The notes beneath the pieces were generated by a model, which did no database searches, was not told where the DNA came from, and saw only the letters and a program-made list of their open reading frames with translations. Source: Alphaproteobacteria bacterium (lineage in GTDB: Bacteria; Pseudomonadota; Alphaproteobacteria; CAAGCB01; CAG-977). From it: a stretch of DNA of 41,382 bases. Below are positions 1 through 41,382 of the stretch, one piece after another (position 1 is the first letter of the stretch; each line of letters starts with the position of its first letter). The stretch covers positions 1 to 41,382 of the forward strand of contig JAFYCE010000024.1 of assembly GCA_017539865.1 (NCBI GenBank). The letters run 5' to 3'. Both the position numbers and the translations under genes were made by a program.

Positions 1-679
1 AATTCTTTTTCGTGTTCATTTTGCGGCACTCTTCTTCCGAAGAACACATTTTCATTGACGCCTGATTATGGCGCATCTGCTCCGCATCGCGAAAACGGCG
101 CGCTTCCGAACGGCGCTGCGCCATGGATATTTCCGAATCAACAACGAATTGAATGCCCGCGGACTGCAACGACATGAAAAAAGAGCATCCCGCCAAAACC
201 ACCCCGACGATTTGAAGTTTTGAAACGCCGAAAGCGGCAGCCTTTTCGCGAAGCGTATACGCCCCCCCGACCGCGCCGCCGACGACCAAAAGCATCAACA
301 GTTTTGAAAAGAACGACCCTTGAGCCGAAATTTCCGAAAACATCGATAACGCAACCAACGCGAAAATACCTATAAAGAAATAGGAAAACACAGGATATTT
401 CAGCAAAACCGAAGCGTCTTTTCTATACACAAACGCCGCACCGCCGGTCGAACCGAAAAACAAAGCCGTCAGCGCAAGCCTTCCCAAAGCCCCGAAAACG
501 GAAAATAATGCCAGATATAATAAAACGGCCGCCAAAACCCCGCCGTAAACGATACCGATACGCACGACCGCTTCTTTATTTTGCGACATCAATCCTTTAA
601 AATCGCCGTTCAGCAACAAATCAGCATCATTATCCGATAATAACAGAATCTCTTTGATTTTTTCCTGTAAATTCGACAT
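1..679 (-). CDS. Integral membrane protein of unknown function, C-terminus cut by window edge
   Basis: An open frame runs from an ATG at 679 to the left edge with no stop (226 codons visible). A GAGG lies 6 bases before this ATG; an in-frame ATG two codons earlier overlaps that GAGG and is less likely. Residues 1-38 are hydrophilic and acidic. Hydrophobic segments lie roughly at 39-60, 61-78, 96-113, 125-142 and 155-170. A charged tail follows, rich in Arg, Glu and Met, with Cys at about 212 and 218. I do not recognise a family. It lies about 40 bases downstream of smpB on the same strand, so it may be the third gene of a dapA-smpB transcript. The frame is convincing because codon use matches its neighbours and no stop occurs over 226 codons. 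Confidence 0.75.
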   Translation of the reverse strand, partial: MSNLQEKIKEILLLSDNDADLLLNGDFKGLMSQNKEAVVRIGIVYGGVLAAVLLYLALFSVFGALGRLALTALFFGSTGGAAFVYRKDASVLLKYPVFSYFFIGIFALVALSMFSEISAQGSFFSKLLMLLVVGGAVGGAYTLREKAAAFGVSKLQIVGVVLAGCSFFMSLQSAGIQFVVDSEISMAQRRSEARRFRDAEQMRHNQASMKMCSSEEECRKMNTKKN

Positions 680-721
680 TTTCATCCTCAAAAGTCTTTT
701 TTCTTTTTCGAAAATAACACT

Positions 722-1201
722 TCAGCCGTTTTTCAGCAACCGGCGTTTTTCCCGATCCCAATCACGTTTTTTAATGTCCTCCCGACGGTCGATCGTGTTT
801 TTGCCGACCCCTAAACCGATTTTCACCTTTGCAATTCCGCGCGCGTTAAAATACAGCTCCAACGGTATCAGCGTGTATCCTTTGCGTGCGACCGCACCGA
901 TCAAACGCTTCATTTCCTTTTTATGCAGCAGCAACTTGCGCGGACGGGCGGCCGAATGCGTCATATACCCGATCGAACCGTATTCCAAAATATTGGCGTT
1001 AATCAAATATAACGCACCGTTTTCCGCCGAAGCATAAGCTTCGTTTATGCTCGCGCGCCCCAATCGCAGGGATTTGACTTCCGCCCCCGTCAAAATCAAA
1101 CCGGCCTCAACGGTATCCTCAATCGCGTAATTGAAATGCGCTTTGCGGTTTCTGGCAACCGTCCCCGTACTGATCATCGTCGATTTTTTAGAAGAAGCCA
1201 T
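722..1201 (-). CDS. smpB: SsrA-binding protein SmpB
   Basis: SmpB binds tmRNA (SsrA) and delivers it to stalled ribosomes for trans-translation. The 159-residue length is typical. Visible family marks are the N-terminal NRKAHFNY stretch, GLILTGAEVKSLR, GRASINEAY and a C-terminal basic tail (DIKKRDWDREKRRLLKNG) that inserts into the mRNA channel. The first Met is used; a second Met at residue 9 is possible. Only two bases separate it from dapA upstream, so the two are probably co-transcribed. No tmRNA gene was recognised in the window. The identification is secure. Confidence 0.97.
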   Translation of the reverse strand: MASSKKSTMISTGTVARNRKAHFNYAIEDTVEAGLILTGAEVKSLRLGRASINEAYASAENGALYLINANILEYGSIGYMTHSAARPRKLLLHKKEMKRLIGAVARKGYTLIPLELYFNARGIAKVKIGLGVGKNTIDRREDIKKRDWDREKRRLLKNG

Positions 1202-1203
1202 CC

Positions 1204-2082
1204 CTACCCCGTAATTTTGACGGAACGCAACGCGTCACCGATTCTTTCCTTGGACGCTTCCGACGGTTCGCACAACGGTAAACGCAGCGTCCCGTCCCCG
1301 TATCCCAGCAAAGAAGCGGCATATTTGACCGGAGAGGGATTGGTTTCAATAAACATGACTTCGTGCAGCGGCCACAACAAATCCCGCAGGCGTTCAAGCT
1401 CCGCCCAGTTCTTTTCACGCCACGCCTTGTGCACGCCGGCACACAACGCCGGCGCAATATTCGCCGTCACGGAAACACAGCCGTCGCCGCCATGCGCTAA
1501 AAAAGCGACGATTGAAGCATCCTCCCCCGACAAAACGGAAAAATCCCGTTTCCGAACGGCCGCCCTGATTTTCAACGGACGCATAATATCCGGCGTAGCG
1601 TCTTTGATTCCCGCGATCCGCGGCAAAGCGGACAAACGGGCGATTGTGTCAACGTTTAAACTGACACCCGTCCGCCCCGGAACGTTGTATAAAATAATCG
1701 GCAAATCCGTAGCGTCATGCACGGCCGAATAATGCTCGAACAGCCCCTGCTGTGTCGGCTTGTTATAATACGGCGTCACAATCAAAGCCGCATCCGCCCC
1801 CACCGCTTTGGCAAACTGCGTATTTTCAATCACTTTTCGGGTATTGTTGCCGCCGGTTCCGACAATGACGGGAACACGCCCGCCGGCCGTTTTGATACAC
1901 AGCCGGACGACCTGTTCGTATTCCGCCGCCGTCATAACGGCACTTTCCCCCGTCGTTCCGCAAACGACCAAACCGTCAACACCCGCCGCTATCTGAAATT
2001 CCACCAGACGGACGAACGCTTCCTCGTCGATTTGCGCTTTGTTAAACGGCGTTATCAGAGCGGTATAAAGCCCCTTAAACAT
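1204..2082 (-). CDS. dapA: 4-hydroxy-tetrahydrodipicolinate synthase DapA
   Basis: DapA condenses pyruvate with aspartate semialdehyde, the first committed step toward diaminopimelate and lysine, in the cytoplasm. The 292 residues match the usual TIM-barrel length. GTTGES at 42-47 is the substrate-binding loop, Tyr132 in LYNVPGRTG is the proton-relay tyrosine, and Lys160 in GIKDATPD is the Schiff-base lysine. The start at 2082 is preceded by GGAGGAAGT, a strong ribosome site. It is the first gene of a minus-strand group with smpB and is divergent from the lytic transglycosylase across about 97 bases. Supplying diaminopimelate fits a peptidoglycan-containing Gram-negative cell. Confidence 0.97.
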   Translation of the reverse strand: MFKGLYTALITPFNKAQIDEEAFVRLVEFQIAAGVDGLVVCGTTGESAVMTAAEYEQVVRLCIKTAGGRVPVIVGTGGNNTRKVIENTQFAKAVGADAALIVTPYYNKPTQQGLFEHYSAVHDATDLPIILYNVPGRTGVSLNVDTIARLSALPRIAGIKDATPDIMRPLKIRAAVRKRDFSVLSGEDASIVAFLAHGGDGCVSVTANIAPALCAGVHKAWREKNWAELERLRDLLWPLHEVMFIETNPSPVKYAASLLGYGDGTLRLPLCEPSEASKERIGDALRSVKITG

Positions 2083-2179
2083 ACTTCCTCCAGAAAATAA
2101 CTTTTCAAATTAACCGTATCTTAAAAGAAATCTCGCAAAAATAAAAGCGGTATCTCGATTTTAGCGAAAGGAAAAAAGG

Positions 2180-4138
2180 GTGAAACGTTGCGTTTTGCTG
2201 ATAGGCTTTTTATCCGCCGGCTTTTTTGCACCATTTTCCCTTCAAGCCGGTGCGCCCGCCCCTCTTTATGTCAAAGCCGTCAAACAATCCGTCGCCCAGG
2301 ACTATGACGCCGCCATGGAAAGCGCAAAATCCGCGGCCGATCCCCTTTTGATCAAGCTGGTTGAATGGTTCCGTCTGACCGATTCAAAACAGGATACCGA
2401 TTTCCGTCAGGCCGAACGGTTTATTAAAAAAAATCCAAATTGGCCGCGCGTTTATCTGATACGCAGAAATGCCGAACGCGATATTCTGGAAAACGGCACC
2501 AAAAAAGAATTGGAAACATGGTTCAAGCAATATCCGCCCGTTTCCCCCGCCGCCGTTCTGGCGTACGCGGATTTACTGCTGGCGCAGAAAGATTGGGAAA
2601 AAGCCGTTCCCATGTTGCATTCCCTTTGGGACAAAGGGGATTTGTCAGCTGAAGATACTGCCTTAGTCATGGAAAAATTGACTTTTTTGCTGGATGAACG
2701 CGACTTTCAAAACCGCATCCGAAAATTACTGAATGATCGCAAACCCGCTCAGGCGCGAAAGTTTTTTCCTTTTATCGGCGAAGACGAACGCCGTCTGGCG
2801 CAAACGCGGACGGATCTGATTACCAATTCTCCGCAGGCTAAAAAAGAATTGAAAGAGCTGCCCCCTTCACAGCAAAAAGACGCCGATCTGTTATTTGATC
2901 AGGTTCGCTGGCTGAGAATAAATAAAAAATATTCTTCAGCCGCAAAATTATTGGAAAAAATTCCGGCGGAAAAGCAAAACGCTTCCCGTTGGTGGACGGA
3001 AAAATCGGCTTTGATCCGGCAGTTCCTGTCGGAAGAAGATTATCAAAGCGCATACGATTTAGCTAAAAACCATCATTTGACCGAAGGATCGGCGGATTTC
3101 GCCGACGCGGAATGGACCGCCGGCTGGATCGCTTTGCGCAATCTGAAAAAGAAAAAAAACGCCGTTGAACATTTTAAAAAAATGCTCGGCTCCGTTTCCT
3201 CCCCCCTCAGCGTCGCCCGCGGTGAGTATTGGTTGGGCCGCACTTACGAAGAAATGAACAAAGCCGCACAAGCGGAAGCTTACTATAAAAACGCCGCCAA
3301 AAAACATACGACCATATACGGCCAGCTGGCTTCAGAAAAACTGAATAAAAAAAACAGCGTCTCTTTTCCTTTATCCGACCGGAAAGAACCCGCCCCGCAG
3401 CTGATCGACAAGCTGAAAAAATCGGATATGTATAACGCCATGAAAGTGTTGGAAAACGCAGAACAGCACGAAACGGCCGAACTGTTTGCCACCCGATTGT
3501 TCCTGAACGCTTCGTCTGCAGAAGAGATAACCGCTTTGGCCTATCTCGTCGCAACAGACCTGAAACGCGAAGATATGGCGGTCACTATCGCCAGACGCGC
3601 CCGCCAAAACGGAATCGACATCGCTTCTCTAGGTTATCCCGTTTGGGATCTGAAACATGACGAACGCACGGAAACCGCGTTGATCCTGTCCATCATCCGG
3701 CAGGAAAGCAGCTTTTCCCCTTATGCCGTTTCCTCCGCCGGCGCACGCGGGTTAATGCAAATCATGCCCGCGACAGCCAAACAGGTCGCCCGAAAAAAAC
3801 GCAAAGCCTTTTCCGTTCACGAATTAAACAGCAATCCCGACTTTAATGTGGAATTGGGCAGTACTTACTTCGCCGACCTGCTGAAACGGTTCAACGGCTC
3901 CTATATTCTGGCCATCGCCGCTTATAACGCCGGCCCGACAAATGTGAACAAATGGCTGAAATCAATCGGAAATCCGCAGGAAAATATGGATCCCATCGAT
4001 TGGATCGAACGCATCCCCTTCAATGAAACACGCAATTACGTCCAGCGCGTTTTAGAAAATCTGCACATTTACAGACGATACTTGAACTACCCCGAAACAG
4101 AGCTGTCCAATTGGGTACAAAAAGAAGCGGAAAATTAA
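2180..4138 (+). CDS. Soluble lytic murein transglycosylase (Slt70 family)
   Basis: This periplasmic enzyme cleaves the MurNAc-GlcNAc bond of peptidoglycan to leave 1,6-anhydromuropeptides. It starts with GTG at 2180, preceded by GAAAGGAAAAAAGG. Residues 1-23 form a signal peptide (KRCVLLIGFLSAGFFAPFSLQA). A long alpha-helical region of repeats follows, as in the Slt70 doughnut. The catalytic GH23 domain is C-terminal: Glu509 in RQESSF is the acid, followed by SSAGARGLMQIMPATA, AAYNAGP and a NETRNYVQRV motif. The 652-residue length fits Slt70-type enzymes. It overlaps the convergent membrane gene downstream by four bases, with no terminator between them. Confidence 0.93.
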   Translation: MKRCVLLIGFLSAGFFAPFSLQAGAPAPLYVKAVKQSVAQDYDAAMESAKSAADPLLIKLVEWFRLTDSKQDTDFRQAERFIKKNPNWPRVYLIRRNAERDILENGTKKELETWFKQYPPVSPAAVLAYADLLLAQKDWEKAVPMLHSLWDKGDLSAEDTALVMEKLTFLLDERDFQNRIRKLLNDRKPAQARKFFPFIGEDERRLAQTRTDLITNSPQAKKELKELPPSQQKDADLLFDQVRWLRINKKYSSAAKLLEKIPAEKQNASRWWTEKSALIRQFLSEEDYQSAYDLAKNHHLTEGSADFADAEWTAGWIALRNLKKKKNAVEHFKKMLGSVSSPLSVARGEYWLGRTYEEMNKAAQAEAYYKNAAKKHTTIYGQLASEKLNKKNSVSFPLSDRKEPAPQLIDKLKKSDMYNAMKVLENAEQHETAELFATRLFLNASSAEEITALAYLVATDLKREDMAVTIARRARQNGIDIASLGYPVWDLKHDERTETALILSIIRQESSFSPYAVSSAGARGLMQIMPATAKQVARKKRKAFSVHELNSNPDFNVELGSTYFADLLKRFNGSYILAIAAYNAGPTNVNKWLKSIGNPQENMDPIDWIERIPFNETRNYVQRVLENLHIYRRYLNYPETELSNWVQKEAEN

Positions 4139-4632
4139 AGTTTTTCCCGCTTTTCCGCAGGCTTTAAATAATGCGCGGGTATTTTCCACTTCGTTGCGAC
4201 CTGCCGAACCAACGGATCCGAAACATTTTCAAACCGCCACCCTTTTTTCAGCAGCCGCTCCACCGCCCAACGGTTGGCTTTGACCGACAATAAAACGACG
4301 ACTGCGACCAATAAATATCCGATGACCGTTTCGAACGGACCGGATGCCTGCTGCATGGCGGCTTCGTATTCCGCCACAGTCCTTGCCGATAAAATCCGGT
4401 TTACCATCCGGTAAAAAAAGACAAACTGAACCGTCGACAAAAAGAACAAACTCCACGCCCATCCCCACAGACGTTTAAAAAACAACGGCAACCCGAAAAA
4501 ACTGCCTAACAACAAAATCTGTAAATTAAAACCGACCGCCATGTCCAGTCTTTCATCCGTATCGGAATCGACCAACCGTAATCGGGGAGCCTTGGTCACA
4601 CCGAAAAATATGAATTTAAGAAAATCTTTCAT
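4135..4632 (-). CDS. Small integral membrane protein, possibly DUF2628-like
   Basis: A protein of about 165 residues with hydrophobic segments near residues 33-50, 55-76 and 105-122, and a soluble C-terminus (RWAVERLLKKGWRFENV...). The arrangement of an N-terminal segment, then FGLPLFFKRLWGWAW, then a hydrophilic tail reminds me of DUF2628-type proteins, but I cannot confirm this. I chose the ATG at 4632 because GGCGG lies 6 bases upstream; an in-frame ATG at 4653 has no ribosome site at a normal distance. Its last four bases overlap the convergent transglycosylase gene. Function unknown. Confidence 0.78.
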   Translation of the reverse strand: MKDFLKFIFFGVTKAPRLRLVDSDTDERLDMAVGFNLQILLLGSFFGLPLFFKRLWGWAWSLFFLSTVQFVFFYRMVNRILSARTVAEYEAAMQQASGPFETVIGYLLVAVVVLLSVKANRWAVERLLKKGWRFENVSDPLVRQVATKWKIPAHYLKPAEKREKL

Positions 4633-4694
4633 CACACACCGCCGTTTAAACATCCGCTACAGCATATATACCCCAAAAAAGCGGCCGGCTCAAA

Positions 4695-5156
4695 TCATCT
4701 TTTTGCCCTTTCACCATCATAGAAAACGGCCAATTTATCCAACATTATGTTGATGGCTTTATAAACCATCCGATACGTCCTTTTCGAACCGTGATTCAAA
4801 ACGGGATATTTAACGATAAAATCTGCGACATTCAGCTCGTCCCGCAAGAAATGAAGCGCATAAACGCCGAACGGGGAAATCGATTTCAACGCCCGCAGAT
4901 ATCGATCCGCCGCATCACAACGAAAGTCATCCGCTCCGTTTTTTGAGCATCCGTCCGTTACAAACAATTTGTCATAATTCGTCGTCGTTCTTTGAGAAAA
5001 AACGGAATTTTTGAAATCGTTCGCAAACAACATTCCCGCCCGTAATCTGTTTTCGGCGGCGGGAAAGCTTCCCAGTTTTCCCTTTTCATATAATTTCGTT
5101 AGAAAAGAACGATTTCGCTTTCTTTTCACAAAGGCGTCACACATCGGTTTTTCCAT
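4695..5156 (-). CDS. DUF6456-like small protein
   Basis: A basic protein of 153 residues. The pattern of an N-terminal AAENRLRAG stretch, a central RYLRALKSI segment and a C-terminal LDKLAVFY helix resembles DUF6456, a domain known from alphaproteobacteria and often attached to a helix-turn-helix. The similarity is by eye and the function of that family is not established. The start at 5156 is preceded by AAAGGAAAGGATAACGG; an upstream in-frame ATG at 5201 lacks such a site. It is transcribed divergently from the XRE regulator at 5303. The 146-base gap carries repeated ATCACAAT boxes, so the pair may be co-regulated. Confidence 0.75.
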   Translation of the reverse strand: MEKPMCDAFVKRKRNRSFLTKLYEKGKLGSFPAAENRLRAGMLFANDFKNSVFSQRTTTNYDKLFVTDGCSKNGADDFRCDAADRYLRALKSISPFGVYALHFLRDELNVADFIVKYPVLNHGSKRTYRMVYKAINIMLDKLAVFYDGERAKR

Positions 5157-5196
5157 ATCCGTTATCCTTTCCTTTTGTTTTGACAGAATTATTTTT

Positions 5197-5251
5197 ATCA
5201 CAATACGTCATCACAATCAATAACAATTAGTTAATTTTATTCCGTGATAAA
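5197..5251. promoter_or_regulatory. Candidate operator boxes between DUF6456-like and XRE genes
   Basis: ATCACAAT occurs twice as a direct repeat at 5197-5204 and 5210-5217 (13-base period). TTTATCAC at 5194-5201 is matched in inverted orientation by GTGATAAA at 5244-5251. The boxes sit between divergent start codons, where an XRE-type repressor often binds to control itself and its neighbour. Binding is inferred, not shown. Confidence 0.4.
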
Positions 5252-5266
5252 CTATGCCAATATAAT
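5238..5266 (+). promoter_or_regulatory. Probable promoter of the XRE gene
   Basis: A perfect -10 hexamer TATAAT lies at 5261-5266, 37 bases before the XRE start codon. The -35 is weak: TTATTC-like sequence at 5237-5242 gives an 18-base spacer. The candidate operator half GTGATAAA lies inside the spacer, which would suit repression. Confidence 0.45.
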
Positions 5267-5302
5267 GGAATTGTTTTTCCTGCCAAAGAACAGAGGCTGA
5301 AT

Positions 5303-5704
5303 ATGATCGGGGAACGTTTACATCAAAGGATTTCTGAATTGGGGTTAACCCAGCAACGCGCCGCGGATCAGCTTGAAATCAGTCAAAGCAGGCTGAATCA
5401 ATATTTAAAGAACAAACGGGAACCGGATGCTCAGATGTTCTGCAGAATTTGCAGGACTTTTTCCGTTTCGCCGAACTGGCTGTACGGATTTGAAGACGGC
5501 TCCCCCGCAGAAGCGCCGAAAATTGATAAATCCGCATTGGAAACAGCCGTTCTATTTCTGAAAAAATACGAAGAAAAACATCATAAATCCTTTTCCGCCG
5601 AAAAATCGGCTCGCATCATAACCGTCGCATACGATATCATCATATCGGAATCGGCGGAAAATGCGCAAAAAGCGATGGAATGGATAATAGAGGCCGCCGC
5701 ATGA
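5303..5704 (+). CDS. XRE-family helix-turn-helix transcriptional regulator
   Basis: A 133-residue DNA-binding protein. Residues 1-60 form a Cro/C1-type domain: IGERLHQRISELGLTQQRAADQL is helices 1-2, and EISQSRLNQYLKNKREPD is the recognition helix and following turn, ending with FSVSPNWLYGF as in phage and chromosomal XRE proteins. The C-terminal half is helical and has no recognised peptidase or ligand-binding motif. AGAGG precedes the ATG. The stop overlaps the next start in an ATGA, so the downstream small membrane ORF is probably translationally coupled. A regulator of itself, the divergent gene and the coupled ORF is the likely role. Confidence 0.9.
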   Translation: MIGERLHQRISELGLTQQRAADQLEISQSRLNQYLKNKREPDAQMFCRICRTFSVSPNWLYGFEDGSPAEAPKIDKSALETAVLFLKKYEEKHHKSFSAEKSARIITVAYDIIISESAENAQKAMEWIIEAAA

Positions 5705-5967
5705 TAACACAAGACAATCGCCCGCAGCCGGATTCTCCGGAACGCAAAATTGATTTTTTAAACAGTTTATTGCATGACGATTTTACACCTTCAACGGCAA
5801 CGACGGAAACTTCTGTTCCGAAAAAAGATAAAGATAAAATAATCTTTATTTCCGTAAACGGAAACAACAACGTTGTTTCTACAGAAAAATCGCAATACTC
5901 CGCCCGAGGATTCGGGAAAAAAGTGTCTTTTGCCGTTATTCTCTTTGTTTGTTCGCTCTTTTTTTAA
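5701..5967 (+). CDS. Small protein with C-terminal membrane segment; probably 5' part of a frameshifted gene
   Basis: Starts at the ATGA overlap with the XRE gene and encodes 88 residues. The N-terminal half is polar, then comes KIIFISVNGNNNVVS and a hydrophobic C-terminus (VSFAVILFVCSLFF) that ends abruptly at TAA. Just before the stop lies a run of seven T (5959-5965). One extra T, or a -1 slip on TTT-TAA, would join this frame to the one ending at 6218, placing the membrane segment mid-protein. I therefore think this is the front part of a longer protein of about 172 residues. No known function; the position suggests work with the XRE regulator. Confidence 0.6.
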   Translation: MITQDNRPQPDSPERKIDFLNSLLHDDFTPSTATTETSVPKKDKDKIIFISVNGNNNVVSTEKSQYSARGFGKKVSFAVILFVCSLFF

Positions 5968-6218
5968 ACCACCACTCTATCCGTGATTTAAAAGAACCTA
6001 CATACACAACCAATAATTGTATTGTTTCCGTTCCGGAATCGGACGCCCTTCGCCGGCAGGTCAAACTTTTGGCACAGCAACAAAATCAACGAACAAACGC
6101 CGTTTGGACGGAACTGAAAAGGCAATTTCATTTTCATTCGTATAAAACGCTGGATTGCCGGCAGATGGCTGAAATCCAAATCTATATAAAAGAAAAAATG
6201 AAACAAAAAAGCGAATAA
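5949..6218 (+). CDS. Downstream frame of the same split gene; C-terminus resembles ORF6C-like phage domain
   Basis: This frame overlaps the end of the preceding ORF in the -1 frame. The first Met (5949) has no ribosome site and sits inside the coding sequence of the previous membrane segment, so independent initiation is unlikely. The useful part begins after the T7 run: NHHSIRDLKEP, then SVPESDALRRQVKLLAQQQ and a C-terminal helix set (TNAVWTELKRQFHFHSYKTL...EIQIYI). The latter resembles the helical tail of ORF6C/antirepressor-type phage proteins, in which a W-x-E-L-x-x-x-F helix precedes a short SY-containing turn. The match is by eye. It is best read together with 5701-5967 as one gene. Confidence 0.5.
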   Translation: MFALFLNHHSIRDLKEPTYTTNNCIVSVPESDALRRQVKLLAQQQNQRTNAVWTELKRQFHFHSYKTLDCRQMAEIQIYIKEKMKQKSE

Positions 6219-6297
6219 AAACGCATCATAGCCGTTTCATTATAAATCAAAAGCCATCATGACAAAGAAAAACAGGACTGTAACATAGCTTCTTATG

Positions 6298-6326
6298 AAA
6301 CGTTTTCAAAAAAGGTAAAACGTTTT
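6298..6326. promoter_or_regulatory. Paired palindromes upstream of the outer-membrane barrel gene
   Basis: The palindrome AAACGTTT at 6298-6305 and AAAACGTTTT at 6317-6326 are centred 20 bases apart, about two helical turns. A second short palindrome, ACATATATGT, follows at about 6331-6340, and an AT-rich stretch that could hold a -10 lies before the gene at 6363. This arrangement suits an operator, but the cognate regulator is unknown. Confidence 0.35.
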
Positions 6327-6362
6327 TCGTACATATATGTATTATTTTAAAAGGAGAAAACT

Positions 6363-6908
6363 ATGCTGCTTAAAAAAGTTCTTTTAGGAACGATCGCTTC
6401 CGTTTTTGCTTTATCCGCTTTTACTTCGACTGCAAAAGCTCAATCCCCTTGCGGTGACAGCCCCTACATGGCCATCAGAACGGGAGTGGCGATGATTAAA
6501 AACCACATTCATAAAAACGCATGGGAAGGAAGCGCCGCCGTCGGTATGCAGTTAAATCAGTTCCGTTCGGAATTCGAATACACTTTCCGTGACGGCATAA
6601 AAGGCCATTCTCAGGGATTGGAACACAAAGTTAAAACCATGAGCATGATGATCAACGGATATTACGATATTGATACAGGATCGGCTCTTCGTCCGTACGT
6701 GAATCTGGGAATCGGGGCTTCCAGATTGAAATTGGAAGAAAATCCTCGTAATACGAAAAAAGATTATAAATTTTCATGGGGCGGCGGCGTCGGTATGGGA
6801 TACGACATCACGCAGAGTGTCGCTCTTGATTTGGGATACCGTTTCTTGGATCTGGGCGAGCAAATCAAGTCCAATGAATTTTATACCGGATTAAGATTTG
6901 CTTTCTGA
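6363..6908 (+). CDS. Outer-membrane beta-barrel protein (OMP_b-brl type)
   Basis: A 181-residue exported protein. Residues 1-27 form a signal peptide with an AKAQ cleavage site. The mature part has alternating strands with glycine-aromatic turns (GSAAVGMQLNQFRSEFEYTF, MMINGYYDIDT, RPYVNLGIGASRLK, FSWGGGVGMGYDIT, ALDLGYRFLDLG) and ends in FYTGLRFAF, the terminal phenylalanine being a BAM recognition signal. This suggests an eight-stranded barrel like the Opa/OmpA-type small porin-like proteins. AAAAGGAG precedes the start. A strong terminator follows directly, so it is a single-gene unit. Substrate or ligand cannot be told. Confidence 0.87.
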   Translation: MLLKKVLLGTIASVFALSAFTSTAKAQSPCGDSPYMAIRTGVAMIKNHIHKNAWEGSAAVGMQLNQFRSEFEYTFRDGIKGHSQGLEHKVKTMSMMINGYYDIDTGSALRPYVNLGIGASRLKLEENPRNTKKDYKFSWGGGVGMGYDITQSVALDLGYRFLDLGEQIKSNEFYTGLRFAF

Positions 6909-6922
6909 GTCTTCTTGATACG

Positions 6923-6957
6923 AAAAGCCGGAAATCGCCCTTTTCCGGCTTTTTTTT
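6923..6957 (+). terminator. Rho-independent terminator after the barrel gene
   Basis: AAAAGCCGGAAA (6923-6934) pairs with TTTCCGGCTTTT (6942-6953) around a seven-base loop and runs into a T tract. It ends 15-50 bases after the stop of the outer-membrane gene. Confidence 0.88.
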
Positions 6958-6966
6958 CATTTCTAT

Positions 6967-7004
6967 TTGACTTTTTCCTTCAGTTATATAACATATCGTT
7001 ATAT
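6967..7004 (+). promoter_or_regulatory. Candidate promoter/operator of the 82-residue orphan gene
   Basis: TTGACT at 6967-6972 could be a -35. Downstream is a perfect inverted repeat, ATATAAC (6986-6992) and GTTATAT (6998-7004), with a five-base spacer, overlapping where a -10 would fall. The exact -10 is not clear, since TATAAC gives too short a spacer. Confidence 0.35.
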
Positions 7005-7023
7005 TCAGATTGAAGAGAAGGTT

Positions 7024-7272
7024 ATGTCCGCTCAGAATACCGAAACACTTCTGTTGATTTTAGAAAAAGAAGCCGATTTTGAAAAAGAGATCCGACGCCT
7101 GACGGCTTTAATCGAATCAAACAGACTGACCGATGTTATGATTGACTATCTGGCGGGATTGGACGATTTAAAGAATGACCTTCTGCTTCCCGCCCGAAAA
7201 GAAAGCTTTGAAAATGAAGTTCCGGCCTCTTCGGTCATAGCCGACAAGTATTGGTATCTCAGCCGCGTTTAG
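7024..7272 (+). CDS. Small hypothetical protein
   Basis: 82 residues, starting at the ATG preceded by GAAGAGAAGG; an upstream in-frame ATG at 6967 overlaps the terminator region and lacks a ribosome site. The N-terminal part is helical and charged (LLLILEKEADFEKEIRRLTALIESN), probably a coiled coil, followed by an amphipathic segment and a C-terminal KYWYLSRV. No signal peptide or membrane segment. It ends four bases into the convergent neighbour. I do not recognise the family; size and composition suggest a small cytoplasmic adaptor or structural protein, but no function is supported. Confidence 0.65.
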   Translation: MSAQNTETLLLILEKEADFEKEIRRLTALIESNRLTDVMIDYLAGLDDLKNDLLLPARKESFENEVPASSVIADKYWYLSRV

Positions 7273-7634
7273 GCTGAATGCGGCAAAGCTTCCGCCAAAG
7301 AATTTTCTTCCGAAACGATCTGTTCCTGTGACAAAACCACATTTTCGATTTTTGTAACCGGCACTTCATATTGCTGAACGATTTCGGAAGAATCCTCCGG
7401 TGTTTCCAGAAAGCGCACCTTCCGGGATTTATCCAACACGGAAGCAAACCCCTCGAACAAATCATCCAACAAAATCAACTGCCCCGGACGACGAAGCAAA
7501 AAAATCTGCCCCTTTTCATCATACAAAAAACGGGGATTAAGAGGAATTCCTTCGTACAGCTTGATTGTAAAGCCTAAAACACCGTCCGAATCACGGAAAA
7601 CAAAATAATTTTTATCTTGGATAATTTTTCGCAT
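7269..7634 (-). CDS. Hypothetical 121-residue protein
   Basis: A soluble protein with a beta-rich N-terminal half (KNYFVFRDSDGVLGFTIKLYEG...RFLYDEKGQIFLLRRPGQLILLDDL) and an acidic C-terminus ending SLAEALPHSA. The start at 7634 follows ACAGGATGAAAAT; an AT-rich region with possible promoter elements lies further upstream. It converges on the small gene before it with a four-base overlap. No family recognised, no signal peptide, no membrane segment and no catalytic motif seen. Confidence 0.68.
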   Translation of the reverse strand: MRKIIQDKNYFVFRDSDGVLGFTIKLYEGIPLNPRFLYDEKGQIFLLRRPGQLILLDDLFEGFASVLDKSRKVRFLETPEDSSEIVQQYEVPVTKIENVVLSQEQIVSEENSLAEALPHSA

Positions 7635-7760
7635 ATTTTCATCCTGTTGTCATTATTTTGATTATGACATTACATCTTTAATAATTAGTTACCGTTTACA
7701 TTTTCTTTGCCTTTTTCCTCGAAACCGATTATCAGAAAAAAAGAAAGGAAAATACCCGTC

Positions 7761-8183
7761 ATGCTGTCCAAATTGCCTTTTTTGTTTATTGTCTTTTACA
7801 TTCTTATCACCGCCCTGCAATTCATAGCAGGCATTGACGGTATTATGCATATTTTCGGCTTGCATTGGATTTTTGCAGGCTTTGCCGCCGCGTTATTGGC
7901 TTTTATTCCGGCCATCGGTCCCGCCGTCGGATTGTATGGAGCTGTCGTTGTTTGGAAATGGCCCGCTTTTCTGGCATTGTTTCTGTTTTTCTGGCCCTAT
8001 TTCATTTATGCCGGCTTGTTGTTGTTCGGCACGACAAAGGCTTTCATGTTCTGGAAAAAGGCTCTTTGGCCGTTTACCCGCCCGACAAAACGTTCCGGCG
8101 ATATTGAACCTGAATTTACGGTCAAAGAAAAAGCTTCGACCGATGACGCCGAAGCTTTGCCGATTGAATATGACAATCGCTGA
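7761..8183 (+). CDS. Small integral membrane protein
   Basis: 140 residues from the ATG at 7761, preceded by AAGAAAGGAA at 11 bases; the longer in-frame start at 7707 adds a polar stretch without a ribosome site. Three or four hydrophobic segments (FLFIVFYILITALQFIAG, WIFAGFAAALLAFIPAIG, AVGLYGAVVVW, FLALFLFFWPYFIYAGLLLFG) are followed by a charged cytoplasmic tail with clustered Lys, Glu and Asp. The first half recalls small DUF-type inner-membrane proteins, but I cannot name one. It ends five bases from the convergent nusB stop. Confidence 0.75.
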   Translation: MLSKLPFLFIVFYILITALQFIAGIDGIMHIFGLHWIFAGFAAALLAFIPAIGPAVGLYGAVVVWKWPAFLALFLFFWPYFIYAGLLLFGTTKAFMFWKKALWPFTRPTKRSGDIEPEFTVKEKASTDDAEALPIEYDNR

Positions 8184-8188
8184 TTAAA

Positions 8189-8668
8189 TCATTCTTCGCG
8201 TAGTATTTTAGCCAGCTTGTCCAAAATACCGTTGACAACTTTGATTTCCGGCGTGCCGTAAAAACTCTTTGTCACATCCAGATATTCCGTAATAATGACA
8301 GCCACTGGCGTCTGCGGAAAACCGATCAGTTCCGCCACTCCGGCTTGCAGAATCGCCTTCAAGGTCATTTCCACCCGTTCCGCCGGCCATTCTTCGTTAA
8401 AGGAAGAATCTACCATCTTGTTAATTTGATCCGCGTTTTCGGCATAAGCGGACAGAATCCCCGCAAACAAAGTCTGTTCCGCCGGCATGACGGGAACGAA
8501 CGTTTCCGTTCCGGTTATTTCATCTTCCGCTATGACTTCGCCGCCGATATCGCCCGCCAAGAACTCCCGAGCGATAGCGTCAATCGTTTTTTCACCGAAC
8601 GCATATTGATACAAAGCCTGAACCGCGGCCAAACGGGACGAACTACGGTTGGTTTTTTCTTTAGACAT
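8189..8668 (-). CDS. nusB: Transcription antitermination factor NusB
   Basis: NusB binds boxA RNA with NusE (S10) and supports antitermination of rRNA operons. The 159 residues include the family's N-terminal [15 protein letters not shown] helix and the C-terminal half [44 protein letters not shown], ending in [14 protein letters not shown], all typical. The gene overlaps nrdR upstream by eight bases and is the last of the minus-strand run from thrC. In many alphaproteobacteria riboflavin genes lie between nrdR and nusB; none are here. Confidence 0.95.
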
Positions 8669-9149
8669 CTTCTTCTCCTTTTAACCGACCCGCTTCCGCC
8701 ACGGCTTCCAAACTGGCGATAAAGGCCTTAAAATCTTTTGCTTCCCTGAAATCGCGGTAAACGGATGCAAAGCGCACATACGCTACCGGATCCAATCCGG
8801 ACAGAGCCTCCATCACCATTTCGCCGATCTGACCGGACGGAATTTCATTTTCACCGGAAACCTCCAACTGACGCTGAATGCTGTTGACAATCAACTCCAC
8901 CTGTTCCGGACTGATCGGACGCTTTCTGACCGCGATCGTGATTGAACGCTGCAATTTGTCCCTATCAAACGGTGTCCGGCTTTTATCCTTTTTAATTACG
9001 GTCAATTCACGCAACTGGACACGTTCGAACGTCGTAAAACGCGACCCGCAGGCCGGACAGAAACGACGGCGACGAATGGCGGAATTGTCTTCGCTGGGTC
9101 TGGAATCCTTGACTTGCGTTTCTTCAAATCCGCAAAAGGGGCAGCGCAT
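8661..9149 (-). CDS. nrdR: Transcriptional repressor NrdR
   Basis: NrdR represses ribonucleotide reductase operons in response to ATP/dATP. The 162 residues contain the N-terminal zinc ribbon with Cys3, Cys6, Cys31 and Cys34 (MRCPFCG...[10 protein letters not shown]), then an ATP-cone domain from about residue 49 ([20 protein letters not shown]) to about 139. Its stop-side end overlaps nusB by eight bases, and its start abuts the glyA stop, so all three are surely co-translated. The residue pattern and length match the family closely. Confidence 0.97.
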
Positions 9150-10436
9150 TTATTCCTCCATCAATCCTGCATAGATCGGGAAACGGGCGCACAGTTCCAG
9201 AACTTTCGCTTTTGCTTTTTCTTCGACCGCCGTATTATCTTCCGGATGGGCGGACAAGCCGTCCAGCACATCACCGATCAAATTGGCAACCAGCTTGAAT
9301 TCTCCAGTTTTAAAGCCACGTGTCGTTCCCGCCGGCGTTCCCAAACGGATGCCCGAAGTCACCGTCGGCTTTTCCGGATCAAACGGAATGCCGTTTTTAT
9401 TGCAAGTCATATGCGCGCGTTCCAAACTCTTTTCAGCTGATTTTCCGGTCAAATGCTTCGGTCGCAAATCAACCAGAACCAGATGCGTATCCGTTCCGCC
9501 GGAAACCAAATTCAAGCCGCGGGCAATCAGTGTTTCGCCCAATACTTTGGCATTGGCAACGACGTTTTTGGCGTATTCTTTAAATTCCGGCTTCAACGCT
9601 TCGCCCAAAGCAACGGCTTTGGCGGCGATAACGTGCATCAAAGGCCCGCCCTGCAATCCGGGAAAAACCGCCGAATTGATTTTTTTGGCCAGATCTTCGC
9701 GGTTTGTCATAATCATACCGCCGCGAGGCCCTCTGAGCGTTTTGTGCGTCGTCGTCGTTACAATGTCGGCGTATTTCAGCGGATTTTCATGCACACCGCC
9801 GGCGACCAGGCCCGCAAAATGCGCCATATCCACCATCAGGATTGCACCGACGTCATCGGCAATCGCTCTGAACTTGGCGAAATCAATCGCGCGGGGATAC
9901 GCCGATCCGCCGGCGATAATCAGTTTCGGCCTGTTTTCTTTGGCCAACCGTTCAACTTCCTCAAAATCGATTCGCCCGTCTTCCCGACGCACACCGTACT
10001 GGACGGCATGGAACCACTTGCCCGACATGGCCGGAGCCGCTCCATGCGTCAAATGACCGCCGGCGGACAAAGACATCCCCATCAGCGTATCCCCCGGCTG
10101 CAACAGAGCCAACTGCACCGCGCCGTTCGCCTGCGCACCGGAATGCGGCTGAACATTGACAAATTCCGCTCCGAACAGTTTTTTCGCCCGTTCAATCGCC
10201 AGATTTTCGGCGATGTCGACGAACTCGCATCCGCCGTAATAGCGCCGGCCGGAATACCCTTCCGCGTATTTGTTCGTCAAAATCGTCCCCTGTGCGTCCA
10301 GAACGGCTCTGGAAACGATGTTTTCGGAAGCGATCAGCTCGATTTGATTTTGTTGACGGTGCAATTCCTTTAAAATGCCGTCATACAGATCGGGGTCGGC
10401 TTGCTTCAAAGAAGTTTCAAAAAACGGATTGGACAT
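9150..10436 (-). CDS. glyA: Serine hydroxymethyltransferase GlyA
   Basis: GlyA interconverts serine and glycine with tetrahydrofolate, providing one-carbon units; it uses PLP. The 428-residue length is normal. Family marks include [11 protein letters not shown] near residues 32-42, [18 protein letters not shown] at 55-72, PHSGAQAN at 97-104 and the PLP lysine Lys232 in [14 protein letters not shown]. It lies directly between rpiB (five-base gap) and nrdR (adjacent). The one-carbon units it makes feed the folate-dependent TrmFO encoded elsewhere in the window, though that link is general. Identification is secure. Confidence 0.98.
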
Positions 10437-10441
10437 TCGCT

Positions 10442-10891
10442 TTATTCCTTTTCAGTCATGTGGGACAACTTTTCGACGCGGCGGGCATGACGGTCGCCCA
10501 AGAAACCGGTATGCAAGAAAATATCGGCGCATTCGAAAGCGACTTCAACGCCGGTCGTCCGGCCGCCCAAAACCAAAACATTGGCGTTGTTATGCTGACG
10601 GCACAGACGCGCACCGAAAGCGTCATGCACCAACGCCGCCCGAATGAACGGGAAACGATTGGCCGCAATGCTGATTCCGATGCCCGTTCCGCACAGTAAA
10701 ATCCCGCGTTCAACTTTTCCGGTTTTGATCGCGTCAGCCATCAATGCCGCAATATCGGGATAATCGACGGAATCCTTCGTATACGTTCCCAAATCCAGAA
10801 CGTCATAGCCGTCTTTTTTCAACTTTTCGACCAACAGGTTCTTTAAATCGAAACCGCCGTGATCCGAAGCCAAAGCAATCTTTTCAGACAT
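10442..10891 (-). CDS. rpiB: Ribose-5-phosphate isomerase B
   Basis: RpiB interconverts ribose 5-phosphate and ribulose 5-phosphate in the pentose phosphate pathway. The 149 residues start with the [10 protein letters not shown] motif (His11), include the active-site Cys67 in [14 protein letters not shown], then His89 and His100 in the [18 protein letters not shown] stretch, all expected of the RpiB/LacAB family. AAAGGA precedes the ATG. It sits five bases upstream of glyA, an arrangement common in alphaproteobacteria, where rpiB-glyA-nrdR form one transcript. Confidence 0.96.
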
Positions 10892-10949
10892 GGGAAAATC
10901 CTTTCTTCAAATTTTTTGATGTTTTAGTAGCACACTCAAACGGTTTTGG

Positions 10950-11138
10950 CTAGGCTTGATTATTCTTTTTCATCACATAGTCCAGCTTTTTTCTGGCCAT
11001 CATTTTCAAAGACAGCATCGGCGTGTTTTTCGGCGCCATAAAAGACACTTCCGTCCCCGTTGCCGCATGAACGGCTACAACCTTCAGCATATTGCCGATT
11101 GCCATCATCTGCATCAGGATTTCATCGTTCGGCTCCAT
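10950..11138 (-). CDS. DUF6898-like small conserved protein
   Basis: A 62-residue soluble protein. The central GNMLKVVAVHAATGTEVSFMAPKN stretch and the C-terminal LKMMARKKLDYVMKK are, as I recall them, the pattern of DUF6898, a short alphaproteobacterial family usually found beside rpiB or M16 peptidase genes. Function unknown. It lies 11 bases after the M16 peptidase gene and about 58 bases before rpiB, inside the minus-strand run. The conserved position, more than the sequence alone, supports it as a real gene. Confidence 0.8.
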   Translation of the reverse strand: MEPNDEILMQMMAIGNMLKVVAVHAATGTEVSFMAPKNTPMLSLKMMARKKLDYVMKKNNQA

Positions 11139-11149
11139 CTTTTATCCCT

Positions 11150-12409
11150 TTATTTCAGTTTTGCGGTCAATGCGTCATACGGCATTACACACGAAACAGG
11201 TCCCAAACAGGCCAAAGCAGGTTTTCCGGAAAAAATTCTTTCCGCCAAATTGCGTACATCCTGAATTGTAACAGCGGCGATTTTGTTCAAAATCTCCTCT
11301 TTTTCAAGCAACCGGCCGAATGTCAGCAAATGTGCCGCGTTTTGTTCACAACGCGCAGTCGGATGCTCCAAAGACATCAGGACACCCGTCTTCAAGTGGG
11401 CTTTTGCCCGATTCAACTCTTCAACGGAAATCAAATCCCCTCTGATTTTTAAAATTTCATCGCAAACGACCGGCATCAATTCGGCGGATTCTCCCTCGCC
11501 TGTACCGGCATAGATACCGAACAACCCGCCCTTCGTCGCTGCGGCGTTAAAGGAATAGACCGTATAGACCAAGCCGCGTTTTTCACGAATCTCCTGAAAC
11601 AGACGCGAAGAGGAACCGCCGCCTAAAACGGTGGATAAAATATGCGCCGTATAATATTCATCATCAAAAATGGAAACGCCGGAAAAGCCTAAAACCAGAT
11701 TGACCTGTTCCAGCGGCTTGTTCTTACGCACTTCTCCGCCCTGATAAACGGTATCCGGCGCAGTCAAACCGTTTTTATCCGTCATGTTGCCGAAAGACTT
11801 TTCAATCAAACGGACAAAGTCCTCATGATTGATCTTGCCGCTGGCGGCCGCAACCATCCTTTTCGGCGAATAGTTCGTCTTGATATACGAATCAAGCGTT
11901 TCCCGACTGATGCCCTGAACGGTTTCAACCGAACCCAAAATCGGCCGGCCGGCGGGCTGATCCGGAAAAGCACACTCCTGAAAATAATCAAAGACAATAT
12001 CATCCGGCGTATCGTTCGACTGGCTGATTTCCTGCAAAACAACCGTTTTTTCACGGGCGAACTCTTCCGGCTCGAACGTCGAATTTTGCAGCATATCCGC
12101 CAGAATATCGACGGCCAACGGCGTATCCTCTTTCAGCACCTTGATATAAAAAGCCGTTGTTTCGCGTGATGTACATGCGTTCAGATAACCGCCGACGTTT
12201 TCGATTTCTTCGGATATCTGACGGGCGGTTCTGGTCGTTGTCCCCTTAAAAACCATATGTTCCAGCAAATGGGAAATACCATTGATTTCCGCCGGCTCAT
12301 ACATTGAACCGACGCCGACCCAAACCCCCAGAGCCACCGTATCCAATTCATCCATCGTATCCGTAACGACACGCAGTCCGTTCGGTAAAACCGTCATTCT
12401 TCTTGTCAT
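11150..12409 (-). CDS. M16-family zinc metallopeptidase (mitochondrial-processing-peptidase-like)
   Basis: 419 residues. The inverted zinc motif HLLEH lies at 47-51 (ISHLLEHMVFKG), with the third ligand probably Glu127 in VLQEI, 76 residues later as in the beta-subunit of mitochondrial processing peptidase. GGYLNACTSRETTAFY and the C-terminal GGGSSSRLFQEIREKRGLVYTV are also typical. It has no signal peptide, so it is likely cytoplasmic. It overlaps thrC by one base, an arrangement common in alphaproteobacteria (thrC-M16). GGAC lies about ten bases before the start. Confidence 0.95.
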   Translation of the reverse strand: MTRRMTVLPNGLRVVTDTMDELDTVALGVWVGVGSMYEPAEINGISHLLEHMVFKGTTTRTARQISEEIENVGGYLNACTSRETTAFYIKVLKEDTPLAVDILADMLQNSTFEPEEFAREKTVVLQEISQSNDTPDDIVFDYFQECAFPDQPAGRPILGSVETVQGISRETLDSYIKTNYSPKRMVAAASGKINHEDFVRLIEKSFGNMTDKNGLTAPDTVYQGGEVRKNKPLEQVNLVLGFSGVSIFDDEYYTAHILSTVLGGGSSSRLFQEIREKRGLVYTVYSFNAAATKGGLFGIYAGTGEGESAELMPVVCDEILKIRGDLISVEELNRAKAHLKTGVLMSLEHPTARCEQNAAHLLTFGRLLEKEEILNKIAAVTIQDVRNLAERIFSGKPALACLGPVSCVMPYDALTAKLK

Positions 12410-13809
12410 TATTCAACGTCCTTTTTTACCGCCGTTTCGATAAAATATTTAATTGCATCCATCGTGTTGGGCAAGACCGTGAAGCTTTCCCGTTTGGTCA
12501 TCAAATCGGACAATCGGGAGGGCAACACCGGCGTAATGCCGGTCGCTTCGCGTACGGGAACGGGAAATTTCGACGGATGAGCCGTTGCCAAAACGACACT
12601 GGGTACCTTTTTTTCACCAAATTTTTCAGCGGCGGCAAACCCGATGGCCGAATGGGGATCGACGACCTCTCCTGCAGCCCTGTATATCTTTTCGATCTGC
12701 GCCTTTGTTTCCGTATCGGAGCAACGCACGCCGGAAAAGATTTCCCGAATCCGGTTCAGCGTATCCTGTTTAACCTGATAGCTTTTTTCATAACGGAACA
12801 TTTCCATCAATCCGGACACCTGAACCGCATCACGATCCAGCATTTCGAACAACAGCCGTTCAAAATTTGAAGATACCTGAATATCCATGGACGGGCTGAT
12901 TGACGGCTTGACTTCGCGTTTTTCCATCACGCCCGTTTCCAAAAAACGCGGCAGAATATCGTTTTCATTTGACCCCAAAATCAGTTTTTTGACGGGCAAT
13001 CCCATACGTTTTGCCACATATCCGGCGAAAATGTTCCCGAAATTCCCCGTCGGAACGGCAAAAGACACTTCGCGATCCGGAGCCCCTAAAGCCAGAGCGG
13101 CATGAAAATAATACACGATTTGCGCCATAATCCGCGCCCAGTTGATAGAATTTACAGCGGACAGGGAATACTTTTCCCTGAAATCCGCATCGGCAAAAAG
13201 CCCTTTGACGATAGCCTGACAGTCGTCAAAAGTCCCCTCCAAAGCGATATTGTAAACATTAGATGCGATTGTCGTCGTCATCTGGCGGCGCTGAACTTCG
13301 GAAACACGATTATGCGGATGCAGAATGAATATATCCAGATTGGAACATCCCTTGCATGCCTCAATCGCGGCGGAACCGGTATCCCCCGATGTTGCGCCTA
13401 AAATCGTAATATGACGTTTTGTGCGTTTCAAAACGGCATCAAACATCCGTCCCACGATTTGCAAAGCATAATCCTTGAACGCCAGAGTCGGACCGTAGAA
13501 AAGCTCCATCACCCACAAACCGTTCCCGATCTGCTTCAACGGAGCCACCGCCGTATGGGAAAAACCGCCGTATGCCTGTTTTGCCATATCCGTCAACTCC
13601 GCCTTGGTCAGACATCCTGTCGTAAACGGAGCCATGATTTCGGCCGCCAGTTCAAAATAGCTGAGCGCCCGCATATTTCTTACCTGCTCTTTGGTGAACT
13701 GCGGATAACTTTCCGGAACGTACAATCCTCCGTCCGGAGCCAATCCAGCCAGCAAAACGTCTTCAAATTCTATAGCGGAAGATTTTCCGCGCGTACTGAT
13801 GTATTTCAC
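12409..13809 (-). CDS. thrC: Threonine synthase ThrC
   Basis: ThrC converts phosphohomoserine to threonine with PLP. The 466 residues match the longer proteobacterial form. The PLP lysine is Lys112 in YGPTLAFKDYALQ, preceded by GLWVMELF, and LGATSGDTGSAAIEA is the phosphate-binding region. The start is GTG at 13809, preceded by GGAGAAAAAA. Out of frame just upstream, ATG...TGA spells a seven-codon ORF (MLKRRKK) whose stop overlaps this GTG; a real leader role is doubtful. It is first in the minus-strand run and divergent from elbB across a 102-base region with tandem dyads. Confidence 0.96.
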   Translation of the reverse strand: MKYISTRGKSSAIEFEDVLLAGLAPDGGLYVPESYPQFTKEQVRNMRALSYFELAAEIMAPFTTGCLTKAELTDMAKQAYGGFSHTAVAPLKQIGNGLWVMELFYGPTLAFKDYALQIVGRMFDAVLKRTKRHITILGATSGDTGSAAIEACKGCSNLDIFILHPHNRVSEVQRRQMTTTIASNVYNIALEGTFDDCQAIVKGLFADADFREKYSLSAVNSINWARIMAQIVYYFHAALALGAPDREVSFAVPTGNFGNIFAGYVAKRMGLPVKKLILGSNENDILPRFLETGVMEKREVKPSISPSMDIQVSSNFERLLFEMLDRDAVQVSGLMEMFRYEKSYQVKQDTLNRIREIFSGVRCSDTETKAQIEKIYRAAGEVVDPHSAIGFAAAEKFGEKKVPSVVLATAHPSKFPVPVREATGITPVLPSRLSDLMTKRESFTVLPNTMDAIKYFIETAVKKDVE

Positions 13810-13843
13810 TTTTTTCTCCGTTTCAGCATATGCCTTGCGCTTA

Positions 13844-13876
13844 TTGTATATAAATACAACTTGTATATAATTACAA
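13844..13876. promoter_or_regulatory. Tandem 16-bp dyad boxes in the thrC/elbB divergent region
   Basis: Two copies, TTGTATATAAATACAA (13844-13859) and TTGTATATAATTACAA (13861-13876), differ at one base and are separated by a single base. Each is nearly palindromic with TTGTAT/ATACAA arms. They contain a possible elbB promoter: -35 TTGTAT at 13844-13849 and -10 TATAAT at 13866-13871, with a 16-base spacer. The same repeats would also cover a thrC promoter on the other strand. Confidence 0.5.
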
Positions 13877-13911
13877 TATCAAAGATGTTTATCTTCAAAA
13901 GGAAAAAAGAC

Positions 13912-14568
13912 ATGGAAAAGAAAAAAATCGCCGTTGTTTTATCCGGATGCGGTGTCATGGACGGATCGGAGATCCACGAAGCCGTCACGGCCATGTTGGC
14001 CATAGAACAACAAGGCGGTATCTATCATTGTTTCGCCCCCGAAGGCGAACAGCGCGCCGTCATGAATCATGCGACGAAACAACCGGCGAACGAAATCCGC
14101 CGTATGCCGGCGGAAGCGGCCAGAATAGCCCGCGGCGACATTTCCTTGCTGAGTTCATTCAAAACCGGCGACTACGATGCGATTTTGTTTCCCGGAGGCA
14201 TGGGAGCCGTCTTGAATCTGTGCGATTTTGCCTATCGGGGAAAAGACTGTTCCGTCCATCCCGACGTGGAATGCGCCGTCAAAGAAATGCATGCGGCGGG
14301 AAAACCTATTGTCGCTTTGTGTATCGCACCGGTTTTGATTGCGCGGATTTTAAGCGGCGTCACCGTCACGATCGGAAACGATTCCGAAACCTGTCTGGCC
14401 ATCAAAGCGATGGGCGGAACGCCGGAAATCTGTTCCGCGGCTCAAGTCTGCATTGACAGGGAAAACAAAATCATTTCGACACCGTGCTATATGTTGGATA
14501 AAAGTCTCAAAGAAGTGGCGCAAAGCACGTCAAACGCCGTCAGGGATTTGATGGATATGCTGAAATAG
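13912..14568 (+). CDS. elbB: Isoprenoid biosynthesis glyoxalase ElbB (DJ-1/PfpI-like)
   Basis: 218 residues from the ATG at 13912, preceded by AAAAGGAAAAAA; the open frame continues upstream through thrC antisense, but that extension has no supporting start. Family marks are AVVLSGCGVMDGSEIHEAV at the start, EARNIARGD-like EAARIARGDI, LLFPGG-type AILFPGGMGAVLNLCDFA, and GKPIVALCIAP with the nucleophile Cys. ElbB resembles class-I glutamine amidotransferase-like proteins with glyoxalase activity and is linked to isoprenoid synthesis. It faces the Sel1 gene end to end. Confidence 0.92.
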   Translation: MEKKKIAVVLSGCGVMDGSEIHEAVTAMLAIEQQGGIYHCFAPEGEQRAVMNHATKQPANEIRRMPAEAARIARGDISLLSSFKTGDYDAILFPGGMGAVLNLCDFAYRGKDCSVHPDVECAVKEMHAAGKPIVALCIAPVLIARILSGVTVTIGNDSETCLAIKAMGGTPEICSAAQVCIDRENKIISTPCYMLDKSLKEVAQSTSNAVRDLMDMLK

Positions 14569-14572
14569 CCGT

Positions 14573-15619
14573 TTACATCCTTTCTCTTCCGGAACGGCTC
14601 ATTTTTTGTTTTTCTTCCTGCGCCTTTTTGTTTTCTTTGATTTTAGCGACCATTTTCATCGCCAAAGCCTGTCCGTCTTTAATCTGGTCGGAGGTCATGG
14701 AACGCATCAACCGTTCCAAATCCGGCGACATCCGGACCAGATCCGAAGCGTCCGGAAACAAAGCCGACAATGAAATCACCTGCCACGCATACGCCTGCGC
14801 CGCATCAGGATATTGATAGGTATAAACGGAAGCCAATTTCCTTTGCGCCTCGACATAACCTTGTTCCGCCGCTTTTGTCAGCCAGAAAACCGCTTTTTCG
14901 TTATCCTGCGGCACGCCTTCCCCGTTGGCATACAGCTTCCCTAAAGAAGCTTCTCCTTGAGTCAATCCCGCATCCGCCGCCATCTGATACAATTCCGCCG
15001 CCCGTTCAATGTTTTTCGGCACATGCCGTCCCGTTTCGAACATCCGCCCCAACGCCAACGCCGCTTCAGGATCCCCTTGCTTTACGCCAAGTTCCAGCCA
15101 TTCGACATTTTCATCCTTCATAACCGCTTTTGCCTTGTCGTCTCCGGCCTGACGATAAATCATATTCAGTTGAGTCATCGCTTCGTTGACACCTTTGGCC
15201 GCCGCCATTTCGTACCACATTTTCGCTTTTTGAAAATCCTTGAAAATGCCGCGTCTGCCGAACTGATATATTTTGCCCAACATCACTTGAGCCGGAGCGT
15301 GTCCCTGCCCCGCGGATTTTTCCAAAACGGAAACGATTTCCGTATTCGGATGTTTACCTTGCGTATCGGCATCATAAATTCTGGCCAGATAATATTGGGC
15401 TTCGGCATCTCCTGCATCTGCAGCGGCTTTAATCCACGTTTCCGCCTTTTTCATATTCTTTTCAATGTCGAAATAATATTTTCCGAGCAATGTCGCCGCC
15501 TCAACATCGCCGTTTTTGGCTCTGGCCTGCAGGACATCAACGTCAACGCCTTGCGCAAAAGCAGAAAAAGCGGTCGAAACCAATAATCCGAAAAGCAATA
15601 GAACCGATTTCATTTTCAT
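14573..15619 (-). CDS. Exported Sel1-repeat protein
   Basis: 348 residues with a signal peptide (cleavage after AFA, about residue 22). The rest is made of about seven Sel1-like TPR repeats of the AxxWYxxAAxxGxxxAxxxLGxxYxxG type, for example AETWIKAAADAGDAEAQYYLA, KMWYEMAAAKGVNEA, AELYQMAADAGLTQGEASLG and VFWLTKAAEQGYVEA. The tail is basic. Sel1 proteins often scaffold protein-protein interactions in the periplasm. The start overlaps the pentapeptide gene stop (ATGA), so the two are translationally coupled. Partner unknown. Confidence 0.9.
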   Translation of the reverse strand: MKMKSVLLLFGLLVSTAFSAFAQGVDVDVLQARAKNGDVEAATLLGKYYFDIEKNMKKAETWIKAAADAGDAEAQYYLARIYDADTQGKHPNTEIVSVLEKSAGQGHAPAQVMLGKIYQFGRRGIFKDFQKAKMWYEMAAAKGVNEAMTQLNMIYRQAGDDKAKAVMKDENVEWLELGVKQGDPEAALALGRMFETGRHVPKNIERAAELYQMAADAGLTQGEASLGKLYANGEGVPQDNEKAVFWLTKAAEQGYVEAQRKLASVYTYQYPDAAQAYAWQVISLSALFPDASDLVRMSPDLERLMRSMTSDQIKDGQALAMKMVAKIKENKKAQEEKQKMSRSGRERM

Positions 15620-17898
15620 TTCTCCGACTTGCCTTCGGGACGGGCGATAAAATCATCCGAAAACGGTATATCTTCAACCGTTACCGTCCATAAATGCGTT
15701 CCGTCGCGGAAGACTCGAACCGTCGCCGGTTTCCACCATGGAGGCGTATCCGAATCCGGCAGTTCAAACGGCTTGAAGGCGCCCATTCCCTTAGGGAAAC
15801 GGGTAAATTGATCTATCACCGCGCGATCGAAATGTGCGTATGCTTTACTTGTTTTCGAGCGCAACAGATTTGCCCCGCCCAAATGGGTTTCCGACAAATT
15901 GACATTTCTCAAATCGCCATCGGACAAATCCGACGTTCTTAAATCCGTCCCGCTTAAATCGATGTCATGTCCCAAATCCCGCTCAAGATGCGGATCCGTC
16001 AACAAATACAAGGCCATCTGGGCTTCCGCCGGAAAAGGCGTATACGGTTTGAACAAATCGTTTCGAGGATCCCACGGGCTTTTATGTCTGATAAACGCCG
16101 CCAGAATATCAACTTGAGAATTTTCCAGTCTTTTGTCCTGTTTGGCTATGCAGCCGATTGTACAGACGGCCCAAATCTGATTATCCGTTTTTTCGTTCGG
16201 ATCGCTGAGTATCGTCATCGCGCGAACAGCCAGATTCTGATTGGACACGCGCCCAAGCAACCGGTCTTCGCACGTCCGTTTTGAACAGGCATAACGATTG
16301 GCCTTCTCTATTTTTAACCGGTTTTCATCCAATTCGGCGTCATACGCTTCCAAAACATCCTTTTTCATTCCCTGCGGCAGACGCGTTTTTGCATCCACAC
16401 GAACGTTTGTCAGAATTTCAACCGGCAATCCGGTCTGTTTATCCAAATTCACATGACCGAAATCCGTTTTATGCAAAACGGCCTGTTGAAAAGAAACGCC
16501 CGATCCGAAAACGGCGGAACGAAAATCGGCGTCGGACAACTGCGTCCGGTCGAACGACGTATCCTTGAACGACGCGCCATAAAAGTATGCCTTTTTCAAT
16601 GAAGCGCCTTCAATCACACAATCCTTGCACGAAATATTTTCAAAATTCGCCTTGTCCGCGCTCATTTGATTCAAAATCACATTATCAAATCCCGCTTTGG
16701 TAAAATCGGCCTGCGGCGCAAAGATACGGTAGGCCTTCACATCCTGCCATCCCGTGTTTTGCAAGACGGTATTGGAAAAAATCGCGGCATTTAATGTCGT
16801 GTCTCTGAACTGCGCGTTTTGCATATCCGCCGCATTGAAATCCGTTCCGACCGCATTGACATGATGGAAATGAGAGTACTTCAGTCGGGCTTCTTTAAAT
16901 GTCGCTCTTAAAAGCTCAAGATCACGAAACAGGACATTATCCAACAAAGCCCGATTAAAAAGCGTATCGGATAAATCGATTTTATCGAAAGTGGCCTCGT
17001 GAAAATAAGAGTTTGAAAAATCAGCGTTTTTTAAGCTTCCCTGTATAAAATCCGTGCGTTCGAAATTGATTCCCGTCAAATTCAAAGCGGGGCAATCGTT
17101 CCGTTCAAATTCCGTTTCCAGATATTCCGCCGCCATTTGCACCGGAGCGCGGACGGGAACGTCATTATTGACCGGCGTATAATAAACGACCGGCCACGGA
17201 TGGCATTTTTGCAAATGTTTGGCGACGGCTTTTTTCATATCGCAGCTTGATTTTTCATCCGTCAACTTTCGATTGGCGGACAGCCAGTATAAAGTCGGCA
17301 GAACGGTTTGCGAGTCCATATCGCATTTTTCCAGTTCCCTCAAAATCCACTTTGTCCAATCTTCCGGACGTTTCGGACGCTCTTCATGCATATCTTTGGG
17401 AGGAACGGAACGACCGCCCTTGGCAGCGGGAAGTTTTTCAACGGCTTTTTTTATTTCCTGTACCGGATTGGACATCGGAAAGACGCGAACCTGATACGGC
17501 AAAACACTTTCCGGCTTTTTGGTTTTAAGGGCATTTTTTTTCCGGCCGGCGACCGTTTCGAACGGAAGAATCAGAACCCGTGCCGGCGCAACGATATTTT
17601 CCGTCGCCTGTTCCAACGGAACATTTCCCTTATCATACAAAGAAACCCCCGCTTTCGTCGGAATACCGTGTTTTTCATGATCGGGATTTTTAGCGGAATC
17701 CCTGATTTTCATTTCTTTCGGCGCCCCGTCCGCCGTCAGCTTTGTCGGAACGGCTTCCTGAGCGGAAGTGATTTCTTTATAATTCTGGGCGGGCAAAAAA
17801 AAGACAAGCACATTGTCCGGTTTGACTTCTGCTATCACGGCGGAAGAAAACAGGTAGAAAAACGTTAGCAACAGAGATTTTTTAATCTTTACGGACAT
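15616..17898 (-). CDS. Exported pentapeptide-repeat protein
   Basis: 760 residues. A signal peptide (about residues 1-24, ending VIAEVK) is followed by a low-complexity region without recognised domain, then from about residue 270 to 480 repeated A(D/N)FxxAxL-type pentapeptides, for example TGINFERTDFIQGSLKNADFSNS and FDRTQLSDADFRSAVFGSG. A short second block (IDLSGTDLRTSDLSDGDLRNVNL) appears near residues 660-695. Such repeats fold as a right-handed quadrilateral beta-helix. It overlaps the rhodanese gene upstream by 17 bases and the Sel1 gene downstream by four. Function unknown; an envelope role is inferred from the signal peptides. Confidence 0.9.
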   Translation of the reverse strand: MSVKIKKSLLLTFFYLFSSAVIAEVKPDNVLVFFLPAQNYKEITSAQEAVPTKLTADGAPKEMKIRDSAKNPDHEKHGIPTKAGVSLYDKGNVPLEQATENIVAPARVLILPFETVAGRKKNALKTKKPESVLPYQVRVFPMSNPVQEIKKAVEKLPAAKGGRSVPPKDMHEERPKRPEDWTKWILRELEKCDMDSQTVLPTLYWLSANRKLTDEKSSCDMKKAVAKHLQKCHPWPVVYYTPVNNDVPVRAPVQMAAEYLETEFERNDCPALNLTGINFERTDFIQGSLKNADFSNSYFHEATFDKIDLSDTLFNRALLDNVLFRDLELLRATFKEARLKYSHFHHVNAVGTDFNAADMQNAQFRDTTLNAAIFSNTVLQNTGWQDVKAYRIFAPQADFTKAGFDNVILNQMSADKANFENISCKDCVIEGASLKKAYFYGASFKDTSFDRTQLSDADFRSAVFGSGVSFQQAVLHKTDFGHVNLDKQTGLPVEILTNVRVDAKTRLPQGMKKDVLEAYDAELDENRLKIEKANRYACSKRTCEDRLLGRVSNQNLAVRAMTILSDPNEKTDNQIWAVCTIGCIAKQDKRLENSQVDILAAFIRHKSPWDPRNDLFKPYTPFPAEAQMALYLLTDPHLERDLGHDIDLSGTDLRTSDLSDGDLRNVNLSETHLGGANLLRSKTSKAYAHFDRAVIDQFTRFPKGMGAFKPFELPDSDTPPWWKPATVRVFRDGTHLWTVTVEDIPFSDDFIARPEGKSEK

Positions 17899-18340
17899 TG
17901 CGTTCCACCGTGGGCAATCCGCGGCGAAGCCAACGGGAAATACCGTAATTCAAAATACTGACATCCGAAAAGCCCTTCTGTTTTAAAACGGTATAGGCCT
18001 TAAACACTTCCTTTTCATCGTGTATGCCGATAATCACGACAGGAGTTTCTTTAAATCCCGCCAATCTGTCCGCCGTTTCGACAATACGTGCCATAAAAGC
18101 TTCAAACGGCAGATTGATTGCACCGTCAATATGACCGAACATCCCGTAAAAATCGACAGAAGACCGTAAATCGATCATCAGCATGTCTTGTTTTTCGCCG
18201 ATCCGTTTTTCCAAATCTTCCGGTTCGATATAAACGACGCCCTTGCCGCGCATCAGCCGTCTGATATGCGGATAGCCGTACATCAGAAAAAAATAAACCG
18301 CGGCCGCAACAATTAAAAAAAGAACGAAATTTCCGGTCAT
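17882..18340 (-). CDS. Membrane-anchored rhodanese-like protein lacking the catalytic cysteine
   Basis: 152 residues: a transmembrane segment at 4-20, then a rhodanese fold with [24 protein letters not shown] (the CH2A motif) and the active loop [11 protein letters not shown]. In active sulfurtransferases the loop starts with Cys; here the position is Gly, and the whole protein has no Cys. It therefore cannot act as a classic rhodanese and is more likely a structural or binding domain. It is the first gene of the envelope trio and is divergent from trmFO, with a 17-base overlap with the next gene. Confidence 0.87.
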
Positions 18341-18375
18341 TTCTTTTCTCGCAAAAAAATTATGTTTGTTGTAAG

Positions 18376-18381
18376 TATAAT
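18376..18381 (+). promoter_or_regulatory. Possible -10 element for trmFO-hpnCDE
   Basis: TATAAT stands 47 bases before the trmFO start, in the gap between the divergent rhodanese and trmFO. No good -35 is visible at 16-18 bases upstream (the sequence there is an A run), so strength is uncertain. Confidence 0.35.
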
Positions 18382-18427
18382 GTTATCTTTAAGGTATAAC
18401 AACAAATTGTTTGAAGAGGACGAAATT

Positions 18428-19783
18428 ATGACAAAGCAGCCGATTACGGTCGTCGGAGCGGGACTGGCCGGATGCGAAGCCGCATGGCAGATCGCCAAAG
18501 CGGATTTTCCCGTCATTTTAAAGGAAATGCGCCCGAACAAAATGACACCCGCGCATAAAACGGACGGCTTGGCGGAGCTTGTCTGCTCGAACTCCCTGCG
18601 TTCAGACGATGCCGTGCATAACGCGGTCGGCCTGCTGCACGAGGAAATGCGCCGGTGCGGTTCTTTGATTATGGAAGCGGCGCAATCTTCCGCCGTCCCT
18701 GCGGGCGGCGCGCTGGCGGTCGACCGGACGGCCTTTTCAAAATTCATCGAAGAAAAGCTGACGGCGAATCCGCTTGTCACGTTGGTGCGCGAAGAACTGA
18801 CCGGTCTGCCCGACGAAAAGGACGGGCTTTACATCATCGCGACGGGGCCTTTGACCTCGCCCGAACTGGCGGACAAGATTCAGGCTCTGGGGGGCGGAGA
18901 GGAGCTTCTGCACTTCTTTGACGCGATCGCGCCGATCGTTTCGGCGGATTCGGTTGATATGAGCAAAGCGTGGAAGCAGTCGCGCTACGACCGCGGCGAC
19001 GGGGACGACTACATCAACTGCCCGATGAGCAAGGAGGAATACGACGCCTTCATCGACGCCCTGTTGAGCGGGGAAAAGATCGCGTTCAAGGATTGGGAAA
19101 AGAACACCCCCTATTTCGAAGGCTGCCTGCCGATCGAAGTGATGGCGGAGCGCGGTCGGGAAACGTTGGCGTTCGGCCCGATGAAACCCGTCGGACTAAC
19201 AGACCCGAGGACGGGAACGCGTCCCTATGCCGTTGTCCAACTGCGCAAGGAAAACCGGCAGGGAACGCTGTTAAATCTGGTCGGATTCCAGACAAAACTG
19301 ACCTACGGCGAACAAAAGAGAATCTTCAAAACGATCCCCGGACTGGAAAACGCCGAATTCGTCCGTCTGGGCGGCATTCACCGCAACACGTTCATCTGCT
19401 CGCCCAAAGTGCTGGATGAAACGTTACGGCTGAAAACGCGTCCGAACATCCGTTTCGCCGGACAGGTGACCGGCTGTGAAGGCTATGTCGAAAGCGCGTC
19501 CGTCGGATTGATGGCGGGATTGTTCGCCGTTAAGGAGGCTTCGGACGAAACAATCGTTCTGCCGCCCGAAACGACGGCTTTGGGCGCGATGTTGCGCCAC
19601 ATCACCGTCAATGCGAACGAGGAGTGTTTCCAGCCGTTGAACATCAATTTCGGGCTGTTCCCTCCCCCTCCGCTTCCCGAAGGCAAACGCAAGCTGAAAG
19701 GGCTCGACCGCAAACGGGCGCAAAGCGAAAGGGCGTTAAAAGATTTGGATTCATGGATACGCGAGGCAAAACTTTATGGCTAA
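18428..19783 (+). CDS. trmFO: Folate-dependent tRNA (uracil-5-)-methyltransferase TrmFO
   Basis: TrmFO makes 5-methyluridine at position 54 of tRNA with methylenetetrahydrofolate and FAD. I start at the ATG at 18428 (after GAAGAGGACG); the longer in-frame start at 18362 adds an atypical stretch. The 451 residues contain the FAD motif [14 protein letters not shown] near 8-20, then [28 protein letters not shown] and a C-terminal LFPPPP segment, all characteristic. The last eight bases overlap hpnC. The gene and the three that follow appear richer in G+C than the flanking genes; I did not compute it. Confidence 0.96.
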
Positions 19784-20660
19784 AGAAATCAAACGCACCA
19801 AAGATGCGGACGGCGAAAACTTTCCGGTCGGCTCCCGTCTGATTCCGGCAAAACTGCGCCCGCACGTGATGGCTTTTTACGACTTTGCGCGGACGGCGGA
19901 CGACATTGCCGATTCCACGGAAATCGACACGACCGAAAAACTGGAACGGCTGAACAAACTGGAAAAAGTCCTTTTGGGCGAAGCGGAAGCGGACGATGAA
20001 ACGCGTTGCGCCGCCGTTTTAAAGAAAAGTCTGGAAGAAACGAAAGTAACGAATCAGCACGCGCTTGATTTGCTCAAAGCGTTCCGGCAAGACTCCGAAG
20101 GGCACACCTATCATACCTGGGAAGACGTGATGGCCTACTGCCGTTGGTCGGCGGGCAGCGTCGGGCGGTATATGCTTGATCTGCACGAGGAAAACCCGAC
20201 CGCTTACTGGCCGTCGGACGCGTTGTGCGCCGCGTTGCAGATGAACAATCACTTGCAGGACTGCAAAGAGGACTATTCGGACAAAGACCGCGTCTATCTG
20301 CCGCTCGACTGGTTCAAGGAAGCGGAAATCACCTATAAGGCGCTGGGCGATTCCGAAGCCTGCGCTGCTTTGAAAACCGTTTTCGCCCGCGTGACCGACG
20401 CGATCGAAAGTCTGCTGGTCGAAGGGTCTTCTTTGCCGTTGGTAACGGTCAACCGCGGCTTGCGCATGGAAGTCTGCGTCATTTTCCGTCTGGCGCAACG
20501 GCTGGTCAAACGCCTGAAAAAGCAAGACCCGTTGAAACATAAAGTCAAGTTAACCAAAACGGATTGGATCATTGCCGCGATCTTAGGCGTCTGCGGCGGA
20601 TTAAGAAGAAAGAAAATATCATGTATCAGGAAAAAAGATCTGAAACCGCCCAAGAAATAA
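19776..20660 (+). CDS. hpnC: Squalene synthase HpnC
   Basis: HpnC, with HpnD and HpnE, converts two farnesyl diphosphates to squalene by the hopanoid-type route. The 294 residues include the first aspartate motif DDIAD at 42-46 in [12 protein letters not shown] and the second near ICNHLQD-type [21 protein letters not shown]. The C-terminus ends in a basic tail. The start overlaps the trmFO stop by eight bases, and its 3' end overlaps hpnD by 40 bases, so expression is coupled. Assignment to HpnC rather than HpnD rests on order and on the shorter LxxCxxDY-type motif. Confidence 0.9.
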
Positions 20661-21502
20661 ACGCGCAGGTCGTTGATATCGTTAAAAAATCCGGCTCGTC
20701 ATTTTATCCGGCGATGAAATTGTTGCCGAAAGCCAAACGCGACGCGATGTTCGCGATTTACGCTTTCTGCCGCGAAATCGATGACATCGCCGACGAACCC
20801 GCACCTTTGGAAGAAAAGAAGAAAAAACTGAAAATCTGGCGTGATGATATTGAACGGATATATCAGGGCGAAGAACCGGAGTTGATTGTCGCTAAAGCGT
20901 TGGTTCAACCGGTCAAAGCTTTTTCTCTGCCTAAAGAGGAATTTATCGCGCTGATTGACGGCATGGAAATGGACATCCCTGACGGCATGCGCGCGCCGAC
21001 AATGACGGAATTACAGCTCTATTGCCGCCGCGTCGCCGGAGCGGTCGGGATGTTGTCCGTGTGCGTGTTCGGCGATTTCTCTCCGACCGCGCAACGGTTT
21101 GCAATTACGCTCGGAGAAGCTTTGCAATTAACAAACATCCTGCGCGACATGGACGAAGATATGGAACTCGGGCGGCTGTATATGCCCTCGGAATCTCTGG
21201 CGAAAGCGGGCATCGAGATCACGGACGACACGCCGTTGAGCGAAGTGCTGAACAGTCCTAATCTGAAAATCGCGCGCGAAGAATTGGCAAAGCAAGCCGC
21301 CCTGCGCTTTACCGAAGCGGAAACGGCTTTAACGCAGTTAAACGGTAAACAGATGAAGCCCGCCGTCATCATGAAATGCGTCTATAAGAAAATCTACGAC
21401 ATCATGGAAAAACGCGGATGGGACGTCTTGACGCCGCGCGCAAAGCCGTCCAAAGCGTTCAAGATTTTCACCGCCCTGCGCGTTCTGGCTTTCGGGAAAT
21501 AA
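20621..21502 (+). CDS. hpnD: Presqualene diphosphate synthase HpnD
   Basis: HpnD joins two farnesyl diphosphates to presqualene diphosphate. I use the ATG at 20621 (MYQEKRS), preceded by AAGAAGAAAG; it overlaps hpnC by 40 bases. The 293 residues contain DDIAD at 54-58 (FCREIDDIADEP) and the second motif LTNILRDMDEDMELGRLYMP near 165-184, the classical DxxxD pair. VGMLSVCVFG and YCRRVAGAVG are also family marks. The order hpnC-hpnD-hpnE is conserved in hopanoid clusters. A squalene-hopene cyclase was not seen in the window. Confidence 0.93.
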   Translation: MYQEKRSETAQEINAQVVDIVKKSGSSFYPAMKLLPKAKRDAMFAIYAFCREIDDIADEPAPLEEKKKKLKIWRDDIERIYQGEEPELIVAKALVQPVKAFSLPKEEFIALIDGMEMDIPDGMRAPTMTELQLYCRRVAGAVGMLSVCVFGDFSPTAQRFAITLGEALQLTNILRDMDEDMELGRLYMPSESLAKAGIEITDDTPLSEVLNSPNLKIAREELAKQAALRFTEAETALTQLNGKQMKPAVIMKCVYKKIYDIMEKRGWDVLTPRAKPSKAFKIFTALRVLAFGK

Positions 21503-21504
21503 GC

Positions 21505-22608
21505 ATGACCGTTTATGTCATCGGAGCCGGAATGGCCGGACTTTCCGCCGCTTACACTTTAACGCAAGCGGGCGCTTCCGTCGCCGTTTACGAATCGGCG
21601 GCGCGCGTCGGCGGACGGTGTCATTCCTTTTTCGACAAACAGTTAAACGCTTTGATCGACAACGGCACGCATCTGATGCTGGGCGCGAATACGGCTCTGT
21701 TGAAAATGCTGTCCGCTTGTCCGACGAAAACACCGCTGAAAAACATCGGAAACACGTTCACTTTTTATCAAAAAGACGGAACGCCCTTTCAAATCGACAC
21801 CGCGAAACCGCTGCCGGCTTTAAAGCATTTAAGGAAACTTTATCCCCTGTTGTGCGAATCGGTGATGAACACGCCGGCGAAACAAGCCGACACGATGATG
21901 TTTCTGAAAACGGCGATGAAATGCTTCGGCAAACGGAACGGAGAGATTTTTCTGGCTTATCCGTCTTTGGCGGACAGCGTCGTCAATCCCCTCGTCAATT
22001 TTCTCAAAAACAAAAACGTTCCAATGTTCTTCGGAAAAACATTAAACAAAATCGAAAAAGACAAATTGACGTTTTCGGATCAGACGGAAATCCCTTTGAC
22101 GGACAAAGACGCCGTGATTCTGGCCGTTTTGCCGAGTGCCGCCGCGCGCTTGATCAATAATGTCGCCTCCCTGCCTTGTCAGCCGATTGCGAACATTCAT
22201 TTTAAAACGGACGTTCTCCTTCCAAATGGCCTTCCCGTCGTCGGACTAGTCGGGTTTACGGGGCATTGGGTGTTTTCTAAAAACGGCGTGCTGTCCGTAA
22301 CGATCAGCGCGGCGGAGGAATTATTGAAAAAACATCCGGCGGAGGAACTGGCAAATATCGTCTGGCGGGAATTGCAAAGCGTTTTAAAAACGGATGCGCC
22401 CCTACCGCCTTACCGTGTCATTATTGAACAACGCGCGACTTTATTACAGACGAAAGCCGTCGACAGCCGCCGTCCTTCCGCTTTATCCGATTCGATCGTT
22501 CTTGCGGGAGATTACACAAAAACAGGATTTCCCTGCACAATCGAAGGCGCCGTGCGTTCCGGTATAACCGCCGCCGAAGCGGTTTTAAAGCGAATCGCCG
22601 AAAGTTAG
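21505..22608 (+). CDS. hpnE: Hydroxysqualene dehydroxylase HpnE
   Basis: HpnE is the FAD-dependent enzyme that reduces hydroxysqualene to squalene. The start at 21505 lies two bases after the hpnD stop. The 367 residues begin with VYVIGAGMAGLSAAYTL, the Rossmann dinucleotide motif, and include GGRCHSFF near residue 32, DNGTHLMLGAN near 47 and a C-terminal VLAGDYTKTGFPCTIEGAVRSG, typical of amine-oxidase-type flavoproteins. It completes the three-gene squalene unit. A gap of 65 bases separates it from sodB. Confidence 0.93.
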   Translation: MTVYVIGAGMAGLSAAYTLTQAGASVAVYESAARVGGRCHSFFDKQLNALIDNGTHLMLGANTALLKMLSACPTKTPLKNIGNTFTFYQKDGTPFQIDTAKPLPALKHLRKLYPLLCESVMNTPAKQADTMMFLKTAMKCFGKRNGEIFLAYPSLADSVVNPLVNFLKNKNVPMFFGKTLNKIEKDKLTFSDQTEIPLTDKDAVILAVLPSAAARLINNVASLPCQPIANIHFKTDVLLPNGLPVVGLVGFTGHWVFSKNGVLSVTISAAEELLKKHPAEELANIVWRELQSVLKTDAPLPPYRVIIEQRATLLQTKAVDSRRPSALSDSIVLAGDYTKTGFPCTIEGAVRSGITAAEAVLKRIAES

Positions 22609-22634
22609 CTTTACTTCTTTAATAAAAAACGGGA

Positions 22635-22671
22635 CAATATTCCAAACTTCACATTCAGGAAAGGAATATTG
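22635..22671 (+). promoter_or_regulatory. Inverted repeat that could hide the sodB ribosome site
   Basis: CAATATTCC at 22635-22643 is perfectly complementary to GGAATATTG at 22663-22671, with a 19-base loop. The right arm overlaps the 3' half of the AGGAAAGG ribosome site and ends two bases before the GTG start. A stem here could lower translation, or the dyad could be a DNA operator; the sequence alone cannot decide. Confidence 0.4.
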
Positions 22672-22673
22672 CC

Positions 22674-23264
22674 GTGTTTGACTTGCCTAAACTGCCGTTC
22701 GGCTTGGATGACTTAGAGCCGTTTATGTCCCGAAAAACGCTTGAGTTTCACCACGGGAAGCATCATCAGGCGTATGTGACAAACCTGAACAATCTGATTA
22801 AAGACACAGAGCTTGCCAACGCCGATCTGGAAACGCTCATCAAAGAAACGGCCGGAAAAGCGGATAAAGCGGGCATTTTCAACAATGCCGCGCAAGTCTG
22901 GAACCACACCTTTTTCTGGAACGGCTTAAAACCCGCGGGCGGAGGCACCCTGCCCGACGGCGCGTTCAAAGACGCCATTCTGCGTGTTTTTAAAGACGAA
23001 GGAAAATTCAAAGACGAACTGAAAGCCGCGGCGGTTTCCCAGTTCGGATCCGGTTGGGCTTGGGTCGTCAAGGAAAACGACGACGTCAAAATCATCAAAA
23101 CATCCAACGCGGACACGCCGATAGCGCACGGGCTAAAGCCGTTGTTGACGATTGACGTTTGGGAACACGCCTATTATCTGGACTATCAGAACAAGCGGCC
23201 GGACTATGTCCAAACAGTCATTGACAAATTGATTGACTGGCATTTCGCCGCGTCCAATTTCTAA
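22674..23264 (+). CDS. sodB: Iron superoxide dismutase SodB
   Basis: SodB removes superoxide in the cytoplasm. It begins with GTG after AGGAAAGGAATATTGCC. The 196 residues carry the metal ligands His26 (EFHHGKHH), His79 (QVWNHTFFW), Asp162 and His166 (DVWEHAYYLDY). Gln75 before the VWNHTFFW motif and the GFGSGWAW-like FGSGWAW indicate the Fe-type rather than the Mn-type. A strong terminator follows, so it ends its own transcript. The neighbour antiporter converges on it. Confidence 0.95.
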   Translation: MFDLPKLPFGLDDLEPFMSRKTLEFHHGKHHQAYVTNLNNLIKDTELANADLETLIKETAGKADKAGIFNNAAQVWNHTFFWNGLKPAGGGTLPDGAFKDAILRVFKDEGKFKDELKAAAVSQFGSGWAWVVKENDDVKIIKTSNADTPIAHGLKPLLTIDVWEHAYYLDYQNKRPDYVQTVIDKLIDWHFAASNF

Positions 23265-23273
23265 CCTTTAAAG

Positions 23274-23300
23274 AACCGGCTTCAAAAAAAGCCGGTTTTT
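23274..23300 (+). terminator. Rho-independent terminator after sodB
   Basis: AACCGGCTT (23274-23282) pairs with AAGCCGGTT (23289-23297) around a six-base CAAAAA loop and enters a T run. It sits just past the sodB stop and between convergent genes. Confidence 0.85.
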
Positions 23301-23302
23301 CA

Positions 23303-24868
23303 TTATTTGTCATCATCAAAATGACGCAGCCGGATAAACATCGGATCAAACCGGTCTTTGTCTTTTCCCGCCTGATTTTGTTTTAACGTTTCCTCGGCTT
23401 TTTTCTTGGCTTCCGCCAAATCTTCCTCCAAGCAATACGCATGCAGCTGCTTTAAGCGGATATAGATTTGACGTTTAATCCTGTTCCAGAGTCCTGAAAC
23501 AGGCTTTAATTCTTCTTCACCGGAACGGATGTGCCAATCCACCGCATGAAATACCGTTTTGATTGCGTCCATCGTTATGCGCAGCATGTACGATTTGAAA
23601 GAAACATAAATTTGAGGCATATCCTGTTTCCCTGTCGGCGCGCCAATCGTTCCGCCCATATCTTTCAGCTCCTCGGGCGTGGGCGTATCGTGACTGAGTT
23701 CCAAAAAGCGCGCGAAAGAAGCCAATGTCTGCCCTTGAACCAAAACAGAAATGATGACCAGAAAGAAAATCAGATTGAATAAATGCTGCGCGTCCTCTAT
23801 CCCCGCCATCAGCGGATAAGTCGCCAGAATAATCGGCACGGCGCCTTTCAATCCCGCCCAACTGACGAACAGCTTTTCACTGCGGGAATAGCCGCTTTTC
23901 ATCAGGCATAAAAACACCGCCAGCGGACGGGCGATCATCACCAGACAAACCGTCGCGCTTAACGCCATACCGGCGACATCGCCCAATTCTTTGGGATTGA
24001 CAAACAGCCCCAACGTCAAAAACATCAGAATCTGCATCACCCACGATAAAGCGGACTGAAATTGAATGAACGGATTCTTATAGGGATAAGACGCATTTCC
24101 CAAAACCAATCCGGCAATGTAAATGGCCAGATAGCCGCTGCCGCCGACCAACTGTGTCACGGAAAAAACAAGACAAACGACACTGACGCCGAAAACAGGA
24201 TAAAGCCCCCGATAGACGAAAGAAAACTTGTTTAAAACCGCTAAAGCGCAAACACCCAGTCCGTATCCCATAACAACGCCCAATCCCATTTGAAGACAGA
24301 GCATTGTTGACAGCTCGATTAAGGAAAACTTATCAGACGCCGTTAAAAAGGTAATCGCACCGACAGATAAAATCACCGCCATCGGGTCGTTGCTGCCCGA
24401 TTCATATTCCAAAAGCGATTTCAATTTCGGATTATTCAAATACAGACCGTTTGTCCTTAAAATATTAAACACGGCCGGCGCGTCGGTTGACGACAAAATG
24501 ACACCGAGGAGCAACGCCATCGGAAAAGGAAGTCCCAATAAATAATAGGACAGCCCGACCATAATCGCCGCCGTCAAAGCGACACCGGCGGTTGCCAGAA
24601 CCGTCCCCCTAACCAAAACGCTTTTAACCGAAGACCAATTCGTTTCCAATCCGCCGGCAAACAAAATAAACGCCAAAGCAAAAGATCCGATATAATTGCT
24701 TAACTTTGCGGAATAGAACTGAATCCCCGCCCCGTCGGATCCCGCAATCATGCCGACAGTCAGAAAAACCAACAAAGACGGAATCCCCAATCTGCTGGAA
24801 ATTTTGTTTGCGAACACACACATTAACAATAAAGCGCCGCCTATGGCCATCAAAACTTCCAACGTCAT
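23303..24868 (-). CDS. CPA1-type K+(Na+)/H+ antiporter (NhaP2/CvrA-like)
   Basis: A 521-residue inner-membrane antiporter exporting K+ or Na+ in exchange for protons. About twelve hydrophobic helices fill residues 1-390. Marks of the family are SRLGIPSLLVFLTVGMIAGSDG near the start, ILFAGGLETN, SSTDAPAVFNILR and ESGSNDPMAVIL. The C-terminal 130 residues are soluble and charged, shorter than the regulatory domain pair of E. coli NhaP2. Cation specificity cannot be read from the sequence. The gene is convergent with sodB and divergent from lpxC across 240 bases. Confidence 0.88.
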   Translation of the reverse strand: MTLEVLMAIGGALLLMCVFANKISSRLGIPSLLVFLTVGMIAGSDGAGIQFYSAKLSNYIGSFALAFILFAGGLETNWSSVKSVLVRGTVLATAGVALTAAIMVGLSYYLLGLPFPMALLLGVILSSTDAPAVFNILRTNGLYLNNPKLKSLLEYESGSNDPMAVILSVGAITFLTASDKFSLIELSTMLCLQMGLGVVMGYGLGVCALAVLNKFSFVYRGLYPVFGVSVVCLVFSVTQLVGGSGYLAIYIAGLVLGNASYPYKNPFIQFQSALSWVMQILMFLTLGLFVNPKELGDVAGMALSATVCLVMIARPLAVFLCLMKSGYSRSEKLFVSWAGLKGAVPIILATYPLMAGIEDAQHLFNLIFFLVIISVLVQGQTLASFARFLELSHDTPTPEELKDMGGTIGAPTGKQDMPQIYVSFKSYMLRITMDAIKTVFHAVDWHIRSGEEELKPVSGLWNRIKRQIYIRLKQLHAYCLEEDLAEAKKKAEETLKQNQAGKDKDRFDPMFIRLRHFDDDK

Positions 24869-25035
24869 TATCCACCTCGCTTTTTTGCTTTATTATTCAG
24901 TCTGCCTGATTTTTTTCAATTAACCAAGAGGATTATTTTCAATCACTGTTTAACCTTTTGTCGGTAACATAAAAATGTTGCTATAGAAATCAACAGCTTA
25001 ACAGAAGGTTAATGTAACAAACCGTAACAAAGCTT

Positions 25036-25054
25036 GATTTGAAAAATTCAAATC
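25036..25054. promoter_or_regulatory. Perfect dyad upstream of lpxC
   Basis: GATTTGAA (25036-25043) and TTCAAATC (25047-25054) form a perfect 8-bp inverted repeat with a three-base spacer, 56 bases before the lpxC start. The 240-base gap upstream is AT-rich and also holds GTAACA-like repeats (near 24964, 25016 and 25024), and a TATAGGAT-like sequence about 40 bases before the start could be a -10. No regulator is identified. Confidence 0.35.
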
Positions 25055-25109
25055 CGATTGTTAAAACTATAGGATAGAAAGTGTGTTCATCACAGAAAGG
25101 AACGGAACC

Positions 25110-26045
25110 ATGGAAAATTATCAGCAGAAGACAATCAAACATGAAATCTCATGTGTTGGCATCGGTCTGCACACGGGAAACAAAATTTCCATGACTTTAA
25201 AACCGGCGGACGTCAATACGGGCATCGTTTTCCACAGAACGGATCCCGCCGGCAAAGACGCTTACATTCCCGCTCATCACGATTACGTCGTCGACACGCG
25301 GATGTGCACCTGCATCGGCAACAAGGACGGTGTGAAAATCGCTACGATCGAGCATCTGATGGCCGCCATTCACGCAATGGGCGTCAACAATCTGCTGATC
25401 GACATTGACGGCCCTGAAACGCCCGTCATGGATGGCAGTGCTGTTCCTTTCGTTTTCCTGTTGGAATGCGCCGGCATCAAGGTGCAAAACGCCCCGTTGA
25501 AAGCAATCAGGGTCTTAAAACCCGTTTCCTTTAAAAACGGCGACAAGGAAGTCACGCTGCAACCGGCGGACAAAGGGCTGAAAATGCACTTTGCCATCGA
25601 CTTCCCCGCTTCAATCATCGGTCATCAGGAAGCCGATCTGGATCTGACGGCCGCCAACTTCAAGAATATGTTCAGCCGCGCCCGCACGTTCGGTTTCCTG
25701 CAGGACATCGAAATGTTGCGCTCGATCGGTCTGGCGCGCGGCGGTTCTCTGGACAACGCCATTCTGGTCAACGACAACACGATCATGAACAAAGACGGTC
25801 TGCGTTATTCCAACGAATTCGTCCGTCACAAAATGTTAGATGCGGTCGGCGACCTGTATATGTCCGGCTACACGTTGATTGGCGAATTTTCAGGCAACCG
25901 TTCCGGCCACACGGACACCAACGCTCTGTTGACCGCTTTGTTCGCCGACGAAAGCAATTACGAAATCGTCGATATGGCTTCCTATTACTCCTCTTTGGCA
26001 CAAGAAGCGGATGACGATAAAGAATTCAGATTGGAATGCGCTTGA
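25110..26045 (+). CDS. lpxC: UDP-3-O-acyl-N-acetylglucosamine deacetylase LpxC
   Basis: LpxC performs the committed deacetylation of lipid A synthesis. I start at 25110, after AGAAAGGAACGGAACC; a nine-codon longer in-frame start at 25083 is less likely. The 311 residues place the zinc ligands at His82 (EHLMAAIHAMG), His240 and Asp244 (HKMLDAVGDL), and the general base region at His267 (SGHTDTNALL). Length and motifs match E. coli LpxC. Unlike many relatives, it is not beside ftsZ here; it stands alone between divergent and convergent genes, with a terminator after it. Confidence 0.97.
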   Translation: MENYQQKTIKHEISCVGIGLHTGNKISMTLKPADVNTGIVFHRTDPAGKDAYIPAHHDYVVDTRMCTCIGNKDGVKIATIEHLMAAIHAMGVNNLLIDIDGPETPVMDGSAVPFVFLLECAGIKVQNAPLKAIRVLKPVSFKNGDKEVTLQPADKGLKMHFAIDFPASIIGHQEADLDLTAANFKNMFSRARTFGFLQDIEMLRSIGLARGGSLDNAILVNDNTIMNKDGLRYSNEFVRHKMLDAVGDLYMSGYTLIGEFSGNRSGHTDTNALLTALFADESNYEIVDMASYYSSLAQEADDDKEFRLECA

Positions 26046-26061
26046 TTTAAGCACTTTAATA

Positions 26062-26092
26062 AAAAAAGCTCCGTTTAACGGAGCTTTTTTTA
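26062..26092. terminator. Bidirectional-looking terminator between lpxC and the phosphate transporter
   Basis: AAAAAAGCTCCGT (26062-26074) and ACGGAGCTTTTTT (26078-26090) form a perfect stem around TTA, with T runs on both strands. It would end lpxC and the convergent transporter transcript. Confidence 0.87.
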
Positions 26093-26115
26093 TTGCCTCA
26101 GAACGGACTTTTGAT

Positions 26116-27078
26116 TTAATCCGCGGAACAGTTCGCCGATTTTTTCCGATCCGATTGCGCAATGAAATTGTTTTCGATGACAGTCATTTTTTGCGCCAGC
26201 ATTTTATTATACTGCTTATTTAAAACCGTAGCCGGACGATACGCCCAATCCGGATTGATTTTAATCAACGCGTTTTGCAGCTCCCAGCGATAATTAAAAC
26301 GCTGTCCGCTCAGTTTTTTGATATCGGCCAATTCTTCCGCCGAAAACAGACGATTGTCCAAATTATCTGTTTTTTCAGGATCAATAACAATTTTAACGTA
26401 CTCAGCCATATTCAACAACCGTTGCTGCTGAGCGGAGGTCAAACGCCCCACTCGATTTTCAACGGTACGAATGAAATCCACGCCGGATTCAAAACGTTCG
26501 CCCTTCAGCGTGCTTAATTTACTGGCGGAAAAGCCGTCTTCAACGATACGGCTGAAAACCTTGTCCGATATCAGATATGTTTTAGGCGTATAAACGCTCT
26601 GGCTGAAAACGTTCTGCATGAAAAACAGAGCGAAAAAGCATATCAGCGCCGCAATGACCGGCGTCACGACCCATCCGCACATGATGCGGACAACGACGCT
26701 CCACTTGATACTCTTGGCCGCTCCCTTGCACAATCCGACGCCGATGACCGCGCCGACGACGGCCTGTGTCGCCGATACGGGAACCAACGGAATGACCGGC
26801 AGATTATGCGACGCCAGAAAATACTCCAATCCTTCCGAAGCGAAAATGAACAACACCAAAGATTGGGCTAAAACGACGACCCAAGCGGCAAACGGCGATA
26901 ACGGCATCAATCCCTTGCCGACCGTCCCCATCACTTTATAAGAATATGTGAACACGCCGACGGCCGTTGCCAGCGAACCGACGAAAAACAACTGCTGCAC
27001 GGCAGAAAAATGGAAACCGCCCAAAGAAATATCGGTAAACGGCGCAACGGGAACGAACACGCCGACCACGTTTGCCAT
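26116..27078 (-). CDS. PiT-type inorganic phosphate transporter, C-terminal part of an interrupted gene
   Basis: This frame, 320 residues from an ATG at 27078, is the second half of a PiT phosphate:cation symporter. It opens with MANVVGVFVPVAPF, has five or so hydrophobic helices and repeats the VSATQAVVGAVIG signature seen in the first half as VSVSQAVVGAIVG. About 140 hydrophilic residues follow to the C-terminus, longer than in most relatives. The segment immediately upstream, GANN, is in the same frame but separated from this ATG by only four codons after an internal TGA. GAGGGG lies eight bases before the ATG, so separate initiation is possible but would omit the GANN motif. Confidence 0.8.
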   Translation of the reverse strand: MANVVGVFVPVAPFTDISLGGFHFSAVQQLFFVGSLATAVGVFTYSYKVMGTVGKGLMPLSPFAAWVVVLAQSLVLFIFASEGLEYFLASHNLPVIPLVPVSATQAVVGAVIGVGLCKGAAKSIKWSVVVRIMCGWVVTPVIAALICFFALFFMQNVFSQSVYTPKTYLISDKVFSRIVEDGFSASKLSTLKGERFESGVDFIRTVENRVGRLTSAQQQRLLNMAEYVKIVIDPEKTDNLDNRLFSAEELADIKKLSGQRFNYRWELQNALIKINPDWAYRPATVLNKQYNKMLAQKMTVIENNFIAQSDRKKSANCSAD

Positions 27079-27090
27079 GTTGTTCGCCCC

Positions 27091-27636
27091 TCAGGAATAC
27101 GCGCCGAAAGCACCGGTTAAAATCATAGCCAGACGCGTGCAGGCGTCACGAAACAACAAAGGGAGTTTGACGTAACTCAACAGATGTTTGAAAAGCATAT
27201 AAAGAATTGCGGCGAATGTTCCCGACAGCAAAGGACACGCCACCCACGTGGAGGCAATTCGCACGATCGAATTAACATCCGTAACGGAATCCGTGAACAG
27301 GTTCCATCCGACGATGGCTCCGACGACGGCTTGAGAAACGGAAACGGGCAGCCCGAATCTGATAATGGAATAAACGGTAAACGCTGCGGCGAAAGTCGTG
27401 ACAAAAGCGCCTCCGATCGCATTGATTGCGCCCAGACTGCCCAAAGTGTAAGCCGCACCGACACCGCTGACGACCGCGCCCAATGCAATAAAGATACTGC
27501 AAACAATCGCGGCTGTCGTAAATTTCACCATACGCGTGCTGACAGCCGTCCCGAAAATGTTTGCCGCATCGTTTGCGCCCAACGACCAACCGAGAAACAG
27601 ACCGCTGGAAAGAAAAACTAAGCCCGACGTTCCCAT
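27091..27636 (-). CDS. PiT-type inorganic phosphate transporter, N-terminal part ending at an in-frame TGA
   Basis: 181 residues with about five hydrophobic helices and the first PiT signature LGWSLGANDAANIFGTAV. The frame stops at TGA (27091-27093) in the context GAYS-stop-GANNMANVVG. The first repeat reads W-S-L-G-A-N-D, so the stop falls where a Leu-like residue is expected, and the next gene continues in the same frame. TGA ends other genes in the window (for example nusB and the barrel gene), so it is not a general sense codon. Either a nonsense mutation, a sequencing error, or a split or readthrough gene. It follows the DUF47 gene by 15 bases. Confidence 0.82.
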   Translation of the reverse strand: MGTSGLVFLSSGLFLGWSLGANDAANIFGTAVSTRMVKFTTAAIVCSIFIALGAVVSGVGAAYTLGSLGAINAIGGAFVTTFAAAFTVYSIIRFGLPVSVSQAVVGAIVGWNLFTDSVTDVNSIVRIASTWVACPLLSGTFAAILYMLFKHLLSYVKLPLLFRDACTRLAMILTGAFGAYS

Positions 27637-27651
27637 TTAGACACCTTTACA

Positions 27652-28314
27652 TCAGTTGTCGCGTTTAATCACGTAAATAGCCAGCTTATCCGTAATGTCT
27701 TCCGCCATATCCGCCAAATTATCGATCATTTCAATAAAACTGGTAACGTGCATTTTATTGGCCAGCGGCAGATCCGACGAATAAATGGCGCGCTTGATTT
27801 TTGTCCCGATACGGTCGGCTTCGCTTTCATAAAAGCGGACTTTGTGAATATAATCGCGGCAAGAATTGAAATCGCGGAAAAACGTCCGCGCAGCAATCGT
27901 AATCTGTTCAACCGAATTGGTTACGGACTCAACAATAGCCACCACATCGGGATGCAATGTCGAAGGGAAAACGGGCTGTTCGATCGTAAAACGGTATCCG
28001 CTGGCGTCATAGGCATTCAAGATTGCATCCAGATCCTCCACCAGACTTAAAACATCCGCGCGCAAATCGGGAATCAGGTTTTGCTCGTACAATCCCGTTT
28101 CGATCTCACGGCGCAATTCATCCGCGCGGCTTTCGATATGGCCGATTTGTTCGGCATGCATGACAAAATCCTCGGTCACTCCATGTTCCAAAAAAACATG
28201 AATCGCTTTTTTATAAATCAACCCCGCTTCGGAAATCCGATCCAGAAATTCATCTATTTTATTTTCCAGAGTCCGACTGCTGGAAAACATGGAAAGCCCT
28301 TTGGATAAATTCAT
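27652..28314 (-). CDS. DUF47-family PhoU-like protein (Pit accessory protein)
   Basis: 220 residues, soluble and helical, with the PhoU-related pattern of repeated helices: ENKIDEFLDRISEAGLIYKKAI, LEHGVTEDFVMHAEQIGHIESRADELRREIE, DLDAILNAYDASGYRF and DNLADMAEDITDKLA. Genes of this family usually sit beside pit phosphate transporters and are thought to modulate them. That context holds here: it is first in the operon, 15 bases before the transporter. It has no membrane segment, so it probably acts at the cytoplasmic face. Confidence 0.92.
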   Translation of the reverse strand: MNLSKGLSMFSSSRTLENKIDEFLDRISEAGLIYKKAIHVFLEHGVTEDFVMHAEQIGHIESRADELRREIETGLYEQNLIPDLRADVLSLVEDLDAILNAYDASGYRFTIEQPVFPSTLHPDVVAIVESVTNSVEQITIAARTFFRDFNSCRDYIHKVRFYESEADRIGTKIKRAIYSSDLPLANKMHVTSFIEMIDNLADMAEDITDKLAIYVIKRDN

Positions 28315-28412
28315 TTTTCCCTCATATATAAAAACGACTGCGCAAAAGCGGTATAACCCTTTGATTAAACGATTATCTTATCAACAGGTAAAGATATTGT
28401 AAAGTGCTAAGC

Positions 28413-28545
28413 AAAAATAGGCTAAAACGCCTATTTTTGTCTGCAAACTCAATGAGCCTTGACGCGCAAAGACGCTAAAAGGCGTCCGATGCAAGTCTTA
28501 GGCGGAATTGGCGGAGAAAAAATAGGCTAAAACGCTTGTTTTTTT
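28413..28545. repeat. Pair of repeated hairpin sequences in the gap before the lipoprotein gene
   Basis: AAAAATAGGCTAAAACGC occurs at 28413-28430 and again at 28518-28535. The first copy continues into GCCTATTTTT and forms a perfect 10-bp stem with a six-base loop; the second ends in CTTGTTTTTTT, a weaker stem with a T run. Between them lies another small hairpin, GACGC-TAAAAG-GCGTC (28471-28486). The 275-base gap (28315-28590) holds no gene I recognise. It could be a small RNA, a pair of terminators or a relic repeat; copy number in the genome is unknown. Confidence 0.5.
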
Positions 28546-28590
28546 ACCGTTGTTTTTATAAACTCCGGTTGGTTCTTTCAGATAGGTATC

Positions 28591-29460
28591 ATGAAAAACA
28601 TTCTGTTTTGCTCTTTACTGTTGTTTCTTTCCGCCTGCGGTTCGATCGTCCACGGTTCGGAACAGAAGATATTGTTCGAAAGCAATGTGAACAACGTCAG
28701 AATAACGGGAAGATCCGTTTCATGCTTCACGCCCTGCTCCGCCTTGCTTAAGCGGGGGGAAACTCCTTTGCATCTGACGGCTGAAAAAGAAGGATACAGA
28801 CCCGTTCACGCAAGCATAGACACTTTTTTCAGCCCTTTTTTTATGATGGGAATGACGACAACCGGAGCCGTTGCCATAATAACGGACGTTTTAACCGGCA
28901 GCGTTTATAAATATGATGAAAACAAATACTTTTTTGAAATGATTCCGGTTGATGACGCCGAACAAAATGATAATTTTGCCAAAACCCGCAGATTCATTTT
29001 AAGAAATTATGCACAAATACAAAAAGAAATCAGCGAAAAATCAGCCGGAGAATATCTGACGGGATTGTCATCCTTAACATCCTTGAAGCCGGACGACTTG
29101 ATAAAATTGAATCATACCAAATCAGGAACGGAATTCGTCAAAGCCGTTTTCGATCTTTCCCTGAACAGTTCCCTTTCCGACAATCAAACAAGTCCGGACG
29201 CCTCCGTTTTCACCCTTCCCGTCTGGGTGGAGCTATACGAAAAGGAAGGATACACGCCTTCAGCAAATCAGGAAGGCACGGCATATGTCGGATACGGCAA
29301 AGGCCTTTCCTATCCGGTTGCCCGAAATAACGCCGTTGAAGATGCATACAACAAAAACGGTTCCATCCCTTCCGGTAAAATGAAGCTTCTTTCCGAATAT
29401 AAACGTCAATCCGATCAAAAATCCGACGTGTGGGTTTTATACCGTTATTCAAAAGATTGA
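28591..29460 (+). CDS. Outer-membrane-type lipoprotein with PEGA-like domain
   Basis: 289 residues. A lipoprotein signal peptide ends with the lipobox LSAC (Cys17). Residues 18-75 resemble the PEGA-like GSIVHGSEQKILFESNVN...TPCSALLKRGETPLHLTAEKEGY pattern often mislabelled as translation initiation factor. A short hydrophobic stretch (FFMMGMTTTGAVAIITDVLTG) follows and the C-terminal half is of unknown fold. The residue after the lipid cysteine is Gly, which does not favour inner-membrane retention. GATAGG lies four bases before the start. Function unknown; it converges with potC, 12 bases between stops. Confidence 0.85.
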   Translation: MKNILFCSLLLFLSACGSIVHGSEQKILFESNVNNVRITGRSVSCFTPCSALLKRGETPLHLTAEKEGYRPVHASIDTFFSPFFMMGMTTTGAVAIITDVLTGSVYKYDENKYFFEMIPVDDAEQNDNFAKTRRFILRNYAQIQKEISEKSAGEYLTGLSSLTSLKPDDLIKLNHTKSGTEFVKAVFDLSLNSSLSDNQTSPDASVFTLPVWVELYEKEGYTPSANQEGTAYVGYGKGLSYPVARNNAVEDAYNKNGSIPSGKMKLLSEYKRQSDQKSDVWVLYRYSKD

Positions 29461-29472
29461 CAAACGGCCGTT

Positions 29473-30243
29473 TTATTTTTTCGATCGCACCAAACGATAG
29501 GAAATCATTACAACAAAGAACGTTGCAAAGAACATCGCAGCACACAACGCGTTGACATCCGGCTGAATTCCCGTTCTGACCATTGAATAAATTTTCAAAG
29601 GCAGGATTTCGTAGTTCTTTCCGCCGACGAAAAAGCTGATAATCACGTCATCTATTGACAAGGTGAAGCTCATCAGCCAACCGGCGAAAACCGCCGGAAC
29701 AATCAACGGAATCAGGATAAAGCGCATGATATCCACGTCGTTCGCCCCCAAATCGGAAGCGGCTTCGGCCAAATCGCGGCTGACGCCTTTCAGACGCGCC
29801 AGCACCGTCACCGTCACAAACGGGAAACAAAACACCGTATGCGCCAATAACAAGGTCGAAAAGCCCAAAGGAATCCCTAAAACAACAAAAATCACTAACA
29901 GGGAAATCCCCTGAATGATCTCCGGCGAAAGCATGATAACGGACAAAGAACCGTAAACGACCTTTTGCCCGATAAAGCGGTATCTGTGCAACGCAACGGC
30001 GATAATCGTCCCGATTACAGTGGAACACGTTGCCGCCGACGCCGCCAAGAACAACGACCGGAAAGCGGAACGAATCAAACTTTTATCCGCAAACAGCCGT
30101 TCATACCACTGCATCGTGAAACCGTTCCAAACGTCGGAAGACGCCGAATCATTGAACGAAAAAACTATCGTGACCAACAGCGGCACATACAGCAACAGGT
30201 AAACCGCCGAGATATAAGCGTATTTGAAAAAACGTCCTACCAT
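29473..30243 (-). CDS. potC: Spermidine/putrescine ABC transporter permease PotC
   Basis: One of two inner-membrane subunits of the polyamine importer. The 256 residues contain six hydrophobic helices and the BPD_transp_1 EAA-loop (SRDLAEAASDLGANDVDIMRFILIPLI), with the early VPLLVTIVFSFNDS typical of PotC. The start overlaps the potB stop by seven bases. Order is potA-potB-potC, all coupled. The periplasmic subunit PotD is not in the window after potC, where it often lies. Confidence 0.95.
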   Translation of the reverse strand: MVGRFFKYAYISAVYLLLYVPLLVTIVFSFNDSASSDVWNGFTMQWYERLFADKSLIRSAFRSLFLAASAATCSTVIGTIIAVALHRYRFIGQKVVYGSLSVIMLSPEIIQGISLLVIFVVLGIPLGFSTLLLAHTVFCFPFVTVTVLARLKGVSRDLAEAASDLGANDVDIMRFILIPLIVPAVFAGWLMSFTLSIDDVIISFFVGGKNYEILPLKIYSMVRTGIQPDVNALCAAMFFATFFVVMISYRLVRSKK

Positions 30244-31100
30244 ATCGGTTGCCCCTCATCCACCGAGTTGCCGCTCTTAAAATACAAATGTATCAACAAC
30301 AGCATGAACAACGTCAACGCAATATTAATCGCCGCCCCGACCGGCCAGTCTTGAATCGTTATGAACTGATCCCGAATGACGCTGCCCACGACGGCGGAAT
30401 CCGCCCCCCCCAAAATATCCGCAACGTAAAACAAGGTCAACGCCGGCAGGAAAACCATAATACAGCCGGCGACTATCCCCGGAGTACTGATCGGCACAAC
30501 GACTTTGAAAAAAGCGGCGGTCATTCCCGCCCCCAGATCTTCGGCGGCTTCCAGAAGACTTCTGTCCAGCTTTTCAAGCGTCGCATACAACGGCAAAATC
30601 ATAAACGGCAGCAACGTGTAAGTCATACCGATAAAGACGGTCAAATTCGTGTAAAGCAGTTTCAGCGGATGGGAAATCAAACCGCATTTAAGCAAAAAAC
30701 TGTTGACGATGCCGTTTTCCCCTAAAATGGATATCAACGCATAATTGCGAATCAACGAATTCGTCCAAAACGGCACGATAATCAACATCAAAAACAGCGC
30801 GCGGTATTCTTTAGCAAAACGGGCGATGAAATAAGTGAACGGATAAGCGACCAACAAACAAAACAGTGTTGTGCAGAAAGCCAGACTCAACGACTTCAAA
30901 ATCACGCTCAACAGCTTTGTGTCGGCCAAAGCCCTGTAATTTTCCAAATTTAAAGGCAGACGCAACATCCAAATGGGGTCGCGGGACAAAAAACTGGCCA
31001 GCAATACCAACAGATTGGGGGCGAACACCATCACGCCGAACCAGATGAAAATGAAATACAGCACCGCTTGGCGGCAAAAGTTGTCCGCAGATTTAAGCAT
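30237..31100 (-). CDS. potB: Spermidine/putrescine ABC transporter permease PotB
   Basis: Second membrane subunit of the polyamine importer. I start at the ATG at 31100, which overlaps the potA stop by eight bases and has GGAGGT 11 bases before it; an in-frame ATG at 31139 would overlap potA by 47 bases. The 287 residues contain six hydrophobic helices and the EAA-loop LLEAAEDLGAGMTAAFFKVVVP. The FWTNSLIRNYALISILG segment is a PotB mark. It pairs with PotC around the PotA ATPases. Confidence 0.93.
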   Translation of the reverse strand: MLKSADNFCRQAVLYFIFIWFGVMVFAPNLLVLLASFLSRDPIWMLRLPLNLENYRALADTKLLSVILKSLSLAFCTTLFCLLVAYPFTYFIARFAKEYRALFLMLIIVPFWTNSLIRNYALISILGENGIVNSFLLKCGLISHPLKLLYTNLTVFIGMTYTLLPFMILPLYATLEKLDRSLLEAAEDLGAGMTAAFFKVVVPISTPGIVAGCIMVFLPALTLFYVADILGGADSAVVGSVIRDQFITIQDWPVGAAINIALTLFMLLLIHLYFKSGNSVDEGQPIW

Positions 31101-32205
31101 CGGGCAGAATGACCTCCCAATCCTTGATCCAGCTGACATTCACGACATCGTTGACCGCATAAATGATATCCGGATCGTCTTCATTGAAAAATTGCGTTGC
31201 CATGACCATGTTTCCGCCGGCCGTTTGAATCCATAAATCGATTGTGCGGCCTTTGTAAACCAAGAAGCTGATGACGCCGCGCAACGCGTTGTCCGGAGCT
31301 TCCGCCTCCGGATCATTGACCTTGCTGACGACCATATCTTCGGGACGGAGCAACACTTTGATTTTTGCGCCGCGGGTCACATCGAAAGTCGTCGGTTTGC
31401 GCAGACGGTAGAACATCCCTTCGACAATCGTTTCAAAATCGTTTTCGCCGACTTTGATGACCATGCCGTCAAAGGCGTTGATTTCGCCGACGAACTTGGC
31501 GACGAACATGTTTTTAGGTTCTTCGTAGATTTCAATCGGCGTCCCGATTTGCTCGATCAAGCCTTCGTTCAAGACGGCTACGCGGTCGGACATGGCCAGA
31601 GCTTCCTCCTGATCGTGCGTGACATAAACGAACGTCACCCCCAAATCCCGCTGCAATTCCTTCAATTCTATCTGCATTTCCTGACGCAGGCGGTAATCCA
31701 AAGCGGACAACGGCTCATCCAGCAGCAGCACCTTCGGATTGTTGATGAAAGCGCGCGCCATTGCGACGCGTTGCTGTTGACCGCTGGAAAGTTCGCACGG
31801 ATAGCGCGTATAGAACATATTCATTTTGACTTTTTCCAGCGCGCGGAAAACTTCCGTTTCGATTTCCTCTTTTTCCAGCCCTTTCATTTTCAGGCCGAAA
31901 GCCACATTGTCAAAAACCGTCATATGCGGAAACAAAGCGTATTGCTGGAAAACGGTATTCACCATGCGCCGGTTCGGCGGCAAATGCAAAATTTCCTTGC
32001 CGTTCATCATGATTTTTCCGGTTGTCGGCCGTTCAAAACCGGCAATCAAACGCAACAGCGTCGTTTTACCGCAGCCGGACGGCCCCAAAAGAGTCAAAAA
32101 CTCCCCGTCATTAACGGTCAAATCAATATCGTCCAGAACTTTATTCGCCCCGAAAAATTTGGTGACGCTTTTTAATTCCAGCAAAGGAACGGAAGACTGC
32201 TCCAT
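31093..32205 (-). CDS. potA: Spermidine/putrescine ABC transporter ATPase PotA
   Basis: ATP-binding subunit of the polyamine importer. The 370 residues contain Walker A GPSGCGKTTLLR near residues 38-49, signature LSSGQQQRVAMARA, Walker B VLLLDEPLSALD and the switch THDQEEAL, followed by a TOBE-type C-terminal domain (LLRPEDM...). It is the first gene of the potABC run; AGCAGGAG precedes the start. Upstream is a 145-base gap before the divergent LRAT-like gene, with a CTGTTTTAACAG dyad near its middle. Confidence 0.97.
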   Translation of the reverse strand: MEQSSVPLLELKSVTKFFGANKVLDDIDLTVNDGEFLTLLGPSGCGKTTLLRLIAGFERPTTGKIMMNGKEILHLPPNRRMVNTVFQQYALFPHMTVFDNVAFGLKMKGLEKEEIETEVFRALEKVKMNMFYTRYPCELSSGQQQRVAMARAFINNPKVLLLDEPLSALDYRLRQEMQIELKELQRDLGVTFVYVTHDQEEALAMSDRVAVLNEGLIEQIGTPIEIYEEPKNMFVAKFVGEINAFDGMVIKVGENDFETIVEGMFYRLRKPTTFDVTRGAKIKVLLRPEDMVVSKVNDPEAEAPDNALRGVISFLVYKGRTIDLWIQTAGGNMVMATQFFNEDDPDIIYAVNDVVNVSWIKDWEVILPDA

Positions 32206-32351
32206 ATTTTCTCCTGCTCTTAAAGAAACGGCTACCGCCGGCGAAGGTTATATAATACACCTGTTTTAACAGAAAGAAATTTTTTTGCAAAGACGCTTTA
32301 AAAAAAAACGGAATAAGATAGAATGTTTTTTATTCTTTACAGGAAAAAACA

Positions 32352-32924
32352 ATGAATAAAAGCCGGCGATTTTTACATATGCTGAGAAAAAACTTCAGAA
32401 AGAAAAAGGCTCGAACGCTTTCCTTTCCCGAAGTGTCGCCCGTCAAAGGCTGTATTCTGAAATGCGATTTGGGCGTCCTGTTGGAACATACAGGCCTGTA
32501 CATCGGAAAAGGCCGGATTGTCAGCTTGAACAGACACAGCCGGATTCGGATTGAAAACGAAGAGTCTTTTTTCCCTCCGGGAACGAACCCCGCTTCCAAT
32601 CGCATATACGCGGCTTGTTACGGACGCACGGGGGAAGTGTTGTCTTCTTCCGCGATTGCACGCCGCGCCGGAAAAAAAGTCAACAAAGAAACGCCCTACA
32701 ATGTCCTGTTCAACAACTGCCACCGTTTCACGGCAGGTTGCATCACGGGAAATTTTGAAAACGAAGTCGTATCTTTTTCCCAGTTGGAAGACGTCATTTT
32801 CGCCCATCAGGAAGAATTGCGCCCCAAAGAGCCGTGGTGGATCCGGCTGAAAAATTTCATTATGCGCACTCCCGCCCCCGAACCGGCGGACACATTCAAC
32901 TGGCGTCCGGTCAAATTCAAATAA
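32352..32924 (+). CDS. LRAT-domain protein (NlpC/P60 superfamily)
   Basis: 190 residues. The LRAT-type fold is indicated by His46 in LLEHTGLYIGKGRIVSLN, a possible second His62, and the catalytic Cys123 in NNCHRFTAGC, which matches the NCEHF nucleophile motif. LRAT-like bacterial proteins are permuted cysteine peptidase or acyltransferase relatives of unknown substrate. The N-terminus is highly basic (KNFRKKKARTL) without a clear signal peptide. It is divergent from potA and ends five bases before a convergent coiled-coil gene. Activity is not shown by sequence alone. Confidence 0.82.
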   Translation: MNKSRRFLHMLRKNFRKKKARTLSFPEVSPVKGCILKCDLGVLLEHTGLYIGKGRIVSLNRHSRIRIENEESFFPPGTNPASNRIYAACYGRTGEVLSSSAIARRAGKKVNKETPYNVLFNNCHRFTAGCITGNFENEVVSFSQLEDVIFAHQEELRPKEPWWIRLKNFIMRTPAPEPADTFNWRPVKFK

Positions 32925-32929
32925 CCCGA

Positions 32930-34156
32930 TTACACCCGCTCGTACTCGTTGTCCCGATCGTGCAATCCGTCGGCGATGAAGCGGCTGTTCGCGCGCATGA
33001 CTTCCGCCCGTTTACGCTGTTGCAGCGAAAGTTCATCCGTTTTCTGCCGGCCTTCCGCATCCCCCAGACGTTTTTCGTATTCTTCGCGAATACGACCGGC
33101 ATGCTGCATGGTACGTTGCGTTCTGATTTCACAAACCATTTGTGCCGCGTATCGGGCGGCGTAATCCTGTCCGTTTCCGGAAAGACTTTCAAACGATTTT
33201 TCAGCTTTCTTGACCTTGCCGCTTTCATAATAGGCGCGGGCGATCATCGCGTCCGTCACCGTATTTTCAGGGTTTAATTCTTTTGATTTTTTCAATGCTT
33301 CGAAGCTTTTTTCGGGATTCGAAGGTCTGGTCAAAACGCCGATGGCCTGATACAGCGCGGCCGCTTGTTCCAACGCCGGTTCGCAAACATCGCTGCGATG
33401 GGATGAAGAGGCTTCACGCATAGCATCCGCCGCCTGCCGTTCCAAAAACCCGACCGGTATTTCATAATCCCCCCGTTTCAATGCGCTTAAAGCGGCGCGT
33501 TGTTCAAATTGGGGATCCATTCCGATGACCGCAGTGTTTTTTTCAGCTGTTTCATTCTTTTTCAGAAAAAGCATCATCGCTTCAATCAACGGCTGGAACT
33601 CCATTTCCGGAACCTGTTCCGTCGTTCGGAAAACAAGGGATTTTGCGGTTTGTTCCGCAGTCAATCCTTTTTCAATCAAAGCGGAAATTTCGACGACAAG
33701 TCCTTTATATTGCTCTTTAAGCTTGTCCAGATTTTTACGTTCATCCCCCAAGCCGTCTTTTTCGTTTTCCTTTTGTTTTTCGTCTTCCGTTTTTTCTTTG
33801 CCGTCAAAAGCCAAATCGAAAAGTTCGTTCAATTTTTCCTGATTTCGAAGCCGTTCATCCTCCTTCTGTTTTTCGATTTGTTTTTGAGCTTCCTGTTGTT
33901 CTTCCCGCCCGTTCTCATCCGCATTATCGTCTTCTTTCCATTCTTCGCGAGAATCCTCTTCGGGACTGGGAGAGGAAGCATTCTGCGACGAACCGCCGCC
34001 GGTCGTGGCGGAACCTTTAACGACTTTTACGCCGAGTCCGACCAATGCGGCGGCGATAAAAACTCCGAGCAGATTGCCATGTTCCGCCAGATATGCTTCT
34101 CCGGTTTCCAAAGCCTGCATTAACACGCCTGAAATATCGAAAGGGGATGCCAGCAT
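32930..34156 (-). CDS. Membrane-anchored coiled-coil/TPR protein
   Basis: 408 residues. A single membrane segment lies near 29-46 (LLGVFIAAALVGLGVKVV). Then comes a very charged stretch of Glu, Lys, Gln and Asp (about 55-160), likely a coiled coil, a middle region with ALIEKGLTAEQTAKSLV, and a C-terminal pair of TPR-like helices (AAALYQAIGVLTRPSNPEKSFEALKKSKELNPEN...AYYESGKVKKAEKSFESL). It starts without a strong ribosome site; an ATG at about residue 13 follows an AGG-type site and may be the real start. Function unknown. It faces the LRAT-like gene end to end. Confidence 0.82.
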   Translation of the reverse strand: MLASPFDISGVLMQALETGEAYLAEHGNLLGVFIAAALVGLGVKVVKGSATTGGGSSQNASSPSPEEDSREEWKEDDNADENGREEQQEAQKQIEKQKEDERLRNQEKLNELFDLAFDGKEKTEDEKQKENEKDGLGDERKNLDKLKEQYKGLVVEISALIEKGLTAEQTAKSLVFRTTEQVPEMEFQPLIEAMMLFLKKNETAEKNTAVIGMDPQFEQRAALSALKRGDYEIPVGFLERQAADAMREASSSHRSDVCEPALEQAAALYQAIGVLTRPSNPEKSFEALKKSKELNPENTVTDAMIARAYYESGKVKKAEKSFESLSGNGQDYAARYAAQMVCEIRTQRTMQHAGRIREEYEKRLGDAEGRQKTDELSLQQRKRAEVMRANSRFIADGLHDRDNEYERV

Positions 34157-34259
34157 TTTTTTATTGTTTTCCGATAAAGAGTTGCGTTATTTAGTGACAT
34201 TAGGTTATCTTTATTTTGGCAAACATGCCAGCGTTATTTTTTATACGAACCGGAAAAAA

Positions 34260-35282
34260 ATGGGATATTTGGCAAAACGCAAATTCAAAGAGCGGGAACA
34301 TTTTTTAGTCACGGGACTGGTCTTTTTGATTCCAATACTGACTTTATCAGGTACACTGGGGCGTAGTCTGAATTGGCGTCTGGATTATCTGGGCGAATTT
34401 AAAATGCAGACGGCAGGCATAAGCTTCGCCCTGTTCTTATGGTGCCTGTTCAAACAAAGCTGGGGAAAAATGTTCGTTTTTCTGATTTGCGCTTTGTTAA
34501 ATCTGGTTTTGATGGCGTCTCATCTGCAGCTGATACAGAAAAAATCGGATCTGCCTGAAGATTCTCACTTCTTTTCAATTTTGTATCAGAATATGAAAGA
34601 ATCGGAAAACCATTTGGACGACATCCGCCGTTTAATGGAAAACACCGAAACTGATCTGGTCATGTGGACGAACGTTCCCGTTGATGTTTACCGCCATTTG
34701 GAAGATTTGACCGGTTCCTACCATCTGCAGAATCAAACGCAGGATACGACCGGAAAGATGAAATTGATTTTTTCCAGAACCCCCGGCATCGACCGCGGCG
34801 AAACACTGGGCGAAAACAGCCTGTGGGTATCCCGTGTCGTCGAAACGCGCAAACTGACAATCCTTTTGTCATTCTTTGACGACCCGTGGAATGAAAAAAG
34901 CTACGAAAAGACAAAGCAGGAAGTTTTCGCTCTGGCGGATTTTGTCCGCAGCCGCGACGAACCGGTCGTTTTAATCGGAGATTTAAAAGCTTCGGCGTGG
35001 AGCTGGCTGTTGAACGATTTGGAATCTTACGCCGGACTGAAACCGCAGGAAAGATTGCCTGTTTCAGGAAAGGATCTGCCGTTTTACGCGCGCCGTCCGA
35101 CAGACCATATTTATACACATCCGGGGATAGGAACCGTTTCCATTGAAGCGCAGGATCTGCTGGGGACGGGACACAACGCGATTACCGCCGTTTTCAAAAT
35201 CGCCCCGTTAAGAAAGGAAATCGAATTTTTCGAATTGCAGCCTATTTTGGATGCAGAAGAACTCCTGCAGCCTCCCACATAA
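34260..35282 (+). CDS. Membrane protein with EEP-like (endonuclease/exonuclease/phosphatase) domain
   Basis: About 340 residues from the ATG at 34260, preceded by CCGGAAAAAA; a much longer upstream frame has no supporting start. Three hydrophobic segments near the N-terminus (LVTGLVFLIPILTLSG, ISFALFLWCLF, MFVFLICALLNLVLMAS) precede a soluble domain whose late motifs VVLIGDLKASAWSWLL, RRPTDHIYTHPGI and TGHNAITAVFKI resemble the GDFN, DHI and SDH motifs of the EEP fold. The first is degenerate (GDLK). No function is assigned; it may be inactive. Its end overlaps the next gene by 41 bases on the opposite strand. Confidence 0.78.
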   Translation: MGYLAKRKFKEREHFLVTGLVFLIPILTLSGTLGRSLNWRLDYLGEFKMQTAGISFALFLWCLFKQSWGKMFVFLICALLNLVLMASHLQLIQKKSDLPEDSHFFSILYQNMKESENHLDDIRRLMENTETDLVMWTNVPVDVYRHLEDLTGSYHLQNQTQDTTGKMKLIFSRTPGIDRGETLGENSLWVSRVVETRKLTILLSFFDDPWNEKSYEKTKQEVFALADFVRSRDEPVVLIGDLKASAWSWLLNDLESYAGLKPQERLPVSGKDLPFYARRPTDHIYTHPGIGTVSIEAQDLLGTGHNAITAVFKIAPLRKEIEFFELQPILDAEELLQPPT

Positions 35283-36522
35283 GGCGGGCTTGATCCTTAA
35301 AATAATCGGCTGTTGTTTTATCGCCGCTTTTTTCGAACTGCAAAGCCGCCCGATGCCAATATTCGGCGGCTTTTTGCTTCTGCCCTTTTTTCTGGGCGAT
35401 CAATCCCAGATTGCTGTAATCCGAAGCCAATCCCAAACTGCGATGCAGCATTTCCTCTATATGCATGGAATCTTTAAAGCAACTTTCCGCTTTATCCCAT
35501 TCGCCGCGGCGCAGATAAAGCAATCCCAAAGCGGCAGCCGCGTTAGCGTTTTCCGCTTTTTTATTTTTCGCTTTAAAGAAAGCCAAGGCCTCGGACAACG
35601 TTTTTTCCACCTGCTTGCCGGTATCGTTCTGCTCTACACACAAGCCCCCCAGCAACAGCCGGTTGGCGGCCAATTCAAAGCCGTCATTCGATTCCGCGGC
35701 CTTTTGGACGGCCGCTTCAGCCGTTTCTAAAGCTTTTTCATCATCGCCGGCCGCTTGATAAACTAAAGTCATGTCATTCAAAACACGGCTTTGCATCGAC
35801 AAATCGTTTTGTTTTTCAAACGCATCGAAACTCTGTTGAAACGAAGACAACGCCGGTTCGAATTCCCCTTTGCGCAAAAGGCACAATCCGATTTGACGCC
35901 GCAGACAGGCCGATTCAAAGGCGTGATTTTCATCCCGTTCCAACAATTTCAAAGCGTCCCGATGCTGCTCCAACGCCTGATCGAAGCGATCTTTTCCTTC
36001 GTAAACCATCCCCAGATTACCGAGCGTCTCCGCCAAAACATCCGTCCAATGATGTCTTTCCGCCAAATTTTTCGCCCGATAATGCGCTTCCTCCGCGCTT
36101 TCAAAAGCTCCGGCCAACCGGTAAACCATGCCTAAGCGATTGGCCGCGCGAGCATATTCCGAATCCGCCCGTTCCTTTTCAAACACGGCAAGAGCCGTCG
36201 TCAGCTGCCGTTCCGATTCCGCCAGATTCCCCTGATTTAAAGAAACCATCGCCAAATCGGAATACGCCTTGGCAAAAAACATCCGGTTCCGCCGCCAATG
36301 CCATAAAGAAAAAAGGCGCAAATGCGGGACGCCGTTCCTGAACGAAAAGAAGCGCCCCTCTTCAAAAATTTTTGTTAAAGCGTCCTGCGCTTCATCATAG
36401 CGCTGAACATCGACCAGACATCGCCCCAGAATCAACCAGTTTTCTATATTATGCGGTTCGCGCCGACAGATAAGGCGATAATTTTCAATAATTTCCTGCG
36501 CCAATATATACGATTGATTCAT
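35242..36522 (-). CDS. Tetratricopeptide-repeat protein
   Basis: 426 residues without signal peptide or membrane segment, made of roughly eight TPR-type helix pairs: ENWLILGRCLVDVQRYDEAQD, SDLAMVSLNQGNLAESERQLT, NLGMVYEGKDRFDQALEQHRDAL, DMTLVYQAAGDDEKALETAEAAV and NLGLIAQKKGQKQKAAEYWHRA. This is the general TPR scaffold for protein contacts; no partner or pathway can be deduced. GGGGCGG lies four bases before the start. It overlaps the EEP-like gene convergently and is divergent from the EamA gene. Confidence 0.9.
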   Translation of the reverse strand: MNQSYILAQEIIENYRLICRREPHNIENWLILGRCLVDVQRYDEAQDALTKIFEEGRFFSFRNGVPHLRLFSLWHWRRNRMFFAKAYSDLAMVSLNQGNLAESERQLTTALAVFEKERADSEYARAANRLGMVYRLAGAFESAEEAHYRAKNLAERHHWTDVLAETLGNLGMVYEGKDRFDQALEQHRDALKLLERDENHAFESACLRRQIGLCLLRKGEFEPALSSFQQSFDAFEKQNDLSMQSRVLNDMTLVYQAAGDDEKALETAEAAVQKAAESNDGFELAANRLLLGGLCVEQNDTGKQVEKTLSEALAFFKAKNKKAENANAAAALGLLYLRRGEWDKAESCFKDSMHIEEMLHRSLGLASDYSNLGLIAQKKGQKQKAAEYWHRAALQFEKSGDKTTADYFKDQARLMWEAAGVLLHPK

Positions 36523-36566
36523 ATTCCGCCCCGTATAATGTTCTTCTTACCAAGGTAACAAATCAG

Positions 36567-37490
36567 ATGACAAATGTCGTTCAAAAAATCAGGTTTTCTT
36601 CTTTTTCCCCGAATTTGAAAGGGGCTTGCTGGCTGCTCGGTTCCGTCATTCTGTTTCAAATTTCCTACAGCCTTGTCAAACTGACCGGTCAAAACATCCC
36701 TTCCGTCCAGATCGTATTCTTACGCAGTCTGTTCCAAATGCTGCTGGTTCTGCCGTTTGTTTGCAAAGCCGGCTTCGGCGTCATGAAAACGCGGCAGTAT
36801 AAAAATTACGCCTGCCGTTTATTTTTCGGCGTCAGCAACATCGTTTTAACATTTTACGCTTTTACGCATATGCAGCTGGCGGGGGCGACGTCGCTTGTCT
36901 TCACGCGTTCCCTGTTCACAATTCCCTTGGCGGCGATCATGCTGAAAGAACACGCCGGATGGAAAAGGGGGATAGCCACGGTCATCGGATTTATCGGCGT
37001 TTTGATCGTTTTGAACCCCGGCCCCGTCGGAATCGGAAAAGCGGAAACGGCCGCCCTTTTCGCTTCGTTTCTGCTGGCGCTGACATACATCTACATCCAA
37101 CGCCTGTCCCGAACGGAAAATCATTCGGCCATGTTGATGTATTTCGGTATGGCCTGCTGCGTTCTTACGGTCGGGCCGGCATATTTTCTGTGGGTTCCGG
37201 TCAAACCGGAAGTGTGGCTGGGCGTTTTTGCCATCGCCGCGACGGCCACAAGCGCGCAATACTGCATCATCCGCGGATATCAAATCGGGAAAGCGACCGT
37301 CATTTCTCCGATCGATTATCTGCAAATTCCGTTGGCGGCAATGATTGGAAGATATCTTTTCGGTGAAACTCTGTCTTTACATTTCACCGTCGGAGTTATT
37401 ATTATCATTACGACCAGCGTTTATATTTTAAAACGTCGGGCGGGCGATGACGACATTCCCGCGACTTCAACCAAAGAGGCTATTCAATGA
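36567..37490 (+). CDS. EamA/DMT-family transporter
   Basis: 307 residues with about ten hydrophobic helices in two EamA repeats. Repeat 1 holds VQIVFLRSLFQMLLVLPFV, TFYAFTHMQLAGATSLVFTRSLFTIPLAAIMLKEHAGWKRGIATVIGFIGVLIVLNPG-type features, seen here as YAFTHMQLAGATSLV and GFIGVLIVLNPGP; repeat 2 holds SPIDYLQIPLAAMIGRYLFGE. The substrate is unknown; DMT exporters often handle metabolites. Its stop overlaps the next start in an ATGA, so translation of the Lon-like gene is coupled to it. Confidence 0.9.
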   Translation: MTNVVQKIRFSSFSPNLKGACWLLGSVILFQISYSLVKLTGQNIPSVQIVFLRSLFQMLLVLPFVCKAGFGVMKTRQYKNYACRLFFGVSNIVLTFYAFTHMQLAGATSLVFTRSLFTIPLAAIMLKEHAGWKRGIATVIGFIGVLIVLNPGPVGIGKAETAALFASFLLALTYIYIQRLSRTENHSAMLMYFGMACCVLTVGPAYFLWVPVKPEVWLGVFAIAATATSAQYCIIRGYQIGKATVISPIDYLQIPLAAMIGRYLFGETLSLHFTVGVIIIITTSVYILKRRAGDDDIPATSTKEAIQ

Positions 37491-39928
37491 CTGTATCCGC
37501 TCTTTCTTATCAACAGTTGTACAGCACGTGCGATCTTGACTTTCTGTCTTTTGAAACGACGCGCGATTTGGAAGACTTGAACCAACCGCTGGGGCAGGAA
37601 CAAGCCATCAAAGCGATCAATTTCGGCATCAGCATGGATTCTTACGGTTACAATCTGTTTTGCATCGGCTCCGAAGGCACCGGAAAATCTTCTTTAGTGC
37701 GCCAAATCCTGACGAAAGCGGCTAAAAAACGCAAAACGCCGGACGACTGGTGTTATGTCTACAACTTTAAAACGCCCTATAAACCCGCCGCGTTCCGTAT
37801 GCCCGCCGGCAAAGCTAAGGTCTTTGCCAAAGCCGTCGACAAGCTGATCGAAGAAATCCGCGTGGCCCTGCCCGCCGTTTTCGACGGAGACGAATACAAA
37901 ACGCAATTAAAAACGATCGAAGACGCTTTTCACGATCAAAAAACAAAATATTTTGATGAGATTCAGAAAAACACCACCGGCAAAAACGTTTCCGTTTTGC
38001 GTATGCCCGTGGGATTGGTCGTCGCGCCGACAAAAGACGGCGACGTCCTCAGCCCCGAAGCCTTTGAAAAGCTGTCCGAAGAAGAACAACAGGAAGTGCT
38101 GGCGGAACTGAATGCGGCGCAGGAGGAATTGGAAAACGCCGTTCACGACATTCCGAAATGGGAAAAGGAACAGCGGGAACAAACGCAAGAACTGAACGAA
38201 CGTTTCGCTTCGCTGGCGATAAAACACCTGATCGACACGCTGAAAAAAAGATACCGCCACAATAAAAGCGTGACGGCTTTCCTGCGCAATATGTATGACG
38301 ATATCATCGAAAACGTCGATATGTTTCTGGAAGAGGAGGACGAACAGGCGCAAGCGCAAATGCCCGTCGACGAAGAACAGGCGATGCCCGCCCTGTCGAA
38401 AAAGTCGGACGGCTTTTTCCGCCGGTATAAAGTCAACGTTCTGGTCAATCATTCCGAAAAGAACGGCGCTCCGCTGATTTTTCTGGATCACCCGATTCTG
38501 ACAAACCTGATCGGACGCATTGACAGACAGCAACAGTACGGCGCTTTGATTACCGACTTCAACATGATCAAAGCCGGCGCCTTGCACGAAGCCAACGGCG
38601 GCTTTCTGGTCATCGAAGCAAAAGATTTATTGAATCAAACATCGTCGTGGGATGCGCTGAAACGCGCTTTACGGTCGAAAAAGATTACAATGGATCCGCC
38701 TTCGACCGACGGCATGATGACGACCATTCTGGAACCGGAGGCGATTCCCTTGGACATTAAAGTCGTCCTGTTGGGCGAACCCGATTTGTATTATATGTTG
38801 GCGGAAAACGATCCCGATTTCACCGAATTGTTCAAAGTCGAAGTCAATTTTCTGCCTTATATGGAAAAAACGAAGGAAAATCTTTCGAAATACGCGCGTT
38901 TGATTGCGACCCAAGCGCGCCGCAATCAACTGCGTCCGTTGCAGAAATCGGCCGTGGCGCGTTTATTGGAACACGCCTCCCGTCTGGCGGAAGACAGTCA
39001 AAAACTGACCGCGCATATCGCTTCCATCAGCGACTTGATTCGCGAAGCGAACTACTGCGCGATGACCGACGGGAAATCGCCTGAAATCACACGCGCGCAC
39101 GTGGAACGCGCAATCGCCGCGAAAATCAAACGTTCCGACAGAATACAGGAAAGAATGAACGAACAGATTTTACGCGGTTCGATTTTGATTGATACGAACG
39201 GTTCCGTTGTCGGACAAATCAACGGATTGGCCGTTTTGGAATTCGGTCAGATGGCATTCGGGAAACCGAGCCGGATCACTTGCCTGACTCGCATGGGCTC
39301 CGGCGACGTCATCGATATTGAACGCGAAGTCGATCTGGGCGGCCCTCTGCACACCAAAGGCGTTTTGATTCTTTCCAGTTTTCTGGCGTCCCGTTTTTCG
39401 CAAAACGCCCCCTTATCCATGGAAGCCACGCTTGTTTTCGAACAGTCCTACGGCGAAGTGGACGGGGATTCGGCTTCTTCGACCGAACTCTACGCCATGT
39501 TGTCCGCCCTTTCCAATGTGCCTATCCGTCAAAATCTGGCGGTCACGGGATCGGTCAACCAGTTCGGGCAAATCCAAGCAATCGGCGGCGTCAATGAAAA
39601 AATCGAAGGATTCTTCGACATTTGCCGTTTGCGCGGCCTGACCGGCAAGCAAGGCGTTTTGATTCCGAAAACGAATGTTGTCAATCTGATGCTGCGTCAG
39701 GATGTCGTCGACGCCTGCAAAGAAGGGAAATTCCATATTTACCCTGTTTCGACGATTGACGAAGGCATTGAAATTTTGACCGGCATCCCCGCCGGAAAAC
39801 GGGATGCCGAAGGCAACTATCCGGAAAACAGCATTAACGGTAAAGTGCAGGCGCGGCTGAATCAGTTTTTGGCGCAAAATCTGGAATATCGCCGTCAAGC
39901 CCATCTGCCGCCGAAAAGCAGGATTTAA
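37487..39928 (+). CDS. Lon-related AAA+ protease (AAA_32/Lon_C type)
   Basis: 813 residues in the LonB/YcbZ-like group with an ATPase fused to a Lon-type proteolytic domain. Walker A GSEGTGKSS lies at 61-69; a long coiled insertion occupies about 190-310; the AAA domain continues to about residue 530. The C-terminal Lon protease domain carries Ser662 (GDSAS) and Lys705 (NEKIEG), 43 residues apart as in E. coli Lon. No membrane segment is visible. It overlaps the transporter by four bases. Degradation of damaged or regulatory proteins is the likely function, but substrates are unknown. Confidence 0.95.
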   Translation: MTVSALSYQQLYSTCDLDFLSFETTRDLEDLNQPLGQEQAIKAINFGISMDSYGYNLFCIGSEGTGKSSLVRQILTKAAKKRKTPDDWCYVYNFKTPYKPAAFRMPAGKAKVFAKAVDKLIEEIRVALPAVFDGDEYKTQLKTIEDAFHDQKTKYFDEIQKNTTGKNVSVLRMPVGLVVAPTKDGDVLSPEAFEKLSEEEQQEVLAELNAAQEELENAVHDIPKWEKEQREQTQELNERFASLAIKHLIDTLKKRYRHNKSVTAFLRNMYDDIIENVDMFLEEEDEQAQAQMPVDEEQAMPALSKKSDGFFRRYKVNVLVNHSEKNGAPLIFLDHPILTNLIGRIDRQQQYGALITDFNMIKAGALHEANGGFLVIEAKDLLNQTSSWDALKRALRSKKITMDPPSTDGMMTTILEPEAIPLDIKVVLLGEPDLYYMLAENDPDFTELFKVEVNFLPYMEKTKENLSKYARLIATQARRNQLRPLQKSAVARLLEHASRLAEDSQKLTAHIASISDLIREANYCAMTDGKSPEITRAHVERAIAAKIKRSDRIQERMNEQILRGSILIDTNGSVVGQINGLAVLEFGQMAFGKPSRITCLTRMGSGDVIDIEREVDLGGPLHTKGVLILSSFLASRFSQNAPLSMEATLVFEQSYGEVDGDSASSTELYAMLSALSNVPIRQNLAVTGSVNQFGQIQAIGGVNEKIEGFFDICRLRGLTGKQGVLIPKTNVVNLMLRQDVVDACKEGKFHIYPVSTIDEGIEILTGIPAGKRDAEGNYPENSINGKVQARLNQFLAQNLEYRRQAHLPPKSRI

Positions 39929-39966
39929 AAAATACGGATAATCCTTTATCCCGCTCTAAGTATTTA

Positions 39967-40001
39967 AAAACTAAAAAAAATTCTTGATTTTTTTTAGTTT
40001 T
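39967..40001. repeat. Perfect 15-bp AT-rich inverted repeat
   Basis: AAAACTAAAAAAAAT (39967-39981) pairs exactly with ATTTTTTTTAGTTTT (39987-40001) around TCTTG. Only one G-C pair occurs in the stem. It may end the Lon-like transcript or act as a DNA signal for the cysteine-rich genes; a TTGATT (-35) starts in the loop and TAATAA or TAATTT just after could be a -10. Confidence 0.6.
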
Positions 40002-40012
40002 AATAATAATTT
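39984..40012 (+). promoter_or_regulatory. Possible promoter of the cysteine-rich gene pair
   Basis: TTGATT at 39984-39989 with TAATTT at 40007-40012 (17-base spacer) is a plausible promoter overlapping the right half of the inverted repeat. The run of TAATAAT makes the exact -10 uncertain. Confidence 0.35.
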
Positions 40013-40052
40013 AAGCAATCAAAAAAACAGAACAGTTTCTCAGGAGGGTGGA

Positions 40053-40763
40053 ATGAAACGTTTTTTTGTAGCATTTTTGTGCGCCTGTATTTTCGGGGGG
40101 CGTCAAGTTAATGCAGGCTGTGAAAATGTCTCTTTTGTAAATGCGGATAAAGCGACCAGTACTTGTTTGGAATGCATTGCTAATATCTGTACAAAAGCTC
40201 TTTGCAAAACGGGATATGTCTTTCATGAGGGTGGAAATGCTCACGGGTACACCGGAACGACAGATGATCATGGCTCCTATCCGTTATGGAAAGCCGGATG
40301 TTATCCGATAGGTTCATGTTTTGATTATAATAAAACCGGTGTTAACGCTTCAGGAAAAACGTATGCGTGTATAAAAATGGGGATGACGGCTTATAGCAAC
40401 TCTTACTATAATCGTTGTGCTGTCAGTCCGGGTGGTCAGTCTGAAAGTTTTTATAAAAACAGCAAACTTTGTTGTGATAACGGGTACAAATATCAGAATG
40501 GTAAATGTCTTCCCTGCCCGACGGGATGTCTTTCCTGCTCAGGGAACGATACTTGTTTCCTGTGCGATAACGGATATTTTCTGAACAGCGGAAATTGTAT
40601 CAAATGTCCGGATCACGCCGAAATTTGTTCCGGCAATACTTTGGCCTGCGAAGACGGATATAAAAAAGAAGAAAACACATGTGTCGCGGATATGAATCAA
40701 ATCAACGGTAATTGTCCGACCGGTTTAAAAAAATCGGATGACGGATGTTGCTGTTTAAAATAA
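40053..40763 (+). CDS. Exported cysteine-rich protein with furin/VSP-like repeats
   Basis: 236 residues from the ATG at 40053, with AGGAGGGTGG just before it, among the strongest ribosome sites here. Residues 1-21 are a signal peptide (FFVAFLCACIFGGRQVNA). The mature protein has 26 cysteines. Residues 150-215 repeat C-x(2)-C-x(3)-C-x(2)-C...CDNGYFLNSGNCIKC-type units, as in furin-like and eukaryotic variable-surface-protein repeats. It ends in DDGCCCLK. The wording of codons is AT-richer than the rest. No enzyme motif. A secreted or surface-attached protein is likely; function unknown. Confidence 0.85.
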   Translation: MKRFFVAFLCACIFGGRQVNAGCENVSFVNADKATSTCLECIANICTKALCKTGYVFHEGGNAHGYTGTTDDHGSYPLWKAGCYPIGSCFDYNKTGVNASGKTYACIKMGMTAYSNSYYNRCAVSPGGQSESFYKNSKLCCDNGYKYQNGKCLPCPTGCLSCSGNDTCFLCDNGYFLNSGNCIKCPDHAEICSGNTLACEDGYKKEENTCVADMNQINGNCPTGLKKSDDGCCCLK

Positions 40764-40779
40764 AAAAGGAGGGGGAATC

Positions 40780-41085
40780 ATGAAAAAATTATTGCTTTTT
40801 ATTATCGCCGTATCCGTTTTTTCACCTTGTTCCGTTCCCGCGGCGGACGGCGCGGTAAATACGGAAAAACCGTTCCAAATCGCCAAAGCCTATAAATTGG
40901 GACAGGAAAAAGAAAGTATTTACATTCACAAGGATGTGACTTTAAAAACACACGAACCCGTTGTTTGTCCGTCGGGACAATACAGAGTCGAAACGGGATG
41001 CCGGTCGCTTTGTCAGGGAATAACATGCACAAAGGGGACGGAGCCCGTGCTTGCCCACGATGGTAAAGGTTGCTGCTGTTACTGA
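40780..41085 (+). CDS. Small exported cysteine-rich protein
   Basis: 101 residues, 16 bases after the previous gene and behind a very strong ribosome site (AAGGAGGGGG). A signal peptide (KKLLLFIIAVSVFSPCSVPAA) is followed by a 79-residue mature chain with seven cysteines, all in the C-terminal 40: VVCPSGQYRVETGCRSLCQG, ITC and terminal GKGCCCY. The ending resembles that of the upstream protein (GCCCLK), suggesting a common origin or shared cofactor or disulfide framework. No family recognised. A terminator follows, so the two genes form one unit. Confidence 0.82.
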   Translation: MKKLLLFIIAVSVFSPCSVPAADGAVNTEKPFQIAKAYKLGQEKESIYIHKDVTLKTHEPVVCPSGQYRVETGCRSLCQGITCTKGTEPVLAHDGKGCCCY

Positions 41086-41090
41086 AACTT

Positions 41091-41127
41091 AAATCCCCTA
41101 TTCGTTTCCGGATAGGGGATTTTTTTT
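41091..41127 (+). terminator. Rho-independent terminator after the cysteine-rich pair
   Basis: AAATCCCCTAT (41091-41101) pairs with ATAGGGGATTT (41112-41122) around a ten-base loop and runs into T residues. It ends the two-gene unit. Confidence 0.9.
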
Positions 41128-41133
41128 AAAAGA

Positions 41134-41382
41134 CTAATTATCCATTGTTGTGCCGCGACCGCGCATCGCATACGGATTGGTCGCCGCCGACTGCAGTTTC
41201 GGATTATACATCAGGCAGTTCGGCGTGCAGTCGCATTCCGCCGCAATCTTGATTCCCTTGGCGATTTTTTCCTCTTTGCGCAATTCAAACAGCCGGTTCA
41301 CGATACGGTCGCGCAGCGTCCACGGATCGACCGTGTTCACAAAAATCTTCGTCACGGCTTCAAAGCCTGCCGGATTGCTGAT
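41134..41382 (-). CDS. C-terminal end of an unrecognised protein, cut by the right window edge
   Basis: The frame is open to the window edge, giving 82 residues that end in RGRGTTMDN. The GTG at 41355 is not a convincing start because the frame continues upstream (NPAGFEAVTKIFVN...). Visible are a charged helix (LRDRIVNRLFELRKEEKIAKGIKIAAE) and a small Cys cluster (ECDCTPNCLMYN). I do not recognise a family. It converges on the terminator of the cysteine-rich pair. Confidence 0.65.
   Translation of the reverse strand: MSNPAGFEAVTKIFVNTVDPWTLRDRIVNRLFELRKEEKIAKGIKIAAECDCTPNCLMYNPKLQSAATNPYAMRGRGTTMDN

What the first reader, a model, noticed from the sequence alone, without database searches (positions are those of the whole stretch)
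40053..41085. Tandem exported cysteine-rich proteins with eukaryote-like repeats
Seen: two signal peptides, 26 and 7 mature cysteines, spaced CxxC/CxxxC repeats in the first and matching GCCC endings in both. Both have unusually strong ribosome sites and share a terminator. Known: furin-like or VSP-like repeats are common in protist surface proteins and rare in bacteria. Inferred: a secreted, disulfide-bonded pair with a surface or host-facing role. The composition (lower G+C) hints at a different origin, but Cys-rich coding alone can cause some of this.
Basis: partly seen in the sequence, partly recalled or inferred. Interest (0 to 1): 0.5.

Follow-up and report, generated by a model that had tools for sequence, protein, structure and literature searches.

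The report
Variable cysteine-rich exported protein pair
The two genes are one copy of a many-copy set of exported, cysteine-rich protein pairs found so far only in one small group of uncultured bacteria, including one from a deer rumen, and in some sister species many copies sit behind DNA or RNA switches of the sort that let microbes change their surface.

Summary
In detail: two tandem genes (A 40053-40763, B 40780-41085) encode exported Cys-rich proteins with strong ribosome sites. They are not a one-off. The same A+B cassette recurs at about 8 places in the window's own genome and through its genus. A was found in none of 49 Alphaproteobacteria outside the family; a B profile matched 3 of 289 class genomes, all of this genus. 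A is variable, usually with a CPxxxxxSxDGCCC-like tail. B is more conserved (K[LVMF]G segment, Cys-rich end). In 23 of 24 B genes an A frame or A tail lies directly upstream, though many loci were chosen by an A match. In four sister species 30 similar poly-C promoter sites occur; of 26 with a readable gene, 25 precede Cys-rich genes. Other cassettes there carry a ~235-nt covarying RNA leader. Best reading: a phase-variable surface-protein repertoire. The window copy shows neither switch, so this is inferred from relatives. The fold is weakly R-spondin/EphA2-like. Eukaryotic origin is unproven. DsbB and VKOR were not found, so disulfide bonding is open.

The parts
40053..40763 (+). Gene A: 236-aa exported Cys-rich protein, the variable member of the cassette
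   Evidence: ORF; own-genome paralogues; in 20 of 24 B genes an A frame ends 10-17 bp upstream
40476..40685 (+). Furin/R-spondin-like Cys ladder in A (about residues 142-211)
   Evidence: block-mean pLDDT 74-88 at model residues 121-190, model starting at residue 22; best PDB matches R-spondin Fu1-Fu2 and EphA2 CRD, E 5e-3 to 1e-2
40710..40760 (+). C-terminal tail of A, NCPTGLKKSDDGCCCLK
   Evidence: C, P, S and one C invariant in the 22 A proteins aligned; three own-genome A proteins (C104, C86, C57) without the CCC tail were not in that alignment
40780..41085 (+). Gene B: 101-aa exported Cys-rich partner
   Evidence: ORF; own-genome paralogues; B-profile matches in 11 of 12 family genomes at E<=1e-3, weak outside the genus
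40873..40905 (+). FQIAKAYKLGQ segment near the mature N-terminus of B (KLGR-type motif, here KLGQ)
   Evidence: K and G in 90% or more of 24 B proteins; pLDDT about 35 in the model
40966..41082 (+). C-terminal Cys module of B
   Evidence: alignment; block-mean pLDDT 66-86 over the last 39 residues
40042..40048 (+). Ribosome site of A (AGGAGGG)
   Evidence: read directly
40767..40775 (+). Ribosome site of B (AGGAGGGGG)
   Evidence: read directly
41091..41122 (+). Terminator-like hairpin followed by a T run
   Evidence: 14 pairs, 6 GC; count not above the shuffled expectation
39969..39999 (+). 13-bp A/T-rich inverted repeat between lonB and A, role unknown
   Evidence: read directly; no sigma-70-type match was found between lonB and A

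Best explanation
A and B are one copy of a dispersed, many-copy two-gene cassette, seen only in one alphaproteobacterial genus with weak relatives in its family, that makes exported Cys-rich proteins. Shown: recurrence of the A-B order, variable A, more conserved B, a location of the window copy not shared by relatives, and, in some sister species, poly-C promoters or a structured RNA leader before such genes. Inferred: A is the outward, variable ligand-binding or antigenic part, docked through its Cys tail onto B, and B carries the common anchoring or assembly segment. Individual copies are switched on and off (tract slippage in some, the RNA leader in others), so the population shows a changing set of Cys-rich proteins against host immunity, protist grazers, phages or changing partners. 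The window copy shows neither switch and is probably driven by an ordinary promoter that I could not recognise.
For: About 8 cassette places in the own genome. A matches in 11 of 12 family genomes, 16 and 18 matches in the richest two. 23 of 24 B genes have an A frame or tail directly upstream. Poly-C promoter motif: 30 sites in 4 of 12 genomes, 0 in the reversed-pattern control; 25 of 26 with a readable gene precede Cys-rich genes. lonB is in 12 of 12 family genomes, but in none of the other 11 does a cassette follow it directly in the about 1.5 kb read. One orthologue pair between two species: dN/dS 0.18/0.33 (A), 0.18/0.85 (B), against 0.037/1.44 for partial lonB. Inverted A segments on C71, 92-98% over 104-127 nt, suggest recombination.
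Against: Surface location, expression and switching were not measured. The window's own genome has 0 poly-C promoter sites, as have G002, G006 and all five genomes of the other two genera; no RNA leader was found in the own-genome loci fetched. Length variation within a strain cannot be seen in consensus MAGs. A-B binding rests on gene order alone. The A tail is not universal (C104, C86, C57, C56 lack CCC). The KLGR motif is degenerate in the window's genome: the DNA pattern gives 0 matches there against 3 in the control, and exceeds its control clearly only in G003 and G004. One poly-C site precedes a gene that is not Cys-rich (G004:C40), and 11 of 21 long C tracts in G004 look unrelated. Many loci were chosen because A matched, which favours finding A beside B.
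Confidence: 0.55

Rival explanations
1. Metal- or thiol-handling envelope proteins: the many Cys stay reduced and bind metal, and the copies differ in metal or redox niche.
For: No DsbB and no VKOR match in 12 of 12 family genomes, while the controls ring in 6 and 3 of 14 named genomes; CxxC and CCC motifs throughout.
Against: The C-terminal half of A models as a furin-like ladder, and some sister A proteins match eukaryotic disulfide-rich repeats strongly. Variable bodies and poly-C promoters would be unusual for metal handling (inference). DsbA and other oxidants were not searched.
Confidence: 0.15
2. Secreted two-part effector, adhesin or bacteriocin-like toxin with partner (A the variable active part, B its carrier or immunity protein).
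For: Variable A next to a more conserved exported B, strong ribosome sites.
Against: B has its own signal peptide, and several B-type N-termini are fused to Cys repeats in single genes (e.g. L069, L074, L085, L100). No toxin or enzyme domain in Pfam, nor in NCBIfam for the window pair.
Confidence: 0.15
3. Acquisition of furin-like/VSP-like genes from a eukaryote sharing the gut or rumen.
For: Ephrin_rec_like best E 4.3e-44, TNFR-like and NCD3G matches in a few sister A proteins; weak VSP and R-spondin matches for the window A; lower GC.
Against: A genus-wide family with bacterial-type signal peptides and ribosome sites; the window A is above no cut-off. Short Cys repeats can converge (recalled). 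No eukaryotic collection was available to test against.
Confidence: 0.1

Closest known systems
Giardia variant-specific surface proteins (VSP, PF03302)
   Same: Cys-rich repeats in a many-copy repertoire; sub-threshold Pfam matches
   Different: Bacterial, paired with a partner gene, no evident C-terminal membrane segment; some relatives have poly-C promoters, whereas the abstract of PMC2996952 (start seen in the listing) speaks of an epigenetic switch. The VSP membrane tail is recalled, not looked up
Bordetella fim2/fim3/fimX C-stretch promoters (PMC1891110, passages read)
   Same: Long C tract in the promoter of surface-protein genes; there, tract length changes transcription
   Different: Other flanking motifs, other organism and genes; length variation not shown here; not found in the window's own genome
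R-spondin Fu1-Fu2 / EphA2 Cys-rich domain fold
   Same: Predicted Cys ladder of the C-terminal half of A, Foldseek E 5e-3 to 1e-2
   Different: No match at E<=1e-3; mean pLDDT 55, low TM-scores, about 20% identity, N-terminal half unmodelled
sRNA-Xcc1 (RF02221), which lies upstream of symE in Xanthomonas integron cassettes (PMC12444791, passages read)
   Same: Whole-model but sub-threshold match in 5 of 6 leader loci, 33-37 bits against a cut-off of 53
   Different: Below the gathering score; here part of a longer leader before Cys-rich genes in relatives, not at the window locus

Membership tests
Furin-like / growth-factor-receptor Cys-rich / VSP (Pfam) | whole-protein score over the curated cut-off | tested here: not met
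   window A: VSP 13.8 bits against 31.4, MSC 16.2 against 29.7; window B none
Ephrin_rec_like (PF07699), for the wider A family | significant profile match in members | tested here: inconclusive
   3 of 22 A proteins match, best E 4.3e-44; the window A does not
Furin-like fold | structural match to R-spondin/EphA2 Cys ladders | tested here: inconclusive
   best Foldseek E 5.1e-3, prob 0.98, TMq 0.23; none at E<=1e-3
Phase-variable (contingency) locus | long simple-sequence repeat in promoter or coding frame | tested here: not met
   window locus: no C/G run of 7 or more near A-B; own genome 0 motif sites. Met in 4 of 12 family genomes, 30 sites
Phase-variable (contingency) locus | within-strain length variation with on/off expression | not testable with these tools
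   consensus MAGs, no reads or transcripts
A-B cassette family (defined here) | exported Cys-rich A ending 10-17 bp before an exported Cys-rich B | tested here: met
   window gap 16 bp; endings DGCCCLK and KGCCCY
sRNA-Xcc1 (RF02221), for the leader in relatives | gathering score 53 bits | tested here: not met
   33-37 bits in 5 of 6 loci, none listed for L039
Riboswitch / cis-regulatory RNA, for the leader in relatives | conserved structure with covariation | tested here: met
   42 pairs, 99.0% of cells paired, covariation 0.287 against 0.097 shuffled; helices picked by eye on the same sequences
Riboswitch / cis-regulatory RNA, for the leader in relatives | alternative pairing with the start-codon region | tested here: inconclusive
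   94.8% paired, but pairs changing on both sides reached in 62 of 500 shuffles and pair types in 500 of 500
Riboswitch / cis-regulatory RNA, for the leader in relatives | ligand binding | not testable with these tools
   needs an experiment

The most novel reading that the evidence does not exclude
A bacterial counterpart of protist variant-surface-protein systems: dispersed cassettes of a variable Cys-rich exported protein plus a more constant partner, with copies in some species under one of two alternative switches. One is a phase-variable poly-C promoter. The other is an undescribed structured RNA leader with a hypervariable yet always complementary pseudoknot (13 sequences in 14 copies), perhaps private to each copy so that the RNAs do not pair with each other.
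Probability: 0.45. Interest if true: 0.8.

Novelty: new variant of a known kind. Interest (0 to 1): 0.6.

Why it matters
Surface-protein repertoires with slippage promoters are known from a few well-studied bacteria (recalled; Bordetella checked). A VSP-like Cys-rich version in uncultured Alphaproteobacteria (one named relative is from roe deer rumen) would mean that variable Cys-rich coats may have arisen in bacteria as well as in gut protists. It would allow tests of a link to protist grazing, host immunity or phages. The leader RNA in relatives is a good candidate for an undescribed regulatory RNA. No DsbB or VKOR was found in a family where one sister genome encodes an exported protein with 251 Cys, which makes the oxidation route a direct question.

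Tried and rejected
No relative of A was found in plasmids, phages or IMG/VR. The exact leader core pattern gave nothing in IMG/VR, and one leader copy gave nothing in plasmids. NCBIfam gave nothing for the pair. PDB sequences gave only R-spondin-2 at E 0.42 for A and nothing for B. The odd/even Cys count as a hint of an A-B disulfide bond was mixed and my cleavage rule was crude, so I dropped it. The idea that the leader is a group I intron was dropped by eye on the alignment: the would-be core helix is not kept while a local hairpin covaries. L099, with a different 5' half, was left out, so 14 of 15 leader copies were aligned. The window's sub-threshold Rfam matches look like chance. In the A alignment I used 22 A proteins and left out others, among them the own-genome A proteins of C104, C86 and C57. 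Own-genome contig breaks near cassettes (C117, C41, C71, C56) suggest repeats, but no statistic is claimed. Paper searches showed no description of this family, judged from the titles and abstract starts listed; two listed 10 of 16 and 10 of 80 papers, and the library is open access only.

Full report
Observation. The window holds gene A (40053-40763) and gene B (40780-41085), both with apparent signal peptides, strong ribosome sites and GCCC near the end. One terminator-like hairpin follows B at 41091-41122, though such hits are no more frequent than in shuffles. A has 28 Cys (26 mature by eye), B has 8 (7 mature). GC is lower than in the two upstream genes measured. The upstream neighbour is a LonB-like protease gene (37487-39928). 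Downstream, on the other strand, lies the end of a DUF4921 gene, cut by the contig end.

It is a many-copy cassette. Searching the window's own genome (1.95 Mb, 131 contigs) with A gave 9 matches at E<=1 and with B 11 at E<=10, several of them pieces of one locus. Reading the loci shows an A followed by a B on contigs C117 (window), C41, C67, C71, C56, C104 and C86; on C57 an A-like frame is followed by a B match. C41 and C56 have A cut by the contig start. A second, divergent A lies at the end of C71 and may continue on C56. The two A genes on C71 share inverted segments of 92-98% over 104-127 nt.

Distribution. Among 61 relatives, A matches 11 genomes at E<=1e-3, all in the family (11 of 12), and none of the 49 others; B as a single protein matches 4, all in the genus. 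A profile of 24 B proteins matches 11 of 12 family genomes at E<=1e-3, weakly outside the genus. Over the class it matches 3 of 289 genomes at E<=1e-6, all in the genus; G006, also in the genus, does not pass that limit, only up to 13 candidates per genome were scored, and 266 genomes without a match are not listed. Thirteen named loci come from three records of uncultured Alphaproteobacteria, one from roe deer rumen.

Anatomy. In the 22 A proteins aligned, bodies differ widely (up to 58 Cys), but C, P, S and a C of the tail CPxxxxxSxDGCCC are invariant. The tail is not universal: C104, C86 and C57, not in that alignment, and C56 lack CCC. In 24 B proteins a K and a G of the KLGR-type segment are in 90% or more. 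Of these 24 B genes, 20 have an A frame ending 10-17 bp upstream (at least two cut by a contig start); 3 more (L073, L087, L101) show the A tail there although my frame caller found no A ending in it; 1 (L089) has none. Many of these loci were fetched because A matched, so this share is favourable. By eye, the window tail (NCPTGLKKS..) resembles A proteins with poly-C promoters in sister species more than those behind the RNA leader (SCPSRMTLSS..).

Fold. The window A model is poor overall (pLDDT 55) but 74-88 over model residues 121-190. Its best PDB matches are R-spondin Fu1-Fu2 and EphA2 Cys-rich domains, E 5e-3 to 1e-2, none at 1e-3. The B model (pLDDT 57) has a low-confidence N-terminus and a better Cys module. 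Of 22 A proteins, 3 match Ephrin_rec_like (best E 4.3e-44), 6 MSC, 6 VSP, 3 a TNFR-like model and 2 NCD3G. So the eukaryote-like resemblance is real for part of the family and weak for the window copy.

Poly-C promoters in sister species. A pattern of 9 C followed by ATRTTTTTATAGA, up to 3 mismatches, occurs 30 times in 4 of 12 genomes (G003 10, G004 8, G005 7, G001 5) and 0 times reversed. The pattern was drawn from loci already seen. Four sites run off a contig within 16-189 bp. Of the other 26, taking the longest nearby frame, 25 are Cys-rich, of which at least five are short, cut or atypical (G004:C14, G005:C83, G005:C5, G003:C50, G003:C19), and 1 is not Cys-rich (G004:C40). In 12 of the 26 the called start lies 69-86 bp after the tract; elsewhere the frame begins at another ATG. 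Tracts are C9-C18. G004 has 21 tracts of 10 or more C: 8 carry the pattern, 2 more precede KLGR-type genes (L065, L069), and 11 look unrelated. The window's genome has no such site; its one tract of 10 lies in a long coding frame. Bordetella fim promoters are the known analogue (PMC1891110, passages).

RNA leader in relatives. Fifteen copies of a conserved leader were found before A-type starts in G003 (7), G005 (7) and G001 (1). On 14 aligned copies, 42 pairs are 99.0% paired and 14 pairs change on both sides; covariation is 0.287 against 0.097 shuffled and at most 0.057 when slid. One pseudoknot helix has 6 of 6 pairs changing on both sides, fully paired (one G-U), with 13 different sequences in 14 copies. 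A loop pairing is 100% kept, 3 of 9 pairs covary, and the two shuffle measures for pairs and types are reached in 5 and 115 of 500. The same strand could pair with the start-codon region, 94.8%, but there the shuffles reach those measures in 62 and 500 of 500, so this alternative is only suggestive. I chose the helices by eye on the same sequences, which favours them. Rfam gives only sub-threshold sRNA-Xcc1. The contigs with a leader and those with a poly-C site do not overlap.

Change and turnover. lonB is in 12 of 12 family genomes, but in none of the other 11 does a cassette follow it directly in the about 1.5 kb read; G003 has a KLGR-type gene about 1.2 kb away. For one cassette that looks orthologous in G005 and G003, dN/dS is 0.18/0.33 (A), 0.18/0.85 (B) and 0.037/1.44 (lonB, partial). 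This is one pair only. The low dS of A hints at exchange.

Open point. No DsbB and no VKOR match in 12 of 12 family genomes, with controls ringing in 6 and 3 of 14 named genomes. How, or whether, these Cys are oxidised is unknown.

Verdict. The protist-like origin is not shown. The better description is a many-copy, fast-changing exported protein cassette of one genus, most likely a variable surface repertoire, of which the window copy is a member without the visible switches.

Noticed in passing
L037, L039, L041, L047, L048, L054, L057, L059, L060, L088, L090, L092, L098, L099, L221 (e.g. L059:968-1203): About 235-nt structured RNA leader before A genes in three sister genomes, with strong covariation and a pseudoknot of 13 different sequences in 14 copies; only sub-threshold Rfam matches.
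   Followed up: partly
G001, G003, G004, G005 (e.g. L064, L084, L091, L081): Thirty similar poly-C promoter sites, 25 of 26 readable ones before Cys-rich genes.
   Followed up: yes
G000-G011: No DsbB (PF02600) and no VKOR (PF07884) match in 12 of 12 family genomes despite many Cys-rich exported proteins; DsbA not searched.
   Followed up: partly
L072:234-5696: A 1820-aa exported protein with 251 Cys and a KLGR-type start in sister genome G006.
   Followed up: no
L087:2240-3436 and L101:2559-4164: A genes whose conserved tail was not in the frame of the start: broken copies, assembly error or coding-level switching.
   Followed up: no
L024:5815-9223 and L025:63-727: Divergent pair of A genes at a contig end with inverted segments of 92-98%; the second may continue on contig C56.
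   Followed up: partly
window 41134-41382: End of a DUF4921 protein gene on the minus strand, cut by the contig end.
   Followed up: no
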